Origin: Oscillospiraceae bacterium
GTDB taxonomy: Bacteria; Bacillota; Clostridia; Oscillospirales; Oscillospiraceae
Assembly: GCA_017538965.1 (NCBI GenBank)
Contig: JAFYHU010000017.1
Span: 35,212-99,211, forward strand
Length of the DNA stretch: 64,000 nucleotides
Reading direction: 5' to 3'
Each line of letters begins with the position of its first letter. The first letter of the stretch is position 1. The position numbers were made by a program, and so were the translations under genes. The notes below the pieces were generated by a model that made no database searches, was not told the origin of the DNA, and saw only the letters and a list, made by a program, of their open reading frames with translations. Positions 1 to 64,000 of the stretch are shown in pieces.

Positions 1-344
1 CCGGCACGAAGAGCTTCGGACTGAACATCGACTTCTCGGTCTTCCGCCATAAGTTCAACGAGGGCGAGTTCGTGGATCCGCACTTCGTTCCCAACGAGCC
101 CGAAGACATCATCCCCCTGCTGCCCTACATCTACTGCTGCCATGCCAAGTTCATCAACATGAACGACGAGTTTGAGGAGACCACCATCCCCTACAAGGAG
201 GTCCTCACCATTCTCCGCGATCACGGCTGGAACGGCTATCTGCTCAGCGAGTACGAAGGCGCCGACAAGTACGACCAGGGCTACGAGGTCGGCCAGACAC
301 TCCGGAAGCACCACATCATGATGAAGAACATTCTGGGTTATTAA
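1..344 (+). CDS. C-glycoside deglycosidase alpha subunit-like TIM-barrel protein, 5'-truncated by window edge
   Basis: The reading frame is open from base 3 to the stop at 342-344, so this is the C-terminal ~113 residues of a longer gene that starts outside the window. Visible segments such as GLNIDFSVF, the [18 protein letters not shown] stretch and the Glu in YLLSEYEG are typical of the C-terminal half of xylose-isomerase-like TIM-barrel sugar epimerases, where His and Glu bind the catalytic metal. It lies 12 bp before a DUF6379-type gene, which is the known partner arrangement of C-glycoside deglycosidase alpha and beta subunits. In that family the alpha subunit carries the active site that breaks the C-C bond of a 3-oxo-C-glycoside. 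The family call rests on this partner. Without the N-terminus a plain sugar epimerase cannot be excluded. Confidence 0.72.
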
Positions 345-356
345 GGAGGCGACAAC

Positions 357-797
357 ATGGATAAACAGGTCATTCAATCGGTCGGATTCCGCAATATCGA
401 AGAAAACGGCGAAGTCACCGGCTTCCAGCTCAAAATCCGCCTGCCCTACTACCGGGGCGTATATCTCAGCCAGATCAAGCCCGGCCACCTGATCGTGGAC
501 GGCGAGACCTTCGGCGCGGACGAGATCATGTGGCGCGTCAACGGCGAGGATTATACCTATGCCGACATGCGCAAGGACTGCAAAGACCACTGGCATCCGC
601 TGGAGCCCGCTACCCTGCTCGTCAAAAAGCCCGGCGGCCTGAAGCAGGGCTTCCACGAGATCACCTACGGCTTCTGCTGCACGCATTCCTACATGCCGCC
701 CTTCATGGAGGCGCTGGAAGATCCGGACAAGCCTGCGGTCATCTATTTCCGTGAATTCGGCGAGAACCAGCACCATCGCCGCCTGCTGATTGTATAA
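357..797 (+). CDS. C-glycoside deglycosidase beta subunit (DUF6379-type small protein)
   Basis: This 146-residue protein has a good ribosome binding site (GGAGG, 7 bp before ATG). The start (NIEENGEVTGFQLKIRLPYY), the RGVYLS segment, the VDGETFG strand, the central WHPLEPATLLVKKPGGLKQG block and the final FCCTHSYMPPF segment follow the pattern I recall for the small beta subunit of bacterial C-glycoside deglycosidases (DfgB type), a beta-sandwich that pairs with a TIM-barrel alpha subunit. The gene sits directly between an alpha-like gene and a Gfo/Idh/MocA oxidoreductase, as in characterised deglycosylation loci. Length fits the family (about 130-150). Recognition is by eye, with no alignment run. 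No other role for this family is known to me. Confidence 0.78.
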   Translation: MDKQVIQSVGFRNIEENGEVTGFQLKIRLPYYRGVYLSQIKPGHLIVDGETFGADEIMWRVNGEDYTYADMRKDCKDHWHPLEPATLLVKKPGGLKQGFHEITYGFCCTHSYMPPFMEALEDPDKPAVIYFREFGENQHHRRLLIV

Positions 798-811
798 GGA
801 GGAGAAGGAAT

Positions 812-1855
812 ATGCTGAAAATCGGTATTCTGGGCTGCGGCAAGATCGCCCAGGTCCGGCACATCCCCGAGTATGCCGACAATCCCAACTGCGAGCTCGT
901 CGGCTTCTTCAACCCCACCAAGTCCCGCGCCGAGGACATGGCTGCCAAGTACGGCGGCAAGGCCTATGACACGGCGGAAGAGCTGCTCGCCGATCCCGAA
1001 ATCGACGCGGTTTCGGTCTGCGCGGCAAACAACGCCCATGCGGAGCTCACCATCAAAGCCCTGAAGGCCGGCAAGCACGTCCTCTGCGAGAAGCCCATGG
1101 CCATCTCTCTCGCGGACTGCGAAGAGATGGTGAAGGTCGCGAAGGAAGAGGGCAAGCTCCTCATGATCGGCCAGAACCAGCGGTTGACCCGCGCCCATGA
1201 GCTGGCCAGAAAGATGGTCGCCGACGGCGAAATCGGCCGGGTCATTACCTTCCGCACCACCTTCGGCCACGGCGGCCCCGAGACCTGGAGCATCACGCCG
1301 GGCAAGAACACCTGGTTCTTTGACAAGACCAAGGCCGCCATGGGCGCCATGGCCGACCTCGGTATCCACAAGACCGACCTGATCCAGTTCCTGCTGGGAA
1401 GCAACGTAGTGCGCACGACGGCCAAACTCGCCACGCTGGACAAGCGCGGCGCGGACGGCAACCTGATCGGCGTTGACGACAACGCCATCTGCATCTACGA
1501 GATGGCCAACGGCACCGTCGGCACCATGACGGCCAGCTGGACCTACTACGCCGCCGAGGACAACTCGACCGTGCTCTACGGCACCGAAGGCGAGATGCGC
1601 ATCTATGACGACCCCGCGCATTCCATCGTCCTGAAGAAGAAGGGCGAAGAGCCGAAGTATTTCGACGTCGAGCAGATCCAGACCAACGACAACCAGACCA
1701 AGTCCGGCATCATCGACCTGTGGGTCGACTGCCTGCTGGAGGGCAAAGAGTCTCCGATCAGCGGCGAGAGCGTCCTCTCCGCCATGCGGGCGGTCTTCGC
1801 CTCGATGGAGAGCTCAGAGACCGGCAAGGCGGTAGAGATTCCGGCTAACAAGTAA
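812..1855 (+). CDS. Gfo/Idh/MocA family oxidoreductase
   Basis: A 347-residue NAD(P)-dependent oxidoreductase. The N-terminal Rossmann fold shows GCGKIA (residues 8-13). The EKP nucleotide-binding motif is at 93-95, and the catalytic pair Asp182/His186 is in DLGIHKTD. The C-terminal half is the usual alpha/beta substrate domain. Members oxidise sugar or cyclitol hydroxyls. In C-glycoside pathways a homologue (DgpA type) oxidises the 3-hydroxyl of the sugar so that the C-C bond can be broken by the deglycosidase. Its position 14 bp after the beta-subunit gene and 10 bp before a TIM-barrel gene supports that role, though the substrate is inferred only from context. AAGGAGGAGAAGG lies before the start codon. 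Confidence 0.9.
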   Translation: MLKIGILGCGKIAQVRHIPEYADNPNCELVGFFNPTKSRAEDMAAKYGGKAYDTAEELLADPEIDAVSVCAANNAHAELTIKALKAGKHVLCEKPMAISLADCEEMVKVAKEEGKLLMIGQNQRLTRAHELARKMVADGEIGRVITFRTTFGHGGPETWSITPGKNTWFFDKTKAAMGAMADLGIHKTDLIQFLLGSNVVRTTAKLATLDKRGADGNLIGVDDNAICIYEMANGTVGTMTASWTYYAAEDNSTVLYGTEGEMRIYDDPAHSIVLKKKGEEPKYFDVEQIQTNDNQTKSGIIDLWVDCLLEGKESPISGESVLSAMRAVFASMESSETGKAVEIPANK

Positions 1856-1865
1856 GGAGGAAGCT

Positions 1866-2789
1866 ATGATTCATTTCGGACTGCTGACCGCCATTCTGGA
1901 CGGCTGGAATTTTGAAGAGACCGTCGACACCGCGGCGGAAATGGGCTTCGAGTGCCTCGAAGTCGCCTGCTGGCCCGCCGGCAAGGCCGAGCGCCGTTAT
2001 GCCGGCGTCAGCCACATCGATGCCGAGCGCGTCCTGGAAGACGATGCGTACGCCAAGTACGTGGTCGACTATGTGACCGGCAAGGGCATGCACATCTCGT
2101 CCCTGGCTTACTATCCCAACGTGCTGGACCCGAACCCCGAGAAGAGCGAGCCCGCCATCGCCCACCTGAAGGCTCTGATCAAGGCCTCCGCCAAACTGGG
2201 CGTTAACATGGTCACCACCTTCATCGGCCGCGACCAGCACAAGACCGTGGAGGAGAACATCGAGCTCTTCAAGAAGGTCTGGCTACCCCTCATCAAGCTG
2301 GCCGAAGAGCAGGGCGTAAAGGTCGCCATCGAGAACTGCCCCATGCTGTTCGGGCCTGACCAGTGGCCCGGCGGGCAGAACCTGATGTGCACCCCGGCCA
2401 TCTTCCGCAAGCTGTTTGAGATTTGCCCGAGCCCGAACTTCGGCCTGAACTTCGACCCCAGCCACTATGTCTGGCAGGGCCTCGACTATGTGCAGACCGT
2501 GCATGAGTTCAAGGACAAGCTCTTCCACATCCACTTCAAGGACATCAAGCTCTATCCCGAGAAGCTCCGCGAGGTCGGCGTGCTGGCCTATCCGCTCGAG
2601 TACATGAGCCCGAAGATCCCGGGCCTCGGCGATGTCGACTGGGGTGCCTATGTCTCGGCTCTCAACGACATCCGCTACAACGGCGATGCCGTCATCGAGG
2701 TCGAGGACAAGGCCTTCGAAGGCAGCCGCGAGGATATCCTGAACTCCATCCGCCTGGCCAAGCGCTACCTGAACAATTTCATCATCTGA
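1866..2789 (+). CDS. Sugar phosphate isomerase/epimerase-like TIM-barrel protein
   Basis: A 307-residue xylose-isomerase-like TIM barrel, with AAGGAGGAAGCT before the ATG. The four likely metal ligands are all visible: Glu156 (AIENCP), Asp197 (NFDPSH), His223 (HIHFKD) and Glu278 (VIEVED). Proteins of this superfamily isomerise or epimerise ketoses and keto-sugars, and some act as C-glycoside deglycosidase alpha subunits. This is the second TIM barrel in the operon. It could process the 3-oxo sugar released by the deglycosidase, or be a second alpha subunit. The sequence alone does not decide this. It is cotranscribed with the oxidoreductase (10 bp gap). Confidence 0.87.
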   Translation: MIHFGLLTAILDGWNFEETVDTAAEMGFECLEVACWPAGKAERRYAGVSHIDAERVLEDDAYAKYVVDYVTGKGMHISSLAYYPNVLDPNPEKSEPAIAHLKALIKASAKLGVNMVTTFIGRDQHKTVEENIELFKKVWLPLIKLAEEQGVKVAIENCPMLFGPDQWPGGQNLMCTPAIFRKLFEICPSPNFGLNFDPSHYVWQGLDYVQTVHEFKDKLFHIHFKDIKLYPEKLREVGVLAYPLEYMSPKIPGLGDVDWGAYVSALNDIRYNGDAVIEVEDKAFEGSREDILNSIRLAKRYLNNFII

Positions 2790-2861
2790 GTCGTTCCCGC
2801 GCCTCTCCGCCGTATGAGCGGCGGAGAGGAAATAAAAAGATTAACAGGAGGATACTCTTCC

Positions 2862-4277
2862 ATGGACGAAACCGTTGCCACCCCAAAAGCCCCCAAGAAA
2901 AGGAAGGGCATGAGCTGGAAACTTCTGACCGGTTACGGCCTCGGCGAGGTCGGCTGCCAGCTGAGCTGGTACATGATCAACAGCTATCTGAACATCTTCT
3001 ACACCGATATCGTCGGTTTGTCGGGCGCTGCCATCTCGGCCATCGTGCTCATCGCCCGTGTCTGGGATACCATCAACGACCCGATGATGGGCCAGATTGC
3101 CGACCGCACCCATACCCGCTGGGGTAAATTCCGTCCCTATCTGATCTTCACGCCTCCCTTCCTCGCGCTGTTCAACGTGCTGACCTTTACGGTCTTCCCG
3201 GTACAGGGCGCCGCAAAAGTCATCATCTGCGGCATCTGCTATATCCTCGCCGGCATGGCCTATACCGCCTGCTCGATTGCCTATCAGGCCCTGCTGAACG
3301 TAATCTCTGTCGACTCGCGTGAGCGCCAGCTGCTCGCCACTGCCCGCAGCACCGGTGCCTCCATCATCGGCATCATCCTCTCGTTGGTTGCCATGCCGAC
3401 CATTCTGTACTTCAGCAACACCTTCCAGACGGACGGCACCAAGATGGCCGACGCCCACGGCTACTTCATGGGCACGCTGCTTATCTCGCTGCTGATGATG
3501 CCGGTGTTCTGGCTCTGCGCCGCGATCTGCAAAGAGACCTACACGGAAGAGCTGCATAAGGATCACGTGGAGAATATGGGCTTTGTGGAAAACATGAAGG
3601 GCCTGTTCCAGAATGACCAGCTGCTCATGGTCGTCATCGCCACCATCCTCGGTGCCATCTGCGTCACCGGCCGTTACGGAATCCTGGTCTACCATGTCAT
3701 CTATGTCGTGGGCGGCCCCCAGTACATCTCCATCATGTTTACCGCCATGACCGTCGGCCAGCTGGTCGGCACTCTGACCGTGCCCTGGGGCACCAAGACT
3801 TTCGGGAAGAAACGCTACATGATCATCATGAACGTTGTCATGGCGCTCGGTTTTATTGCGCTTTACCTTTATCCGACCAACAATCCCTACTTCCTGATCG
3901 GTGCCTCCTTCATCGGCTCCCTCGGCTTCGGCGCCCCCGCCATCTGCTACGGCATGGTGGGCGACTCGCTGGAGTATGCCGACTGGAAGCTCGGCAAGCG
4001 TCAGGAAGGCCTGGCCGCGTCCATGCTGTCCTTCGGCGTCAAGCTCGCCACCGCGCTTTGTGCGCCTGTGGTCCTGCTGCTTGAGGCGGTCGGCTATGTT
4101 CCCAATGTTGAACAGACCGAAGCTGCCAAGCACGGCATCAACTTCATGGTCAACATGCTGCCGGCCATTCTGGCTTTCGTATCCTGCATCCCCCTGATCT
4201 GGTACAAGCTGGATGACAAGCGCGTCAGAGAGATCCGTGCCGACCTCGAAGCCGGCAAACACGCCTGGGATCAGTAA
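2862..4277 (+). CDS. GPH-family sugar:cation symporter (MFS), copy 1
   Basis: A 471-residue polytopic membrane protein with about 12 hydrophobic segments. The signature NDPMMGQIADRTHTRWGKFRPYL near residues 80-105 is the classic glycoside-pentoside-hexuronide (MelB/XynB-like) motif. An in-frame ATG exists at 2814, but 2862 is preferred because AACAGGAGGATA lies just upstream and the sequence before it is not family-like. It probably imports a glycoside or released sugar for the surrounding enzymes. A closely similar paralogue is at 31879-33291 in a parallel cluster. A hairpin follows the stop codon, so this may be the end of one transcript or a point of attenuation. Confidence 0.92.
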   Translation: MDETVATPKAPKKRKGMSWKLLTGYGLGEVGCQLSWYMINSYLNIFYTDIVGLSGAAISAIVLIARVWDTINDPMMGQIADRTHTRWGKFRPYLIFTPPFLALFNVLTFTVFPVQGAAKVIICGICYILAGMAYTACSIAYQALLNVISVDSRERQLLATARSTGASIIGIILSLVAMPTILYFSNTFQTDGTKMADAHGYFMGTLLISLLMMPVFWLCAAICKETYTEELHKDHVENMGFVENMKGLFQNDQLLMVVIATILGAICVTGRYGILVYHVIYVVGGPQYISIMFTAMTVGQLVGTLTVPWGTKTFGKKRYMIIMNVVMALGFIALYLYPTNNPYFLIGASFIGSLGFGAPAICYGMVGDSLEYADWKLGKRQEGLAASMLSFGVKLATALCAPVVLLLEAVGYVPNVEQTEAAKHGINFMVNMLPAILAFVSCIPLIWYKLDDKRVREIRADLEAGKHAWDQ

Positions 4278-4295
4278 TCCCGGATAACAGACACC

Positions 4296-4329
4296 ATATG
4301 ACCGGATCCCTCTCGGAATCCGGTCATAT
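4296..4329 (+). terminator. Stem-loop after the GPH transporter gene
   Basis: A perfect 12-bp inverted repeat (ATATGACCGGAT and its complement) with a 10-nt loop sits between the transporter stop and the ribosome binding site of the next gene. The downstream T-run is short (TATTCTTAAGG), so it may be a weak terminator or an mRNA-stabilising or attenuating hairpin. Confidence 0.5.
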
Positions 4330-4346
4330 TCTTAAGGAGTAAGAAT

Positions 4347-5381
4347 ATGCAGTTCGAAACCATCCAACTGAACGAAAAACGGAACGTGACGCTCACCGTC
4401 ATGGCGCAGGACATCGGCGGTGAATTCCGCGGTGTGACCGCCAGACCGGCCGTGCTGATCCTGCCGGGCGGCGGCTATATGTTCTGCTCGGACCGCGAGG
4501 CCGAGCCGGTGGCGATGCCCTATCTGAAAGCGGGCTTTCAGGCTTTCATTCTGCGATATTCGACCGGGGAGCACGGCCACTGGCCAAACCCGCTGGAGGA
4601 TTACGAGCAGGCCATGGCGCTGATCCATGCGCGGGCGGAAGAATGGCATGTGATCCCGGACCAGATCGCCGTGATCGGCTTTTCCGCCGGCGGGCATCTG
4701 GCCGGCGCGGCGGCGACCATGTCCGTCAACAGACCCAACGCGGCGATTCTGGGCTATGCGGTCCTGCGCGCGGACACTGCAGCGGAGATCGGCGTGACCA
4801 TCCCCGGCATTGCCGAGCTGGTCGATGAAAAGACCTGCCCCTGCTTCCTCTTCGCCACGCGCACCGACAGCGTGGTTCCCATTCAGAACACGCTGGACAT
4901 GCTGAATGCCCTGAACCGGGCGCAGACCAGCTTTGAATGCCACATCTACGGCTACGGTCCTCACGGATATTCTACGGGCGATCCTTCTCTGCTGGGCAGC
5001 GGCGTGATGATCCCGGACCGCGCACAGGACTGGGTTGATGACAGCATCGTCTGGCTGCGCGATCTGTTCGGTGTCTTCGGCGCCGACGGACAGGCGGAGC
5101 CGGTCTGCCGCGCGCATGTAACCGACGACGCGGAAGCATGGCTCTCGCTTGACTGCAGCGTCAGCCGGATTTTCGGCAATGCGGAGGCACAGCGGATGCT
5201 GACGGATCTGATTGCCGTCATGCGCGAAAAGATCGTACCCTTTGCGCCGGGCATGAGCTTTGAAGAGATGATGCAGGCCATGAGCCGCATGACGCTGCGC
5301 CAGGTGCTTTCGGAGAGGCGGATCGAAACCGACCGCTTCCATGAACTGGACGAAGCGCTGCGGCGGATTCCGAACATCTGA
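4347..5381 (+). CDS. Alpha/beta-hydrolase, acetyl-esterase/BD-FAE-like
   Basis: A 344-residue alpha/beta hydrolase. The oxyanion-hole motif is LPGGGY at 39-44. The nucleophile elbow is GFSAGGH with Ser113, the probable acid is Asp174 (TRTDSVVP) and the probable base is His206 (GPHGYSTG). This arrangement matches acetyl-xylan and feruloyl-type esterases, which strip acyl groups from plant glycans. No signal peptide is seen, so it should act in the cytoplasm on imported oligomers. Residues after about 245 form an extra helical C-terminal region with a MTLRQVLS segment whose role I do not know. The gene lies just ahead of GH43 and GH3 genes, which fits joint trimming of decorated plant oligosaccharides. 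Confidence 0.82.
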   Translation: MQFETIQLNEKRNVTLTVMAQDIGGEFRGVTARPAVLILPGGGYMFCSDREAEPVAMPYLKAGFQAFILRYSTGEHGHWPNPLEDYEQAMALIHARAEEWHVIPDQIAVIGFSAGGHLAGAAATMSVNRPNAAILGYAVLRADTAAEIGVTIPGIAELVDEKTCPCFLFATRTDSVVPIQNTLDMLNALNRAQTSFECHIYGYGPHGYSTGDPSLLGSGVMIPDRAQDWVDDSIVWLRDLFGVFGADGQAEPVCRAHVTDDAEAWLSLDCSVSRIFGNAEAQRMLTDLIAVMREKIVPFAPGMSFEEMMQAMSRMTLRQVLSERRIETDRFHELDEALRRIPNI

Positions 5382-5395
5382 CAGGGAGATAAACG

Positions 5396-7018
5396 ATGAA
5401 GCCTTGTTTTCATAACCCGATCATTCCCGGTTTCTATCCCGACCCGTCGATCTGTCGGGTGGGGGAGGAGTATTATCTGGTCTGCTCCAGCTTTGAACTC
5501 TGCCCCGGCATCCCGCTGTTTCACAGCCGGGATCTGCAGCATTGGGAGCAGCTATGTTATGTGATGACGCCGGAAAACGGCTTTCACGTAGAGAAAAACT
5601 GCGGAAACGGCGGCGTCATGGCCCCGACAATCCGCTATCACGACGGAGTCTTCTACGTTATCAACTGCAATTTCAGCGACCGGGGGAACTTTGTTGTCAC
5701 GGCCGAAAACCCTGCCGGCCCCTGGTCCGAGCCCCACTGGCTCACGGATGTGCCGGGCATTGACGCATCCATCTTTTTTGACGAAGACGGTCAATGCTAT
5801 ATCATGGGCACGGCCGACAACTGGCCGGACGGCAAGGGCGGTCTGCGCCAGGGCATCTGGGCCGCGAGCTATGACATTCAGAACTTCCGCATGGACGGCG
5901 AGCCGGTTCCGCTCTGGGGCGGCGCGATGGCAGGCGCGGCCTCACCAGAGGCGCCGCATATCTACCATATCGGCGGCTGGTATTATCTGCTGATCGCCGA
6001 AGGAGGTACGGAGTTTTTCCATTCGGTCACCGTCGCCCGCAGCCGCGGCGTTTTCGGTCCCTACGAGGGCTATGCGGGCAACCCGGTTCTGACCATGCGG
6101 CATCTCGGCCGGAAAGCAGCCATCCAGAACGCCGGACACGCCGACCTTGCGGAACTGCCGGACGGCAGCTGGTACGCGGTGTTCCTGGCCTCGCGCCTGA
6201 TCGGCGGGGTGAGCAAGAACCTGGGCCGTGAGACCTTTCTTGTGCCGGTGTGCTGGGAAGCAGACTGGCCGCTGTTCACCCCGGAAACCGGCAAGGTGGA
6301 GTGGAAATACGACGCCCCGGAGAATCTGCCCTGGGCAGAAATCCCCGCCGAGCCGGTGCGCGACTGCTTTGACGGCGAAGCACTCTCTCTGGACTGGTCC
6401 TTCTGGGGCAGGCCCTACGAGAAGTTCTGGGAAATCGACAACAGCCTTACGCTCCGCTGCCTGCCGCAGACGCTGGCCGACCCGCTGCAGCCCATGAGCA
6501 TGGAGCATACGCACTCGGAAGAGAACTTCGTATCCTTTGTAGCCCGGCGCCGCCTGCAGCCCCACTGCCGTTTCGCGTGCCGGATGCGCTTTGACCCTGC
6601 CGAGGGAGAGTCAGCGGGCATCGCTGTGGCGCAGGCCATGAACCACCAGGTCCATCTGCAGCTTACGCAGGAGAGCGGAGAGAAAAAGCTTCAGCTTCTG
6701 CTCTTCACTGCGGACTACGACCTGCCGCCCTATCTTCCGGGCTTTCGCTCCGTAACCAATCGCGCGGTTCTGGCAGAGAGCCCCTGTGAAGCACAGGATC
6801 TGGTTCTCGAGATGGAGCTGAATGAAAACGATTACATCTTCCGCTTTGGGCCGGACGAGGGACACCTGACCGAGTTCGGCCGCGCAGACGGCGCACGGAT
6901 TAACCCCGAAAAGGTCGGCTGCATGGTGGGAGAGATGCTCGGCATGTTTGCCAGCGGCAACGGAAATACAAGCAGCCACTGCGCTGTGTTCGACTGGGCC
7001 GAATATCAGGATCTTTGA
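5396..7018 (+). CDS. Glycoside hydrolase family 43 (beta-xylosidase/arabinofuranosidase-like)
   Basis: A 540-residue protein with the five-bladed propeller pattern of GH43. The expected acidic triad is visible: Asp16 (FYPDPSI), Asp123 (GIDASIFFDEDG) and Glu185 (SPEAPHIY). The C-terminal ~200 residues resemble the concanavalin-like beta-sandwich of xylosidase-type GH43 enzymes. No signal peptide is seen, so it is probably cytoplasmic and acts on imported short oligosaccharides. It starts 14 bp after the esterase and ends 17 bp before the GH3 gene, within one operon. Xylosidase versus arabinofuranosidase activity cannot be told from sequence by eye. Confidence 0.92.
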   Translation: MKPCFHNPIIPGFYPDPSICRVGEEYYLVCSSFELCPGIPLFHSRDLQHWEQLCYVMTPENGFHVEKNCGNGGVMAPTIRYHDGVFYVINCNFSDRGNFVVTAENPAGPWSEPHWLTDVPGIDASIFFDEDGQCYIMGTADNWPDGKGGLRQGIWAASYDIQNFRMDGEPVPLWGGAMAGAASPEAPHIYHIGGWYYLLIAEGGTEFFHSVTVARSRGVFGPYEGYAGNPVLTMRHLGRKAAIQNAGHADLAELPDGSWYAVFLASRLIGGVSKNLGRETFLVPVCWEADWPLFTPETGKVEWKYDAPENLPWAEIPAEPVRDCFDGEALSLDWSFWGRPYEKFWEIDNSLTLRCLPQTLADPLQPMSMEHTHSEENFVSFVARRRLQPHCRFACRMRFDPAEGESAGIAVAQAMNHQVHLQLTQESGEKKLQLLLFTADYDLPPYLPGFRSVTNRAVLAESPCEAQDLVLEMELNENDYIFRFGPDEGHLTEFGRADGARINPEKVGCMVGEMLGMFASGNGNTSSHCAVFDWAEYQDL

Positions 7019-7035
7019 ACGACAGGAGAGAAAAC

Positions 7036-9237
7036 ATGAAACTGACACAGGAACAGAAAAGCTTTGTGGAGGATCTTCTCTCACGCATGACGCTGGACGA
7101 GAAGATCGGCCAGATGAATCAGGAGTCACCCTCCATCGTAGGCGGCTTTGACGTACCCTTTTCCGAACTCATTGAGATGATGACCGACGGCCGCATCTCG
7201 CAGGAGGAATTCGGGCGGATCATGGCCAACGCCACGCAGGACTTTCACGAGGACGAGATCCGCGCGGGGCTCGTCGGCAGCATGATGGTCAACGACCCGC
7301 GCAAAAACAACGAGCTGCAGAAAATCGCCGTCGAGGAGAGCCGGCTGGGCATCCCCCTGATTATCGGCTTTGACGTGATCCACGGATTCCGCAGCGTCTT
7401 TCCCATCGCCATCGCCGAAGCCTGCAGCTTCGACGATGCCCTCTTTGAAGAGACCGCGCGCATGGCGGCGGCGGAATCCCGGGCCCACGGTATCAACTGG
7501 AACTTTGCCCCCATGATCGACGCGGCGCGGGATTCCCGCTGGGGCCGCGTATCCGAGGGCCCGGGGGAAGATCCCTTCCTCGGCAGCCGTTTTGCCCGCG
7601 CCAAGATCCGCGGCCTGCAGAACGACCGGAGCAGCCCGCTGAACTATGTGGCCGCCTGCACCAAGCACTATGTGGCCTACGGCGCCTGCGAAAGCGGCCG
7701 CGATTACAACACCGTCTCGATGTCCGTATCCAATCTGTATAACGTCTATCTGCCTGCCTTCCGCGCAGCCATGGATGAGGGCGCGGCGACGGTGATGGCG
7801 GCCTTCAACGACCTCAACGGCGTGCCCTGCACGGTGAACCGGTGGCTGCTGCGCGAGGTTCTGAAAAAAGACTTCGGACTCGAGGGCTTCGTAGTCAGCG
7901 ATGCCAACGCCATCAGAGAATGCGTCACCCACGGCATCGCCGCGGACGACCGCGATGCGGGCGTTCAGGCTGCCCTGGCCGGCATGGACATGGATATGGG
8001 CACCCATATCTATAAGGATTTCCTGAAGGCCGAAGTGGAGAAAGGGACCGTGCCGATGACCGTCATCGACGAGGCCGTGCGCCGCATCCTTTCCGTCAAG
8101 GTCTGGCTCGGCCTGTTCGAAAACCCCTACGTGCCGGAAGCGCTGATCGAGGCCTATGAAAAGAGCCTGCCCGAGAAGCATGTTGCCCTCTGCCGCCGGG
8201 CGGCGGAAGAATCGATGGTCCTGCTGAAGAACGAGGGCGGGATCCTGCCGCTCCGGCGCGGACAGAAGATCAGCCTGGTCGGCAGGCTGGCCGACGACGC
8301 CAATGAGGTCTGCGGCGCCTGGGCCATGGCCTGGAAGCCGGAGGACTGCGTCTCGATTCTGACCGGTCTGAAGGAAGCCGGCGCCGATGTGTGCTACTAC
8401 CCCTGCGGAGGACCGGAGGGCGATATCAATCTTGAGGAGGCCGACCGGGCCTGCCTCGAGGGCGACGTGATCGTTGCCGTGGTCGGCGAGACCGATGCCA
8501 TGTCCGGCGAGGCAAGCTCGAAAGCGGAGATCTCGCTGCCAGGCGGCCAGCGTGCACTGCTTGAGCGGCTGCTTCAATCCGGCAAGCCGGTGGTCACCGT
8601 CCTGATGAACGGGCGCCCGCTGGCACTGGGCTGGGAGGCCGAACACATGCCGGCGATTCTCGAGGCCTGGCACCTCGGCATCCGGATGGGCGATGCCGTG
8701 GCGGCGGCGCTGCTCGGCGACGTCAACCCCGCGGGCAAGCTCTCGTCGTCCTTCCCGTCCGTGACCGGGCAGTGCCCGGTGTATTACAATCACCCCAGCA
8801 CCGGCCGCCCCGGCAGCAAGAGCAAGTTTACCTCGCGCTATCTGGACGCGCCCTGGGATTCCCTCTTCCCCTTCGGCCACGGCCTGAGCTATACGAGCTT
8901 TACGTATGAAGACCTGCGGGTTGGGGAACGCGGCGAAGAACTGGAGATCGCCATTCGGCTGAAGAACACCGGCGAGCGGGAGGGCACGGAAATTGCCCAG
9001 CTCTACATGCAGGACGTGACAGCCAGCCTCGTCCGCCCGGTGAAGGAACTCAAGGACTACTGCAGAGTAACGCTCAGCCCCGGTGAGGAGCGGGAGATTC
9101 GCTTTACGCTGAAAAAGAAAGACATGGGCTTCTACGACAACGCCGGCCGGTATTTGCTGGAAGACGGTCTCTTCCGCCTCTTCGTCGGCACCAGCAGCCG
9201 CGACTGCCTGATGCAGGAGATCGAACTGAAATTCTGA
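7036..9237 (+). CDS. Glycoside hydrolase family 3 (beta-glucosidase/xylosidase-like)
   Basis: A 733-residue GH3 enzyme with the usual order: (alpha/beta)8 domain, (alpha/beta)6 sandwich (SLVGRLADDANEVCGAW onward) and a C-terminal fibronectin-III-like domain (ELEIAIRLKNTGEREG). The nucleophile is Asp289 in GFVVSDANAI. Substrate-binding KHYVAYGA lies near residue 210. ATG at 7036 is chosen over 7015 because ACAGGAGAG precedes it. No signal peptide is visible, so cytoplasmic action is likely. It could hydrolyse beta-O-glucosides or xylosides of plant glycosides taken up by the operon's transporter. It is the last gene of the block before a GC-poor island. Confidence 0.94.
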   Translation: MKLTQEQKSFVEDLLSRMTLDEKIGQMNQESPSIVGGFDVPFSELIEMMTDGRISQEEFGRIMANATQDFHEDEIRAGLVGSMMVNDPRKNNELQKIAVEESRLGIPLIIGFDVIHGFRSVFPIAIAEACSFDDALFEETARMAAAESRAHGINWNFAPMIDAARDSRWGRVSEGPGEDPFLGSRFARAKIRGLQNDRSSPLNYVAACTKHYVAYGACESGRDYNTVSMSVSNLYNVYLPAFRAAMDEGAATVMAAFNDLNGVPCTVNRWLLREVLKKDFGLEGFVVSDANAIRECVTHGIAADDRDAGVQAALAGMDMDMGTHIYKDFLKAEVEKGTVPMTVIDEAVRRILSVKVWLGLFENPYVPEALIEAYEKSLPEKHVALCRRAAEESMVLLKNEGGILPLRRGQKISLVGRLADDANEVCGAWAMAWKPEDCVSILTGLKEAGADVCYYPCGGPEGDINLEEADRACLEGDVIVAVVGETDAMSGEASSKAEISLPGGQRALLERLLQSGKPVVTVLMNGRPLALGWEAEHMPAILEAWHLGIRMGDAVAAALLGDVNPAGKLSSSFPSVTGQCPVYYNHPSTGRPGSKSKFTSRYLDAPWDSLFPFGHGLSYTSFTYEDLRVGERGEELEIAIRLKNTGEREGTEIAQLYMQDVTASLVRPVKELKDYCRVTLSPGEEREIRFTLKKKDMGFYDNAGRYLLEDGLFRLFVGTSSRDCLMQEIELKF

Positions 9238-9336
9238 TCTCATGCGAACAGAAAAACAGGAAGATTGTGGAACCGGCTTTGTCGGGATAGGGTGCTTTTG
9301 CAAGGGTTGCCACTTTAACACGAAAAAACGAAAACC

Positions 9337-9398
9337 GAGGCTGCCTTTCGGCAGCCTCACTTCATTCAAACCGCGATACACGGTTGGTTAAAAACAAA
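9337..9398. repeat. 62-bp direct repeat, copy 1 (terminator-like hairpin plus AAA-gene 3' tail)
   Basis: This stretch is nearly identical to 13889-13951. Both have a 9-bp perfect stem (GAGGCTGCC/GGCAGCCTC) with different 4-nt loops (TTTC here, GAGA there), followed by the same 40 or so bases. On the minus strand the stem is followed by a T-rich run. In copy 2 the right part is the 3' end of the AAA-ATPase gene, so copy 1 may be the relic of a former copy of that gene. The rest of 9238-9336 shows nothing I recognise. Confidence 0.85.
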
Positions 9399-9421
9399 TC
9401 TATCTTGCGAAGCTATTTGAT

Positions 9422-9483
9422 ACAATTTACGATGAACCCAAAAAGTGCACCCGACCAAAAAAACCGGGTGCACAATTTACGAT
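9422..9483. repeat. Hairpin bracketed by a 12-bp direct repeat
   Basis: ACAATTTACGAT occurs at 9422-9433 and again at 9472-9483. Between them lies a 9-bp inverted repeat (GTGCACCCG/CGGGTGCAC) with an A-rich loop. The arrangement resembles a small insertion with a target duplication, or the end of a mobile element. No ORF is associated. Confidence 0.55.
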
Positions 9484-9503
9484 AGCCCGGAAACGGGCAT
9501 TAA

Positions 9504-9716
9504 TCAATATACTCTGATTCCACTAACCATAATATTTGTTTCGTCAATCACAATGCAGATTTTAGTTCCGTCAAATGATTCCTTTGCCAACTGATTATAA
9601 TTTATATATGTGTATATGTTCATATATGAAGCATCGGCTTTGGACTTATCAACATCGTAATAGTTCTGCCACGGCTTATCGACAGATGGGTATCCTGTCT
9701 GTATGGAAGAGAGCAT
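9504..9716 (-). CDS. 70-residue protein made of the two ends of an adenylate-forming enzyme (internal-deletion relic or mini-protein)
   Basis: Its start (TGYPSVDKPWQNYY) matches the start of the adenylate-forming enzyme at 10597-12573 (TGYPHIDMPWLKYY). Its end (VIDETNIMVSGIRVY) matches that protein's end (DIDETNLSLGGISIY). The roughly 590 catalytic residues between are missing. GGAGG lies about 10 bp before the ATG, and the gene follows the Sel1-type gene by 25 bp in the same direction, so it could still be translated. It is probably a relic of a second ligase gene with an in-frame internal deletion, but a functional mini-protein is possible. Confidence 0.6.
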   Translation of the reverse strand: MLSSIQTGYPSVDKPWQNYYDVDKSKADASYMNIYTYINYNQLAKESFDGTKICIVIDETNIMVSGIRVY

Positions 9717-9741
9717 AGCTGGTCTTCCTCCATGTCAAGTA

Positions 9742-10503
9742 TTATTGCTGAGCGTTGTCATCGGCTTCAGAAGCTATGCGCACATACGGAATAACCATTC
9801 GCATACCGGTTTGTTTATATACGTTATAGTAAAGCACGGAATGTGGGAGACCATCTTCATCATGCCCTATGGCAGAGCCGGCAAAAGTAAATTTGTATCT
9901 CGAATCCGTAGAATCCATTTCCTCTTCAAACGAAGAAATATCTTCAGTCCGTGTGATGTACTCCCAGCCCCCGCTAAGCAGTTCGAGATCTTCATCAAAT
10001 GAGCCATCTGCTTCCATCTTTTCTCTGATTTCAAGTAACTGAAATAGATAGTCCTTCGATGGAATAGTTGCACCAATATGCGTTTGCAGGAGAATATATT
10101 CATTTCTTAAGGCATCCTTCGACCCAAGTTCTGCTGATTTTTCGAAGTATTTCAATATGTTTTTGTAATACTCTGGATCGTTATTTTCAGGGTCCGAGTT
10201 TGTTGCTAATATGTACCCTATATTGTTATAAGCCTTAGCCAAATGGTCACCTCTGCTGCTTGTGGATATCCAGTACCAGTATAGGCTTTCCGGATAATCA
10301 CCTATATCAAGACAAAAGTCAGCAAGCTTAACCTGTGATTTCACATTGCCTGCTTCCGCCCTGGCTCGAAGATTCTTATTCCATGGAATAAATGACCAAC
10401 TGGTCACGAGAAGTGCCAGAAAAGCAACAACAAGTGCTGCAAAAGCTATTCTGTTGCTTGTTGCGTTGCCGTTGAGTGATTGCGTAGATTGTTTCTGGCT
10501 CAT
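9742..10503 (-). CDS. Sel1/TPR-like repeat protein with one N-terminal membrane anchor
   Basis: A 253-residue protein. Residues about 18-42 form one hydrophobic segment (IAFAALVVAFLALLVTSWSF). The following ~100 residues show helical Sel1-like repeats (RARAEAGNVKSQVKLADFC, AYNNIGYILA, YFEKSAELGSKDAL), usually protein-interaction scaffolds. The C-terminal part has no motif I know. AAGGAG precedes the ATG. It lies downstream of the adenylate-forming enzyme on the same strand and is more AT-rich than the flanking chromosome, in keeping with transfer. No specific function can be assigned. Confidence 0.65.
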   Translation of the reverse strand: MSQKQSTQSLNGNATSNRIAFAALVVAFLALLVTSWSFIPWNKNLRARAEAGNVKSQVKLADFCLDIGDYPESLYWYWISTSSRGDHLAKAYNNIGYILATNSDPENNDPEYYKNILKYFEKSAELGSKDALRNEYILLQTHIGATIPSKDYLFQLLEIREKMEADGSFDEDLELLSGGWEYITRTEDISSFEEEMDSTDSRYKFTFAGSAIGHDEDGLPHSVLYYNVYKQTGMRMVIPYVRIASEADDNAQQ

Positions 10504-10596
10504 TGATATCTTATCTCCTTGCTATGTCGGGATCAGCCATTTGAGTCCCCCTTATTAATTTCTTCCAATGTATGGTAGCCGACTTTAAGCATTATT

Positions 10597-12573
10597 TCAC
10601 TTTTTCGTTTTACTGTTCCTATATATTGATATCCCACCAAGGCTTAGGTTGGTCTCATCAATGTCAACATTGATTTCATTGCCATCCAGCTCAATTTGTG
10701 ATAGCAGCTTAAAATCGACCTTATTGTTTTTCGTTTGCGGTAATTCTTTATAGAACTTGAACTTTGATGGCATCTGCCTTGACACAGATGTTTCGTTCTC
10801 GCTCAGCCGATGAATAATATCTTCAACTATTCTGACCTCATCACGATCTTCAATCAAGTCGGTGTTCAGTTGGATATGTGCAATAGGCATGATTCCATTT
10901 TTTATGGCATCAAAATAGCCTGTAATAACACAATTCTGGATGTACGAGATAGACTCAAAAACACGCTCTACTTCGCGAGGTTTATATTTAAATCCATCAA
11001 AACGTGCAAACGTCCTGTCTCTCCGTTCATCAAACCTAAAAATGCCAGATCTATTCATGGTGACAATATCTTTGGTCCTTATATAGTCTTTGCCATCCAT
11101 TGTAAAGTGTTCCACAATGGTTTCGCCATTCATTTTTCCATGTGTAATTGCTGGGGACGACACGACATTTTCGCCTGTTAGATACTCTTCCCCTTCCTCG
11201 AACTTTAATGGCACCAATCTGTCTGTTATATCAGGATCAACGATACCGTATACTACACCGGGCAATGGTATACCGATGGTTTCTGGCTCTCCATATTCGC
11301 CGGTTGCGAAGCACATACACCCGGCTGTTTCGCTCATTCCATGGCCCTTCTCGATAATTGCTTTACTACCATTCTCAATAAGGTACTGTTTGAGACGGAC
11401 TTCTGTTGCTCTATTCATTGTATCTCCGCCAAACATCACCTTACGGATTCCATATATATCAGCCTTTTTCAGATAATAGCAATCAGGCAGTCCTCCTGCC
11501 CATGCAGGGGCAGTCATAAGAATATTGGGCTTGTATTTCTTTACCAAATAACCGAATTCCCCGATTTGAAACTCAGGGACCACAAAGGAGTGAGCCAAAG
11601 AAACCTTATTCAGCAGCATGTTGTCACACAAGCCGAAAGGAGCAAAATAGGGCAATTCTTGAACGACCCTCTCACCAGGCTTAAATAAGACCTTCCCATA
11701 GAACAGGTGCTGCATGGCAGCAATTAAATTGGCGTTTGATAGCTCAATGGGTTTCGGCAAGGACCCGCTCGTTCCGGAAGTATGACCTGTATATACAATT
11801 TGATCCGAATCACTATCTTTGGTGAACGACATGCCCTTAGAATCCCGGAGCAAATCGAGGTAATTAACTATCCGGAGTGGAGACGCCGCAATAGTTTTCT
11901 TTAGAGCTTCACCGACGGATTTGCTTTCTTTGACCATTCTAAGAACAATGTCAACCGCCGAAAGCCGATTAATACTTTCTCCCTTGGATCGGTGGTTTTT
12001 TATTCTATTATAGTTCACTAGATCGTTTATATAATCCAGCTTTCCTCTTAGCGTCATATCGTCCATTGCGCTCAGAACAACAATCTCTTCTATTCCGAGA
12101 TCTTTCAATTCGTTTTCGATATAGCAAAGAGTAGCAATGTATACCCGATCTAGTGCAAGGATACTCTTGGGCCGTTCCCTTTTGAATATCTCCAGCTGCT
12201 TTCTTGCGCTTGCTTTCATATCCATAGAATCTGGCCTTGGATCAATAAAATCCAAATGAGCACCCATTTGAGCAGCGCCAAAAAACAACTGGTTGATGCT
12301 CGGCATATTTGGAACCATGCACAGAATCTTGTCGTTCTTATGGATTCCTAAACCTTGTAAAGCGCGGGATGCATCATTGATTCTTTCAATGGATTCGGCG
12401 TATGTGTAATCGCGGGTGTAGTAAGTGTCATCGATCATATCTTCGTGTCCGATGCTTTTACCATACACGTAATCCGTAATGTTTCCAGTCGGATACTCAA
12501 CAGTGATTTCTTTCCCGTAATACTTCAACCACGGCATATCAATATGCGGGTAGCCAGTCAGTTTTGCCTCCAT
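10597..12573 (-). CDS. AMP-dependent (adenylate-forming) acyl synthetase/ligase
   Basis: A 658-residue ANL-superfamily enzyme. The P-loop-like motif YTGHTSGTSGSLPKP is at 260-274, the A5-type GHGMSETAG at 410-418, and RTKDIVTMNRSGIFRF with the FDERRDR turn corresponds to the A7/A8 hinge. Such enzymes activate a carboxylate as acyl-AMP and pass it to CoA or a carrier protein. No carrier protein gene is adjacent, so the acceptor is unknown. The TGYP..D.PW..YY N-terminus looks like a clostridial subfamily often found in accessory loci. AAGGAG lies before the ATG. Its lower GC than the flanks suggests horizontal acquisition with the neighbouring recombinase. Confidence 0.88.
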   Translation of the reverse strand: MEAKLTGYPHIDMPWLKYYGKEITVEYPTGNITDYVYGKSIGHEDMIDDTYYTRDYTYAESIERINDASRALQGLGIHKNDKILCMVPNMPSINQLFFGAAQMGAHLDFIDPRPDSMDMKASARKQLEIFKRERPKSILALDRVYIATLCYIENELKDLGIEEIVVLSAMDDMTLRGKLDYINDLVNYNRIKNHRSKGESINRLSAVDIVLRMVKESKSVGEALKKTIAASPLRIVNYLDLLRDSKGMSFTKDSDSDQIVYTGHTSGTSGSLPKPIELSNANLIAAMQHLFYGKVLFKPGERVVQELPYFAPFGLCDNMLLNKVSLAHSFVVPEFQIGEFGYLVKKYKPNILMTAPAWAGGLPDCYYLKKADIYGIRKVMFGGDTMNRATEVRLKQYLIENGSKAIIEKGHGMSETAGCMCFATGEYGEPETIGIPLPGVVYGIVDPDITDRLVPLKFEEGEEYLTGENVVSSPAITHGKMNGETIVEHFTMDGKDYIRTKDIVTMNRSGIFRFDERRDRTFARFDGFKYKPREVERVFESISYIQNCVITGYFDAIKNGIMPIAHIQLNTDLIEDRDEVRIVEDIIHRLSENETSVSRQMPSKFKFYKELPQTKNNKVDFKLLSQIELDGNEINVDIDETNLSLGGISIYRNSKTKK

Positions 12574-12627
12574 TATATGCTCTCCTTATGTAAGAAATAA
12601 GAAAACTCCATTCATTATTTAATGGCT

Positions 12628-12773
12628 CTGTTCCGGAAGGTAGACAATACGGTACAGCAAAAAAAGCATGAAACGAAAGCGCAGCACGCCTTCGAATCAT
12701 GCTTTTTTGTGCGTTCTGCTCGGATAATCCGATTATATCAAAACTGTTTCATATTGTCTACCTTCTGAAACAG
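12628..12773. repeat. 30-bp inverted repeat pair flanking a terminator
   Basis: Bases 12628-12657 and 12744-12773 are inverted copies, 25 of 30 matching, sharing the core GAAGGTAGACAATA. Each arm also starts and ends with a short self-complementary end (CTGTTTC/GAAACAG in the right arm). The right arm overlaps the 3' end of the recombinase gene. This could be the ends of a short inserted element or a recombination site for the adjacent enzyme. Confidence 0.6.
12666..12702 (-). terminator. Bidirectional rho-independent terminator after the recombinase gene
   Basis: Stem GCATGA/TCATGC is extended inward by CGAA/TTCG and GCG/CGC pairs. It is flanked by an A-run on the left and a T-run on the right, so it can end transcripts from both sides. 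It separates the recombinase gene from the adenylate-forming enzyme gene. Confidence 0.8.
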
Positions 12774-13374
12774 GGTTTTTCTGCGTCCAGGCAAGATAAT
12801 GCCTGTAGAACGTGGTGTGGCTCATGTTGAGAGTCCTGGCGGCATCGCGTGTTGAAAGCTTGCCGAAACGACACTGAACACAGATGCTCTCAAACTCTTC
12901 TGGCAATGGGGCGACATTTCTGCCAAAGTGCTTTCCTTTCGCCTTTGCAGCTGCGATGCCTTCCGCCTGCCGCTGGTGGATGGATTCTCGCTCGGTTTGG
13001 GCGAAATAGGCCATGATCTGTAGAACCATGTCCGCGATAAAGGTCCCTGTCAGGTTTCCATTCTTCGCCCGGGTATCGAGGAGGTCCATATCGAGCACGA
13101 GGATGTCTGCGCCGATGTCTTTTGTAATGTTCTGCCATTGGATAAGAATATCTTTGTAGTTCCGGCCCAGGCGGTCCACGCTCTTCAGGATTAGAAGGTC
13201 GCCAGCCTTGAGCTGTTTCAGCATTTTCTGATAGGCGGGGCGGTCGAAGTCTTTGCCGGACTGGTAATCGCAAAAGATATTCTTCTTCGGAATGTTGTAC
13301 GGTTCCAGCGCCGCGAGCTGCCGGTCGATGTTCTGCTCCCTGGTTGAAACCCGAACATATGCGTAATTTGCCAT
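12733..13374 (-). CDS. Serine recombinase (resolvase/invertase family)
   Basis: A 213-residue small serine recombinase. The catalytic serine lies in YVRVSTREQN (Ser8 of the chosen start). LKSVDRLGRNYKDIL carries the conserved Arg and Asp. The long helix MAYFAQTERESIHQRQAEGI is followed by a C-terminal helix-turn-helix (TRDAARTLNMSHTTFYRHY). The start at 13374 is chosen because CAGGAGG lies 7 bp before it; the upstream ATG at 13407 has no such site. It probably catalyses resolution or inversion between short sites, and may act at the repeats at 12628-12773 or 13440-13550. It marks the island as mobile or formerly mobile. Confidence 0.93.
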   Translation of the reverse strand: MANYAYVRVSTREQNIDRQLAALEPYNIPKKNIFCDYQSGKDFDRPAYQKMLKQLKAGDLLILKSVDRLGRNYKDILIQWQNITKDIGADILVLDMDLLDTRAKNGNLTGTFIADMVLQIMAYFAQTERESIHQRQAEGIAAAKAKGKHFGRNVAPLPEEFESICVQCRFGKLSTRDAARTLNMSHTTFYRHYLAWTQKNPVSEGRQYETVLI

Positions 13375-13439
13375 TGTTTTACCTCCTGCGTTTGTGGTTT
13401 CAACCATTATCTACAGCAGGCAAAACGGTACACCAGTAT

Positions 13440-13550
13440 TACCTTTGCAAAGGTATTCCCATTATAGCTAAATTTTCAAGCGGAGTCAACTATGCAAAGG
13501 TAAGTTTCGCGGGGTTCGTCTGCTATCATATTCCTAACTTTACAAAGGTA
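13440..13550. promoter_or_regulatory. Three CAAAGGTA boxes between divergent recombinase and XRE genes
   Basis: A perfect 16-bp palindrome, TACCTTTGCAAAGGTA, lies at 13440-13455. Related half or near-palindromes recur at 13491-13504 (ATGCAAAGGTAAG) and 13537-13552 (CTTTACAAAGGTAAG), about 47-48 bp apart. The layout fits operators for the XRE protein or subsites of a resolution site. Confidence 0.65.
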
Positions 13551-13574
13551 AGAATGTGACGCAGGAGAACCCCT

Positions 13575-13820
13575 ATGCAATATCATGAACTGTTTGCACT
13601 ACGTATCCGGCAGTTATGCAAAGAACATGGCATAACAGTCAATCGGCTGGCGACGCTGAGCGGTCTGAAACAATCAACCATTGACAATATCATCCGGGGA
13701 ACAAGTAAGAATCCGAAGGTACACACACTTCATCAGATTGCAGTGACCTTTAACATGACGCTGAGCGAGTTTCTGGATTTCCCGGAGCTGAATGAATACC
13801 CGATTGATGATGAAGAATAA
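13575..13820 (+). CDS. Small XRE-family helix-turn-helix regulator
   Basis: An 81-residue protein made almost entirely of one Cro/C1-type helix-turn-helix: LRIRQLCKEHGITVNRLATLSGLKQSTIDNI. A conserved tail TLHQIAVTFNMTLSEFL is typical of small clostridial XRE proteins found in mobile elements. AGGAGAACCCCT precedes the ATG. It is transcribed divergently from the serine recombinase, with three palindromic boxes between them. It probably represses itself and the recombinase by binding those boxes, which is inferred from layout only. Confidence 0.88.
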   Translation: MQYHELFALRIRQLCKEHGITVNRLATLSGLKQSTIDNIIRGTSKNPKVHTLHQIAVTFNMTLSEFLDFPELNEYPIDDEE

Positions 13821-13888
13821 AGACAGGGATTCGACTAGAGAAAGCTGAATCCCTGCCGTGCTTTTCTTCGTTGATAAAAAAGGTGAAT

Positions 13889-13951
13889 GAGGCTGCCGAG
13901 AGGCAGCCTCACTTCATTCAAACCGCGATACACGGTTGGTTAAAAAACAAA
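13889..13951 (-). repeat. 62-bp direct repeat, copy 2, including the terminator of the AAA-ATPase gene
   Basis: Partner of 9337-9398. The 9-bp stem GAGGCTGCC/GGCAGCCTC followed on the minus strand by a CCTTTTTT run makes a good terminator for the AAA gene, whose stop codon lies inside the repeat at 13940-13942. One extra A and the loop bases distinguish it from copy 1. Confidence 0.85.
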
Positions 13952-15799
13952 ACTGTTCGTTTTTACTTCTACGGATTTTCCGGAAAACGCTATTCCGTAT
14001 TTGATTATTTTCTTAACTCCGCGATCTTCAAGCTCCCGTGTGTAATTCTGCCTGTCAATCTGGGCGATGGCTTCCTCGGCTATCACTGGCAGGTCTTTCT
14101 TTTCAGAAGCAGGAACGGATTTGAACTCCATCACAATTCCCGGAAGCATCCTTTCCTTCGGTTCCATCTGAAGGTCAAATCGTCCGTCTCCGGACTCGCG
14201 GTTTGAGCGGATATAGTATTTCGAAGAGAGACTTGCAACCAATCCCAGCATCATTCCGTGGTAAAATCCCTCAGATGCTCCGTCAAAAGCGGAAATGCAG
14301 CTGATCATATAATCCCGCAGTGCTTTTTCCAGCCGTTTTCCATCCCCGAGATAGATTGCTTTCTCAAGTTCCGGGATCACTCCGCCTGTCGACCGTGTTT
14401 TCATCCATCCCAGGACTTCTGTGTTATAAACTCTGCGGATTTCCATGTTTGGGATTCTGAGTGCGGCAAATGTCCCGAACTCCGTCTCTTCTGTATCAGA
14501 GGACAATGTAAGGTAGCCCGCAAGAAGAAGAAAACTGAAAACCGTATCCGCACCGTCTGACATTTGGGGATAAACAACTTCCATGTTCAATGCGGCATGG
14601 ATTTCTTCATCCTGCATGATACGGGTCAGTTGATCGGATACCTCCGGCGTCAGATCCTGCAGTATTTCCCGGATAATCTCATTGTCACTTGTGTTTGCCC
14701 AGAAAGCCTTTGCCTGCCCGTCATTTGCAAAGTAACCCGTTACTGACCATGGATTGTAGATTTCCGATTTTCCGAAACGGTATCCATCATACCATCTGCG
14801 AATTTCCTGCATTCCGTCAGATTTTCCGTAATAGTCTGCCATTTCCTGGACTTCATCACCGGTAAATCCAAAGCAGCTGCTGTATTTATCGTCAAGAACA
14901 GTATTAACGGTCAGATTGTTTAATCCGCTGAACAGGTTTTCCTTGGAGACGCGCATGATTCCTGTCAACACACCAAATGCCAGATCCGGATTGTCCTTTA
15001 ATCCGCCGGACAGGAAGTTGCGCATAAATGCAATCACGTCCTGATAAAAACCCCTGGTATAGCCGTGCTGAATGGGCGTATCATACTCATCAATGAGAAT
15101 AACAACATTCCTTCTGTGATGCACGGCAAGCATACGGGTCAGATTCAGAAGGGCACGGCTGTATTCCACATCAGTGAGGGTGCCTTTTTCCATTCGAAGG
15201 AGGTAATCCTTATCGTCAGCTCCCAGCATATCGCTTTTCGGTAATTCAGGGTGACGTTTATATTCGTCCTTCAGGATAAGGCGTATCGCTTCCAGCGAAT
15301 CCTGCCAATTATCAAATTTGATATCCTTAAATGTGAGCATGATTACAGGGTATGTTCCCTGCAGCGATCGATACTTCTGCCCGCATTGCCAGATCTTCTT
15401 GTCAGCAAAGTATTTTGAAGTATCTTCATCCGTCTTCTCAAAGAAGGTCTTGAGCATGTTGATTGCCAGGGTCTTGCCAAATCTGCGCGGGCGTGTAAAC
15501 AGGGTAACCATGTTGTGATCATCGACCAGATCACGAATCAGCAATGTCTTATCAACATAGTAACACTCGCTGGAGATTTCAACATAGGAGGTGTTCCCAA
15601 CGGCGCATGGCAGCAGAGAACCACTCATCCCTGCAGCCCCCATATAAGCACGTACAGATTCTTCCGGAATTTTCCAATTCCGGCCGTCCTGAACTGCACC
15701 GTTAAACTTCCCTTCATGGCAGAGTCCCACAACCCGTCGCGTTGTCATGTGAAGCATCTCCGCAGCCTTGGAAGTGCCAATGTAATCGATTCTGTCCAT
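13940..15799 (-). CDS. AAA-like ATPase with C-terminal PD-(D/E)XK nuclease-type domain and N-terminal HTH
   Basis: A 619-residue protein. Residues 1-55 form a MerR/excisionase-like helix-turn-helix (TSKAAEMLHMTTRRVVGLCHEG). An AAA-like domain follows with the variant P-loop RPRRFGKT and the Walker B segment VILIDEYDTP. The C-terminal part ends in a PD-(D/E)XK-like core (DGRFDLQM then IVMEFKSV). This family is highly multiplied in gut Clostridia and Bacteroidetes genomes. Its function is unproven, with mobile-element or defence roles suggested. AGGAGGGCG lies before the ATG. The promoter region holds repeated boxes that its own helix-turn-helix could bind. Confidence 0.9.
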   Translation of the reverse strand: MDRIDYIGTSKAAEMLHMTTRRVVGLCHEGKFNGAVQDGRNWKIPEESVRAYMGAAGMSGSLLPCAVGNTSYVEISSECYYVDKTLLIRDLVDDHNMVTLFTRPRRFGKTLAINMLKTFFEKTDEDTSKYFADKKIWQCGQKYRSLQGTYPVIMLTFKDIKFDNWQDSLEAIRLILKDEYKRHPELPKSDMLGADDKDYLLRMEKGTLTDVEYSRALLNLTRMLAVHHRRNVVILIDEYDTPIQHGYTRGFYQDVIAFMRNFLSGGLKDNPDLAFGVLTGIMRVSKENLFSGLNNLTVNTVLDDKYSSCFGFTGDEVQEMADYYGKSDGMQEIRRWYDGYRFGKSEIYNPWSVTGYFANDGQAKAFWANTSDNEIIREILQDLTPEVSDQLTRIMQDEEIHAALNMEVVYPQMSDGADTVFSFLLLAGYLTLSSDTEETEFGTFAALRIPNMEIRRVYNTEVLGWMKTRSTGGVIPELEKAIYLGDGKRLEKALRDYMISCISAFDGASEGFYHGMMLGLVASLSSKYYIRSNRESGDGRFDLQMEPKERMLPGIVMEFKSVPASEKKDLPVIAEEAIAQIDRQNYTRELEDRGVKKIIKYGIAFSGKSVEVKTNSFVF

Positions 15800-15818
15800 C
15801 GCAAACGCCCTCCTGTTG

Positions 15819-15893
15819 AATCGGAATTATTTTAGCATATATCGGAAACGAAATCAAGATATTTCCGATTGATTTCCGTCATATTTCCGATTT
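15819..15893 (-). promoter_or_regulatory. Promoter of the AAA-ATPase gene with ATCGGAAA-type boxes
   Basis: On the minus strand, TTGATT (15852-15857) and TAAAAT (15829-15834) are 17 bp apart, a near-consensus sigma-A promoter. Five copies of an ATCGGAA-like box surround it: 15819, 15841, and inverted copies around 15861, 15873 and 15883. Self-regulation by the encoded protein's N-terminal helix-turn-helix is plausible. Confidence 0.7.
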
Positions 15894-15911
15894 AACATCA
15901 GAAAAAACAGA

Positions 15912-15947
15912 GATAACACTTGGCGCCGGAAGGTGTCGGGCGTTATC
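15912..15947 (+). promoter_or_regulatory. 36-nt stem-loop leader, copy 1
   Basis: It matches 26071-26106 (read on the minus strand) at 29 of 36 positions and can fold with GATAAC pairing to GTTATC. In both places it lies 40-80 bp upstream of a CoA-transferase start codon, so it travelled with the duplicated gene. It may be an operator or an RNA leader. Confidence 0.6.
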
Positions 15948-15986
15948 CTTATACAGGAAGACGAAAAAGGAAGGAAGGCGTGTTTT

Positions 15987-16802
15987 ATGGATTATCAGGC
16001 CATGTATGCCGAAAAGCTCTGCGCCGCGGAAGAGGCGGTAAAAATCGTGAAGGATGGCGACTGGGTCGACTACAGCCAGACCTGCTCGTGTCCGCAGCTG
16101 CTGGACAGGGCGCTTTCGGCCCGTTCGGGGGAGCTGAAGGACGTAAAGATCCGCTGCGCCATTTCCATGACTCCGGTGGCCACGGTGGAGAACGACCCGG
16201 AGCACTCCTTCACCTATAATCTGTGGCATTGCTCGGGCATCGACCGCAAGTACATCGACCAGGGACGCGCCTTTCACAGCCCGATGCTGTTCCGGCACTG
16301 CGGAAGCTATTACCGCAAGGGCTATGCGCCGGTGAACGTGGCGATGCTTACGGTTTCGCCCATGGACCGGAACGGCAATTTCTCATACGGTCTGACCAAC
16401 TGTGCCACGCAGGAGATCGTGGACACCGCCGAACACGTCGTCCTTGAGGTGAACCCCACGATGCCGACCGTCACGGGCATTGAGAATGACCATATCAACA
16501 TCCGGGATGTCAGCTGCCTGGTGGAGAGCGACCTGCCCATACCGACCGTCAAAAGCCCGGCGGCCACGGACATCGACCGGAAAATCGCGTCGTACATCTT
16601 TCCGTATGTCACGAGCGGCTGCACCCTGCAACTCGGCATCGGCGGCATCCCGAATTCCATCGGCAGCATGATCGCGGAGTCGGATGTCCGGGATCTCGGC
16701 ATGCATACCGAGTTGATGAGCGACGGCTATCTGGACCTCTACCGGGCGGGCAGAATCACCAACGCGAAAAAGAAGGTGCACCGCGGCAACACCCGCCTTT
16801 AG
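15987..16802 (+). pseudogene. Truncated CoA-transferase (duplicate of 24699-26033)
   Basis: The first ~263 residues are about 85% identical by eye to the full 444-residue CoA-transferase encoded at 24699-26033, including the region around the likely catalytic Glu242 (MHTELMSDG). The frame then breaks into VHRGNTRL and stops, so the C-terminal half is missing. A normal ribosome binding site (AAGGAAGG) and start remain, and the 36-nt stem-loop upstream is also duplicated. Just after the break lies a double-hairpin element that may have caused the truncation. Without the C-terminal domain it is unlikely to be active. Confidence 0.88.
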
Positions 16803-16809
16803 ACGGATA

Positions 16810-16881
16810 AGTAATCAGCCCTTATAGGGCTATTTGCAAACCACCACTTGAAGTGGTGGTTGCTGACTTGACAGTAATCAG
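16810..16881. mobile_element. Small double-hairpin element with 9-bp flanking repeats (possible IS200/IS605-end relic or MITE)
   Basis: AGTAATCAG occurs at 16810-16818 and 16873-16881. Between them are two palindromes: AGCCCTTATAGGGCT (16817-16831) and an 11-bp perfect inverted repeat AACCACCACTT/AAGTGGTGGTT (16839-16861). Hairpins like the second are typical of IS200/IS605-type element ends in Clostridia. No transposase remains. It lies at the breakpoint of the truncated CoA-transferase. Confidence 0.5.
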
Positions 16882-16931
16882 AAAAACCGCATCCGGGATC
16901 TGACACGGTCCCGGATGCGGTTTTTCTGATT
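16876..16931. terminator. Strong bidirectional terminator
   Basis: A stem of about 23 bp (AATCAGAAAAACCGCATCCGG and its complement) with a 10-nt loop, flanked by A and T runs. It separates the truncated CoA-transferase from the convergent MFS gene. Confidence 0.9.
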
Positions 16932-16950
16932 AACAGAAGGGAATCTATTC

Positions 16951-18144
16951 TTATTTCCGGATGCTCAGGTTCAGCAGCAGAGCGAGGACGCTCAGCGTCA
17001 GCAGCAGGATGAAGGACGCGGCATAACCGCCGGAAGCGGCGTTGATCAGACTGGCGCCTGTTGCGATAAAGGATGCCGGAATCAGATTGCAGTTCATCAC
17101 CGCAAAGTTCATCGGGAAGTATCTGGTGCCGAAGACCTCAGAGGTGAAGGCCGAGCTGATGGTCGGGCAGGTTCCGTAGGAAAGACCGGTCAGGCAGAGC
17201 CCCGCAACTCCGAGAGCGGCGGAGCCGGTCAGAATGGACAGCAGCGTGATGCCGGCCGCGCAGATCGTCATGATATTCGCGGAAATCATCGTCGTGCGCC
17301 GCCCGAAGCGGTCAAACACCGCACCCGTGATGACACGGCCAAGCCCGTTGCAGACCGATAGAATCCCGACCAGCGTCGTCGCGGCCCCTGCCGCGAGGCC
17401 GACCGAAAGCGCCAGATCCTTTGCCATGGAGATGACGGTGTTGCCGACTGCCGCAAGGAAGATCAGGATCAGCATCCCCTTCCAGAAGGTGACCGTCTTC
17501 AGCATCTGGGCCGTAGTCAGATCCGTGCTTTCCGCCTCAGGATCATTCTTCCGTACGGGTTCGGCTTCCGGCGCTTTTTTCAGAATCAGCGCGGCCAGCA
17601 CCAGGACAAGACCCAGCGCGATGCCGATGACGCGGTAGGCGCTCCGCCAGCCGAGCGAGGGACTCGCGATCAGCGCATCCGCGGCGCTCCCGATCACGAG
17701 AGCGGAAGCTCCGAAGCCCATCATCATCACGCCGGAAGCCAGGCCCTTTTTATCCGGAAACCAGGCGTTCACAGTTGAGATAATGCAGTTATAGGCAATG
17801 CCGATGCCGAGCCCGGCCATAAAACCGTAACTGAAATAAAGAACACCGATGCTATCGTCCATGCCGGAGGCAATCAGGAATCCCGCGGCCGAAAGGACAG
17901 CGCTGATGATGCAGGCGGTGCGGAGCCCCAGCCGCCTGTTCAGAACGCCCCCCAGCATGCCGCCCAGGCAGAAGCAACACATGGTCAGCGTAAAATTCAG
18001 GCTCAACGCCGACGCGCTCCAGCCGAACTCGGCAGCGAGAGGCGCCTTCAGGATCGACCAGGCATAGATCACGCCCGCAAAAAGCAGCGCGGCAGTCCCC
18101 ACTGCAAGATACAGCCAGCGAACGGAGGAATTGGTTTTCTTCAT
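16951..18144 (-). CDS. MFS transporter, oxalate/formate-antiporter-like (OFA)
   Basis: A 397-residue membrane protein with about 12 hydrophobic segments and an acidic/charged central loop (EAEPVRKNDPEAEST). AWSILKAPLAAEFGWS and FGRRTTM are typical of the OFA/MCT-like branch of MFS, which moves organic acid anions. The start at 18144 (MKKTNSSVRWLYL) is used rather than 18297 because the preceding 51 residues are not family-like and GAAAGGGAAAG precedes it. It lies 100 bp after a ketopantoate-reductase-like gene on the same strand, in a block of carboxylate-metabolism genes. It could export or import an organic acid handled there. The substrate is unknown. Confidence 0.85.
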   Translation of the reverse strand: MKKTNSSVRWLYLAVGTAALLFAGVIYAWSILKAPLAAEFGWSASALSLNFTLTMCCFCLGGMLGGVLNRRLGLRTACIISAVLSAAGFLIASGMDDSIGVLYFSYGFMAGLGIGIAYNCIISTVNAWFPDKKGLASGVMMMGFGASALVIGSAADALIASPSLGWRSAYRVIGIALGLVLVLAALILKKAPEAEPVRKNDPEAESTDLTTAQMLKTVTFWKGMLILIFLAAVGNTVISMAKDLALSVGLAAGAATTLVGILSVCNGLGRVITGAVFDRFGRRTTMISANIMTICAAGITLLSILTGSAALGVAGLCLTGLSYGTCPTISSAFTSEVFGTRYFPMNFAVMNCNLIPASFIATGASLINAASGGYAASFILLLTLSVLALLLNLSIRK

Positions 18145-18244
18145 AACGGCTTTCCCTTTCTTCTGCCGGACAAAGCGCTCCATGGTCAGCGGAACATGGA
18201 ACGCTTTGTTCAAGGAGTGAAATTGATAAAGAGGCCTGTCGGGT

Positions 18245-19207
18245 TTACGCCTGCTTAAACTGAATGTCGTAGGTGGCCTGCATGCATTTGACCACATGGG
18301 TCAGCACATCGCAGGTCGGAGTCGGTACATTGACGCGCTTTCCGTAACGGGAAATGGCACCCGTCATAAAGTCTACCTCGGTCTGACGATGATGCATCAG
18401 CATATCCTGCGCCATGGAGGGATAGTAGTTCGCCAGACCCTCCTGCAGGTGAAGGTGGTCTTCCTGAATAAACTCCCAGAGTCCCGGGATGCCCATTGCC
18501 TCGGCGACGGCAGAAGCCTCGCGGTAAACGCCGAATACCAGTTCTCTTCCGTCGGGATTGGCGTCCACCTCGCCGATCTTCAGCCGCAGAACCGAGCAGA
18601 CGGTATTGTTCGCTGCGTTCGAGGTAACCTTTTTCCAGATGTACGGACGGACATCATCAAAGTATTTCGGTTCCAGACCGCCTTTGGCAAAGCACTCTTC
18701 CAGATATTTCCCCGCCCGGTCGTTGAGCTCGCTCTTAACGGACGGCCCGATGAACATGTTGGTTCCGGGATGGGGCTTAGCGACGCAGACGCCAGGCTCA
18801 GGAAGCTCAGTACCCATGTTGCCGCAGCCGAAGAGCACGCGCTCAGCGGGGATGAACTTCAGGCACTCGTCTTCGTTGCCGAGTCCGTTTTGCAGCGAGC
18901 AGACTACGGTTTCCGGCCCGATGCAGTTCTTCGAGGCTTCCAGAACCGTTGCGGTCTGGGTGCATTTTACCATAACGATGGCAATGTCGACAATCCCGAT
19001 ATCCGCTGCGGAAGCCGCCGTTTTGAATCCGGTCTGGGTAATTTCGCCGGCGGGATAGAGGAAGGTCAGGCCTTTTTCGTTGATGGCATCGAGGTGTGCC
19101 TTGTAAAGGTCCACGAGGGTGATGTCGTCCGCACCGCCCAGCTTCAGGTAAGAGGCAAAGACGCTGCCGGCAGCGCCGCTTCCGAGAATTGCAATACGCA
19201 TGATCAT
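18245..19207 (-). CDS. 2-dehydropantoate 2-reductase-like oxidoreductase (ApbA/PanE family)
   Basis: A 320-residue NAD(P)H-dependent enzyme. The Rossmann motif AILGSGAAGSVFASYL is at the N-terminus, the catalytic-type Lys in WKKVTSNAANNTVCSVL follows, and a helical C-terminal domain completes the family layout. PanE reduces 2-ketopantoate to pantoate, but many clostridial paralogues act on other 2-oxo or 2-hydroxy acids. Its place among a 2-oxoacid oxidoreductase, CoA-transferase and carboxylate transporters favours a catabolic 2-hydroxyacid role over pantothenate synthesis, since no other pan gene is present. Two start codons, 19207 and 19201, are both compatible with AGGAG. Confidence 0.85.
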   Translation of the reverse strand: MIMRIAILGSGAAGSVFASYLKLGGADDITLVDLYKAHLDAINEKGLTFLYPAGEITQTGFKTAASAADIGIVDIAIVMVKCTQTATVLEASKNCIGPETVVCSLQNGLGNEDECLKFIPAERVLFGCGNMGTELPEPGVCVAKPHPGTNMFIGPSVKSELNDRAGKYLEECFAKGGLEPKYFDDVRPYIWKKVTSNAANNTVCSVLRLKIGEVDANPDGRELVFGVYREASAVAEAMGIPGLWEFIQEDHLHLQEGLANYYPSMAQDMLMHHRQTEVDFMTGAISRYGKRVNVPTPTCDVLTHVVKCMQATYDIQFKQA

Positions 19208-19234
19208 AATCTCCTTTCGTCAGTCAGACATCTT

Positions 19235-20422
19235 TTATTCGTCAACACCGGACATGTCCATGTTGTGCGCGGTCAGATAAGGCTTGCGGATTTTGCGGTT
19301 GGCAAGAACAATGGCCGGGAAGATCAGCAGCGGGAGGTTCAGATAGCCGAGAATGGTATAGCCGGTGGAGACCAGCTTGACAATGCCGAGCTTGGACGCG
19401 AGCGCGCAGAGCAGAAGAAGAACAGCGACCAGAATGGCATCCTTAAGGGGAGTTTTCTCATCGGGTTTGCGATAGAGCTTGGAATATCGGGCGATGGCGC
19501 CGAAACAGAAACCGACTGCCGTGGACAGAACCGCAACAAAGACCGTAATCACATAGATCAGCTTGACGCCGCTGAACCCAAGCGCGTGCAGCACACCGTA
19601 GAAAGGCAGCGGATTGCTCGCCGTATCCATGACATCATAGCCCTGGATCGTGGTTGAAGCAAGGAAGAACAGGGTCAGAGCCACCAGCATCAGAGAGTTG
19701 CCGCAGACACCGATCACGGCGGCTTTCCTGGCGGTGCTGCGGTTGGGAAGCTGCTCGGATACGGAAGAAATGTTGCCAATGACGTTTGCCTGGAAGGAAG
19801 CATAGATGATTCCGCTCCAGAGGGCGCCGAGGAAGCTCGGTTTGATTCCGTTTGTCCGCCCGGCATTAATGTTTGCCAGCGCTTCACCGAGATGCAGCTG
19901 GCCGGAGCTGAGCGCCATGATGATGATTACGGCCAGGACTGCCAGAACCAGATACATCATGTAGGAAGAAGCACGGGAAACCAGTTTTGCGCCATAGGCG
20001 CACAGGAGCGCCGCACAGATGATGACGAGAATCACACCGATCCAGTAGTTCAGGCCAAACTGGTTATACATCAGGGTGCCGATCGCGTTCAGAGAGCCGC
20101 CGAGCGCGGTCATCATCACGATGATAAACGAAAAATCCAGAAGATAGACGATCCACTTGACGCCCCAGACTTCTTTTGTCCAGTCGGCGTAATTGTACGT
20201 TTTGTAGATGCGGGAGAATTCCGCTGAACAGTAAATGCAGTAGCCGAGCAGGGCCATGGCGAGAACACTTGCGACGGCACCCCAGATGCCGTATTTGACC
20301 CAGTAAACCAGGATCTGTGTGCCAGAGGCCACGCCGGGGCCAAAGTGAGTGCCCATCCAGACACATGCGACACCGATCGCAATCGACAGGGTGGATTGCT
20401 TTTTGTTCACGGATAAAGCCAC
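19235..20422 (-). CDS. YkvI-family membrane transporter
   Basis: A 395-residue polytopic protein with about 10-11 hydrophobic helices. IAIGVACVWMGTHFGPGVASGTQ near the start is a broken first helix of the LeuT/APC fold, as in the YkvI family of Firmicutes and related amino-acid-type carriers. AGGAAGGTGG precedes the ATG. A 34-bp LysR-type operator lies 59 bp upstream at 20481-20514, matching those of the hydrolase gene and the oxidoreductase operon, so it is probably induced with them and may import the shared substrate. The ligand of this family is not established. Confidence 0.83.
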   Translation of the reverse strand: MALSVNKKQSTLSIAIGVACVWMGTHFGPGVASGTQILVYWVKYGIWGAVASVLAMALLGYCIYCSAEFSRIYKTYNYADWTKEVWGVKWIVYLLDFSFIIVMMTALGGSLNAIGTLMYNQFGLNYWIGVILVIICAALLCAYGAKLVSRASSYMMYLVLAVLAVIIIMALSSGQLHLGEALANINAGRTNGIKPSFLGALWSGIIYASFQANVIGNISSVSEQLPNRSTARKAAVIGVCGNSLMLVALTLFFLASTTIQGYDVMDTASNPLPFYGVLHALGFSGVKLIYVITVFVAVLSTAVGFCFGAIARYSKLYRKPDEKTPLKDAILVAVLLLLCALASKLGIVKLVSTGYTILGYLNLPLLIFPAIVLANRKIRKPYLTAHNMDMSGVDE

Positions 20423-20480
20423 CTTCCTTTGAAAATAATTAGGTTTCCTCTGAGAATAGGATAACGGAAAACGGCCCGTT

Positions 20481-20514
20481 TGTGAAATGCAAAAAGCGTA
20501 TCACAGTAATTCAC
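20481..20514 (-). promoter_or_regulatory. Putative LysR-type operator A (upstream of YkvI transporter)
   Basis: It has GTGAAATGCAAA, then GCGTATCAC, then GTAATTCAC, with outer dyad symmetry GTGAA/TTCAC. Sites at 24598-24631 and 29495-29528 match almost base for base. They probably bind the LysR regulator encoded at 29641. Confidence 0.8.
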
Positions 20515-20546
20515 AGCCTGTGCTTTTTCGCCGGAAGGCAGAAAAA

Positions 20547-20570
20547 CAGCCGGCTCGGATGAGCCGGCTG
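20547..20570 (-). terminator. Terminator of the flavin reductase gene
   Basis: A 10-bp perfect stem (CAGCCGGCTC/GAGCCGGCTG) with a 4-nt loop and TTTTT on the minus strand, 20 bp after the stop codon. Confidence 0.9.
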
Positions 20571-20590
20571 TCTGATATGCCGGAAATCTT

Positions 20591-22585
20591 TTATGCTTTG
20601 CCGTTGACGACGATCTTTGCCGCGCGTCGGCCGAAGGTCATGGTGCGTCCGCAGGCAAGACCCGTGAACAGGTTCGGATAGTTGTTGGCAAAGAAGCCGC
20701 CCGTGCAGTCGCCGGTGGCATACAGGCCTTCAATCGGTTTGCCGGTGTCCTTGCGGAGAACCTGCATTCTGGTGTTGATGCGGCAGCCATCCAGCGTGGT
20801 CAGATGCCAGGCACAGGTGCGGATGCCGTAGAACGGCGCCGTGTCAACCGGGGTCATGCGGTGCGCGCCCTTGCCATAATCCTCGTCCACACCCTTGGCG
20901 CAGAGTTCGTTGTAGCGTTCTACCGTCTTCACAAACGCATCAACCGGAATGTTCAGCTTTTCTGCAAGTTCTTCCAGCGTATCCGCCTTCTGAAGATAAC
21001 CGAGTTCAAGATGCGAGTTCTCGCCTTCTGTCATGTCTTTCCAGCAGACATCGTAGCTTCTGTTCGAAATCGCTCCGTTCGGGAACGGGAACAGGCGGCA
21101 GCAGCCGACTTCGTCAAACTGCTCGCAGTATTCCTTGTTGTTGGCATCAAAAATGTCGCAGTAGGTGTGATAGGGCTGCATGTACATGCTGTGCAGCATG
21201 AACTCGTAGGGGCCCGACTCGTTGCAGAAGCGCTCGCCGTTCAGGTTGACCTTCAGGAAGGGCTGCTCGCCGAACCAGAACCACTTGCCGTTGGTCTTGT
21301 ATCCGGCGGTTTCGGTCGGCAACACGCTGCAGCGGTTGAACATCATGGATGCGTGGCAGGGATCCATCTCGGCGCCCGCCCAGAGCATCGCCTTGATGCC
21401 GGAGCCGTCGTCCGTCGATCCGATCGGCACGTTGGCCTTCATCTTCATGGTCATCGGCTGCAGAGCCAGCATCATGTCGGTGTTGGTGGCGTAGCCGCCC
21501 GTCGCCATGATGACGCCCTTGGAGGCCTTAATGCGGATGTAGTGCTCGTCCGTCATATCCTGTGCGATAACGCCGGTAACTCTTCCTTCCGCGGCATCTA
21601 CATCCAGCTTGATAAGAGCGGTATTGCAGCGGATTTCTCCGCCCCGCTCCTCGAGGAAGGCCCGCATGTCGGTGTTGAGGTCGACATCGTCCGGTTTGTC
21701 TTCCGTGGCATGGGGGCTGTGTCCGGTGGCATAGGCCTTGTCTCGCTCGGGGTCATTCAGATCGCCGACGCCGCCCTCAAGGCTCATATACCAGTGGCCG
21801 GTCGACTCGAGCATGTCGGTCAGCCAGTCCACCGTCTCGCCGGAATTGTCGATCCAGACCTTGACAAGGTCGCTGTCCACATAGCCGCTGGCATAGCGGA
21901 CGATATCCTGCAGGGCTTCGATTTTGTCAATCTTGAATTCCGGATACTCATCAAAGCTTGCAAGCTGAAGCTTCGAGTTGATTGAGCCGATGTCCTCCTT
22001 GATCTTGGTGGGATTCTCGCGCTTCTCGATGACGAGGACCTTTGCGCCCTCTTCCGCGGCAGTCATGGATGCAAGCCAGCCGCCGGTGCCGCAGCCGACC
22101 ACCAGGACTTCGGTCTCGAGCTCTTCGGTGATGTCTGCTTCATCAATTTCGGGTGCCTCGCCGAGCCAGTCGGCAACGGCTTCGCTCTTCTCGGACAGCG
22201 TGACGGCCTCTCCGCTCGCCTGCTCAATGCAGGCGGCCGCTGCCTGGCGGACGGCATCGCTGGTGACGGTTGCGCCGGTGACGGCATCCACATCCGCGCC
22301 CTGCGCGTCAAGAATTGCCTGCTGCATCTTCTCGCCGATGTCGGCGCCGATGCCTTTGGTCTCGCCCGATACATCAATCTCGACGTCCGTGATGCTGTTC
22401 GCGTCAAAGGTCATGGTGACGGTGACATCGCTGGCGATGCCTTTGGCGGATGCGCTGTAGGTGCCGGGGGTATAAATGCCCTTCTCTTCGGCAAATGCGG
22501 ATACTCCGGTGACGGAGCTGAGGGCGGCGGCCGCGGTTCCGGCCAGGGCCCCCTTCAGGAAATCGCGACGGGTCAGTTCTTTCAT
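20591..22585 (-). CDS. Exported flavin reductase: Tat-type signal, FMN-binding domain, FAD_binding_2 domain
   Basis: A 664-residue protein. Residues 1-32 are a Tat-like signal (TRRDFLKGALAGTAAAALSS). Residues about 37-125 form an FMN_bind domain with the flavinylation motif TGATVTSD (attachment expected at Thr106, needing an ApbE enzyme not seen here). From 158 on is a fumarate-reductase/urocanate-reductase-type FAD domain (VVGCGTGG at 162-169). Members reduce enoates or other acceptors outside the membrane, so the gene may support anaerobic respiration on an unsaturated acid. Start 22585 is chosen as the better-spaced of two adjacent ATGs after AGGAG. The acceptor is unknown. The upstream region has only a weak match to the operators. 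Confidence 0.9.
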   Translation of the reverse strand: MKELTRRDFLKGALAGTAAAALSSVTGVSAFAEEKGIYTPGTYSASAKGIASDVTVTMTFDANSITDVEIDVSGETKGIGADIGEKMQQAILDAQGADVDAVTGATVTSDAVRQAAAACIEQASGEAVTLSEKSEAVADWLGEAPEIDEADITEELETEVLVVGCGTGGWLASMTAAEEGAKVLVIEKRENPTKIKEDIGSINSKLQLASFDEYPEFKIDKIEALQDIVRYASGYVDSDLVKVWIDNSGETVDWLTDMLESTGHWYMSLEGGVGDLNDPERDKAYATGHSPHATEDKPDDVDLNTDMRAFLEERGGEIRCNTALIKLDVDAAEGRVTGVIAQDMTDEHYIRIKASKGVIMATGGYATNTDMMLALQPMTMKMKANVPIGSTDDGSGIKAMLWAGAEMDPCHASMMFNRCSVLPTETAGYKTNGKWFWFGEQPFLKVNLNGERFCNESGPYEFMLHSMYMQPYHTYCDIFDANNKEYCEQFDEVGCCRLFPFPNGAISNRSYDVCWKDMTEGENSHLELGYLQKADTLEELAEKLNIPVDAFVKTVERYNELCAKGVDEDYGKGAHRMTPVDTAPFYGIRTCAWHLTTLDGCRINTRMQVLRKDTGKPIEGLYATGDCTGGFFANNYPNLFTGLACGRTMTFGRRAAKIVVNGKA

Positions 22586-22717
22586 CATTTGCTCCTTTCT
22601 TTTTTGAAAATTTTCGTTTTTATGTTGAATTTGCGTTGAATCTATAGTACCGAAAAACAACCGTGTTGTCAAATGCATAATGTGTCTCCGACGCGGAGAA
22701 TCTATGCTTTATCCGCC

Positions 22718-24514
22718 TCAGAAAACCAGAGTGAATCCGGAGAGCGTTACCATGCCGGCAAAGAGCGCAGCCGGAATAACACCAACCCAAATATTGCCGT
22801 ACTTGCGGTAAAGATAGGTCACCACGCCGGTGGTGCCGCCCATCATGTAGCAATAGCCAAAGGCAAAGTCGAGAGAACCGCAGGACTTGTTTGTGCCGGT
22901 GCCGTAGATATCAATCTGAGGGATCGGAGCATAGCCGGTACCGATGATCATGGAGCCGCCATACTGGATCAGCAGCAGAACAAACAGAGCGGAGGCGGTC
23001 ATGCAGGTGTTGATGATAACGGCGCGGCGCATATCCTTCTTCTCGTCTCCTGTGGAAGGAAGCACACGCTGGGACATGTTACCGATGAACATGACGATGA
23101 AGATGACGAGCATATAGGGAATGGCACGGGTGATGCGCATGGGAGCAAACTGCAGATAGGTGGAGAGATTCCAGACCTGGTAGTTGATGCCGGCGAAGCC
23201 TTCGAGCAGGCGCAGCCACACGCCGACGAATATCAGAACGACGAGCCCCATGATAAACGATTTGCCGGGCTTGGACCAATCGATCTTCCTGTCTCCGTCA
23301 GCACCGAGAGCGTAGGTACCGAGGCTGTCCTGGATACCTGCCTTCTTGCGCTTGCCGGCAGCAAGGATCATGCGGACAACGCCGATCGCTGCCACAACCA
23401 GCAGCCAGGCCATGATGCCGTTGAGGTTGGAGGAGGTCCAGATCTTGTTGATCCAGGTGCCGCTGGTCCATTTGATGGCATAGGCGGAGACATGTACGAA
23501 GATGAGAGCAGGAATAATCAGGGTGAACAGGAAATCGAGCGCCCAGGCCTTGCCGCCCTTGCGAGGCTCCTTGACCGGAACGGGGTTGGCGATGGCTTTG
23601 AAGTAATCCAGCTGCATCAGAAGGTTGACGCCGGCAGCCAGCAGGAACATCATGGTCACGCAGGCGATGCCGGAGAAAAGCTGCTGCCAGCCCCAGACCG
23701 TACCGGTTTTTGCAACGGGCTCGTCATTGACGGCGGACTCATAAGCAAGAATGGTGTCGATCGTAGTACCGGAGATATTGCCGGTCTGATGCAGAGTGCC
23801 GTCGATCTGCGCATAGCGAAGCAGATGGCCGCCGCGCCAGTCGGTCACGTCCACACCGGGCTGGAGATCAGGAACATCGGTCTGCTCGCGCATGAACGCA
23901 AGACATTCTTCGGGATTGCCGAGGAAGTCGCCGTCATACTGGTCGGCTGTAGACTTGATGAGGCAGTAGTTGGTCTCGAAATCCTTAACGCCGCCGCTGA
24001 TCAGCGCCATAAAGGGACCAAACACATTGCAGATGCTGTGTACCTTGTCCGGCATGGCCCGGTAGGTGATGGCCGAGGTGGCCGTACCGGCGGAGTAACC
24101 GATCAAGTTCAGTTGATCCTTCTGGACAAAGCTCAGATTGTTGGCGTAGTCCGCCACATACACGGACTGCACATTGCGGTCAACATCGACCGCAGATTCG
24201 CCGCCGCCCTGCAGGTCAGGAGAGAGCACAACATAGCCGCGGCGGGCAAGCTCCATGCTCCAGGTGTCGTTGGAATGAGCATGATTGGAACGGCCGTGGA
24301 AAATGACCGCGACAGGCGCAGGGGTCTCATCCGTAGCGGTTTTGGGCACATACAGCAGAGAACTGATCTGCGAGCCGTCAGGGCCGTTGATGTAAATGCG
24401 CGTAATCCTGACCTGGCCCCAGTCGGACTGGAAGCCCCAGATGAAGATGCTGCAGACCAGAAGGATTGCCAGACAGAGGCAGAAGAATCGAACTGCTTTT
24501 TTCTTTTCGCTCAT
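22718..24514 (-). CDS. Alpha/beta-hydrolase domain fused to a multi-pass membrane domain
   Basis: A 598-residue protein. One membrane helix (about 8-28) is followed by an alpha/beta-hydrolase domain (about 40-230) with VIFHGRSNHAH as oxyanion region and a nucleophile elbow GYSAGTA. From about residue 245 there are eight or more hydrophobic helices. The hydrolase domain would face outside if the first helix is N-in. Start 24514 is preferred over 24523 because the upstream ATG directly abuts the AGG site. A conserved 34-bp operator lies 84 bp upstream. It may release a carboxylic acid or alcohol outside the cell for the neighbouring enzymes. I know no characterised example of this fusion. Confidence 0.8.
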   Translation of the reverse strand: MSEKKKAVRFFCLCLAILLVCSIFIWGFQSDWGQVRITRIYINGPDGSQISSLLYVPKTATDETPAPVAVIFHGRSNHAHSNDTWSMELARRGYVVLSPDLQGGGESAVDVDRNVQSVYVADYANNLSFVQKDQLNLIGYSAGTATSAITYRAMPDKVHSICNVFGPFMALISGGVKDFETNYCLIKSTADQYDGDFLGNPEECLAFMREQTDVPDLQPGVDVTDWRGGHLLRYAQIDGTLHQTGNISGTTIDTILAYESAVNDEPVAKTGTVWGWQQLFSGIACVTMMFLLAAGVNLLMQLDYFKAIANPVPVKEPRKGGKAWALDFLFTLIIPALIFVHVSAYAIKWTSGTWINKIWTSSNLNGIMAWLLVVAAIGVVRMILAAGKRKKAGIQDSLGTYALGADGDRKIDWSKPGKSFIMGLVVLIFVGVWLRLLEGFAGINYQVWNLSTYLQFAPMRITRAIPYMLVIFIVMFIGNMSQRVLPSTGDEKKDMRRAVIINTCMTASALFVLLLIQYGGSMIIGTGYAPIPQIDIYGTGTNKSCGSLDFAFGYCYMMGGTTGVVTYLYRKYGNIWVGVIPAALFAGMVTLSGFTLVF

Positions 24515-24597
24515 TGGAACCATCCTTTCATTTTTGACATTCTTTGTGAGCCTTATTGAGTTTGAGCTGCTTCAAAGATACCGGAAAACAGGCGGTT

Positions 24598-24631
24598 TGT
24601 GAAATGCAAATAGCGTATTACTGTAATTCAC
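24598..24631 (-). promoter_or_regulatory. Putative LysR-type operator B (upstream of hydrolase/membrane fusion)
   Basis: It differs from site A at only three positions over 34 bp, retaining GTGAAATGCAAA, GCGTATTAC and GTAATTCAC. It stands between the hydrolase start and the terminator of the CoA-transferase operon. Confidence 0.8.
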
Positions 24632-24648
24632 TGTCTGATGAAAGCAGA

Positions 24649-24683
24649 ATGGCCACCCTCCCGGTTTCTGAGAGGATGGCCAT
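24649..24683 (-). terminator. Terminator of the oxidoreductase/CoA-transferase operon
   Basis: The stem pairs ATGGCCA-CCTC with GAGG-TGGCCAT around a short loop, just after the CoA-transferase stop. The minus-strand tail TTCTGCTTT is only moderately T-rich. Confidence 0.65.
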
Positions 24684-24698
24684 AGCGCTGTTTCTGAT

Positions 24699-26033
24699 TT
24701 ATCTTTTGTTGCTCCGGCGCCAGATTTTCTGCTCTTCCGCCGCCCGGATCAGCTCGTCCCGGAAGTCGGGGTGGGCAATGCCGATCAGCGCCTCGGCGCG
24801 CTGCCAGGTGGGCTTGCCGGGAAGCGAGGCGATGCCGTACTCGGTCACGATATTCGGCGCCTGGGTGCGCGGCGTGGTGATGATGTCGCCGCCGGTAAAG
24901 TGAGGGATGATGTTCGAGTGCGGATTCCCCGCCTTGTCGGTGAAGGTGGAGTGCATGGCGAGGAAGGCACGGCCGTGCTCCGCTTCCATGGCGCCGGTGA
25001 TGAAGTCCACCTGACCGCCGGTTCCGGAAATCTGCCGCAGGCCGGCCGATTCACTGCTTACCTGGCCGAAGAGGTCGACCGCGATGCAGCCGTTGATCGA
25101 GATAAAATTATCCAGTTCCTTAATGACGGCCGGGCTGTTGACATAGCGCATCGGCGCGGAAAGAATCGCGTCGTTGTGATCGAGAAAGTCATACAGTGCC
25201 CGGGAGCCGTTGCAGATCGAGAAAATGCCCTTGCCGCGGTTCAGCTTCTTTTTGGCGTTGGTGATTTTTCCCGCGCGGTACAGGTCCAGATACCCGTCGC
25301 TCATCAGTTCGGTGTGCATGCCGAGATCCTTCACGTCCGACTCAGCGATCATGCTGCCGATGGAGTTCGGAATGCCGCCGATGCCGAGCTGAAGCGTACT
25401 GCCGCTCGTGACATAGGGGAAGATATGAGAAGCGATTTTTCTGTCGACATCGGTGGCCGCCGGGCTCTTGACGGTCGGGATGGGAAGATCGCTCTCGACC
25501 ACGGCGTCCACATCCAGAATGCTGATATGATCATTTTCAATCCCGGCAACCGTCGGCATCGTCGGGTTTACTTCCACAATAATATGCTCCGCCACATCCA
25601 GAATCTCCTGCATGGCGCAGTTGGTCAGGCCGTAGGAGAAGTTTCCGTTCGCATCCATGGGTGCGACCGTGATCATGGCGACATTCACGGGGGCAAATCC
25701 CTTGCGGTAATAGGTCCCGTTATGACGGAACAGCATCGGCATGTGGAAGGCGCGCCCCTGGTCGATATATTTCCGGTCCAGCCCGGAGCAATGCCAGAGA
25801 TTATAAGTGAACGACTGTCCGGGATCATGCTCCACCGTCGCGATCGGAATCATGGAGATTGCGTTGCGGATCTTGACATCCTTCAGTTCGCCGCTGCGTT
25901 TTGCCAGCGCCGCGTCCAGCAGCTGGGGATAGGAGCAGGTCTGGCTGTAATCAACCCAGTCGCCGTCTTTGATTATTTTTACCGCTTCCTCCGGGGTACG
26001 AAGCTTTTCCGCATATATTGCCTGATAATCCAT
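24699..26033 (-). CDS. Acyl-CoA:carboxylate CoA-transferase (acetyl-CoA hydrolase/transferase family)
   Basis: A 444-residue enzyme of the butyryl-CoA:acetate / 4-hydroxybutyrate CoA-transferase group. Landmarks are DGDWVDYSQ near the start, the likely catalytic Glu242 in MHTELMSDG, the CoA-binding [10 protein letters not shown] at 217-226 and [16 protein letters not shown] in the C-terminal domain. Length is normal. It is the last gene of the 2-oxoacid:ferredoxin oxidoreductase operon, so it could move CoA from the acyl-CoA product to acetate or to the incoming acid. A truncated, highly similar copy is at 15987-16802. The start is supported by AGGAAGGAAC upstream. Confidence 0.92.
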
Positions 26034-26070
26034 GGTTTCTTGTTCCTTCCTGTTCTGTAATATATAGGAT

Positions 26071-26106
26071 GATAACGCCCGACACCAATCGATGTCAAGC
26101 GTTATC
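26071..26106 (-). promoter_or_regulatory. 36-nt stem-loop leader, copy 2
   Basis: GATAACGC pairs perfectly with GCGTTATC, and the inner bases can continue with G-U pairs. It lies between the gamma-subunit gene and the CoA-transferase gene and may tune expression within the operon. A similar element precedes the truncated CoA-transferase copy at 15912-15947. Confidence 0.65.
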
Positions 26107-26114
26107 AGGAAATG

Positions 26115-26666
26115 TCAGGCTGCTTTGGCCTTTTTTCCGGCTTCCAGGCCCATGGAAAAAGCCTTTTTATTGAGCTCGATGAATTCGGGCTTCTTGCCCA
26201 GCAGGCGCAGGATGCAGTCAAGGACCAGATTCTCGTCTATGAGCTGGGTATAGCCGATGTAAGCGCCCAGCATTACGATGTTGAGGACCTTCAGGCTGCC
26301 GAGCTCCATGGCCATCTCGGTGACCGGGATGGGAACGACGGTGACGTCGTCGCGCTCAGCGCCGCTTTTGACCAGCGAACTGTTGGTAAAGATAATGCCG
26401 CCGCTCTTCACGTTCGTGCGGAATTTCACCATGCTGACATCGTTCATCACGATTAACTGGTCGACAATATTGGGCTTGGGCGAACCAACCTCGTGATCCG
26501 AGATGACCACGTAGCAGTTAGCCGTGCCGCCGCGCTGCTGTGCGCCGTAAGAGGGGAAGAAAGTTACGTTGTAATCGGTAGAGTCGCAGGTCGCCTGGCT
26601 CAGAAGCTTGCCGACCATCATGACGCCCTGACCGCCGAAGCCGGCCACCATCAGATTCAGTTCCAT
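26115..26666 (-). CDS. 2-oxoacid:ferredoxin oxidoreductase, gamma subunit
   Basis: A 183-residue gamma-type subunit (KorC/VorC-like). It shows VAGFGGQGVMMVGKLLSQA at the start and QQRGGTANCYVVISDHEVGSP, both hallmarks of the domain that helps bind CoA and thiamine diphosphate. It follows the beta gene by 12 bp and AGGAGGAG lies before its ATG. With the alpha, beta and delta subunits it forms the complete enzyme that turns a 2-oxoacid plus CoA into acyl-CoA, CO2 and reduced ferredoxin. The acid used (branched-chain, aromatic or 2-oxoglutarate) is not evident. Confidence 0.92.
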   Translation of the reverse strand: MELNLMVAGFGGQGVMMVGKLLSQATCDSTDYNVTFFPSYGAQQRGGTANCYVVISDHEVGSPKPNIVDQLIVMNDVSMVKFRTNVKSGGIIFTNSSLVKSGAERDDVTVVPIPVTEMAMELGSLKVLNIVMLGAYIGYTQLIDENLVLDCILRLLGKKPEFIELNKKAFSMGLEAGKKAKAA

Positions 26667-26678
26667 GTTCTCTCCTCC

Positions 26679-27416
26679 TTATCTGTTGTCCCGAATCACG
26701 CCGAGCGGAAATTCCTTCATCATGTTCTCTTCCAGGAACTTCAGGCTCTTCTCCGGGCTCAGCCCCCAGTTAGTCGGGCAGCTGGTCATCACTTCGACGA
26801 AGGAATAGCCCTTGCCGTCGATCTGATTCTGAAACGCCTTGCGGATGGCATTCTTGGCCTTGCGCACGTTGGCCGGATTGTTGCATGAGACGCGCTCAAT
26901 ATAGACGGGCGCAACAAGCTGGTTGATGATCTCTGCCATGTGCAGGGGATAACCGTGCTGTTTGGGATCGCGGCCTCCGGGAGCGGTGGTGGCCTTCATC
27001 CCGACCAGGGTGGTCGGGGCCAGCTGGCCGCCGGTCATGCCGTAGATGCCGTTATTGATAAAGATCACGGTGATATTCTCGCCGCGGTTGGCCGCATGGA
27101 TGGTTTCGGCCAGGCCGATCGAGGCCAGGTCGCCGTCGCCCTGATAGGTAAAGACAATCGTATCCGGGTTCGTACGCTTCAGGCCTGTGGCAGCTGCTGC
27201 CGCACGTCCGTGGGGGGCGGTAGCCAGATCATAGCTCACGGCTTCCTGGGCCAGGCCGCAGCAGCCGATTGCCAGCACGCAGGAGGCTTTGCTGTCAACG
27301 CCGAGCTCCTCCAGCACTTCGCCGATCAGCTTGAAGGTGGTTCCGTGCATGCAGCCGGGGCAGAAGCCCAGCAGATTGCCGTTCAGGGTATTGGTTCTTG
27401 TGTAGACAGCTTCCAT
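26679..27416 (-). CDS. 2-oxoacid:ferredoxin oxidoreductase, beta subunit (thiamine diphosphate-binding)
   Basis: A 245-residue beta subunit. The thiamine-diphosphate/Mg motif YQGDGDLASIGLAETIHAANRGENITVIFINNGIYGMTGGQ contains the GDG...NN pattern, and FCPGCMHG near the start carries a Cys pair as in KorB. Its ATG overlaps the alpha stop codon by one base (TAATG), indicating translational coupling. It is the catalytic partner of the alpha subunit in the four-gene complex. Confidence 0.94.
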   Translation of the reverse strand: MEAVYTRTNTLNGNLLGFCPGCMHGTTFKLIGEVLEELGVDSKASCVLAIGCCGLAQEAVSYDLATAPHGRAAAAATGLKRTNPDTIVFTYQGDGDLASIGLAETIHAANRGENITVIFINNGIYGMTGGQLAPTTLVGMKATTAPGGRDPKQHGYPLHMAEIINQLVAPVYIERVSCNNPANVRKAKNAIRKAFQNQIDGKGYSFVEVMTSCPTNWGLSPEKSLKFLEENMMKEFPLGVIRDNR

Positions 27417-28507
27417 TATTCGGCACCTCCGTTCAGAATTTCACGCGCTTTGCGGATGATATCGTCGCGCTCGATCAGGTTTCCGCCGCTGCGCAGGCAG
27501 GTATCCACCGCACAGCGCTCCTTCACGGCAAGCCGGACGTCGAACAGCATCTGAGCCGGGATGCTCATTTCGATATCCAGAATGCACTTGCAGAGCTGAT
27601 AGTTGATCTTGTCGAAGGACTTCACAGGGAAGGGAGAAAGCGTCTTGGGGCGGATCATGCCGACTTTCAGGCCGTCTGCCCGAAGCAGCTCGATCGCGCT
27701 CCTGGCAATGCGGGCAGAGGTGCCATAGGCAACGAATACCAGTTCGGCATCGTCAAGGGAAAGCTCTTCCACCTGCACGTCGTTCTCTTCCCAGCTGCGG
27801 TACATGGCATCCAGCTCTATGCAATGCGCTTCCTGCATGTCGGTGGACCAGTATCCCGGATCCAGAAAACCGCGCTTTTCATCACGGCTGTGGCCGACGA
27901 TGGCCCATTCGCGATTGGCAGCCTTCATTGCGGCAACCTCTTCGTCGCTCTTCATTTCGGGCAGGACAACCGGCTCCATGATGGTGCCGATGACGCCGTC
28001 GCCGAGAATCAGAACCGGACTGCGGTCGCGCTCGGCCAGATCGAAGGCCTGGTAGGTCATATCCACCGCCTCCTGTACCGTGGAGGGAGCCAGAACGATC
28101 ATTTTAAAGCCGCCGTTTCCGCTGGCTTTGGTGGCCTGAAAATAATCCTGCTGGGCGGCCTGAATGGTTCCGACACCGGGACCGCCGCGCTGCATGTTTA
28201 CATAGACCATCGGAACCTTTGCGCCCGCGCAGTAGCTGATGCCTTCGCTCTTGAGGCTGATGCCGACGCTGGAGGAGGAGGTCATGGACCGGGTGCCGCC
28301 TGCGCCTGCGCCATAGACCATGTTGATCGAGGCAATCTCGCTCTCGCCCTGGACGAACACACCGCCGACCTGGGGCTGTCTGCGCGCCATGTATTCGGGA
28401 ATCTCGTTCTGCGGCGTGATGGGATAGCCGGCATAAAAGCGGCAGCCTGCACGCACGGCAGCTTCCGCAATGGCTTCACAGCCTTTCATAAATACCTTAT
28501 TGCTCAT
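27416..28507 (-). CDS. 2-oxoacid:ferredoxin oxidoreductase, alpha subunit
   Basis: A 363-residue alpha subunit with pyrimidine-binding (GCRFYAGYPITPQNEIPEYM) and transketolase-C-like (KVGMIRPKTLSPFPVKSFDKI) regions. The start at 28507 is chosen because GGAGGTCCCC precedes MSNKVFMKG; the extended frame to 28606 runs into the ferredoxin gene and is not family-like. The size and domain set fit the KorA/VorA class rather than the larger single-chain pyruvate enzyme. It lies between the ferredoxin-type delta gene (10 bp) and beta gene (overlap). Confidence 0.93.
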   Translation of the reverse strand: MSNKVFMKGCEAIAEAAVRAGCRFYAGYPITPQNEIPEYMARRQPQVGGVFVQGESEIASINMVYGAGAGGTRSMTSSSSVGISLKSEGISYCAGAKVPMVYVNMQRGGPGVGTIQAAQQDYFQATKASGNGGFKMIVLAPSTVQEAVDMTYQAFDLAERDRSPVLILGDGVIGTIMEPVVLPEMKSDEEVAAMKAANREWAIVGHSRDEKRGFLDPGYWSTDMQEAHCIELDAMYRSWEENDVQVEELSLDDAELVFVAYGTSARIARSAIELLRADGLKVGMIRPKTLSPFPVKSFDKINYQLCKCILDIEMSIPAQMLFDVRLAVKERCAVDTCLRSGGNLIERDDIIRKAREILNGGAE

Positions 28508-28517
28508 GGGGACCTCC

Positions 28518-28721
28518 TTACTTGTAGAGCTCGATGGCCCCTTCGGGGCACATGGAGCAGCAGATTGCACAGCCGATGCACTGTTCGGGATCGGTCTGGA
28601 CAACATAGGGGTAACCGTTTGCGTTGATCTCTTCCCCGACCTTCAGGATCTTTTTGGGGCAGAACATTACGCAGTAGCCGCAGGATTTGCAGAAATCCGC
28701 ATTGATGACAAGTTTGGGCAT
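28518..28721 (-). CDS. 2-oxoacid:ferredoxin oxidoreductase, delta subunit (2x[4Fe-4S] ferredoxin)
   Basis: A 67-residue ferredoxin-type protein with two cluster motifs: CKSCGYCVMFCP and CIGCAICCSMCP. This is the electron-transfer delta subunit of the complex. ATG at 28721 is chosen because GAGAGGAG lies just upstream; the longer frame overlaps the neighbouring gene and has no family similarity. An extra Cys inside the second motif (AICCSMC) is the only oddity. Confidence 0.94.
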   Translation of the reverse strand: MPKLVINADFCKSCGYCVMFCPKKILKVGEEINANGYPYVVQTDPEQCIGCAICCSMCPEGAIELYK

Positions 28722-28740
28722 TTTCTTTCTCCTCTCTTGT

Positions 28741-29421
28741 TTATACTTGCCATGGATGAGCCAGATAGCGATGTAGGGGATAAGTTTCAAAAACGCAGGG
28801 CTGCGGCAGATTTGCAGCCAGCGCTTCGGTGACAAAACAGGCCGAAAGCTCTTCCGCAGGGATCAGGTTCTCGAGCCGCCGCAGACCTTCGGCAAAATCT
28901 TCTGTGCCGGTTTCCGGGCCGACGGTGGGATTGGCAATGAAAAAGATGTTCTCCAGATGGCAGGCATTCAGCACGCTCTCCATGGTTCCGCGTACGTTTT
29001 CCGCGCTTCCGGACCAGGGGCGAAAAGGGTTGATCACATAGATGGCCGCCGAATTCTCCCGGTTCAGATAATCCGACAGGCATCCGACCATGCGGGCGGC
29101 GTTCTCATTGCCGCCGACATCCAGCACGCTTGCGCTGTCCGGGCGCACCAGATGAGGGATGATGCCGTTTACCATGACGGGGGTGTCCAGCAGCTGGGGC
29201 ATGTAGTGCACGGTGATGCCCTTCCGGGCCATCTCGGCTTCGGCATCGCGCGAGCGGAACATCGCTTTTGTCTGATCCAGATCAAAGATGTGTACCGTAC
29301 GCCCGCCCGCCCGGTTCAGCATCACGGCCGTATTCAGGGCAATCTCGCTCTTGCCGCTGCCGGTCTCGCCGATCAGGATGAAGTTTTTTCTGGTCTTCAG
29401 CAGTTCGGAAAACGGGATCAC
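28741..29421 (-). CDS. P-loop nucleotide-binding protein heading the oxidoreductase operon
   Basis: A 226-residue protein that starts with GTG (GGAGGT 8 bp upstream). The Walker A motif is GETGSGKSEIALN (18-30). A FDLDQTKAMFRSRD segment, a Walker-B-like ASVLDVGGNENAARM and a late PTVGPETGTEDF follow. It resembles ParA/CobQ-type or GTPase-like switch proteins in general shape, but I do not recognise the family. It is the first gene of the operon, 19 bp before the ferredoxin gene, so it may help maturation or activation of the complex. That is inference from position only. Confidence 0.75.
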   Translation of the reverse strand: MIPFSELLKTRKNFILIGETGSGKSEIALNTAVMLNRAGGRTVHIFDLDQTKAMFRSRDAEAEMARKGITVHYMPQLLDTPVMVNGIIPHLVRPDSASVLDVGGNENAARMVGCLSDYLNRENSAAIYVINPFRPWSGSAENVRGTMESVLNACHLENIFFIANPTVGPETGTEDFAEGLRRLENLIPAEELSACFVTEALAANLPQPCVFETYPLHRYLAHPWQV

Positions 29422-29494
29422 GCCGGTTCACCTCCGGATTTTTTGCCGTTCTGACAGTTTTCTCTGCCTGCATACTAACACAGGCCTGCCGGAA

Positions 29495-29528
29495 AGAGAA
29501 ATGCAAAAAATGTATCACAGTCATTCAC
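29495..29528. promoter_or_regulatory. Putative LysR-type operator C (between the P-loop gene and the LysR gene)
   Basis: It keeps GAAATGCAAA, TGTATCAC and GTCATTCAC of sites A and B with six changes. It lies in the divergent promoter region of the oxidoreductase operon and the LysR gene, the classic place for a LysR binding site. Confidence 0.78.
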
Positions 29529-29640
29529 GGATTTCCGGCCTCTCCGCGTTTCTTCGTGCTTTCCTGTCTGCGTCTCTTGCATTTTTTCGAATATCGCCTT
29601 ATTATACAAATAAAAGAATTTCTGTCGGGGAGTGATCTTG

Positions 29641-30546
29641 TTGAATACTTTTCAGGTCGAGTGTTTTCTGGCTCTGTCCCGGTCGCTGAACTTCACACAG
29701 ACCTCCGAGGATCTGTTCGTTTCCCAGCCGACCCTCAGCCGCAACATTGCCTCGCTCGAACAGGAACTGGGGGTTCAGCTTCTGGTCCGAAACACCAAGA
29801 GCGTCGAACTCACTGCCGCCGGCCGCCGCTTTGCCAGGCACATTGCCGCCTCGATGGACGCGTTTCAGGACGCTGTCGAGGATGCCCGGCTCGCAAGAGA
29901 CGGGATTGTCGGTTCGCTCCGCCTCGGCATTCAGGCGGACACCTTTGAGCCTTTTGTTGTCGATCTGGTTACCCGCTTCCGCAAAGAACATCCTCAGATT
30001 GAGCTCAGGCTGTATCCCATGTCCGTGTCAAAACTGCAGCGCGGCATCAACAACGGCACGTTGGATCTCGTTGTCGGAGCAAAGGAAACGAACCTCCGAA
30101 ATCCGGGCCAGCTTCTGCTCAGCGAACGATCGGAGTGCGTCGCGCTGCCTGCCGGGCACCCTCTCGCCGACCGCGAGAGCCTTCATATGGAGGAACTCCG
30201 GGACGAGACCTTTGTCGCCATGTCGCCGACTGCCTCCGCATCGGGGCATTATCTGCTGCTGAAATATGCCAACGATGCCGGATTCTCCCCCAGAATCATT
30301 GCGTCTGCCGACAGCGTTCCCTCCCTGATGATGATGGTGGCCTGCAGCATAGGCATCAGCATTCTCTATCAGGACCTCTCTGTCAACGCCCACGGACGCA
30401 TACGCTTTGTGCCTCTGGACGGCGTCCCGACTTTCAAGCGCTTTCTCAGCTGGGATCAGGACAGCACAAATCCCGCTCTCGCCGCCTTCCTGAAATGCGC
30501 GGAGGTATTCCTTGCAGACGAAAGGAACCTGCGGCACCCTCTGTAA
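29641..30546 (+). CDS. LysR-family transcriptional regulator
   Basis: A 301-residue LysR protein. The N-terminal winged helix-turn-helix (FLALSRSLNFTQTSEDLFVSQPTLSRNIASLEQELGVQLL) is followed by an effector-binding periplasmic-protein-like domain starting at GSLRLGIQ. The start is uncertain. GTG at 29632 overlaps the GGGGAG site, while TTG at 29641 is 8 bp after it and gives the usual MNTFQ-like start, so TTG is used. It is divergent from the P-loop/oxidoreductase operon and probably controls it, the YkvI carrier and the hydrolase through the three shared 34-bp sites. The inducer is unknown. Confidence 0.9.
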   Translation: MNTFQVECFLALSRSLNFTQTSEDLFVSQPTLSRNIASLEQELGVQLLVRNTKSVELTAAGRRFARHIAASMDAFQDAVEDARLARDGIVGSLRLGIQADTFEPFVVDLVTRFRKEHPQIELRLYPMSVSKLQRGINNGTLDLVVGAKETNLRNPGQLLLSERSECVALPAGHPLADRESLHMEELRDETFVAMSPTASASGHYLLLKYANDAGFSPRIIASADSVPSLMMMVACSIGISILYQDLSVNAHGRIRFVPLDGVPTFKRFLSWDQDSTNPALAAFLKCAEVFLADERNLRHPL

Positions 30547-30564
30547 CAGAATCAGCATATCATA

Positions 30565-30601
30565 AGAAAAACGCGCGGCATACATTTCCGCGCGTTTTTC
30601 T
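30565..30601. terminator. Bidirectional terminator between convergent LysR and AraC genes
   Basis: Stem AGAAAAACGCGCGG/CCGCGCGTTTTTCT with a 9-nt loop, with A and T runs on both sides. Confidence 0.9.
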
Positions 30602-30624
30602 GTTCACAGCATTTGCCGCGACCT

Positions 30625-31692
30625 TTATTTGCCGTCTGACTGCTTTTTTCGGCTTTCCAGATATTCCCTGGGCGAGATGCCGCAGGCAGCCTTGAACTTC
30701 TTGTTGAAATGGCTGGTGTCAAAACATCCGACCTCCTGGGCAATCTCGGTCAGACTGCGGTTGCCGAGATCCATCAGGCGTTTGGCCTTCTCCACCTGGA
30801 TTTCGGCAATGATGGTGTTGAAGGTCTTGCCCGTCTGCTCGCGGAGCATTCGGCTCAGATAGGCCGGGGCGTAGCCAAAGTACTGTGCCGTCTCGTTCAG
30901 AGTGGTATGGCTGAAGTTGACGTTCAGATAGCTCAGAATGCCGACGATCAGTTCGTTTTGTGTGCTGCCGCTCTTGCCGGGCACAATGGCGTGCTCCTCA
31001 AATTCGCGTACCAGATGAAGCAGGAACTGGCCGATGAGCAGCGAGATCGAATACTCGTAGGCGTAGAGCCGCATGGTGTTTTCCCGGATCATGGCTTCCG
31101 CCAGCGGCTGCAGGCAGTCGTCCGTCCCGGTGGGGAAGAGAACGTACGGGCTGGTGTTCCGCTCGAAGAGGATATCCTCCATGAAGCTGACCAGCAGATT
31201 GCCGCCGCGCAGAAGATTCAGAAAGCGTTTGTCGAAGAAGCGTCGGTTGACCATCATGTTGAGAACACAGCTCTCGTCGTCAGTACAGGAGATCGCATGC
31301 ATCGAATTGGGCGAGAGAATGCAGACATCCCCCGTCTGCATGGGAAACGAGGTGTTTTCAAACAGATTGACGCACTGCCCGGCGGCCGCATAGACGATCT
31401 CGATATAGCCGTGATTGTGAAGGACCGGGTAACTGTAGCGGGTGTGCAGCGAGACCATGCTCTGCGACGTACCTCCGATTTCCTCGATGGTGACGCCGCG
31501 CCCGCCGCGGGTCTTATCCTTATAATAGGCGGAGTTTTCCGTCCTGGCGATGAGCCCGTCACGAATATACTGATCGTAATCCGAGAAACTCATGGGTTTT
31601 TCCCAAAGAGATTTGGGACCCTTTTCCCAGGCCTGCTTCAGCTGCTTTTCTTCTTCGTTCAGCGGGCGGCAGCGCAGTTTTTCCTGCTTCAT
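30625..31692 (-). CDS. AraC-family transcriptional regulator (second glycoside cluster)
   Basis: A 355-residue regulator with an N-terminal cupin-like sensor (HNHGYIEIVYAAAGQCVNLFEN, then GDVCILSPNSMHAI) and a C-terminal pair of AraC helix-turn-helices (LNETAQYFGYAPAYLSRMLREQTGKTF and LTEIAQEVGCFDTSHFNKKFKAACGISPREY). The ATG at 31692 is preferred: the one at 31701 abuts the purine-rich site. It is divergent from the GPH transporter gene at 31879, whose promoter has two CCGGCGGC direct repeats in AraC-like positions, so it likely activates that operon in response to a sugar. Confidence 0.92.
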   Translation of the reverse strand: MKQEKLRCRPLNEEEKQLKQAWEKGPKSLWEKPMSFSDYDQYIRDGLIARTENSAYYKDKTRGGRGVTIEEIGGTSQSMVSLHTRYSYPVLHNHGYIEIVYAAAGQCVNLFENTSFPMQTGDVCILSPNSMHAISCTDDESCVLNMMVNRRFFDKRFLNLLRGGNLLVSFMEDILFERNTSPYVLFPTGTDDCLQPLAEAMIRENTMRLYAYEYSISLLIGQFLLHLVREFEEHAIVPGKSGSTQNELIVGILSYLNVNFSHTTLNETAQYFGYAPAYLSRMLREQTGKTFNTIIAEIQVEKAKRLMDLGNRSLTEIAQEVGCFDTSHFNKKFKAACGISPREYLESRKKQSDGK

Positions 31693-31768
31693 GAAAAACA
31701 TCTCTTTTCCGTCAGTCTGTGTTTCTGCTGACAATATAGCACAGCGGCGGGAACATGTCAAAAATTTA

Positions 31769-31820
31769 CCGGCGGCATAGCTTTTCCGTACAATCTCCGG
31801 CGGCGTTTTTCTGTTATATT
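31769..31820 (+). promoter_or_regulatory. Promoter of the second glycoside operon with direct repeats
   Basis: CCGGCGGC occurs at 31769-31776 and 31797-31804, 28 bp apart, and a -10-like TATATT lies at 31815-31820. No good -35 is present, as expected for an AraC-activated promoter. The repeats are candidate activator half-sites. Confidence 0.55.
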
Positions 31821-31878
31821 AGAATCACGAAAACCAATCCCTCCGGAAAAACAAATCAGACGAAAAGGAGAAAAGAAC

Positions 31879-33291
31879 ATGAGCGAAGTCAAGAAAACAA
31901 GCACTGGTCTGCCTCTCGGCTCAACCGTTGCCTATGCCATCGGTTCCTCCGGCGCGAACGTCAGCTTCTACATGATCAACAACTATCTGATGCTTTTCTA
32001 CACGGATATTGTGACCCTGTCTGCGGCTGCCATCTCTGCCATCATGCTGATTGCCCGCATCTGGGACGCCGTCAACGATCCGATGATGGGCATGATCGAA
32101 GACCGCACCCGCACCCGCTGGGGCAAGTTCCGCCCCTGGCTGATGATCGGCCCTCCGTTCCTTGCCATCTTTAACCTGCTGACCTTCACGGCCTTCCCGC
32201 TTGAGGGCACCACCAAAGCGATTGTCTGCGGCATCTGCTACATCCTCGCCGGCATGGCCTACACCGTCGTGCAGGTTGCCATCAACGGTCTCGTCAATCG
32301 CATCACCAACGATTCCCAGGCCAAGATGAACGTCATCGCCATCGCCCAGATCGCCAACCAGATTGGCCAGGTTATCATTGCCGCTGTCCTCATGCCCATC
32401 ATCCTGCGCTTCAGCTCCACCATCGGCGCGGACGGCGCCAAGGTCGCCGACGGCCACGGCTACTTCATGGGCACCCTCTTTGTCTGCATCGTCACCGTTC
32501 CGATGATCTGGTTCGCCGCCTGGAAGTGCCGCGAGGTTTCCACCGACGAGCCGGCCAAGGTCGAGAAGAAAGAAAAGAAGCCCCTGAAGGAATCCCTCAA
32601 ACTCGTTGCAAAGAACGACCAGCTGGTCTTCTCCGTGCTCTCCACCTTCCTGGCCTGCATCGGCATCATCGGCCGCTACGCTGTTCTGAGCTACTATGTC
32701 ATCTACGTGGTCGGTTCCTACACGCTGATTGCCCCGGTCTTTTCGGTCATGAGCTTTGCCCAGATGATCGGCAACATGCCGCTGCCTTATCTGACCAAGA
32801 AGTTCGGCAAGATCAAGGTCTATATGTGGGCAAACTTCCTCTCCGCGGGCTTCCTGATTCTGCTCTTCTTCCTCTCGAAGGCCCCCAACAACGCCGTGAT
32901 TATCGCTATGTCCGCCATCATCGGCTTCCTCAGCGCCTCCGGCAGCATCTCCTACTCCTTCACCTGCGACTCGGTTGAGTACGGCGACTGGAAATACGGC
33001 ATCCGTGACGACGGGCTGGCCTTCTCGATCATGTCCTTCGGCGTGAAGCTGTCCCAGGCCCTCACCGGCGCCATCGCGGCCCCGCTGCTGGTTGCCATGG
33101 GTTATGTCGCCAACCAGGCGCAGTCCCCCTCCACCGTCAACGGCATCAATGCCCTCGTCAACATTGCCCCGGCTGTGATGCTGATCATCGCCATGCTGCC
33201 CATCATCTTCAAGTACAGACTGGATGAGCCGACCATGGAAAAGATCACCGCCGAGCTGACCGAGCGCCGCGCTGCCGAGCAGCAGGCCTGA
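31879..33291 (+). CDS. GPH-family sugar:cation symporter (MFS), copy 2
   Basis: A 470-residue transporter very similar to the one at 2862-4277. It shares the YMINNYLMLFYTDIV region and the GPH signature NDPMMGMIEDRTRTRWGKFRPW near residues 70-95. Twelve hydrophobic segments are seen. AAAGGAGAAAAG precedes the ATG. It is the first gene of the operon divergent from the AraC regulator and should import the glycoside processed by the enzymes that follow. A stem-loop separates it from the next gene, so downstream genes may be expressed at a lower level. Confidence 0.93.
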   Translation: MSEVKKTSTGLPLGSTVAYAIGSSGANVSFYMINNYLMLFYTDIVTLSAAAISAIMLIARIWDAVNDPMMGMIEDRTRTRWGKFRPWLMIGPPFLAIFNLLTFTAFPLEGTTKAIVCGICYILAGMAYTVVQVAINGLVNRITNDSQAKMNVIAIAQIANQIGQVIIAAVLMPIILRFSSTIGADGAKVADGHGYFMGTLFVCIVTVPMIWFAAWKCREVSTDEPAKVEKKEKKPLKESLKLVAKNDQLVFSVLSTFLACIGIIGRYAVLSYYVIYVVGSYTLIAPVFSVMSFAQMIGNMPLPYLTKKFGKIKVYMWANFLSAGFLILLFFLSKAPNNAVIIAMSAIIGFLSASGSISYSFTCDSVEYGDWKYGIRDDGLAFSIMSFGVKLSQALTGAIAAPLLVAMGYVANQAQSPSTVNGINALVNIAPAVMLIIAMLPIIFKYRLDEPTMEKITAELTERRAAEQQA

Positions 33292-33310
33292 TCTGACAAC
33301 AGGATTCTCA

Positions 33311-33342
33311 CAGGCAGATGACCCCCGCAGGTCATCTGCCTG
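33311..33342 (+). terminator. Stem-loop after the second GPH transporter gene
   Basis: A 13-bp perfect stem (CAGGCAGATGACC/GGTCATCTGCCTG) with a 6-nt loop, followed by TCTTTC. It may be partial termination within the operon. A short TGTCTTTCAAAGACA palindrome follows. Confidence 0.65.
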
Positions 33343-33369
33343 TCTTTCAAAGACAGACAGGAGGATCTC

Positions 33370-34512
33370 ATGATTCCGATACAGAAAGTCAAAACCGCCA
33401 TCGTCGGCTGCGGCGGGATCAGCGACATCTTTTTCAGGAACTTCACCGAACGCTTTGAGATCATTGATCTTGTGAAATGCTGCTCCCGCGGCAAGGCCAG
33501 CGCCGACGCCAAGGCCCTGCAGTACGGAATTGAAAGCAGCACGCTGGAGGAGATTCTGGCTGACCCCGCAATCGAGCTGATTGTCAATCTGACTCCGCCG
33601 GGCGAGCACTACGCGACGATCCATGCCGCGCTGGAAGCGGGGAAACATGTCTATACCGAAAAGATCATCACGCCGGATTTTGATCAAACGGCGGAGCTGG
33701 TCGCCCTGGCACGGGAGAAGAGCCTGTACTTCGGCGGCGAGCCCGATCATTTTCTGGGTTCTGCCTGGCAGTGTGCCCGGGAATACATCGACAGCGGAAT
33801 CATCGGCGAGGTAACATCGGTTGTCGTCAGCGTCAGCCAGAACTACGGCGTGACCGCCGACCGCATCCGCTTTGCCACCCAGAAGGGCGGCGGCCTGGGC
33901 TTTGATTTCGGCATCTATCTGGTCACCCAACTCGTCTGCATGCTGGGCAGCGCGTCCGAGGTCTGCGGCCTGATGCTGACACAGTTCCCCGAGCGCAGGC
34001 ATGAAGACCTGCGGCATCCGGACTTCGGCGGAACCTATCCCTATCCCAATGAGGATCTGGCTGCGGCCAGCATCCTGTTTGAAAACGGCACTGCGGCCAT
34101 GATCCACCTGAACGGCAACAGCATCCTGGAAGGGCCTGCGCCGTTTCTGGTCTACGGCACGACGGGCGTTCTGTCGCTGCCGCTTGCGGCAAACTTCAGC
34201 GGCGATATCCAGCTATATCGTCCGGGTTCTTTCCAGCCGGTCCCGGTTCTGCCCGCGCACGGCTTTGATCACGACTCGCGCGGTGTCGGCGCTGCGGAGA
34301 TGGCCTGGTCGCTGCGCCTGGGCCGCCCTGCGCGGGCCGACGCCGCCCTCGGGCTGCACTGCCAGGAAATCCTGCACGGCATTCAGCAGAGCTTTGAAAC
34401 ACGGCAGTTCTATCGCATGACCACCCGCTGCGAGCGTCCGGCGCCGCTGCCCAAGGGCTGCCGCGGCCTGCCCGGCTTCTGCTTCCCCGAGGAAAGCTCG
34501 CTGGTTTTCTGA
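33370..34512 (+). CDS. Gfo/Idh/MocA family protein with atypical active site
   Basis: A 380-residue Gfo/Idh/MocA protein. The Rossmann motif GCGGIS is at 13-18. The usual EKP is EKI (97-99), and the expected catalytic His position is Tyr183 in DFGIYLVT. Loss of both suggests altered chemistry or a different substrate from the copy at 812-1855. AGGAGG precedes the ATG. It lies in an operon with a VOC protein, an aldo/keto reductase and a large glycosidase, so it probably acts on a sugar or keto-sugar from the imported glycoside. Catalytic activity is not assured. Confidence 0.85.
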   Translation: MIPIQKVKTAIVGCGGISDIFFRNFTERFEIIDLVKCCSRGKASADAKALQYGIESSTLEEILADPAIELIVNLTPPGEHYATIHAALEAGKHVYTEKIITPDFDQTAELVALAREKSLYFGGEPDHFLGSAWQCAREYIDSGIIGEVTSVVVSVSQNYGVTADRIRFATQKGGGLGFDFGIYLVTQLVCMLGSASEVCGLMLTQFPERRHEDLRHPDFGGTYPYPNEDLAAASILFENGTAAMIHLNGNSILEGPAPFLVYGTTGVLSLPLAANFSGDIQLYRPGSFQPVPVLPAHGFDHDSRGVGAAEMAWSLRLGRPARADAALGLHCQEILHGIQQSFETRQFYRMTTRCERPAPLPKGCRGLPGFCFPEESSLVF

Positions 34513-34548
34513 GATATCATAAACGGAACAATACAGGAGAGACAGAAA

Positions 34549-34989
34549 ATGAAATTCAATGAAATCTTTCACCTTGGCGTCGTGGTCGCGGACCTCGACA
34601 AGGCGGTAAAAATCTATACGGAAGAATTGGGCTACGGACCTTTCGAGATGGGTGACGGCGCCTTCTTTGCCGATAAAATCATCAACGGTGAGATCGGCCC
34701 CGGACTGCCGATGAAGACGGCAACCTACCGCTCCGGCACCTATGAGATCGAGCTCATCGAACCCACCGGCCCCTCCATTTATATGGACTTCCTGCAGAAG
34801 AACGGCCCCGGTATCCATCACGTTATCCTGAAAACCGACGAAAAGTATGCCGACGTGGTCGAGATGGCCCGGCGCGTCTCGGGCCGCCCGCCGAAGCTGG
34901 AGACCAAATTCCCGGACGGCACCCCCATCGTCGCCTATGCCGACCTGCAGGATGAGGCCGGCCTGCTGCTTGAGATCAGCGGCTGCTGA
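34549..34989 (+). CDS. VOC-superfamily metalloprotein (glyoxalase/epimerase-like)
   Basis: A 146-residue vicinal-oxygen-chelate protein with two beta-alpha-beta-beta-beta modules. Candidate metal ligands are His in FHLGVVV, Glu in YEIELIEP, His in IHHVILKT and Glu in LLLEISG, the order seen in methylmalonyl-CoA epimerase and glyoxalase I. Such proteins isomerise, epimerise or cleave small metabolites. In this operon it could epimerise or rearrange a 3-keto sugar, which is inference. The gene follows Gfo/Idh/MocA by 36 bp with AGGAGAG before the ATG. Confidence 0.83.
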   Translation: MKFNEIFHLGVVVADLDKAVKIYTEELGYGPFEMGDGAFFADKIINGEIGPGLPMKTATYRSGTYEIELIEPTGPSIYMDFLQKNGPGIHHVILKTDEKYADVVEMARRVSGRPPKLETKFPDGTPIVAYADLQDEAGLLLEISGC

Positions 34990-35024
34990 TTCTGCGGACA
35001 GAGAAACAGAGAAAGGATATTGCC

Positions 35025-35996
35025 ATGAAAATCAAAGGATTGAAAAAAGAACTTCCCCCGATTCTGGTCGGAACCTCTTCGGCCCTGTTTTCCGATGAAA
35101 TGACACCCTGGATCCCCACGGATCTGACGAAGGACCAGCAATTTGACGCCATCGACAAGCTCTGGGATCTCGGCCTGTATGCCTTCGACTGTGCCTCCGG
35201 CTACGGCGAGCGGGTCCTGGGCGAGTACCTGCAGGATCGCGGCCGCACAGAAGAAGCCGTGATCCTCACCAAGGGCTGCCATCCCAATTTTTATCGCAAG
35301 CGCGTGACTCCCTTCGATCTGCTGAGCGATTTTCACGACTCGCTGGCAAAGCTCCATCGGGAGTATATTGATATTTATATGCTGCATCGCGACGATCCCG
35401 AAGTCCCCGTGAGCGAGATCATCCCCGTGCTGGATCAGCTGCAGAAAGAGGGCAGAATCGGGATCTACGGAGCCTCCAACTGGTCGATGGAACGCTTCCG
35501 CGAAGCCAACGCCTTCGCTGCCGGGAACGGAATGGACGGCTTCCGCGCCGTGAGCCCGCATTACTCGCTCGCTCACCAGATTGACGACTGCTGGGGCGGC
35601 GGCATTTCAATCACCGGCCCCGAGCACGCCGAAGACCGCAAATGGCTGGCCGAGCATCAGATTCCCGTGTTTGCCTACTCCGCCATGTCCGGCGGTTTCG
35701 TGTCCGGCAAGTTCCGCAGCGACGACCGCGAGGCCGCGGCAGCTTTCCTCTCTGAGCTCATGAAGAAAGGCTACTGGGCGGATGAGAACTTCGAGCGCCT
35801 CGCCCGCGCCGAGAAGCTGGCGGATCAGTACGGCGTCAGCGTGGCTCAGATCGCCATGGCCTGGCTCTTTAATCAGGACCTGCAGGTTATCCCGCTGCAG
35901 GGCGGCAAATCTCCCCGCAGCTTTACCCAGACCCTTGAAGCGGCAAAGATGAAGCTGAAGCCGGAAGAAGTCCGTTGGCTGAATCTGGAAGACTGA
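35025..35996 (+). CDS. Aldo/keto reductase
   Basis: A 323-residue NADPH-dependent aldo/keto reductase. The catalytic tetrad is visible as Asp55, Tyr60 (SGYGERVLG), Lys83 (ILTKG) and His121 (YMLHRDD). The NADP-binding end of the barrel is seen at IPLQGGKSPRSFTQTLEA. It is 35 bp after the VOC gene with GAAAGGATA before its start. It may reduce a keto-sugar or aldehyde formed in the pathway. A promoter for the next gene starts just after it. Confidence 0.92.
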   Translation: MKIKGLKKELPPILVGTSSALFSDEMTPWIPTDLTKDQQFDAIDKLWDLGLYAFDCASGYGERVLGEYLQDRGRTEEAVILTKGCHPNFYRKRVTPFDLLSDFHDSLAKLHREYIDIYMLHRDDPEVPVSEIIPVLDQLQKEGRIGIYGASNWSMERFREANAFAAGNGMDGFRAVSPHYSLAHQIDDCWGGGISITGPEHAEDRKWLAEHQIPVFAYSAMSGGFVSGKFRSDDREAAAAFLSELMKKGYWADENFERLARAEKLADQYGVSVAQIAMAWLFNQDLQVIPLQGGKSPRSFTQTLEAAKMKLKPEEVRWLNLED

Positions 35997-36014
35997 GAAA
36001 AAAGACACTGCAGT

Positions 36015-36044
36015 CTGGCACTGCGACTGCAAGCATGGTATACT
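36015..36044 (+). promoter_or_regulatory. Promoter of the large glycosidase gene
   Basis: CTGGCA (36015-36020) and TATACT (36039-36044) are 18 bp apart, 37 bp before the ATG at 36081. The glycosidase may therefore be transcribed on its own as well as with the operon. Confidence 0.6.
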
Positions 36045-36080
36045 GAGATCACGATAAAACTGTTTGGAGAGGAGACCAAC

Positions 36081-38681
36081 ATGAAAGATAATCACATTCT
36101 CCCCTTCCTGTGGATGAGGGGCGAAAGCGAAGAAGTCCTGCGCACCGAACTGGAGAAGATTTACGAGGCAGGAATCCGGTCCGTCTGCCTGGAGGCGAGA
36201 CCCCATCCGGATTACGCCGGCGAAGGCTGGTGGCATGACGTCGACATCGTCATCGACGAAGCCAAAAAGCGCGGCATGACGATCTGGATTCTGGACGACG
36301 CGCACTTCCCGACCGGCATGGCCAACAACGCCATGAAGAACCACCCCGAAAAGGTACGCCGCTTCCTGGTGAGCCAGTTCGTGGACGTAGTCGGTCCCAT
36401 GCCTGCCGCGCAGGTGGACATCGACCTGCTGACGACGAAGCAGTTCACCTGGATGGACTTCGGCAAGCCCGACTACACGCCTTTCCTGAACGAGACACGC
36501 CTCGTTTCTGTCACTGCCTGCCGTGTGGCCCACGGCGACGATGAGGTGGGCGAAGCGCTGGATCTCACCGACTGCGTGAAGGACGGATACCTGACCGCGG
36601 ATATCCCTGAGGGCGTATGGCGCATTCATGTGAACATCGTCACCACCGCCTTCAACTACAAGCCCGAGTATATCAATTACATCGAGGCCGATTCCGTGCG
36701 CCTGCTGATCGACGAGGTGTATGAGAAGCACTACAAGCGCTACGCCGATCTCTTCGGCACCGTGATCGCCGGCTTCTTCTCGGACGAGCCGGGCTTCTAC
36801 AACCAGGAGAACTACGGCTACGACAACAACATCGGCCAGCGGATGCCGCTGCCCTGGGGCAAAGAGCTGGAGAGCATGCTGCTCGAGAGCTACGGCGGGA
36901 ACCTCTACCGCGACCTTCCGCTGCTGTTCGCCGACCATGACGACAAGTCCCACCGCGCGCTGCGCGTGGCTTACATGAACGCGGTAAGCACGCTCTACGG
37001 CAAAAACTTCACCAAACAGCTCGGCGACTGGTGCCAGGCGCACGGTGTCGAGTATATCGGCCATGTTGTTGAGGATTACCACGGTTACATGCGGCTCGGC
37101 GCAGGCGTCGGCCATTACTTCCGCGCCATGGAAGGCCAGCACATGGCCGGCATTGACAACATCGGCTACCAGCTGATGCCCTGCAACGACGTGGCGTCCC
37201 GCCACACCGGCTTCTCGGACATCGAGCCGACCTTCTATCACTACTACCTCGGCAAGCTCGGTGCTTCCGCTGCCGCCATCGACCCGAAAAAACGCGGCCG
37301 CCTCATGTGCGAGAACTTCGGCGCCTACGGCTGGCGCCTCGGCGTGCGCGACATGAAATGGCTGGCGGATTACTGGATCAGCCAGGGCGTCAACTACTTT
37401 GTTCCCCATGCCTTCTCCATGGCGGAGTATCCCGATAACGACTGCCCGCCGCACTTCTACGCCCGCGGCAACAACCCGCAGTTCCCCTGGTTCTGCGAGC
37501 TGATGAAGTATGTCGACCGGCTCTGCAAGCTCTTCTCCGACGGACAGAACGTCCCGCAGGTCGGCCTGCTGTTCGAGGCCGAATCCGACTGGAGCGGCGA
37601 GGCCATGAAGGGCTATTTCGTCGGCAAGGAACTGCTCAGCCACCAGCTGGACTTCATGATTCTCCCGTCGGACATCTTCTCGGGTGACGCTGCTCTGCGT
37701 GCCGGCTGTCGGGTCGAAGACGGTCAGCTGTTTGTAAACGGCCGGAGCATGAAAGCCCTGGTGGTGCCGGAGTGTGAGTTTATCCCGGCTGCTGCCGCCC
37801 GCTTCATCGCTGCCCACCCAGAACTGCCGGTCCTGTTCGTCAACCGCTTCCCCGTCGGGATCGCCGAGATGCCGGAAGACGGAAACAGCCTGCTGGCCGA
37901 CGCCCTGAAGGGCCGCGAAACCGTGGCGCTTGAGAAACTCGCCGAAACCCTGCGAAACATGGGCGTCTCCGACGATCTGACGGTGGAGGGCGCAACTCCC
38001 GCCCTGCATACTTATCACTACCACAGGGACGGCAGGGACATCTTCATGCTGATGAACGTCTCGGCTTCCGAAACCCTGAAGCTGAAGATTTGCCTTCCGG
38101 AAGCGAGCTCCTACGGCCGCTACGATGCCATGACTGACCGCATGGAGAAATTCGACAGGGTGAGTGAGCTGACAATTCGCCCGTACCAGTCCGTCATTCT
38201 GGTGACCGACCCCGAGAGCACGGTCCCGGCGAAGGCAGAACCCGGCGTCAGCCGCGAGAGCATCAAGCTTGAGCTCTTTGACCTCCTGCTCAAGGGTATC
38301 GGCGAAACGCCCTGCGAGACGATGGCCGACTTCGAGCTGCAGCCCGTCTCCAATATCCGTCCGGACTTTTCGGGCATTCTGGAATACCGTACGACGTTTA
38401 CGCTGTACAGCCTGCCGCAGCAGGCCGTCTTCTCGGCGCAGCATGTCTATGAGTGCCTGGCCCTGACGGTGAACGGCAAAACGCTGTCGCCGGTCTATGT
38501 GCCGCCCTATGAGCTGGATATCACCGACGCCCTGAAAACCGGCGAGAATGAACTGACCGTCTATGTCGCCACCACCGCGCTGCGCGACGCCAACACCAAA
38601 CCCGGCATCTTCGGCAAAGAGCGCACCATCCTCGAGCCCACCGGCATGTTCGGCCGCGTCGAAATCCGTCTGTACGAATAA
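36081..38681 (+). CDS. Large glycosidase, GH106/GH2-like clan (possible alpha-L-rhamnosidase)
   Basis: An 866-residue protein. The N-terminal TIM-barrel part has an alpha/beta pattern, the conserved WILDDAHFPTG and a FFSDEPGFYN segment with acidic residues suited to catalysis. A CENFGAYGWRLGVRDMKWLADYW region and VNYFVPHAFS follow. The last ~120 residues look like a galactose-binding/GH2 sugar-binding sandwich. This layout recalls GH106 rhamnosidases and GH2-like orphan glycosidases of Firmicutes. No signal peptide is present, so it acts in the cytoplasm. An L-rhamnose-type operon 6.6 kb away would fit rhamnose release. Family placement is tentative. Confidence 0.75.
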   Translation: MKDNHILPFLWMRGESEEVLRTELEKIYEAGIRSVCLEARPHPDYAGEGWWHDVDIVIDEAKKRGMTIWILDDAHFPTGMANNAMKNHPEKVRRFLVSQFVDVVGPMPAAQVDIDLLTTKQFTWMDFGKPDYTPFLNETRLVSVTACRVAHGDDEVGEALDLTDCVKDGYLTADIPEGVWRIHVNIVTTAFNYKPEYINYIEADSVRLLIDEVYEKHYKRYADLFGTVIAGFFSDEPGFYNQENYGYDNNIGQRMPLPWGKELESMLLESYGGNLYRDLPLLFADHDDKSHRALRVAYMNAVSTLYGKNFTKQLGDWCQAHGVEYIGHVVEDYHGYMRLGAGVGHYFRAMEGQHMAGIDNIGYQLMPCNDVASRHTGFSDIEPTFYHYYLGKLGASAAAIDPKKRGRLMCENFGAYGWRLGVRDMKWLADYWISQGVNYFVPHAFSMAEYPDNDCPPHFYARGNNPQFPWFCELMKYVDRLCKLFSDGQNVPQVGLLFEAESDWSGEAMKGYFVGKELLSHQLDFMILPSDIFSGDAALRAGCRVEDGQLFVNGRSMKALVVPECEFIPAAAARFIAAHPELPVLFVNRFPVGIAEMPEDGNSLLADALKGRETVALEKLAETLRNMGVSDDLTVEGATPALHTYHYHRDGRDIFMLMNVSASETLKLKICLPEASSYGRYDAMTDRMEKFDRVSELTIRPYQSVILVTDPESTVPAKAEPGVSRESIKLELFDLLLKGIGETPCETMADFELQPVSNIRPDFSGILEYRTTFTLYSLPQQAVFSAQHVYECLALTVNGKTLSPVYVPPYELDITDALKTGENELTVYVATTALRDANTKPGIFGKERTILEPTGMFGRVEIRLYE

Positions 38682-38693
38682 AGAGAAAAACAG

Positions 38694-38737
38694 AAAGACG
38701 ACAGCCTTCCGCCAATACGCGGAAGGCTGTCGTCTTT
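38694..38737. terminator. Bidirectional terminator between glycosidase and lipoprotein genes
   Basis: A 19-bp perfect stem (AAAGACGACAGCCTTCCGC and its complement) with a 6-nt loop. It directly abuts the stop codon of the lipoprotein gene. Part of its right arm (AGGCTGTCGTCTTT) is repeated just inside that gene. Confidence 0.9.
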
Positions 38738-39331
38738 TCAGGCACACAGGCTGTCGTCTTTCAGTACCAGATAGTTATAGGTGTTTCCGTCAACTTCTTC
38801 CGAGTACGTATCAAAGGTTCCGATCACGGTGATTTCAGAACCGGGATCGGGATAGTCGTCCGGGTAGACACGGTTTTCTGACAGCTGGAATTCCAGCCCC
38901 TGGGCACAGCAGGCGGTCGCGTCCTGAACGATGCAGGCATAGTAGCGTTCTCCGTCATACTCCTGCGTGGCGAAAAGGCCCCGCATTTTCACGCTTTTCC
39001 CGAAGTATTCTTCCGGCTCGACCATCATGGCATAGACCTCGGAATAGACCATCGTGCTGCTGAGTTGGGTCAGATCCACGTCGACGGCATCGGGATCTTT
39101 TTCCTGCGGCGCTGCGATTTCTGCCAAAACGGAAACAGATTCCGGCGTAGGTGCTGGGAGAGGCACAGGCGTGGGATCAGATGTCACCGCAGGCGCGGCA
39201 GGAGAGACTTCTTCCGCCGGTTTCGTGTCTGCTGCAGGAGCGCCTGTCTCATCGGGAGCAGCGCCCGAGCCGCAGCCGGCCAGAGAAAGAGCCACGGACA
39301 GGGCAAGCAGGAGAATGAGGGCTTTTTTCAT
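38738..39331 (-). CDS. Lipoprotein translationally coupled to ZnuB
   Basis: A 197-residue secreted lipoprotein. The signal peptide MKKALILLLALSVALSLAG is followed by the lipobox Cys (LAGCGS). A Pro/Ala/Thr-rich linker (about 25-75) leads to a C-terminal small domain with EPEEYFGKSVKMRGLF, RYYACIVQDATACCAQGLEF and a VIGTFDTY strand, an OB-fold-like pattern. The ATG overlaps the ZnuB stop as ATGA. It may help zinc uptake at the surface. The Cys pair (ACC) could bind metal. I do not know a named family. Confidence 0.75.
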   Translation of the reverse strand: MKKALILLLALSVALSLAGCGSGAAPDETGAPAADTKPAEEVSPAAPAVTSDPTPVPLPAPTPESVSVLAEIAAPQEKDPDAVDVDLTQLSSTMVYSEVYAMMVEPEEYFGKSVKMRGLFATQEYDGERYYACIVQDATACCAQGLEFQLSENRVYPDDYPDPGSEITVIGTFDTYSEEVDGNTYNYLVLKDDSLCA

Positions 39332-40182
39332 GCGTGAACACCTCCCATAAATGCGCCGAAGGCGGAGAAAACAAAGAACATGACGATGTCCGCCGCGACA
39401 ATGGTCGAACCGACCGGCGTGCCGGCGAGGATGGAGATCAGGATGCCGAGCAGCGAACAGAAGACGGAGAAGACGGCCGAGCAGATTGTTACGCTGCGAA
39501 AGCTCCGGAACACGCGCATGGCGGAAAGCGCCGGGAAGATAACCAGCGCCGAGATCAGCAGCGAGCCGACCAGATTCATGGCCAGCACGATGATGACCGC
39601 GATAATGACCGCGATGATGAAGTTGTAGACCTTCGTTTTTACACCGGTTGCGGCGGCAAAGCTCTCGTCGAAGGTGACAGCAAAAACCTTGTGATAGAAG
39701 AACACAAAGGCAGCCACGACAATCACAGACAGCACCGCGCACAGCCGCACCTCGGTTTTCGTCAGCGTGAGGATCGAGGTCGACCCGAACAGGGTGGAAC
39801 ATACGTCGCCGGAGAGATTCCCGGAAGGAGTAAAGAGATTCATGAGCAGATAGCCGACGGCCAGCGCACCGACCGAGATCATGGCGACGGCCGCATCTCC
39901 TTTGATTTTGGCATTCTGGCCGGTTCGCAGCAGCGCGACCGCGCTGAGGATCGTGATAAGCAGCACCAGAGGCATATCGTTCGTGAAATGCAGCACTGAG
40001 GCGATCGCCATCGCGCCGAAAGCCACATGGCTCAGCCCGTCTCCGATGAAGGAGAAACGCTTCAGCACGAGTGTCACGCCGAGCAGGGAAGAGCAGAGGG
40101 AGATCAGCACGCCCACGGCCAGCGCATAGCGCACGAAGGGATACTGCCAGTAGAGCGTCAGCTTATTCAGGATTTCCGTCAC
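39328..40182 (-). CDS. znuB: Zinc ABC transporter permease (ZnuB/AdcB family)
   Basis: A 284-residue ABC-3 family permease with about 8-9 hydrophobic helices. LGVTLVLKRFSFIGDGLSHVAFGAMAIA is the family signature near the start. Its start overlaps the end of the ATPase gene by 4 bp (ATGA). With ZnuC and ZnuA it forms the metal importer. Zinc rather than manganese is inferred from the His/acid-rich loop of the binding protein. Confidence 0.93.
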   Translation of the reverse strand: MTEILNKLTLYWQYPFVRYALAVGVLISLCSSLLGVTLVLKRFSFIGDGLSHVAFGAMAIASVLHFTNDMPLVLLITILSAVALLRTGQNAKIKGDAAVAMISVGALAVGYLLMNLFTPSGNLSGDVCSTLFGSTSILTLTKTEVRLCAVLSVIVVAAFVFFYHKVFAVTFDESFAAATGVKTKVYNFIIAVIIAVIIVLAMNLVGSLLISALVIFPALSAMRVFRSFRSVTICSAVFSVFCSLLGILISILAGTPVGSTIVAADIVMFFVFSAFGAFMGGVHA

Positions 40183-40886
40183 AGCACGTCGCCTCCTTTC
40201 ATAAAGACCGTGCCGATCCCGCTCTCCTGATAAGCCGCGTTTGTCCCGAAGAAGACCCGGTCGCCGATGTGCAGGATATGGCTTGCATAGCGGAGTGCAG
40301 CAGCGATGTCATGGGAGATCATGATGATTGTGATGCTTTGCTCCTTGTTGAGCTTTTCGATCAGTTCATACATCTCCGCCGTCACTCTGGGATCGAGGCC
40401 GGAGACCGGCTCGTCCAGAAAGAGCAGCTTGCTTGTTGCGCAAAGCGCGCGGGCAAGCAATACCCGCTGCTGCTGACCGCCGGACAGCTCCCGATAGCAG
40501 CGCCGGCTCAGAGCTTCGATTCCCATTGCACGGATATTCTCTTCCGCCTGCTGTTTTTCCGCTTTCGTGTAGAAAGGCCGCCATCCGCATTTTCCCTCGA
40601 AGCCCGAGAGTACGACCTCCCGTACGGAGGCGGGAAAGTCTTTCTGAACCGGCGTCTGCTGGGGCAGGTATCCGATTTCACTGACACGGAGCCCGTCGCC
40701 TGTCAGGATCTGTCCGGCCAGGGGCCGCTGCAGACCGAGGATGGTCCGCATGAGGGTGCTTTTGCCGGATCCGTTCTCTCCGACGATACAGAGATAGTCT
40801 CCGCTGTTCACTTCAAACGACAGGTCATGAAGAATTTCCCGGCCGTCATAACCGAGACACAGATTCTGACAGGTGATGAGCGCCAT
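40179..40886 (-). CDS. znuC: Zinc ABC transporter ATP-binding protein
   Basis: A 235-residue ABC ATPase. The Walker A motif is GENGSGKST (36-44), the signature LSGGQQQRVLLARAL is near 137-151 and the Walker B segment LLFLDEPVSGLD follows. The gene follows the binding-protein gene by 10 bp and overlaps the permease gene. It powers metal import through ZnuB. Confidence 0.94.
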   Translation of the reverse strand: MALITCQNLCLGYDGREILHDLSFEVNSGDYLCIVGENGSGKSTLMRTILGLQRPLAGQILTGDGLRVSEIGYLPQQTPVQKDFPASVREVVLSGFEGKCGWRPFYTKAEKQQAEENIRAMGIEALSRRCYRELSGGQQQRVLLARALCATSKLLFLDEPVSGLDPRVTAEMYELIEKLNKEQSITIIMISHDIAAALRYASHILHIGDRVFFGTNAAYQESGIGTVFMKGGDVL

Positions 40887-40896
40887 TGTATCCTCC

Positions 40897-41898
40897 TCAG
40901 CCCAGGGCGGCTTTCATTACGGCAAGGTTCTGTTCCATGATGGAGAGATAGCCGGCGCCGGCGGATACGTCCTTTGCCGTGGTGGACTGCATGGAATCCA
41001 TCGTCAGAATCTGTTGATCCCTGCTCTGCGTGCACTCGACGATGGTACGGGCAATGCTGCCGTCCGCGCTTTCAATCTGCAGGACGGCGGGAAGCCCGAG
41101 TTCATCCAGCTTGTTTGCCAGAAAGATGATCGTTTCAAAGCTGGCCTCCGTCTCTGCGGAGCAGCCGACAAAGGCGGCATAGTAGTCCAGGCCGTAGTCG
41201 TCCGCCAGGTAGCGGAAGGGGAAACGGTCTCCGAACAGCATCGTATGATACGCCGCTTCGTCAACGGCTTCCCGATACTGCGCGTCCAGGGCGTCCAGAT
41301 TCCCGATATATTCATCGGCATTGGCGGTATAGACAGCCTGATCGGCGCTGTCGATTTTCCCGAGCGCATCGGAAATGGCGCGGCAGAGGACGGCGGCGTT
41401 CTTCAGCGAGAGCCAGACGTGCTCGTCGTATTCAGGCTCTTCCTCTTCCTGCTCATGGCCGTGAGTTTCGTCATCTTCTTCGTGCTCCTGCTCCATGCCT
41501 TCGACGACTTCCTCTTCCTTGACGGCATCGCCGAGAACGTCCATCAGACTGATGACCGTCATGTTCTTATTGGTCGCTTCCTGCAAAGCGTCCTCAACCC
41601 ATTCATCGCTCTCACCGCCCACATAGATGAACAGGTCGCAGCCGGATATGCGGACGATGTCATCCGCGGTGGGCTGATAGCTGTGCAGGTCCACCCCGTT
41701 ATCCAGAAGCATGCATACCTCGGCATTCGCCGCCAGGTCCCCCATGATGTTTTCGACCCAGTCATAAATCGGGAAGATCGTGGTTACGATGCTCAGCTTC
41801 GGCGCGGGAGCAGCTTCCTCCGCAAAGGCGGTCCCGCAGACGGAGAACGTGCCAAGCGCGAGGGCAAGGATCAGAAATACAGATAATAGCTTTTTCAT
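40897..41898 (-). CDS. znuA: Zinc ABC transporter substrate-binding protein (ZnuA/AdcA family)
   Basis: A 333-residue exported cluster A-I binding protein. The signal peptide (MKKLLSVFLILALALGTFSVCGTAFA) has no lipobox Cys directly after cleavage, although a Cys lies in it. Ligand candidates include the His in DLHSYQPT and in DEHVWLS. Between about 150 and 175 is an acidic loop with His (EDDETHGHEQEEEE), typical of zinc binders. GDRFPFRYLADDYGLDYY marks the C-terminal lobe. Start 41898 is chosen from GGAGG upstream. It is the first gene of the operon, and a long stem-loop lies in its leader. Confidence 0.92.
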   Translation of the reverse strand: MKKLLSVFLILALALGTFSVCGTAFAEEAAPAPKLSIVTTIFPIYDWVENIMGDLAANAEVCMLLDNGVDLHSYQPTADDIVRISGCDLFIYVGGESDEWVEDALQEATNKNMTVISLMDVLGDAVKEEEVVEGMEQEHEEDDETHGHEQEEEEPEYDEHVWLSLKNAAVLCRAISDALGKIDSADQAVYTANADEYIGNLDALDAQYREAVDEAAYHTMLFGDRFPFRYLADDYGLDYYAAFVGCSAETEASFETIIFLANKLDELGLPAVLQIESADGSIARTIVECTQSRDQQILTMDSMQSTTAKDVSAGAGYLSIMEQNLAVMKAALG

Positions 41899-41939
41899 AA
41901 TAATACCTCCGGATTCAATCCAAAAATGAGCGCAAAAAG

Positions 41940-41996
41940 ACAAGGGGTACGGCAAAGCCAAATAAGCCTGTTCCGTTGAACAGACTGACCCCTTGT
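41940..41996 (-). terminator. Stem-loop in the znuA leader region
   Basis: A 9-bp outer stem (ACAAGGGGT/ACCCCTTGT) encloses a second stem CTGTTC/GAACAG. On the minus strand it is followed by CTTTTTGC, so it may terminate the upstream small gene or attenuate znuA. No zinc-regulator (Zur) box was recognised. Confidence 0.55.
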
Positions 41997-42010
41997 ACGG
42001 AAAGTCGGAT

Positions 42011-42304
42011 TTAATCCGAGAGTTTAACTTTTAAGACGGTCAGCGTAAGCGGCCGGACGAAGCAGCCGTTATCATCCGAAGATGCCCGGACCGATGCGTA
42101 CAGGCACCGTGCCGCCGACAGAAGCAGCGCGGCAATCAGAATCGTCTTGAGCAGATTCCCGCAGACCTGAAGCTGCGCGCAGATGACGCAGTCGTCGCCG
42201 CAGCAGTCATGGTCGGCCTCAAGCGCAATATACAGAACGGAGAAGAGCATGACAAACGCCAGCAGCAGTGCAAGCAAAGCCGCCTCATGCTTCGGTCTGG
42301 TCAT
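42011..42304 (-). CDS. Small two-helix membrane protein with a Cys cluster
   Basis: A 97-residue protein with two membrane segments (about 9-30 and 55-72) separated by DHDCCGDDCVICAQLQVC, a loop with five Cys and one His that looks metal-binding. GGGAG lies 8 bp before the ATG. It is transcribed toward znuA, with a stem-loop between. Its place suggests a link to metal homeostasis, but I do not recognise the family. Confidence 0.65.
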   Translation of the reverse strand: MTRPKHEAALLALLLAFVMLFSVLYIALEADHDCCGDDCVICAQLQVCGNLLKTILIAALLLSAARCLYASVRASSDDNGCFVRPLTLTVLKVKLSD

Positions 42305-42450
42305 GATCTCATCTCCCTTCGTCTGGCAATTGTTATTTCTGACAGTCTGCGTAGATTCAAGTAAAAATACACCCGGCACCCGTGTTTGTCAAGAAAAAGA
42401 ATCTCTTCGAGACCTTTTCCCTTGCTTTCTGCGGACAGAGAACTCTGAAA

Positions 42451-42496
42451 AAAGCCCGGAGCAAGCGGCTGTTGAAGCCTTTCGTTCCGAGCTTTT
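42451..42496 (-). terminator. Terminator after the Mrp gene
   Basis: AAGC.CGGA pairs with TCCG.GCTT, followed on the minus strand by TTTTTTC. A similar hairpin (shared AGCCCGGA and TTCCGAGCTTT) occurs at 49289-49330. Confidence 0.75.
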
Positions 42497-42530
42497 CTTA
42501 TATTCTTTTTGTTAGGCGCATGTCCTTCTC

Positions 42531-43355
42531 TTACAGCAGCTTCTCTGCCAGCTCGTCCAGCCAGCGGCCGTCAACAGACTCTATTCTGCCTGTGTCGCAG
42601 GCAGCGGAGATCGACGGGTCAATGGGCAGGCGGGCGGCAGCGTCGATGCCGAAATGCTCCGAGATTTCCGCCAGATGGCTTTCGCCGAAAATGCTGTGCT
42701 CTTTTCCGCACTGATCGCACACGAAGTAAGACATGTTCTCCACAAGACCCAGTACGGGGATGTTCATCATCCGCGCCATGTTCACGGCTTTTTCCACGAT
42801 CATGCCTACCAGTTCCTGCGGGGAAGTCACAATCAGAATCCCGTCCAGCGGCAGGGACTGAAAGACGGTCAGGGAAACATCGCCGGTGCCGGGAGGCATG
42901 TCCACAAACATATAGTCCACATCGCCCCAGATCACATCCGACCAGAACTGCTTGACAGCACCCGCAATAACAGGGCCGCGCCACACGACCGGGTCCGTTT
43001 CGTTTTCAAGCAGCAGATTGAGAGACACCATTTTGATCCCGGTTGAACTGACAGCGGGGAGCATCGCATCGCCGACACCCATCAGCTGTCCGTGAACACC
43101 GAAAGCCTTGGGGATGGACGGACCGGTGACATCCGCGTCCAAGATTGCCACATTGTAACCGCGCCGCCTCATGTTGACGGCCATCAGCGAGGTGATCAGG
43201 GATTTGCCGACGCCGCCTTTGCCGCTGACGACGCCGATGACCTTTTTCACATGGCTTCCTGCGTTGGCAGGTGCTGAAAAGTCGGGCATCTGCCCATCCC
43301 GGCTGGGGCAGTTCTCGCTGCAGCTGGAACAATCATGATTGCAATTCTCGCTCAT
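42531..43355 (-). CDS. Mrp/NBP35-family Fe-S cluster carrier ATPase
   Basis: A 274-residue P-loop ATPase. The deviant Walker A motif is GVVSGKGGVGKSLIT (about 35-49), with the Mrp signature FVDMPPGTGDVSLTV and a C-terminal YFVCDQCGKEHSIFG with two Cys that bridge a cluster. The N-terminus carries a Cys motif (CNHDCSSCSENC) like that of the NBP35 branch. It assembles or carries Fe-S clusters to target proteins. Start 43355 follows GAAGGTG. It lies 14 bp after the DUF134 gene in one operon. Confidence 0.93.
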   Translation of the reverse strand: MSENCNHDCSSCSENCPSRDGQMPDFSAPANAGSHVKKVIGVVSGKGGVGKSLITSLMAVNMRRRGYNVAILDADVTGPSIPKAFGVHGQLMGVGDAMLPAVSSTGIKMVSLNLLLENETDPVVWRGPVIAGAVKQFWSDVIWGDVDYMFVDMPPGTGDVSLTVFQSLPLDGILIVTSPQELVGMIVEKAVNMARMMNIPVLGLVENMSYFVCDQCGKEHSIFGESHLAEISEHFGIDAAARLPIDPSISAACDTGRIESVDGRWLDELAEKLL

Positions 43356-43369
43356 AACGACACCTTCTT

Positions 43370-44092
43370 TCAATTTCCGTGGCAGTGATGGTCTGCACAG
43401 TGATCATGGCCGCAGTCGCCGCCGTGGTGCTCGTGGTGATCGCAGCGGGCATTGGGGTCAAAGGTCAGGCGGCCTTCTGCCAGCGCTTTCGCCGCTTCAT
43501 CGGCAGATCCTGTGACGCCGCCGTACAGTCTGATCCCTGCCTCGGCCAGCGCCGTCTGGGCGCCCATGCCGATGCCGCCGCAGATCAGCGCGTCGACCCC
43601 GGCCTCCTTCAGAAATCCTGCCAGCAGGCCGTGTCCGCTGCCGTTGGAGGCAACGATCTGCGACCGGACAATGACCCCGTCTTCCACATCATAAAGCTTG
43701 AACTGCTCGGTATGGCCGAAATGCTGGAAGACCTCTCCGTTTTCATAAGTGACTGCGATACGCATTTGATGTTCTCCTTTCATGATGACATGTTCCGCGC
43801 CCTGTTTGTCGAGCGTGTAATGACCGCCGCTGATGCGCAGCGGTTTTCCGTCGATCAGTGCAACCGCCAGCTTCTTCCGCGCAGAATCATAGATATGCGT
43901 GACCGTGGTGCGGGCGACGCCCATTCTCGCGGCACACTGTTCCTGCGTCAGTCCTTCTCTGTCGATCAGACGGATACACTCGTATTCGTCCAGATTCATC
44001 GTCAGGGCCTCCGCAGGATCTGCATCCTGCGCGGCAAAGCTCCAGTATTCGGGATAGCAGCCGATCCGGCGGCAAATTGGATTTCTCGCCAT
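43370..44092 (-). CDS. DUF134 DNA-binding domain fused to a NifX/NifB-like (dinitrogenase Fe-Mo cofactor) domain
   Basis: A 240-residue fusion. Residues 1-95 are a DUF134 domain with a sigma-like helix-turn-helix (LTQEQCAARMGVARTTVTHIYDSARKKL). Residues about 115-215 form an RNase-H-like NifX/NifB domain (MRIAVTYENGEVFQHFGHTEQF, then VDALICGGIGMGAQTAL). The end is very His-rich (HHEHHGGDCGHDHCADHHCHGN) and should bind metal. Start 44092 is chosen because GAGGG is 6 bp upstream. It pairs with Mrp, so it may sense Fe-S or metal status and regulate its own operon. A palindrome overlaps the -35 box. Confidence 0.88.
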   Translation of the reverse strand: MARNPICRRIGCYPEYWSFAAQDADPAEALTMNLDEYECIRLIDREGLTQEQCAARMGVARTTVTHIYDSARKKLAVALIDGKPLRISGGHYTLDKQGAEHVIMKGEHQMRIAVTYENGEVFQHFGHTEQFKLYDVEDGVIVRSQIVASNGSGHGLLAGFLKEAGVDALICGGIGMGAQTALAEAGIRLYGGVTGSADEAAKALAEGRLTFDPNARCDHHEHHGGDCGHDHCADHHCHGN

Positions 44093-44126
44093 GTTCATCC
44101 CTCGTTTCTGACATATGGCAGAAATG

Positions 44127-44157
44127 ATCATAGCACTTTATTTGACTTATGTCAAGA
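44127..44157 (-). promoter_or_regulatory. Promoter of the DUF134-Mrp operon with palindromic -35
   Basis: On the minus strand TTGACA (44150-44155) and TATGAT (44127-44132) are 17 bp apart. The -35 lies in the palindrome TTGACATAAGTCAA. A second palindrome-like TGACATATGGCA lies downstream near 44109-44120. Both are candidate operators for the DUF134 domain. Confidence 0.8.
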
Positions 44158-44268
44158 AAAACCGCGCAGCCTTAACTGCGCCGATCCCGCTCACAGACTT
44201 GAATCAAAAAGAGAAAAGGAGTATGATTGATACAAATCATGTTCTTTTTTCTTTTTGGAGGGCGGATA

Positions 44269-45219
44269 ATGAATGGGGAACTGCTGAAAAAGCTTTCGGC
44301 GATTACCGATGAAGAGAGAAAGATCCTTTCCGGAGAAAAGAAGATCGACCGCAGCCTGTATATGGACGGTAAACATGATGTCATCTCCGGGGACAAGCTG
44401 CTGCCCTCCGGACGGATCATCACCATCCGTCCGCATACCCGCTTCGTCGCCTTTCCGGAGCATACCCACGATTATGTGGAGATGGTTTATATGTGTACCG
44501 GCCGGACGCGCCATGTCGTCAACGGGAACGAGCTTGTCCTGCATGCGGGCGAGCTTCTGATGCTGGGCCAGCACGCGCGCCAGGCCATAGACCCGGCGGG
44601 AGAAGGGGATGTGGCGGTCAACTTCATCGTGCGCCCGGCCTTTTTCTCAGGCACGCTTTCCTTCCTCGGCGAAGAGGAAACCCCGCTCAGAGATTTTATC
44701 GTCAATTGCCTGACCGGCGAGAACGAGGCTGGCTATCTGCTGTTTCACGTGGCTGAGATCCTGCCGATTCAGAATCTGATCGAAAACCTGCTCTACACGC
44801 TGACTGAGCAGATCCCCAATCGCCGCGGCATCCTGCAGAGCACGATGGGGCTGCTGTTCGCTCAGCTTCTGAACCACACCGATGCCCTGCAGTTCGAGAC
44901 GCCCGAACAGAACGCCGTGCTCCGTGTGCTGCGCTATCTTGAGGAGCACTATGCCGACGGCAGTCTGACCGAGATTGCGGCCCGCCTCCACTATGACCTG
45001 CCCTACCTGTCGCGCCTGATCCGGCAGGAGACGGGAAAGAATTATACGGAGCTGCTGCAGGAAAAGCGTCTCAGCCAGGCGGCCTGGCTGCTGCGGAACA
45101 CCGACCGGAAAGTTGACGAGATTTCCTTCTCGGTCGGCTATGAAAATGTCAGCTATTTTCACCGCCTGTTTGCCGCGCGCTTCGGCCAGTCACCGAAAAA
45201 ATACCGCGATTGCAAATAA
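44269..45219 (+). CDS. AraC-family regulator of the rhamnose-type operon
   Basis: A 316-residue regulator. The cupin-like sensor contains FPEHTHDYVEMVYMCTGRTRHVVNG, and the C-terminal helix-turn-helix pair is LTEIAARLHYDLPYLSRLIRQETGKNY and VDEISFSVGYENVSYFHRLFAARFGQSPKKY. The start at 44269 is set by GGAGGGCGG just upstream; the longer frame to 44227 has a hydrophobic lead not seen in the family. It lies 85 bp before the sugar kinase gene in the same direction and probably activates it when the sugar is present. Confidence 0.92.
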   Translation: MNGELLKKLSAITDEERKILSGEKKIDRSLYMDGKHDVISGDKLLPSGRIITIRPHTRFVAFPEHTHDYVEMVYMCTGRTRHVVNGNELVLHAGELLMLGQHARQAIDPAGEGDVAVNFIVRPAFFSGTLSFLGEEETPLRDFIVNCLTGENEAGYLLFHVAEILPIQNLIENLLYTLTEQIPNRRGILQSTMGLLFAQLLNHTDALQFETPEQNAVLRVLRYLEEHYADGSLTEIAARLHYDLPYLSRLIRQETGKNYTELLQEKRLSQAAWLLRNTDRKVDEISFSVGYENVSYFHRLFAARFGQSPKKYRDCK

Positions 45220-45253
45220 GGACACTTTTTCTGACAAATCCCGACATGGAAAG

Positions 45254-45298
45254 ATCCCCCTTTATCCTGTATGATAAGCACAAAGGATAAAGGGGGAT
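45254..45298 (+). promoter_or_regulatory. 14-bp perfect inverted repeat overlapping the sugar kinase promoter and ribosome binding site
   Basis: ATCCCCCTTTATCC (45254-45267) and GGATAAAGGGGGAT (45285-45298) are exact complements, 17 bp apart. A -10-like TATGAT lies in the spacer (45270-45275), and the right arm contains the AGGGGGA ribosome binding site. It can act as a DNA operator or, if transcribed in full, as a hairpin that hides the ribosome binding site. Confidence 0.75.
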
Positions 45299-45304
45299 TG
45301 TGTT

Positions 45305-46576
45305 ATGAAGAGATACCTTGCTGTTGACATCGGCGCCTCCTCCGGACGGCACATCATCGGCTGGACGGAAGACGGCGAGCTGAAAACCGAAGAACTCTAC
45401 CGCTTTCCCAACGGCGTCACCGAGCTGGACGGACATCTGACCTGGGACATCGACGCGCTGCTCGGCCATGTGAAGCAGGGCATTGCGATCGCGAAAGAGA
45501 AGTATCCGGAGATCGAAAGCCTGTCCGTCGACACCTGGGGCGTCGATTATGTGCTCATGAAGGGCGACAAAGAGATTTATCCCTGCTATGCCTACCGCGA
45601 CAGCCGCACCGAGGCCGTCATCCCGCAGGTCCATGAAAAGATCAGCTTCTCCGAGCTGTACCGCCGCACGGGCATTCAGTTCCAGCCCTTCAACACGGTC
45701 TATCAGCTTGTTGCCGACAAGCTGGCCGGACGGCTGGAAGGCGTGACGGACTTCCTGATGATCCCCGAGTACCTGATGTACAAGCTCTGCGGCGTCAAGT
45801 CGCACGAGTACACCAACGCTACCACCGGCGGCATGGTATCGGCCGAGACGGGTGAGTTTGACCCGACGATCATTGAGGCGCTGGACCTGCCGAAGCATCT
45901 GTTCTGCAGCCTGCAGCAGCCCGGTACGGTCATCGGCGAGTATGAGGGCATCAAGGTTGTCCTCTGCGCCACCCACGACACAGGTTCGGCTGTCGAGGGC
46001 ATCGACATGGAGGAAAACGCCCCCTACATCTCGTCCGGAACCTGGTCGCTGCTGGGCGTCAAGACACCGAAGCCCATCACCACCGAGGCGAGCGAACTTG
46101 CCAACTGGTCCAACGAGGGCGGCGTCGGCTACAACCGCTACCAGAAGAACATCATGGGCATGTGGCTGGTCAACCGCCTGCGCAGCGAGCTCTGCCCCGA
46201 CAAACCCTTCCCCGAGATCGTGGACGAGGCCGAGGCGAGCAGCTTTGAAGAGACCGTGGACGCCAACGCCCAGCGCTTCCTCGCCCCGGAGAGCATGAAG
46301 GCCGCCTTCGATTCGGCGCTGAGCATGAAGCCGCAGAGCGTCGGCGATTACTTCCGCTGCGCCTACCGCAGTCTGGCTCTGAGCTATATGGATGCCGTTC
46401 AGGAGCTGCAGCACAACACCGGCAGACACTACGACAGCATCTACATCGTGGGCGGCGGCGCGAAAAACGCCTTCCTCAACGCTCTGACCGAAAAGGCCAG
46501 CGGCAAGAAGGTCATCGCCCTGCCCATCGAGGCGACGGCCATCGGCAACCTGAAGATTCAAATGAATGTGAAATAA
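45305..46576 (+). CDS. rhaB: Rhamnulokinase-like FGGY carbohydrate kinase, C-terminally short
   Basis: A 423-residue FGGY kinase. The N-terminal phosphate loop is VDIGASSGRHIIG, the rhamnulokinase-like DTWGVDYVLM and YRDSRT follow, and the ATP-site segment is YIVGGGAKNAFLNALT. It should phosphorylate L-rhamnulose (or L-fuculose) before aldol cleavage. Typical rhamnulokinases have about 480 residues. Here the chain ends at EATAIGNLKIQMNVK, just where the family continues with a last helix region of about 40-50 residues. The next gene's ribosome binding site follows at once, so a 3' deletion or natural shortening has occurred. Confidence 0.83.
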   Translation: MKRYLAVDIGASSGRHIIGWTEDGELKTEELYRFPNGVTELDGHLTWDIDALLGHVKQGIAIAKEKYPEIESLSVDTWGVDYVLMKGDKEIYPCYAYRDSRTEAVIPQVHEKISFSELYRRTGIQFQPFNTVYQLVADKLAGRLEGVTDFLMIPEYLMYKLCGVKSHEYTNATTGGMVSAETGEFDPTIIEALDLPKHLFCSLQQPGTVIGEYEGIKVVLCATHDTGSAVEGIDMEENAPYISSGTWSLLGVKTPKPITTEASELANWSNEGGVGYNRYQKNIMGMWLVNRLRSELCPDKPFPEIVDEAEASSFEETVDANAQRFLAPESMKAAFDSALSMKPQSVGDYFRCAYRSLALSYMDAVQELQHNTGRHYDSIYIVGGGAKNAFLNALTEKASGKKVIALPIEATAIGNLKIQMNVK

Positions 46577-46591
46577 AAGAGGAGGTTCACC

Positions 46592-48013
46592 ATGTTAGTC
46601 AACACCAAAGCCCGCATCGGCGTATTCTCCATCGCGCTGGGCGCCTATCTGCCCCAGTTCCCGAGCCTGGTGCCCGAGTTCGAGGCCCAGTATGCCGACT
46701 TCAAAAAGCGCCTTCCCGACACCGTCGAGCTTGTTGACGGCGGCATTGTCACCACGAAAGAGCTTGCCATGGCAGCGGGCGACAAGTTCCGCGCGGCCGA
46801 TGTCGACCTCGTGATTCTGCAGCTGCTGACCTACGCGACCAGCTATAACATGCTGCCGGCTGTCCGCGATCTGGACGTGCCCGTGGTCTTGGTCAACCTC
46901 CAGAAGAAGAAAGCCCCGGACTATGCCAACACCGACACCGCGACTTGGCTGGGCGAGCTCTATGCCTGCGGCGCCGTGGGCGAGATGGTGGCCGACCTCG
47001 AGCGCGCCGGCAAGCGCCACGCGGTCATCACCGGGGTTGTCGAAGGCGGCGATCCCGCTGTGGATGCCGAGATTGCTGACTGGTGCAAAGCTGCGCAGGT
47101 GCGCCGCCGCTTCCGCGACACGAACCTGGCCCAGATCGGCCGTCCTTATCCCGGCATGATGGACCTGTACATCGACGAGACCAACCTCTATCACCGCATG
47201 TGGCTCTACACCAAGCAGTTTGACTGGGAAAAGATGTGGGCCATCGCCGACGAGATCACCGACGAGGACGCGATCCGCGCGAAGGCGCAGGACATCCTTG
47301 ACACCTTTGACATCGAAGGCGGCGGCACGGTCGAAAAAGTCTGGGATATGGCGAAATACGTTGTGGCCTTCGAGCAATGGGTCAAGGACGAGCAGCTCGG
47401 CTTCGTCGCCAGCCACTATGACGGCTTCGCCCAGGGCGTGGCCGGCAAGCTCGACAGCATGCTGATCCCGGCCTTCTCGATGCTCATCAAGCAGGGAACC
47501 GCCTGCGCGGTGGAAGGCGACATCAAGGTTGCCATGGCCATGTCCATCCTCAAGACCGTCTCCGGCATGGGTCAGCTGAGCGAGATGTACTCCATCGACT
47601 TTGACGAGGACATCTGCATCATCGGCCACAGCGGCAGCGGCGACGCCGACATCTCCAAGGCGAAGAAGCCGACCATGAAGATCGTTCCCGTTTTCCACGG
47701 CAAGACCGGAGGCGGCTACCTGACCCAGTTCTATCCCGCGGACGGCCCTGTCACCTACCTCGGCATTACCCAGGATAAGGACGGACACTTCAAGTTTGTC
47801 GCCGCCGAGGGCGTGAACGAACCCGGCCCCATCTTTACCTTCGGCGACACCAACATGCGCACCCGCTTCACCTGCGGAGCCCGCGACTTCTGCAACCGCT
47901 GGAGCGAGGCCGGCCCCACCCATCACATGGCCGCCGCCTCCGGCCGCTGGATCGACACGATCCTCAAGGTCGCCAAGATCTTCAACGTCCCCGTAGACAT
48001 TATCACGCGCTGA
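46592..48013 (+). CDS. L-fucose/L-arabinose isomerase-like sugar isomerase
   Basis: A 473-residue ketol isomerase of the AraA/FucI-like group. Visible landmarks are EGDIKVAMAMSILK, resembling the metal-binding EGD motif of arabinose isomerase, the DLVILQLLTYATS strand and IIGHSGSGD. Placed between a rhamnulokinase-like gene and a rhamnulose-1-phosphate aldolase gene, it probably replaces RhaA by converting L-rhamnose or a related 6-deoxyhexose to the ketose. AGAGGAGG precedes the ATG. The exact sugar cannot be decided by eye. Confidence 0.87.
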   Translation: MLVNTKARIGVFSIALGAYLPQFPSLVPEFEAQYADFKKRLPDTVELVDGGIVTTKELAMAAGDKFRAADVDLVILQLLTYATSYNMLPAVRDLDVPVVLVNLQKKKAPDYANTDTATWLGELYACGAVGEMVADLERAGKRHAVITGVVEGGDPAVDAEIADWCKAAQVRRRFRDTNLAQIGRPYPGMMDLYIDETNLYHRMWLYTKQFDWEKMWAIADEITDEDAIRAKAQDILDTFDIEGGGTVEKVWDMAKYVVAFEQWVKDEQLGFVASHYDGFAQGVAGKLDSMLIPAFSMLIKQGTACAVEGDIKVAMAMSILKTVSGMGQLSEMYSIDFDEDICIIGHSGSGDADISKAKKPTMKIVPVFHGKTGGGYLTQFYPADGPVTYLGITQDKDGHFKFVAAEGVNEPGPIFTFGDTNMRTRFTCGARDFCNRWSEAGPTHHMAAASGRWIDTILKVAKIFNVPVDIITR

Positions 48014-48042
48014 TGAATCATATAAAAGGAAAGGAAATCATT

Positions 48043-48870
48043 ATGAAAGTTCTGGATGCTGAATTTGTCAAAGGTTTCATGCGCATGGCCGACGACGGCT
48101 GGCTGCAGGGCTGGCACGAGCGCAACGGCGGCAATCTGAGCTACCGCATCAAGCCCGAGGAAGTGGAGTCTGTCAGGGAAGAGCTGGTCCCCGGCGAGTG
48201 GAAACCCATCGGCACCTCCGTTCCGAAGCTGGCAGGGGAGTACTTCCTCGTCACCGGTTCCGGCAAGTATTTCCGCAATGTCACCATCAAGCCCGAGGAT
48301 TCCTTCTGCATCATTGAGCTGGACGACAAGGGCGAGAATTATCGCATCTGCTGGGGTCTGGTCAACGGCGGCCGTCCCACCAGCGAGCTTCCCTCTCACC
48401 TGATGAACCATGAGGTCAAGGTCATCGCCACGAACGGCAGACACCGCGTCATCTATCACTGCCACCCGGCCAACACCATCGCCCTGACCTTTGTCCTGCC
48501 TCTGACTGACGAGGCCTTTACCCGCGAGCTTTGGGAGATGGCCACCGAGTGCCCGGTCGTCTTCCCGGACGGCATCGGCGTGGTGCCCTGGATGGTCCCG
48601 GGCGGCCGCGACATCGCGGTTGCCACCAGCGAACTGATGAAGAAGTATGACGTTGCCATCTGGGCGCACCACGGCATGTTCTGCTCCGGCGAGGACTTCG
48701 ACCTCACCTTCGGCCTCATGCACACCGTCGAGAAGAGCGCCGAGATCCTGGTCAAGGTGCTCTCCATGCAGCCGACCAAGCGCCAGACCATCCAGCCCGA
48801 CGACTTCCGTCATCTGGCCGTGGACTTCAACGTCACCCTGCCCGAGAAGTTTCTGTACGAGAAAGACTGA
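48043..48870 (+). CDS. rhaD: Rhamnulose-1-phosphate aldolase (class II aldolase)
   Basis: A 275-residue class II aldolase, the same length as E. coli RhaD. Visible motifs are HERNGGNLSYR (phosphate binding), the zinc ligands of YHCHPANTIAL and the third His in WAHHGMFCSG. It splits L-rhamnulose-1-phosphate into dihydroxyacetone phosphate and L-lactaldehyde. Start 48043 has AAGGAAAGGAAA before it; an ATG at 48013 overlaps the previous stop and lacks a site. It is the last gene of the operon. No lactaldehyde reductase or dehydrogenase gene is present here. Confidence 0.92.
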   Translation: MKVLDAEFVKGFMRMADDGWLQGWHERNGGNLSYRIKPEEVESVREELVPGEWKPIGTSVPKLAGEYFLVTGSGKYFRNVTIKPEDSFCIIELDDKGENYRICWGLVNGGRPTSELPSHLMNHEVKVIATNGRHRVIYHCHPANTIALTFVLPLTDEAFTRELWEMATECPVVFPDGIGVVPWMVPGGRDIAVATSELMKKYDVAIWAHHGMFCSGEDFDLTFGLMHTVEKSAEILVKVLSMQPTKRQTIQPDDFRHLAVDFNVTLPEKFLYEKD

Positions 48871-48944
48871 TTTTCCAACAGAGTTTCATAAAAGAGACGG
48901 TTCCCTGGGCTGATGTGATGGAAAACAGGTGCCGTGTTAAGGAC

Positions 48945-48986
48945 AAAAAAGCAAGGACTGCATCCAAACCCGGCTGCAGTCCTTGC
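48945..48986 (-). terminator. Rho-independent terminator of the tandem-peptide unit
   Basis: On the minus strand, a perfect 12-bp stem (GCAAGGACTGCA/TGCAGTCCTTGC) is followed by TTTTTT. It faces the two tiny ORFs, so they belong to a separate minus-strand transcript. Confidence 0.9.
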
Positions 48987-49002
48987 TAATCGTTTCTGTC
49001 GG

Positions 49003-49050
49003 TCATTTGCCCTCGCGGTGAGAGAAGCTTTCGTAATACTCTTTCAGCAT
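49003..49050 (-). CDS. 15-residue peptide ORF, copy 2 (MLKEYYESFSHREGK)
   Basis: It encodes MLKEYYESFSHREGK. AGAAGG lies 8 bp before the ATG. It is a near copy of the ORF at 49102-49149, with 12 of 15 residues identical. Its position ahead of a perfect terminator and the repeated ribosome binding site support translation, but nothing else is known. Alternatively it is the tail of a decayed larger gene. Confidence 0.5.
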   Translation of the reverse strand: MLKEYYESFSHREGK

Positions 49051-49101
49051 TTTCAACGCCTTCTTTCTGTCATGATTTTTCTGTGCGGAAAACCGATCCG
49101 C

Positions 49102-49149
49102 TTACTTGCCTTCACGGCGGGAGAAAATTTCGTAAAACTCCTTCAGCAT
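49102..49149 (-). CDS. 15-residue peptide ORF, copy 1 (MLKEFYEIFSRREGK)
   Basis: It encodes MLKEFYEIFSRREGK, with AGAAGG 8 bp before the ATG, and is the upstream copy of the tandem pair (unit length 99 bp). A weak AT-rich promoter region with TATCAT near 49218-49223 lies upstream, and a short GTCCT/AGGAC stem (49194-49212) may fold in the leader. Function unknown. Confidence 0.5.
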   Translation of the reverse strand: MLKEFYEIFSRREGK

Positions 49150-49288
49150 TTCCTGCACCTTCTTTCTCTGTGTACTCTCTTATCCTCGTCTCTGTCCTGT
49201 CCCCTCAGGACGATTGTATGATAGCACAGAAAATAAGAAAAATAAAATACATATAATAATAGCGTTATCATATGAATAATAAATAATA

Positions 49289-49330
49289 AAAGCCCGGAAC
49301 AATCGGCGAAAACCTTTTGTTCCGAGCTTT
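49289..49330 (-). terminator. Terminator after the XRE regulator gene
   Basis: AAAGC.CGGAACAA pairs with TTGTTCCG.GCTTT, with a T-rich tail on the minus strand (CTTTTATTATTT). Confidence 0.85.
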
Positions 49331-49358
49331 GCTCAATTGACTCTGCATTCAGAACCGT

Positions 49359-49943
49359 CTAACTCTTCACCCGAAAAAGGCCGTGGCGGTTGCAGTATGC
49401 ATAAACAGCCTGAACGCGGTTTCGTTTGAATCTTGCTTCGGCAGCTCCTTCCGGATACAGCTTCACGAACTGGATCTCCTGATCGGACACCGCCGCGAGG
49501 AAGGAAATGAAATGCTCCCTGGTCATGGGATGATCGACTGAAACATAGTATTCATCTTCCACCGTCTCGACTCTGACTGCATGGGCGGGATCCGGCAATT
49601 CCGCCGCGAGCGGCGGCAGCGTGATGCCGCAGCAGCTTACCACGGCTTCGCCGGTCGCCTGAATCACGTTTCCGCAGACCGGACACACATAGAAACTGCT
49701 TTTTTCCATTTTGAAGGATCGGTTCCGGTTCCGGATATCCTCGCCGGACAGCAGCTCGATCACGGAGATGCCGAGCGCTTTTGCCAGCGGTTCCAGCAGG
49801 CTGATATCGGGAAAGCCCTGCCCCGTTTCCCATTTGCTCACAGCTTTGCTGCTGACAAAGATTCTCTCCGCCAGTTCCTCCTGCGTCAGCTTTTTGCTTT
49901 CACGAAGTCTGCGTATGACAGACCCGGTAACATATCTGTCCAT
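49359..49943 (-). CDS. XRE regulator with a zinc-ribbon and desulfoferrodoxin-like C-terminal domain
   Basis: A 194-residue protein. Residues 1-65 are a Cro/C1 helix-turn-helix (LTQEELAERIFVSSKAVSKWETGQGFPDISLLEPLAKALGI). A zinc-ribbon-like CPVCGN follows (around 85), with CC at about 105. The C-terminal part has VDHPMTREHFISFLAAV and VKLYPEGAAEARF, resembling the C-terminal domain of desulfoferrodoxin/superoxide reductase. It may sense redox or metal state. CAGGAGGCG precedes the ATG. No obvious target is adjacent. Confidence 0.85.
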   Translation of the reverse strand: MDRYVTGSVIRRLRESKKLTQEELAERIFVSSKAVSKWETGQGFPDISLLEPLAKALGISVIELLSGEDIRNRNRSFKMEKSSFYVCPVCGNVIQATGEAVVSCCGITLPPLAAELPDPAHAVRVETVEDEYYVSVDHPMTREHFISFLAAVSDQEIQFVKLYPEGAAEARFKRNRVQAVYAYCNRHGLFRVKS

Positions 49944-50024
49944 TCTGATCGCCTCCTGCCGAGATCCTATCACATGCAAACCGAAAAAGCTACCCACGCA
50001 ACGTGGAGAAGACCCGTATATGCC

Positions 50025-50050
50025 AAAAACCGCCTCGAAAGGCGGTTTTT
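50025..50050. terminator. Bidirectional terminator after the VanY-like gene
   Basis: AAAAACCGCCT/AGGCGGTTTTT with a 4-nt loop, directly after the minus-strand peptidase gene. Confidence 0.88.
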
Positions 50051-50051
50051 A

Positions 50052-50879
50052 TTATCTTCCGCGGCGCCAGGCCACGTATTCTTCCAGGGTCAGGCCCCGT
50101 TTGGAGATCTCTTTGGCAAATTTCTCGCCGACATACCGGTAATGCCAGGGCTCGTATATAATGCCGGTGATGTCGCTGGCATCCGGGGGATAGCGGAGGA
50201 TAAAGCCGTAGTCCGGCGCATGCTCCATCAGCCACTGCTGGGCATCGGTATACTCCTGCCATTCGTTGAGATAGGGATAAACTTCGTCCATGATGTCGGC
50301 GGCAAGGCCAGTCTGATGCTCGCTGGTACCGGGAACGGCGACCACCGTGGCGGCCTCCTTCAATGCGTCCTCGTAACCGATCCGTTCTTCATCCATCACG
50401 CGGACGACCTTGTTTTCGTACAGCATCTCCTGGTATTCCTGCGTGCGGTAGGCCGAACAGATCATGGGCAGGCCCATGTTTGCGGCCTGGCAGTCTTCGA
50501 TCATCTGCCGGCACTTTTCGGCACAGCGCTCGTCCATCTCGTATTCCCCGACCACAATGTCCAGAATGGGGACATAGCCCTCCGGCAGCGGGGAGGCGGC
50601 GCTGACGACCATCAGCAGATCCAGATGCAGATCGTCCAGACGCTGCCGTTTCTGCTGAGGCAGACCTGCGCGCTGTTCTTTGGCCGCGGCCAGCTCTCTG
50701 CGCGTTTCATCGGCGCTGCTGCGGATCGAGTCCAGCGAGGCGGTCATCACCGCGTTCGCCGCCTGGTCCAGACGCCGCGCCTCCTTCAGGGCGAGAAAGG
50801 CCTGGATCAGAAAGCCCGAACAGAGCGTCAGCAGCAGGAGAACGGCTGCGATGAGTACTTCTTTCCGGTTCTTCTTCAT
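50052..50879 (-). CDS. D-alanyl-D-alanine carboxypeptidase, M15B (VanY-like)
   Basis: A 275-residue membrane-anchored peptidase. One N-terminal hydrophobic helix (about 8-28) is followed by a coiled-coil-like stretch, then the M15 catalytic domain with SAYRTQEYQEMLY, the zinc motif GTSEHQTGLAADI and EPWHYRYVG. It removes terminal D-Ala from cell-wall peptides outside the membrane. It lies 9 bp after the PlsY-like gene on the same strand. No van resistance genes are nearby, so this is likely normal wall remodelling. Confidence 0.92.
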   Translation of the reverse strand: MKKNRKEVLIAAVLLLLTLCSGFLIQAFLALKEARRLDQAANAVMTASLDSIRSSADETRRELAAAKEQRAGLPQQKRQRLDDLHLDLLMVVSAASPLPEGYVPILDIVVGEYEMDERCAEKCRQMIEDCQAANMGLPMICSAYRTQEYQEMLYENKVVRVMDEERIGYEDALKEAATVVAVPGTSEHQTGLAADIMDEVYPYLNEWQEYTDAQQWLMEHAPDYGFILRYPPDASDITGIIYEPWHYRYVGEKFAKEISKRGLTLEEYVAWRRGR

Positions 50880-50888
50880 GGCGCCTTA

Positions 50889-51536
50889 TCAGAAGGTTTC
50901 GTCGAACTTGTAGCTGATATCTTCCTCCCGGCTCAGGCGCATCTCGGTTTTGTTGGCAATGCGGCGGATGGCGGGCAGATTCCTGACCAGCACGATCCCC
51001 GCGGTCAAAATCAGCAGCATGCGCAGCAGGCTGCCGTCAACCACCAGCACCGTGACCAGGATCGAGGTCAGCGCGCCGGCGATGGCGCCGGCGGAAAGAT
51101 AGCGCGAAAACCAGGTGACGGCCCCCGCGACAACGGCCGTGGCGATGCCGAGCGAGAAGTCGGCACAGAACATGGTGACGATCAGGCACATCGTGGCGCA
51201 GCTGCCGCGGAAACGGTTGAAGCAGGGAAAGAGCCTGCCCAGCACCAGACAGAAGCCCGCAAAGGCCCGGCCGATATCCCCATGCCCCTTAATGCTCAGA
51301 AGGATGCCGCCGATCAGGATGGGAACCAGGTTGCGGCCCAGCTCCACCGCCAGTAGCTTGAGAGCACCCTTCCAGCCGTAAAGCCGGCGGAAGTTCGACA
51401 GGAACATGCGCTTTTTGCCGATCCGGTGCAGGTCGCGGTGAAAGACGAAGACCGAAGCGATTGACAGGGTGCTGACGCTGCCGAAGCAGTAGGCGATGAA
51501 CGCCGTAATCAGCAGAAGTATCCAATAGCCGATCAT
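50889..51536 (-). CDS. PlsY-like membrane protein with degenerate acyltransferase motifs
   Basis: A 215-residue protein with five or more hydrophobic helices, located right after der with an ATGA overlap, the usual place of plsY (glycerol-3-phosphate acyltransferase). The fold pattern is kept: GSVSTLSIA near the start and AGFCLVLGRLFPCFNRFRG. The catalytic signatures are not. The GSGN.G.TN motif reads KKRMFLSNFRR, and the KGGKGVAT loop reads RGSCATM. It has probably lost the acyltransferase reaction, or is a divergent subfamily with another role. Confidence 0.78.
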   Translation of the reverse strand: MIGYWILLLITAFIAYCFGSVSTLSIASVFVFHRDLHRIGKKRMFLSNFRRLYGWKGALKLLAVELGRNLVPILIGGILLSIKGHGDIGRAFAGFCLVLGRLFPCFNRFRGSCATMCLIVTMFCADFSLGIATAVVAGAVTWFSRYLSAGAIAGALTSILVTVLVVDGSLLRMLLILTAGIVLVRNLPAIRRIANKTEMRLSREEDISYKFDETF

Positions 51537-52858
51537 TCGCGGTCTCCTTTCTGCCGGATAATCAGATGCACCGGCGTTCCCTCCAGCCCGAATACCGAGC
51601 GGATCTGGTTTTCAATGTAGCGCAGATAAGAGAAATGAAACAGTTCCTTTGCGTTGCAGAAGATGACAAAGCAGGGCGGACGGATGCCGGTTTGGGTCAT
51701 GTAATAGATCTTCAGGCGGCGGCCTTTGTCCGTCGGAGGCTGAACACGCATCTGGGCGTCCGCAAGGACGTTGTTGAGCTGTCCGGTCGGAATGCGCATG
51801 CTGGTCTGCGCGTTGACCCGGTTGATGAGCTCGAACAGCTTGTCGGTACGCTGTCCGGTCAGCGCCGAAATGAAGAGGATCGGCGCATAGCTCATGAAGG
51901 CGAGGTCGCGCTGAACTTCCCTGCGCATTTTTTCGAGGGTCCCGGTCTCCTTCTCAACCAGATCCCATTTGTTGACGACGATGATGCTCGCTTTCCCGGC
52001 TTCGTGGGCAAGGCCCGCGATTTTGGTGTCCTGTTCGGTCACGCCGTCGCGGCCGTCGATGAGAATGAGGCAGACGTCCGCCCGTTCGATGGCCAACTGC
52101 GCCCGCATGACCGAGAATTTCTCGACCCTCTCCTCCACCTTTGACTTGCGGCGGATGCCGGCGGTGTCGATGAAGATATAGCGGCCGCTTTCGTTCTCAA
52201 AGGGGGTGTCCACCGCGTCGCGGGTGGTGCCGGCGACATCGCTGACGATGACCCGCTTCTCGCCGAGAATCCGGTTGATCAGCGAGGATTTTCCGACGTT
52301 GGGCTTGCCGATGACGGCAACCCGGATCACATCGTCCTCGTCCTCGTCTTCTTCCTCGGGCGGGAAATGCTCCATGCAGGCGTCCAGCAGGTCGCCGGTG
52401 CCGTGCCCGTGGATTGCCGAGACCGCGATCGGATCGCCGAGGCCGAGCGAATAGAATTCATACAGCGCGGGGTCGGTCGCCCCGGTCGAGTCGGCCTTGT
52501 TGACGGCAAGAACGACGGGCTTGCGGGAGCGCTGCAGCATGGCGGCAACGTCTTCGTCCGCGGCCGTCACACCCGTGCGGATATCGGTCACGAGCACGAT
52601 GACGTCCGCCGCGTCGATGGCGATCTGGGCCTGCTCGCGCATGAACAGCAGGATTTCGCTGTCGGTCGAGGGCTCAATACCGCCGGTGTCGACAAGGTCA
52701 AAGGTCCGGCCGCGCCATTCGCAGGGAGCGTACAGGCGGTCCCGGGTAACGCCGGGAGTATCTTCGACAATGGAAAGCCGCTGGCCGATGAGCTTGTTGA
52801 ACAGCATCGACTTTCCGACATTCGGTCTCCCGACAATCGCTATCAATGGTCTCGACAT
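51533..52858 (-). CDS. der: Ribosome biogenesis GTPase Der (EngA)
   Basis: A 441-residue protein with two tandem GTPase domains. The first has GRPNVGKSMLFN and DTPGVTRDRLYA; the second has GKPNVGKSSLINR, DVAGTTRDAVDTP and NKWD. A KH-like domain ends the protein (RIPTGQLNNVLADAQ). It acts in 50S ribosome assembly. Start 52858 gives the canonical MSRPLIAIVGRPNVGKS; the longer frame is a basic run not in the family. An acidic linker (EEEDEDEDD) separates the two GTPase domains. Confidence 0.97.
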   Translation of the reverse strand: MSRPLIAIVGRPNVGKSMLFNKLIGQRLSIVEDTPGVTRDRLYAPCEWRGRTFDLVDTGGIEPSTDSEILLFMREQAQIAIDAADVIVLVTDIRTGVTAADEDVAAMLQRSRKPVVLAVNKADSTGATDPALYEFYSLGLGDPIAVSAIHGHGTGDLLDACMEHFPPEEEDEDEDDVIRVAVIGKPNVGKSSLINRILGEKRVIVSDVAGTTRDAVDTPFENESGRYIFIDTAGIRRKSKVEERVEKFSVMRAQLAIERADVCLILIDGRDGVTEQDTKIAGLAHEAGKASIIVVNKWDLVEKETGTLEKMRREVQRDLAFMSYAPILFISALTGQRTDKLFELINRVNAQTSMRIPTGQLNNVLADAQMRVQPPTDKGRRLKIYYMTQTGIRPPCFVIFCNAKELFHFSYLRYIENQIRSVFGLEGTPVHLIIRQKGDRE

Positions 52859-52868
52859 AGGTACTCTC

Positions 52869-54230
52869 CTATCGGTTATACCGATAATATTCCGTAACTT
52901 CCGATTCTTCCTCCGGCGTCTGCGGCGCTTCCGCCTGTCCGCAGATCGCGTCCCAAAGCAGAAAGCCGTCCGACTCGACCGGAATGACCGGGACTCCGAG
53001 GGCCTCTTCGGCTTCTTTCCGGGTAACATCGTCCAGAAAATCGTCTTCCTGCCGCCGCAGCATGTTCTGCGAGATGAGCAGGCGGCTGCCCAGGTCCTTT
53101 CCCTGCAGCTGCCGAATCAGGTCCTTTCCGGTCACGAGCCCCGAAACGGTCACATCGTGCCCGAAGAAGTCGTTTTCAATGGCGTAAACCCGGATATCCA
53201 GCTGCGGCCACCTTGCCGCGGCCTGTTCCGCCAGCATCCGCAGCCACGATGCCGCGGCAAGCCCGCAGGCGATGCTGCAGCGCTGCGCACCCGGATCCTC
53301 GGACAGGCGGAGAGCGGAGCGAAACTCGGTCTCCAGCAGGCGCAGCATGCCGATGCCGTTTTCCAGCTGGGTATATTCCTCGTAAAACTCGTCCGGCGGA
53401 AGCGTGCGTCCGGCTTTCAGGTACAGCTCGTCTCCGCAGAAGAAGATGCGGGACCCGCAGTCCTCCAGACAGCCGTCGCCGAAAGCGGTCACCTGGTCGA
53501 TGGTCTCGGCGGCGTGTTCGCGCGTAAAGGGCTGCAGCTCTGGCAGACCTTCGCGCCAGCGCGTGAGCCCCACCGGCACTACCGACACGCTGTGTACCGC
53601 GGGCCAGAGAGCCTTCAGCTCCCGCATGCTGTACAGCAGCTCGTCTCCGTCGTTCCAGCCGGGGCAGCAGACGATCTGACAGTTCATGACGATGCCGGCC
53701 TCGGCCAGCCGTTTCATGACGGCGATGCTCTCGCCGGCCCGCGGATTTCGCAGCATTCTGACGCGCAGCTCGGGGTTCATCGTATGAACCGATACGTTGA
53801 CCGGGCTGACATGCAGCTCGATGATGCGCCGGATTTCCCGCTCTGAAAGATTCGTCAGAGTGATGTAGTTTCCCAGCAGAAAACTCAGCCGGGCGTCGTC
53901 GTCCTTAAAGTACATGGTCGGACGCATGCCCGGAGGCAGCTGGTCGATGAAACAGAAGATGCAGTTGTTCGCACAGGCGCGCGGTTTGTCCATCAGATAG
54001 CTTTCAAAATCCAGGCCGAGATCGCCGCCTTCGGCTTTCCGCACATGCAGACGGTACTCACTGCCGTCGGGGCGCTGCAGAACCAGCTTCAGATCGCGGT
54101 CATAGGCATGAAATTTATAATCCAGAACGTCGCAGATGACATGGCCGTTGATGCTCATCAGCCGATCGCCGGCGACGGCACGACCCTCCAGCGGACTTCC
54201 CGGGTCCAGCGCGCGGATCACGTTCTCCAT
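52869..54230 (-). CDS. DUF512 radical-SAM-like protein with N-terminal PDZ-like domain
   Basis: A 453-residue protein. Residues about 1-60 look like a PDZ domain (IRALDPGSPLEGRAVAGDRLMSINGHVI). The Cys motif CANNCIFCFIDQLPPGM near 87 fits the Fe-S binding region, and the conserved YFKDDDARLSFLLGNYITLTN follows. DUF512 forms the C-terminal half. The family is conserved in Clostridia near der, but its reaction is not known to me. It lies 10 bp before der on the same strand. Confidence 0.92.
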   Translation of the reverse strand: MENVIRALDPGSPLEGRAVAGDRLMSINGHVICDVLDYKFHAYDRDLKLVLQRPDGSEYRLHVRKAEGGDLGLDFESYLMDKPRACANNCIFCFIDQLPPGMRPTMYFKDDDARLSFLLGNYITLTNLSEREIRRIIELHVSPVNVSVHTMNPELRVRMLRNPRAGESIAVMKRLAEAGIVMNCQIVCCPGWNDGDELLYSMRELKALWPAVHSVSVVPVGLTRWREGLPELQPFTREHAAETIDQVTAFGDGCLEDCGSRIFFCGDELYLKAGRTLPPDEFYEEYTQLENGIGMLRLLETEFRSALRLSEDPGAQRCSIACGLAAASWLRMLAEQAAARWPQLDIRVYAIENDFFGHDVTVSGLVTGKDLIRQLQGKDLGSRLLISQNMLRRQEDDFLDDVTRKEAEEALGVPVIPVESDGFLLWDAICGQAEAPQTPEEESEVTEYYRYNR

Positions 54231-54253
54231 CTTCGTTTCCCTGCTTCAAAAAA

Positions 54254-54285
54254 CAGAGGAGGAAAGGCTCAGCCCTCCTCCTCTG
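54254..54285 (-). terminator. Terminator of the DUF177-rpmF operon
   Basis: CAGAGGAGGA/TCCTCCTCTG with TTTTTT on the minus strand, just after the rpmF stop. Confidence 0.88.
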
Positions 54286-54292
54286 ATTATGC

Positions 54293-54481
54293 TTACTTGC
54301 TCTCTTCCACGTTGATGACCGTACGGCCGTTATACTTCCCGCAATTGGGGCATGCGCGGTGAGGCATAATCAGCTCGCCGCAGTTGGGGCATGCAGTCAG
54401 TGTGGGAGCGGTGAGCTTCCAGACGGAAGAGCGGCGTTTATCACGTCTCTGTCTGGATACTTTTCCTTTTGGGACTGCCAT
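54293..54481 (-). CDS. rpmF: 50S ribosomal protein L32
   Basis: A 62-residue protein beginning MAVPKGKVSRQRRDKRRSS, the universal L32 start, with a zinc-binding Cys set (CPNCGE and CPNCGK). It is 38 bp after the DUF177 gene, the common yceD-rpmF pair, with AGGAGG before its ATG. Confidence 0.98.
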   Translation of the reverse strand: MAVPKGKVSRQRRDKRRSSVWKLTAPTLTACPNCGELIMPHRACPNCGKYNGRTVINVEESK

Positions 54482-54519
54482 ATCGTTGACACCTCCTGAT
54501 CACTGCTGTTCTGAGCAGC

Positions 54520-55032
54520 TCAATTCTCTTCTGTGGATGATTCCTGATCCAAAAGCTGCCCAAGCACTTGGAATCTCGGATCGATTTCCTTTCCGCAGCC
54601 GCAGGGACCCAGGTTCAGGTTCCTGCCGCAGCGGGCACACAGCCCTTTGCAGTCTTCCCGGCAGAGAAACTTTGTCTCCATGTCCAGAATCAAACAGGTG
54701 GATAAAAGCTCCTGCAGGTCGAGCTCGGTACCCTGCAGAACGAAGAACTCGGGATACTCCTCGCTCTCCTCCTGCACGACGACGGCGTCGACGGCCGTTT
54801 CCTTGACGCTTTCGAATTCCTGCCCGCAGCGGTCACAGATGCACAGCATTTCGGCCGTGATCGTGCCCCGCACGCGGAGAATCCCCGCTTCGCTGAAGAC
54901 GATCCCTTCCGCCAGGGGCGGAGAGAGATATTCCTTCACCGAAGGAAAGCTGAGCCTGTCGGTTTCCAGCTCCGTCCGGAACGGAATCCGTGCCTCCGGA
55001 TTGACTATCAGTTCCCGCAGATCAAGCCGCAT
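54520..55032 (-). CDS. DUF177 (YceD) family protein
   Basis: A 170-residue DUF177 protein, recognised by its pairing with rpmF and by the Cys motifs CICDRCGQEFESV and CARCGRNLNLGPCGCG. YceD-type proteins act in rRNA or ribosome-linked processes and are usually cotranscribed with L32. AAGAGGTG lies upstream of the ATG. The length is normal. Confidence 0.93.
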   Translation of the reverse strand: MRLDLRELIVNPEARIPFRTELETDRLSFPSVKEYLSPPLAEGIVFSEAGILRVRGTITAEMLCICDRCGQEFESVKETAVDAVVVQEESEEYPEFFVLQGTELDLQELLSTCLILDMETKFLCREDCKGLCARCGRNLNLGPCGCGKEIDPRFQVLGQLLDQESSTEEN

Positions 55033-55158
55033 CAGACAGCACCTCTTTTCTTACGGTGACCAAATAATTATAGACGAAGGCAAAATGCTTGTCAACAGAA
55101 ACCTCGGCCGGGCGGCCGGGACTTCCCGGCTCAGGCGGCTGCGTCTGTATGGGTGTGC

Positions 55159-55530
55159 TTACTTGAGTTCGACAGTGGCGCCGACAGCTTCGAGCTGAGC
55201 CTTGAGGGCTTCGGCATCTTCCTTGGAGACGGCTTCCTTGATCTTGGCGGGCACGCCTTCGACCAGGGCTTTCGCATCGGCCAGGCCCAGGCCGGTGATG
55301 GCGCGGACTTCCTTGATGACCTTGATCTTCTCGGCACCGAAGGCGGTCATAACAACGTCAAACTCGGTCTTCTCTTCCACGACGGGGCCTGCAGCGGCAC
55401 CGGCAGCGGGAGCGGCAACGGCGGCGGCGGAAACACCGAAGGTCTCCTCCAGGGCATGAACGAGCTCAGACAGCTCGAGAACGGAAAGGCCTTTGATCTC
55501 TTCGATCATGGCAGCGATTTTTTCACTCAT
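55159..55530 (-). CDS. rplL: 50S ribosomal protein L7/L12
   Basis: A 123-residue protein with the L12 dimerisation domain ([29 protein letters not shown]), an Ala-rich hinge ([14 protein letters not shown]) and the C-terminal factor-binding domain ([24 protein letters not shown]). It follows rplJ, as in nearly all bacteria. Start 55530 has GGAGG 8 bp upstream. It recruits translation factors on the ribosome stalk. Confidence 0.98.
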
Positions 55531-55566
55531 TGGTTTTTCCTCCATCAAATAATAGTAGTGTCTGCT

Positions 55567-56091
55567 TTATTCTGCAGCGGGGGCTTCAACGGAGCCGCCC
55601 TTCTGCTCCAGGATCTGGCCGAGGCAGACGGCAAGACCTGTGATCGGCGCGATCATCGTGCCCAGAACCTTGGCGTACAGCGCATCCTTGCCGGGCAGCT
55701 CGGAAATCTCGGCGATTTCCTTCTCGGAGAGGATCTTGCCCTCCATAAACGCGGCCTTGACATGGAAACGGTCACCGAGCTTCTTGCTGTAATCCGTGAC
55801 AATACGGAAGGGGGCAATCGGATCGCTGACGGTGGTTGCCAGAGAGGTGGTGCCGTTGAGAACGTGGTCGAGACCTTCCATTCCCAGACTGTCGAGCGCC
55901 TTTCTGGTCAGCGTGTTCTTGACGACGGTATACTCGACGCTGTCGCGGCGCATCTCGCTGCGCAGAGCGGTATCTTCTTCCACGGTGATTCCCTTGTAGT
56001 CCACCAGGATACCGGACTCGGCATTCTTGATGCGCTCAGCCAGCGCGGCAACGATCGCCTGCTTTTCGCTGAGAACCTTTGCGTTTGGCAT
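55567..56091 (-). CDS. rplJ: 50S ribosomal protein L10
   Basis: A 174-residue L10. Its N-terminal part (VAALAERIKNAESGILVDYKGITVEEDTALR) and YTVVKNTLTRKALD are typical, and it forms the stalk base that carries L7/L12. The gene lies downstream of an L10 leader RNA, so it is likely autoregulated by the L10-L12 complex. Its upstream partner genes rplA/rplK are not in this window; the next gene upstream encodes a nuclease. Confidence 0.98.
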   Translation of the reverse strand: MPNAKVLSEKQAIVAALAERIKNAESGILVDYKGITVEEDTALRSEMRRDSVEYTVVKNTLTRKALDSLGMEGLDHVLNGTTSLATTVSDPIAPFRIVTDYSKKLGDRFHVKAAFMEGKILSEKEIAEISELPGKDALYAKVLGTMIAPITGLAVCLGQILEQKGGSVEAPAAE

Positions 56092-56127
56092 TGTGTGATT
56101 TCACCTCCACACCTTGAACTCACGCTC

Positions 56128-56245
56128 AAAAAGAAAACCCTTCTGCCGAAAAGACAGAAGGGCACAAAAACAATCATATTCGGATCGTTGTTGTCCTCGG
56201 CAGGATTTACGGAAACCCGACCTGCTGTCTTCGGAGCGCTCCGAT
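56128..56245 (-). ncRNA. L10 leader RNA with terminator
   Basis: On the minus strand CCGAAGACAGCAGGT and AAATCCTGCCGAGG match the conserved kink-turn region of the Firmicutes L10 leader. A strong hairpin GCCCTTCTG/CAGAAGGGTTTTC with a T-run (56128-56162) follows and can serve as the attenuator before rplJ. L10-L12 protein binding is expected to control it. Confidence 0.88.
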
Positions 56246-56274
56246 AATATAGCCGATTTTCCCCGCTTTGTCAA
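56246..56274 (-). promoter_or_regulatory. Promoter of the rplJL operon
   Basis: On the minus strand TTGACA (56269-56274) and TATATT (56246-56251) are 17 bp apart, directly upstream of the L10 leader. Confidence 0.88.
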
Positions 56275-56305
56275 GGACTTTTTTCTTTGTTTTTTCTTTG
56301 TTTTT

Positions 56306-57355
56306 TCAGTACAGAGTTACCGTGATATAAACCGGATTGTGGTCCGAATTCTGAAAGCCGAAGTCCAGGGTTTCGACCGTATTGACCGTCATATTCGGAG
56401 AGACGATATAGCCGTCGATCGCATAGTACTGGGTGTTCACGGTGTCTGCGGGATCATAGGGCTGGTTCAGCAGCCGGCAGGTCGGCACCGACAGGTCGCA
56501 GACGTAGCGGAAGCCCGAGGGCAGCGAGTCGGTCTCCAATATACCAGGTGTCCAGTTTTCGGGGTGGCTGTTCGGCCAGACAGCCAGGCTGCCGGGGAAG
56601 ATCTGGTTGAAGTCCCCGCCGGCAATGACATAATTGCCGTTCAGGTATTCCTTCTGCAGCAGGTCCATCAGCTGGTTGGTCTGGGCGATCTTCCCCTCGC
56701 CGTCGTCGTAGGCTTCCAGATGGAGGTTCACCAGCACCAGTTCTTTTTCGCTGCCCTGGACGGGAAAACGGCTTACCAGCAGACAGCGCTTGAGATTCGC
56801 CGTGCTCAGCGGCCATGAGAAGGGGCAGGGAAGCGCCACGCGCTCCGCCTCACGGATTTCATAATCGCTTGTGGTCATCAGCCCGCTGTGGACCTTTCCC
56901 ATGGGCGGGAAAGGAACCGGCACAAAGTTACAGGAATAGTTCAGCGCATAAACGGAAGAAGCCTTCGAGAGAACTTCGGTCTCGTCAATGCTGTAGGTGC
57001 GCGAGGAGTCGGAATCCACCTCCTGCAGCATGACCAGGTCGGCCGGCCAGGATTCCGTGATGCTGCGCCGAATGCCGTCCAGATAAGCGTTTACGGTCTC
57101 CCGGCTGTCGGGCCGGGCATGCGTTCCGCCGTCCATGAAAAAGTCTTCCCCTGCGCCGAGCCCGCCGTAGCCGATGTTCCAGCACAGGATGCTCAGATTT
57201 TCGGCGGGCAGCGCACCGGAGCCCGTGCCCCTGACGGTTACGGTCTCGATGTCTTTGGGTTTATATTCCGTCACGGTCAGAAAACCGAACAGGCCGCCGA
57301 CAGCGATCACAACGACCAGCAGAAGAATCAGCAGTACTTTCAGCAGCTTTTTCAT
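56306..57355 (-). CDS. Endonuclease/exonuclease/phosphatase family protein, membrane-anchored
   Basis: A 349-residue protein. A hydrophobic N-terminus (MKKLLKVLLILLLVVVIAVGGLFGFL) anchors or exports it. The EEP domain shows LSILCWNIGYGG, MLQEVD, GGDFNQI and the final SDHNPVYITV, which carry metal- and phosphate-binding residues. It may be a secreted nuclease, phospholipase or phosphatase. Start 57355 is chosen because the signal peptide begins there and GGAGG is upstream. It is divergent from glyA. Confidence 0.9.
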   Translation of the reverse strand: MKKLLKVLLILLLVVVIAVGGLFGFLTVTEYKPKDIETVTVRGTGSGALPAENLSILCWNIGYGGLGAGEDFFMDGGTHARPDSRETVNAYLDGIRRSITESWPADLVMLQEVDSDSSRTYSIDETEVLSKASSVYALNYSCNFVPVPFPPMGKVHSGLMTTSDYEIREAERVALPCPFSWPLSTANLKRCLLVSRFPVQGSEKELVLVNLHLEAYDDGEGKIAQTNQLMDLLQKEYLNGNYVIAGGDFNQIFPGSLAVWPNSHPENWTPGILETDSLPSGFRYVCDLSVPTCRLLNQPYDPADTVNTQYYAIDGYIVSPNMTVNTVETLDFGFQNSDHNPVYITVTLY

Positions 57356-57441
57356 TTTCAGACCTCCATTCGACAGATTCTTACATGGATTGTACCATCT
57401 TTCGGGACGCAAGGCAAGGAATATTCGTTGATTCTACCCAT

Positions 57442-57470
57442 TGTCAGACCCTGCGAAACAAGGTATAATA
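57442..57470 (+). promoter_or_regulatory. Promoter of glyA
   Basis: TTGTCA (57442-57447) and TATAAT (57465-57470) are 17 bp apart, with the ATG 35 bp downstream. Confidence 0.88.
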
Positions 57471-57504
57471 CGGTCGCTATCATACTCAACAGGGGGGCTT
57501 TCCC

Positions 57505-58746
57505 ATGAACTACGACAACATCCGGACCAGAGATCCCGAAATCTATGAGTCCATGATGCGCGAACTGCGCCGTCAGCGCGATCATATCGAGCTGATCGCG
57601 TCTGAGAATTTTGTCAGCGAAGCCGTGATGGAGGCCATGGGCAGCCATCTGACAAATAAATATGCCGAGGGCTATCCCGGCGCCCGTTATTACGGAGGCT
57701 GCGACTATGTCGACGAGGTCGAGCGGATTGCCATCGACCGTGCCAAGCGCCTTTACGGCGCCGAACACGTCAACGTGCAGCCTCATGCCGGTTCCCAGGC
57801 GAACGTGGCCGTGTATGTTGCGCTGCTGCAGCCGGGCGACACAATCCTGGGCATGAGCCTTGCCGACGGCGGCCACCTGACCCATGGGGCAAAAGCCTCG
57901 GTCTCCGGCAAGTATTACCATGCCGAGTCCTACGGCGTCAGCCGTGAGACCGAACGCATCGATTACGATGCTCTGGCCGAAAAGGCTGAGCAGGTCCGGC
58001 CGAAGCTGATCATCGCCGGCGCCAGCGCCTATCCCCGTTTTATCGACTTCAAGCGCATGCGCGAGATTGCCGATTCCGTCGGGGCTTACCTGATGGTCGA
58101 CATTGCCCACGTGGCGGGGCTGATTGCCGGCGGCGTGCACCCGAGCCCGGTGCCCTATGCCCATGTCGTTACTACGACCACGCATAAAACCATGCGCGGC
58201 CCGCGCGGCGCTCTGATCCTCTGCAAGGAAGAACTCGGCAAAAAGATCGACAGCGCCGTATTCCCCGGTACGCAGGGCGGCCCGCTGATGCATGTCATTG
58301 CGGCCAAGGCGGTGGCGCTGAATGAAGCGCTGCGTCCCGAGTACCGGCTGTATCAGGAGCAGGTTGTGAAAAACGCGGCTGCGCTTGCGGCTGCCCTGCA
58401 GGACGAGGGAATCCGGCTGGTCACCGGCGGCACCGACAACCACCTGATGCTGGCGGATGTTTCGGTTCTGGGCAGAACCGGCTATGAAGTACAGCTGCTG
58501 CTGGATGCGGCAAACATCACCGCCAACAAGAACGCCATCCCCTTCGACACGCTTCCCGTCAAGCAGACCAGCGGCGTCCGCTTCGGTTCGCCCGCCTGCA
58601 CCACACGCGGCATGAAAGAGGAGGACATGGTCCTGATCGGTCACCTGATCGGCCGTCTGGTCCGCGAAGGTGAAGAGGCCGTACCCGCGGTGAAGGAGCA
58701 GGTTCTCGAACTCTGCGCCCGTCACCCGCTCTACCCCGACCTATGA
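57505..58746 (+). CDS. glyA: Serine hydroxymethyltransferase
   Basis: A 413-residue PLP enzyme. The family start [40 protein letters not shown] and the PLP-lysine motif [14 protein letters not shown] are unmistakable. It interconverts serine and glycine and feeds one-carbon units to tetrahydrofolate. Length is normal. It overlaps the next gene by 4 bp (ATGA). AGGGGGG lies before the ATG. Confidence 0.97.
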
Positions 58747-59678
58747 AAAGACCTCTGACACAGATTCTGTGTCTTCTGCTTCTGGCATCTCTGCTCGCCG
58801 GCTGCGGCAGCGATGTACGGACGACCGGTCCGAAGCCTTCTGCTCCGCTGCCGATAAAGGCAGAAGCAACCGCTTCTCCGGAACCCACGCCGACACCGGA
58901 CCCCGAAGAAGAGGCCCGCAAACAGAGGCTGGAGAAAGCCCAGGACGGTTTTGTCTGGGAGGACGGCTATCTGTATGCCATTGACGACGAGGGGAACCTG
59001 AAAACCGACTGCTGGATCGGCGTCCTGCACTTCGACAAAACCGGACGCTATACCAGCGGCTCGAAAGAACTGGATATTCTGGTGGCCGGCGTCATCGACA
59101 AGAATACTACAGACAGCATGACGCGCATGGAGAAGCTGCGGGCTGTTTACAACTATACGCGCGATCATATCCAGTATGTCGGATGGGCAAACCATGAGAT
59201 GACCTATCAATATGCCCACGGCAAGGACGGCTGGATGATTGATATTGCCATCAAGGCCATTGAGGATACTCACGGAAACTGTTATTACTTTGCAGCCGAG
59301 TTTACCGCTCTGGCCCGCGGACTGGGCTATCAGGCCTATGCTGTGGGCGGGTTGTTCAGCGCGCTGCAGGATCCTCATGGCTGGGTCGTGATCCTGGACG
59401 AGAACGGAACCGAATGGATTTGCGACCCCGAAATGGAATACCGCCTGCAGGACTGGAAGGAACGCGGAGGCGATGTTGATGAGGTTCCGGACTGTTTCTA
59501 CCGCAACCAGGAGGAACTGGAATTCGACCTCGCCATGAGCTATTCTCAATCAAAAGATCCCTTCGAACCCGAGAGAAAAGAAGCGGAAGAACGGGCAAAA
59601 CCCGCCTCTGCCAAAACCAAAACCGGCACCGGGACCCCGACTCCGCTCCCGTCGACGACAACGCCGCCTGTCGGATAA
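58743..59678 (+). CDS. Lipoprotein with transglutaminase-like domain
   Basis: A 311-residue lipoprotein. The signal peptide ends in LLAGCGSD, and a Pro/Glu-rich linker follows. The papain-like transglutaminase domain has its catalytic Cys in [12 protein letters not shown], a His in DPHGWVVI and an Asp in WICDPEME. The end is low-complexity (Lys/Thr/Pro-rich). It may act as a protease or in cell-wall protein modification at the surface. It is translationally coupled to glyA through an ATGA overlap, although the two functions seem unrelated. Confidence 0.88.
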
Positions 59679-59686
59679 CCTTCCAA

Positions 59687-59728
59687 AATGCAAACATCCC
59701 GCCGTATGACCGGCGGGATGTTTGCATT
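59687..59728. terminator. Bidirectional terminator between lipoprotein and pgi genes
   Basis: AATGCAAACATCCCGCCG pairs with its complement (CGGCGGGATGTTTGCATT) around a short loop. Confidence 0.85.
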
Positions 59729-59742
59729 GAAAGGGAAAAGCG

Positions 59743-61020
59743 TCAGACTGCGCCGGGTTTTCCCAGCATGCGGAACATATTTTTCTTGTAGGCCTCGACG
59801 CCGGGCTGATCGAAGGGATTGACCCCGGACATATAGCCGGAAAGCGCACAGGACAGCTCAAAGAAGCCGACGAGCTCCGCCAGACCCTCTTCATCCCGGG
59901 CGCAGCAGTTGATAACGATATTGGGCACGCCGCCCTCAATATGCGCTTCCTGAACGGCATCGGCAGCGACCATGCAGATATCCGCTAGGTCTCTTCCGGC
60001 AATATAGTCCAGACCGTCCGAGTTATCTTCGGAGACGGGAACAGGATAGGCATGACGCGAGCGGTTGAAGCGCACGATGGATTCCATCAGATTGCGCGGC
60101 CCCTGCTGAATATACTGGCCCATCGAGTGGAGATCGGCGGTAAATTCGACCGAGGCGGGAAGGATGCCCTTGTTGTCTTTGCCTTCGCTCTCTCCGTAAA
60201 GCTGCTTCCACCACTCGGCCATGAAACGGAAGCTGGGCTCATAGCAGCCGAGGATTTCCACATCATAGCCCTTGCTGTAAAGATTCTGACGGGCAGCGGC
60301 ATACTGCCAGGCCGGGTTTTCCGGACTGCGGAGATCCAGCGCTTCAAATTCCCGGATAGCGGCCGTAATGACACGGCGGACATCAATTCCGGCAACTGCC
60401 ATCGGAAGCAGACCGACCGCCGAAAACACGCTGAAGCGGCCGCCGACATCGTCGGGAACCACAAAGCTCTCCCAGCCGTTCTGATCGGCAAGCGATTTCA
60501 AAACACCGCGGCGGGCATCGGTGGTGGCAAAGATATGCTGACCGGCATCACTGCCGTATTTCTTCTCAAGGAGCTCACGGAAGATGCGGAAGGCGATGGC
60601 GGGTTCCAGCGTTGTGCCGGATTTCGAGATGACATTGACGTCAAAGTCGCGTCCGCCCAGACGCTCGAGCGTATCGCAGAGAGCGTCCGCAGACAGGCCG
60701 TTGCCCACGAAGAAAATCTCGGGATCCTCTCTTCCGGGAACGGGACGCAGAAGCTCGATGGCGCCGCGGGCGCCGAGATAGGAACCGCCGATTCCGATGA
60801 CGACCAGCGCCTTGGAGCGGGAACGGATGACATCGGCGGCTGCGAGGATGCGGTCCAGTTCCGTCTCCTTGATGGTCTGCGGAAGATGCAGCCATCCGGT
60901 AAAGTCAGCGCCGAGACCGCTGCCCGAAGACAGCACGTCATGAGCACGGGAAACAGCGGCAAAGTCGGGGCCGGCCTGCGTGAAGAAACGCCGGGCACCG
61001 GATAAATCAACCTGTATCAT
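59743..61020 (-). CDS. pgi: Glucose-6-phosphate isomerase
   Basis: A 425-residue PGI. Signature regions are VVIGIGGSYLGARGAIE, VISKSGTTLEPAIAFRIF and GGRFSVFSAVGLLPMAVAG, plus the short Firmicutes length. It interconverts glucose-6-phosphate and fructose-6-phosphate in glycolysis. CAGGAGGG lies 8 bp before the ATG, with its own promoter upstream. Confidence 0.97.
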   Translation of the reverse strand: MIQVDLSGARRFFTQAGPDFAAVSRAHDVLSSGSGLGADFTGWLHLPQTIKETELDRILAAADVIRSRSKALVVIGIGGSYLGARGAIELLRPVPGREDPEIFFVGNGLSADALCDTLERLGGRDFDVNVISKSGTTLEPAIAFRIFRELLEKKYGSDAGQHIFATTDARRGVLKSLADQNGWESFVVPDDVGGRFSVFSAVGLLPMAVAGIDVRRVITAAIREFEALDLRSPENPAWQYAAARQNLYSKGYDVEILGCYEPSFRFMAEWWKQLYGESEGKDNKGILPASVEFTADLHSMGQYIQQGPRNLMESIVRFNRSRHAYPVPVSEDNSDGLDYIAGRDLADICMVAADAVQEAHIEGGVPNIVINCCARDEEGLAELVGFFELSCALSGYMSGVNPFDQPGVEAYKKNMFRMLGKPGAV

Positions 61021-61055
61021 AAAAATAGACCCTCCTGTTTATTCCTGGTTTTTCT

Positions 61056-61083
61056 ATTATATATCAAATCGGAGGGAAAGCAA
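61056..61083 (-). promoter_or_regulatory. Promoter of pgi
   Basis: On the minus strand TTGCTT (61078-61083) and TATAAT (61056-61061) are 16 bp apart. Confidence 0.75.
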
Positions 61084-61287
61084 CTATTAATTCCAAAACG
61101 TAAAGGTTTACAGAATTTTGAATAAATGTCGGAAAAATAATGAATAAAAGATTGCAAATAAAAGAAAAAACAGCGGAAACAAGCAGGTTTTCAACTTTTT
61201 GAACAGAGTTTTCGACAGCATGAAAATGCATAAAGCAGCAGAAACGGTTAACATAACCGAAAAAATACGCCTTCCGACCCAAAATGC

Positions 61288-61316
61288 TTGACGGAAAGAG
61301 TCGGGAATAGTAGAAT
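61288..61316 (+). promoter_or_regulatory. Promoter of the AI-2E family gene
   Basis: TTGACG (61288-61293) and TAGAAT (61311-61316) are 17 bp apart, 48 bp before the ATG. The rest of the 344-bp gap 61021-61364 is AT-rich and shows no gene. Confidence 0.8.
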
Positions 61317-61364
61317 AGCGGCACGGGACCGGTAACGGCAGCCGGAAACAGAAAGGAGTCCTCC

Positions 61365-62687
61365 ATGAAACGGCATTTTAAATGGGACAGGACCTATGTC
61401 AACTGGGGCATCACGGCATTTTGCGTGATTGCGGCATCGCTCCTCTTTTTCTTTGCCGTAAAAAACGTTTCGGTAATCGGAGCGACAATCGGAAAACTGA
61501 TTACGATTCTGGCGCCGTTCATCTGGGGGCTGGTGATCTGCTATCTGCTTTCCCCCCTGATGGGGGTTCTGGAAAACCACATATTTCTGCCGCTCGGAAA
61601 GCGTCTTTACCGCAAGAAAAAAAAGGACGGTGCGGCGAAGTTCGCCCGTGTGATGTCCGTTCTCTTCTCTGAGATTATTCTGATTCTCATCCTGGTTGCG
61701 CTGGTTTATCTGATCATTCCGCAGGTGCTGAGCAGCGTACAGATGCTGATTCAGAACAGCGGCGTCTATGCCAACAACGTATCTGCCTGGCTGGACGGGC
61801 TTCTGAAAGATTATCCCGAGCTGGACAGCTATGCCGGCGAGCTTCTCGGCAACTTCAACACCAATGTCGGCAGCTGGCTGGAGAACAAGCTGCTGCCGCA
61901 GCTGGGCAGCCTGATCACTTCGGTATCTTCGGGTGTTTACGGCTTTGCCAGAAGCATTTACAACCTGATCATCGGCATCGTCGTTTCCGTCTACGTGCTC
62001 AGCGACAAGGAAGGGCATCTCGCTGCGCTCAAACGCTTGAGTTATGCGATCTTTTCGGTCGAAACCGCCGACCGGATTCGCCAGGGGCTGAACTTTGTTG
62101 ACAAGACCTTCATGGGATTCCTGTCCGGAAAGATTCTGGATTCTCTGATCATCGGGATTATCTGCTATATCGTCTGTTCCCTCCTGCAGATGCCCTATAC
62201 GCTGCTGGTCAGCGTAATGATCGGCGTGACCAACATCATCCCCTTCTTCGGGCCTCTGATCGGCGCGGTGCCCAGTGCGCTGATCATCCTGATGGTAGAT
62301 CCCACCAAATGCCTGATCTTTGTCATCTTTGTGATTATTCTGCAGCAGATTGACGGCAATATCATCGGCCCGCGGATTCTGGGTAGCTCCACCGGCATTA
62401 CGGGATTCTGGGTGATCTTCGCGATCATCCTCGGCAGCGGCCTCTTCGGCTTCTGGGGCATGCTTCTCGGTGTGCCCGTATTCGTGGTCATTTATACCCT
62501 GATCACAAATCTGATTGTAAAGAAGCTGAAAAGAAGCGGCCTCCCGTGGAAGATTGCCGATTACAAAAAAATAGAATACATCGATCCGGCTACGCTGCAG
62601 GTCGTAAAAAAGGCAAGCGTCCGAAAGGAAGAGCTTGCCGAAGAGAAGGAACTCCTTGAGAGCCGACAGGAGAATCCCGAGGCCTGA
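61365..62687 (+). CDS. AI-2E family transporter
   Basis: A 440-residue membrane protein with about eight helices and a central soluble loop, typical of the TqsA/PerM (AI-2E) family: IWGLVICYLLSPLMGVLE near the start, FMGFLSGKILDSLIIGIICYI and NIIPFFGPLIGAVPSALI later. The charged tail (EELAEEKELLESRQENPEA) is usual in Clostridia. Reported functions range from AI-2 export to ion/proton antiport; the substrate here is unknown. GAAAGGAG precedes the ATG. Confidence 0.93.
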   Translation: MKRHFKWDRTYVNWGITAFCVIAASLLFFFAVKNVSVIGATIGKLITILAPFIWGLVICYLLSPLMGVLENHIFLPLGKRLYRKKKKDGAAKFARVMSVLFSEIILILILVALVYLIIPQVLSSVQMLIQNSGVYANNVSAWLDGLLKDYPELDSYAGELLGNFNTNVGSWLENKLLPQLGSLITSVSSGVYGFARSIYNLIIGIVVSVYVLSDKEGHLAALKRLSYAIFSVETADRIRQGLNFVDKTFMGFLSGKILDSLIIGIICYIVCSLLQMPYTLLVSVMIGVTNIIPFFGPLIGAVPSALIILMVDPTKCLIFVIFVIILQQIDGNIIGPRILGSSTGITGFWVIFAIILGSGLFGFWGMLLGVPVFVVIYTLITNLIVKKLKRSGLPWKIADYKKIEYIDPATLQVVKKASVRKEELAEEKELLESRQENPEA

Positions 62688-62690
62688 TTT

Positions 62691-63818
62691 TCAGCGGTGT
62701 GCCAAAGACCGGTATGCATCCCGGAGACCGAGGCACAGCGCGGCGATGTCGTCATCGTCCGTATAACGGCTCAGCCCGATCCGCAGAGCGCCGTCGATGG
62801 TTTTTGCGTTAAGCCCCATGGCACTGAGAACATGGCTCCGCCCGCCCTTCTTGCAGGCGGAGCTTTTTGACACATAGACCTCCCGTGCTTCCAGATAATT
62901 CATCAGAACCTCGCTGCGCCAGCCCGGCAGCGAGAGAGACAGAATATGCGGCGCACCGCCGCCCAGAATCTGGAGCTCCGGAATGTCCGTCTGCAGCCGT
63001 CGGATGATTTCGGCCCGCTGTAGACGCATTTTTCCCGCGTTTTCATAAAGCATCGGAAAAGCCGCTTCGCAGGCTGCGGCAAAAGCCGCAATCGCCGGCA
63101 TCGCCTCGGTTCCGGCGCGGCGCCCCTCTTCCTGGCCTCCGCCGCAGACGAAGGGCTTCAGCCGCAGGCCGCCTTGAATATAGAGAGCCCCGATGCCCTT
63201 CGGAGCGTGGACCTTGTGCCCGCTGATGCTGATCAGATCGGCGCCGAGGCTTTTCGGCGAGAAGGGAATTTTCAGAAAGGCCTGCACCGCGTCGGTATGC
63301 AGAAGCGCCGGGGATCCGGCTTCCCGCAGCAGAGCGGAGACGCCCGGAATGTCCGTGATCGCACCGGTTTCGTTGTTGACGAGCATCAGCGATACCAGAA
63401 CGGTGTCCTCGCGCAGCGCTGTGCGGACGGCATCAACCGGAACAGCGCCGGTACGGTCGGGTTTCAGCCGCGTCACTTCGAATCCGCGTTCTTCCAGCAG
63501 GTCCAGACTCCGGCGGACGGCATCGTGCTCCGCCTCCGAACTGATGATATGACGGCCCTTGCGCCGGCCGTATTCAGCCCCGGAAAGAAGCGCCCAGTTG
63601 TCACTCTCCGAACCGCAGGAGGTAAAAACCAGTTCGGAAGGCTGACAGCCGACCGCCTTCGCAACCGAAGCACGCGAAGAATCCAGCAGTTTTTTCGCCT
63701 CGCGGCCGACGGTATGCGTGGAACTCGGATTGCCGAAGCAGACGGTCATAGCCTGCAGAGCGGCCTCTGCGGCTTCCGGACAGACCCGGGTCGTTGCAGA
63801 ATTATCAAGATAATGCAT
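62691..63818 (-). CDS. Cysteine desulfurase (NifS/IscS-type)
   Basis: A 375-residue PLP enzyme. The start MHYLDNSATTRVCPEA, the PLP-lysine motif SISGHKVHAPKGIGALY and the catalytic-loop Cys in SSACKKGGRSH are all present. It releases sulfur from cysteine for Fe-S clusters or tRNA thiolation. In Clostridia it often precedes thiI, which is not in this window. It ends 3 bp from the convergent AI-2E gene. GCGAGG lies before its ATG, and a group II intron starts 46 bp upstream. Confidence 0.95.
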   Translation of the reverse strand: MHYLDNSATTRVCPEAAEAALQAMTVCFGNPSSTHTVGREAKKLLDSSRASVAKAVGCQPSELVFTSCGSESDNWALLSGAEYGRRKGRHIISSEAEHDAVRRSLDLLEERGFEVTRLKPDRTGAVPVDAVRTALREDTVLVSLMLVNNETGAITDIPGVSALLREAGSPALLHTDAVQAFLKIPFSPKSLGADLISISGHKVHAPKGIGALYIQGGLRLKPFVCGGGQEEGRRAGTEAMPAIAAFAAACEAAFPMLYENAGKMRLQRAEIIRRLQTDIPELQILGGGAPHILSLSLPGWRSEVLMNYLEAREVYVSKSSACKKGGRSHVLSAMGLNAKTIDGALRIGLSRYTDDDDIAALCLGLRDAYRSLAHR

Positions 63819-63863
63819 GAAGAAACCTCGCAGAAAGCATTGAGAATTGAGGATGGCAGAATG

Positions 63864-64000
63864 GTGCGCCAGTTCGGCACAATCAGTATAGGTAGGTGAA
63901 ACTCCTACCCCGGTAAACCTTAGCGAGGAGCCGGTATCCAGCCTTGGGCGGACAGCCGTGAGGAGGCCCGTTAAGCGTAGGCAGGAAAGGCTCAGAGCCC
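63864..64000 (+). mobile_element. Group II intron, 5' end (runs off the window)
   Basis: The boundary GTGCGCC at 63864 matches the GUGYG start of bacterial group II introns. The following domain I bases (GTAGGTGAAACTCCTAC stem, then TTAGCGAGGAGCCGGTATCC and CGTAGGCAGGAAAGGCTCAGAGCC) match the usual clostridial intron 5' sequence as I remember it. The intron-encoded protein lies beyond the window. It is inserted in the intergenic region upstream of the cysteine desulfurase gene, on the opposite strand. Confidence 0.82.

Follow-up and report, generated by a model that had tools for sequence, protein, structure and literature searches.

A predicted C-glycoside catabolic operon with an EuCGD-type deglycosidase in an Oscillospiraceae bacterium

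Background

Ordinary glycosidases are ineffective on C-glycosides, and forage is rich in plant C-glycosylflavones. The closest described deglycosidases are EuCGD (DfgA-DfgB), encoded in the dfgABCDE cluster of Eubacterium cellulosolvens (PDB 7BVS, 7DRE, 7EXB; PMC8563793) and able to cleave C6-glycosides, and PuCGD (DgpB-DgpC) of strain PUE (PDB 7BVR, 7XR9; PMC8563793, PMC11239390), which works with DgpA. A scheme of oxidation, elimination, hydration and reduction has been published for analogous operons (available text of PMC10628242 and PMC12101588), and the available text of PMC10628242 draws a parallel between the AtOGE operon and the PUE operon. It also describes PuCGE as cleaving 3-keto O- and C-glucosides alike, for which its authors propose a generalist role. 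In the part of PMC8398226 at hand, the function of the accessory genes in characterised gut C-glycoside systems is termed unclear.

Here we describe an operon that holds a fuller gene set than the characterised systems, is intact in several related species and places the eliminase beside oxidoreductases other than the known ones. A search by title of the literature on C-deglycosylation in the rumen and in Oscillospiraceae found no account of this operon, and a search by family name had unrelated papers among the matches listed.

Results

The locus straddles the left end of a 64,000-nt stretch of contig JAFYHU010000017.1 (hereafter the window), and the contig was extended leftward (record L002; window position equals L002 position minus 12212). 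Nine genes follow one another on the + strand: g1, alpha, beta, g2, TIM2, a GPH symporter, an esterase, GH43 and GH3. From g1 through GH3 the intergenic gaps measure 15, 12, 14, 10, 24, 69, 14 and 17 nt, the fifth (TIM2 to GPH) becoming 72 nt if GPH starts at 2862. The gene positions and + strand given by a sequence-only reading of the window were borne out for the TIM-barrel tail, beta, the Gfo/Idh/MocA gene, the TIM barrel and the GPH gene ending at 4277. The extension yielded the whole alpha gene (L002 11684-12556, window -528 to 344, with its 3' part at 3..344; +), encoding a complete subunit of 290 aa, and, upstream and left of the window, the additional Gfo/Idh/MocA oxidoreductase gene g1 (-1689 to -544, +).

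The 146-aa product of beta (357..797, +) belongs, as had been proposed, to the beta family of C-glycoside deglycosidases (CGDB / DUF6379, DfgB type). It scores 129.5 bits against PF19906 (Pfam CGDB; cut-off 27.6), covering all 112 profile positions, and aligns with DfgB (7BVS chain B; E 1.1e-57) with 88 of 146 aligned residues identical (60.3%). It is the sole CGDB match in the source genome, and the family was found in none of 14 control genomes. The alpha product, a TIM-barrel catalytic subunit of the EuCGD-alpha/DfgA type, aligns with 7BVS chain A over residues 1-289 without gaps (E 3.9e-156; 216 of 289 residues, or 74.7%, identical). All of E155, H157, D187, H224, K226, E260 and E262 are conserved relative to EuCGD. 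E155, D187, H224, K226 and E260 supply the metal ligands Glu, Asp, His, Lys and Glu, matched by eye to the AgCGD2 numbering of PMC8563793 and invariant across seven aligned alphas; H157 is the catalytic His, aligned by hand count to PuCGD His143, and the helper Glu is kept as E262. In beta, Y32 is the counterpart of the tyrosine that meets the aglycone hydroxyl (Tyr39 in PuCGE), a placement that rests on alignment to 9M3A chain B, whose numbering equals that given for DgpB. Judged by sequence, the alpha/beta pair is an EuCGD-type C-glycoside eliminase. The upstream TIM barrel possesses the metal ligands, and its affinity is to EuCGD-alpha rather than to ordinary epimerases; the main proposal made from the window, that of a C-glycoside deglycosylation operon, gains support from both subunits.

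The same reading had every step of the route in this gene set, which is more than the sequence shows: the Gfo/Idh/MocA gene of the window, g2 (812..1855, +; 347 aa; PF01408, PF22725), is not orthologous to either DgpA or DfgE, and g1, which is more likely to be the 3-dehydrogenase, falls to the left of the window. The best solved match of g2 is DgpA (127.5 bits, against 66.9 bits for g1). Its motif, DLGIH, retains the His of the D-x-G-x-H pattern of the DgpA (DIGTH) and DfgE (DWGVH) types, and g1 has D-M-G-P-Y. A DgpA ortholog was absent from the source assembly (93.9% complete), where the best hit of a DgpA-type query was g2 (117.8 bits, 36%; g1 at 29%); absent from it likewise was a DfgE ortholog, the best hit of a DfgE-type query again being g2 (88.2 bits, 35%). 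As a yardstick, the DgpA and DfgE types score 546 and 430 bits against their solved members. In a Gfo tree g1 groups weakly with the DfgE type (87/78, with long branches), and it was never co-located with the DgpA type (0 of 80 loci, the best 80 of 164). Because all 18 alpha-bearing genomes of the genus carry a g1-family gene, g1 is our candidate sugar 3-dehydrogenase; g2, which with TIM2 is found too in same-genus operons lacking alpha, is a putative 3-keto-glucose reductase. The core enzyme type is already known, and its oxidising partner appears to be unlike either characterised kind (DgpA, DfgE).

TIM2 (1866..2789, +; 307 aa; PF01261) encodes a xylose-isomerase-like TIM barrel. A profile built from 15 homologs finds 2ZDS (E 3.3e-24) and, weakly and in part, the hydratase 8RO4, which ranks second among five solved structures matched (E 1.1e-8, confined to residues 128-280); TIM2 may be a 2-hydroxy-3-keto-glucal hydratase. 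At E 1e-60, 4 of the 18 alpha genomes have no match to it and 16 genomes of the genus without alpha have one. We rejected it as a second alpha, since none of the solved proteins it matches is a CGD alpha and the genome has a single CGDB match.

The GPH:cation symporter gene (2862..4277, +; alternative start 2814), predicted to serve uptake, scores 356.5 bits against TIGR00792 (cut-off 231); the start at 2862 is the likelier because AGGAGG stands upstream of its ATG. Between it and the esterase gene lies a hairpin (4296..4329, +) conserved across loci, with one match in the window against none expected and present in 12 of 139 loci. The esterase (4347..5381, +), of the BD-FAE / alpha-beta hydrolase kind, reaches 60.9 bits with PF20434 (cut-off 26.8) and 129.7 bits with the lp_1002 arylesterase model, under its cut-off of 300. 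GH43 (5396..7018, +) matches PF04616 (272 bits) and bears a C-terminal GH43_C2 domain (PF17851, 96.7 bits), and the BglX-like GH3 (7036..9237, +; PF00933, PF01915) passes the BglX model (685.8 bits, cut-off 666). By eye, the N-termini of these three proteins have no signal peptide. Upstream of g1 stands an operator-like palindrome, GTGACACGTGTCAC, with a single exact copy in the genome; a reversed control pattern gave one match per strand at no more than one mismatch. A CRP-family regulator gene adjoins the operon, and its product probably acts via this palindrome.

Gene neighbourhoods were compared in the best 80 of 164 confirmed loci, with genes predicted by a codon-model caller. Beta is the next gene after alpha in 75 of the 80; in the other five the contig ends in alpha or no more than 100 nt from it. 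Among 101 genomes of the genus, alpha occurs in 18 and the g1 family in 20, although in three of the 18 (G407, G472, G485) the g1-family gene is only 51-58% identical. GH43 and GH3 each occur in 13 genomes, of which 12 and 11, respectively, have alpha, and the esterase at no less than 66% identity in 13, 12 of them with alpha; at E 1e-50 alone it is found in 21 (12 with alpha), the eight dropped by the identity cut all lacking alpha. The full nine-gene set is present in 6 of 10 g1-bearing loci of named records. Two of the nearest records (L043, L044) name goat reticulum and abomasum, and several other near records bear RUG numbers, presumably of a rumen series.

The families g1, c9 and c10 never share a locus (0 of 80 against 5.6 expected, p 0.0005), nor do TIM2 and c6 (0 against 3.0, p 0.026), and g2 and c12 do so once (against 2.8, p 0.18, not significant); these p-values, like all those for co-occurrence, leave common descent out of account, and 33 of the 80 loci carry none of g1, c9, c10, g2, c12, TIM2 and c6. 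Assigning these families to one oxidase and one reductase position fails in part, c12 being of the DfgE type, an oxidase. Another candidate, c20 (FMN_red, near alpha in 8 of 80 loci), was dropped as a flavone reductase: it has weak FMN-reductase matches only, and the part of PMC7862272 at hand held no statement on the family.

Discussion

We regard a C-glycoside catabolic operon with the route set out here, taken as a whole, as reasonably probable. The symporter would import a plant C-glycosylflavone, perhaps with acyl, pentosyl or glucosyl groups attached, which the esterase, GH43 and GH3 would trim in the cytosol, as their linkage and apparent lack of signal peptides suggest. NAD-dependent g1 would then oxidise the C-linked glucose at C3. 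By analogy with EuCGD and PuCGD, alpha/beta would eliminate the aglycone, with the metal held by alpha and His157 taking H2 as the C-C bond breaks, to leave free aglycone and 2-hydroxy-3-keto-glucal. TIM2 could hydrate the latter to 3-keto-glucose, and g2, or g1 in a ping-pong cycle of the kind reported for DgpA, could return this to glucose. A more specific proposal, which we advance tentatively and with appreciable doubt, is that g1 represents a third Gfo/Idh/MocA lineage of C-glycoside 3-dehydrogenases, with Tyr for the His of DgpA and DfgE, and would complete, together with the EuCGD-type alpha/beta, TIM2 and g2, a closed route of four steps without net redox change, supplied by the esterase, GH43 and GH3 as these strip decorated forage-plant C-glycosylflavones inside the cell.

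The two oxidoreductases might have the opposite roles, with g2 the sugar 3-dehydrogenase and g1 a reductase or an enzyme for some other compound. The DgpA-like motif and higher DgpA scores of g2 speak for this; yet g1 stands directly upstream of alpha and is common to all 18 alpha genomes, its tree position and separation from the DgpA type are as described, and g2 and TIM2 also occur together in same-genus operons without alpha, so that we think the exchange rather unlikely. Doubt could also attach to the substrate: PuCGE acts on both kinds of 3-keto glucoside, and alpha/beta might mainly handle 3-keto O-glycosides of phenols, with C-glycosides minor, in a general phenolic-glycoside operon. 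That too seems unlikely, somewhat more so, since the two-subunit form with a metal site and a beta tyrosine is the C-glycoside form, exemplified by EuCGD and its C6-glycosides. The idea of alpha as an ordinary sugar isomerase or epimerase, with beta taking no part, can appeal to AP_endonuc_2, the fold family of alpha; but EuCGD as best solved match, with every named residue kept, and the single solved chain 8QRZ, which combines beta-like and alpha-like parts, contradict it, and we discard it as extremely improbable.

The trimming genes pose a separate question. The proposal that they broaden the locus into a flavonoid or plant-glycoside pathway is supported as far as linkage reaches, for in relatives they mostly accompany alpha. 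They could instead be an arabinoxylan-oligosaccharide module merely co-transcribed with the C-glycoside genes, a possibility we take seriously while leaning against it. Their family content suits removal of xylan side chains, the hairpin sets them off from GPH, and one locus (L041) runs from g1 to TIM2 and then lacks GPH, esterase, GH43 and GH3. Against this, 12 of 13 GH43 genomes of the genus carry alpha, and homologs of these genes are neighbours of alpha outside the genus (L070, L082, L083, L094, L095, L107). Less favourable to the proposed route, GH43 and CGDB share a genome seven times in an order-wide sample and are near each other only in G000 and G151; G151, of a different genus, speaks for the route by having GPH, GH43, DfgE type, beta, alpha, DgpA type and TIM2 in one run.

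The C-glycoside reading of the operon opens direct tests of which dehydrogenase feeds the eliminase, of the role of the second TIM barrel, and of whether trimming and C-C cleavage form one pathway.

Like the four-enzyme AtOGE operon of Agrobacterium, the locus combines genes of the kinds predicted to carry out an oxidation, an elimination, a hydration and a reduction, but the AtOGE eliminase, according to the available text of PMC10628242, acts on O-glycosides and does not resemble CGDs in sequence. With PuCGD and DgpA it has in common the two-step scheme, the catalytic residues and a Gfo/Idh/MocA partner, at a greater distance (alpha 142.6 bits, beta 57.3 bits) and in an assembly that yielded no DgpA ortholog. 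EuCGD is the nearest relative, with 74.7% (alpha) and 60.3% (beta) identity and the same alpha-beta order; because its alignment with alpha is ungapped over 289 residues, alpha here has the same lid-less form. An EuCGD-type locus (L066), whose alpha and beta share 100% and 99.3% identity with those of EuCGD, is ordered alpha, beta, TIM (c6), Gfo (c9), Gfo (c12), GPH; relative to it, in the operon described here g1, g2 and TIM2 replace c9, c12 and c6, and esterase, GH43 and GH3 are added.

Operon structure and the predicted deglycosidase pair

The genes that the sequence-only reading had described at the left end of the window were found as described, and the contig, part of a 3.39 Mb assembly of 91 contigs (93.9% complete; window G000:C5:35212-99211), extends leftwards past the window start (locus L002). 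The operon comprises, in order on the + strand, g1 (Gfo/Idh/MocA, 381 aa), alpha (290 aa), beta (146 aa), g2 (Gfo/Idh/MocA, 347 aa; 812-1855), the TIM barrel TIM2 (307 aa; 1866-2789), a GPH importer (2862-4277), and putative trimming genes for an esterase (344 aa; 4347-5381), a GH43 (540 aa; 5396-7018) and a GH3 (733 aa; 7036-9237).

The alpha/beta pair is a predicted C-glycoside deglycosidase (CGD) of the type of EuCGD (DfgA-DfgB of Eubacterium cellulosolvens), since alpha matches EuCGD-alpha at E 3.9e-156 across 1-289, beta fills the profile of the beta-subunit family CGDB, identity to EuCGD is 216/289 for alpha and 88/146 for beta, and every ligand and catalytic residue named in the available part of PMC8563793 is kept. 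H157 of alpha aligns with His143, the base of PuCGE according to the accessible text of PMC10628242. The next solved matches of alpha are 8QRZ, whose single chain joins a beta-like part to an alpha-like one, and chains of the PuCGD type (DgpB-DgpC, strain PUE). EuCGD accepts C6-glycosylated and not C8-glycosylated flavonoids (PMC8563793, available part); by analogy, we would guess the same C6-over-C8 specificity for our pair.

Conservation of the locus

An alpha-alignment scan confirmed 164 loci, the best 80 of which were used; by record title these are mostly Clostridia, including Oscillospiraceae/Ruminococcaceae and Lachnospiraceae, with one Actinomyces (L103). Alpha is present in all 80 and is followed by beta in 75, the stretch terminating within or just past alpha in the other five (L050, L051, L053, L060, L106). 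Ten of the 80 contain g1 (L037-L045, L053), and six of these hold the complete nine-gene set (L037, L038, L039, L043, L044, L045). Contig ends truncate L042 and L053; L040 carries eight of the nine genes and then family c17 at the end of the fetched stretch; L041 has an ABC importer between g1 and alpha, with no GPH, esterase, GH43 or GH3 afterwards. L078 and L082 each carry two alpha-beta pairs, perhaps for different aglycones.

Most neighbours of the GPH gene are 83-94% identical, whereas GPH itself is 59-63% identical in L037, L038, L039 and L042-L045 (88% in L040, 86% in L130), as if this odd member of the operon had been replaced by exchange.

Candidate dehydrogenases and the g2-TIM2 module

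Neither the DgpA-type (family c10, 546 bits) nor the DfgE-type 3-oxidase (family c12, 430 bits to the structure 'P581a DgpA2 and isoorientin complex') was found in whole-assembly searches of our 93.9% complete assembly. A tree built from 71 Gfo proteins gave one well supported group each for g1, g2, c9 and c12 and a poorly supported one for c10 (66/33); g1 and c12 were joined at 87/78, a grouping subject to a long-branch warning.

Among 101 genomes of the genus (thresholds E 1e-30 for alpha, E 1e-60 for g1), alpha occurred in 18 and g1 in 20, including all 18 with alpha, whereas TIM2 occurred in 30, only 14 of them with alpha. We therefore infer that g1 is the candidate dedicated 3-dehydrogenase and g2-TIM2 a more general module. 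Identity to g1 is at least 90% in 14 of the 18 alpha genomes and 73% in G444; G407, G472 and G485 hold just relatives at 51-58%. Counting against this role of g1 is its motif, D-M-G-P-Y (D-L-G-I-Y in c9), which lacks the His of the D-x-G-x-H present in g2 and in the DgpA and DfgE types; we take this His/Tyr position to be the catalytic one. DgpA follows a ping-pong cycle in which 3-oxo-glucose is the oxidant (PMC11239390, available part); by analogy, a single enzyme may perform both redox steps.

In genomes of the genus that lack alpha, g2 and TIM2 adjoin an ABC importer, a 271-aa TIM barrel and a 325-aa Gfo protein (L119, L127; judged by length, L120, L125 and L128 share this order). This operon contains no CGD genes in any of the five loci and perhaps represents another 3-keto-glycoside eliminase pathway. 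For an Agrobacterium operon, the accessible text of PMC10628242 gives preliminary evidence that the second TIM barrel performs the hydration. A hydratase/reductase module used also with another eliminase would fit g2-TIM2.

Putative trimming genes

GH43 and GH3 each occurred in 13 of the 101 genus genomes, with alpha in 12 and 11 of these, respectively. The esterase (E 1e-50) occurred in 21: 12 of the 13 genomes with at least 66% identity contained alpha, and none of the eight below 66%. In an order-wide sample of 394 genomes, GH43 was present in 17, CGDB in 16 (14 above cut-off) and both in seven (p 6.5e-7, a value that ignores descent); in five of these seven the two lie on separate contigs (G006, G030, G049, G094, G135). 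G151, from another genus, carries in a single run GPH, c15, GH43, the DfgE type (55%), beta, a PuCGD-like alpha, the DgpA type (76%) and TIM2 (76%).

Within this run lies a DAPG-hydrolase (PhiG) family protein (L034, 10849-11706). Phloretin hydrolase is related to this family, a relation that would suit flavonoid substrates. Proteins of ~870 aa (L094 7136-9769, L043 1052-3640, L130 4876-7479), present in nine of the best 80 loci, show only weak GH106/alpha-rhamnosidase signals.

Putative regulatory elements

The palindrome GTGACACGTGTCAC starts 98 nt upstream of g1. Its GTGA-N6-TCAC form occurs 94-105 nt from g1 in 9 of 11 g1 loci, ours included; L039 and L042 have a shorter TGAC...GTCA only. 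Genome-wide there is one exact occurrence, before g1, and one more with one mismatch; a reversed control pattern also matched once per strand. The P0006 regulator, whose gene is divergent in our genome and oppositely oriented in L039 and L042, gives weak CRP-family signals (YeiL model 76 bits, cNMP_binding 24.8, both under cut-off) and would bind GTGACACGTGTCAC as a putative operator. Near DfgAB in 18 of the best 80 loci lies c5, an ~800-aa protein (e.g. L095, 11502-13904); the one member scanned combines a GH39 domain with AraC helix-turn-helix domains and is possibly a glycoside-sensing regulator.

A hairpin, TATGACCGG...CCGGTCATA (4296-4329), lies directly 5' of the esterase gene and a second one before GPH. 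The former occurs in 12 of 139 fetched loci, the same-genus loci with this esterase (L002, L037-L040, L043-L045, L117, L118, L129, L130); with conserved arms, a variable loop and no T-run, it possibly acts in processing, in stability or as an operator.

Comparison with known systems

In L066, alpha is identical to that of EuCGD (289/289 aligned) and beta 99.3% identical. Its order of alpha, beta, c6, c9, c12 and GPH suggests, by position, that dfgC is c6 (TIM barrel), dfgD c9 (Gfo) and dfgE c12 (Gfo). CGDs are described as widespread in the available part of PMC8563793, and that of PMC12101588 already reports DfgAB next to carbohydrate genes in a gut MAG. The predicted eliminase adds a new member to a known enzyme group, and the operon is a variant in which the putative dehydrogenases differ from DgpA and DfgE and a putative trimming part is linked.
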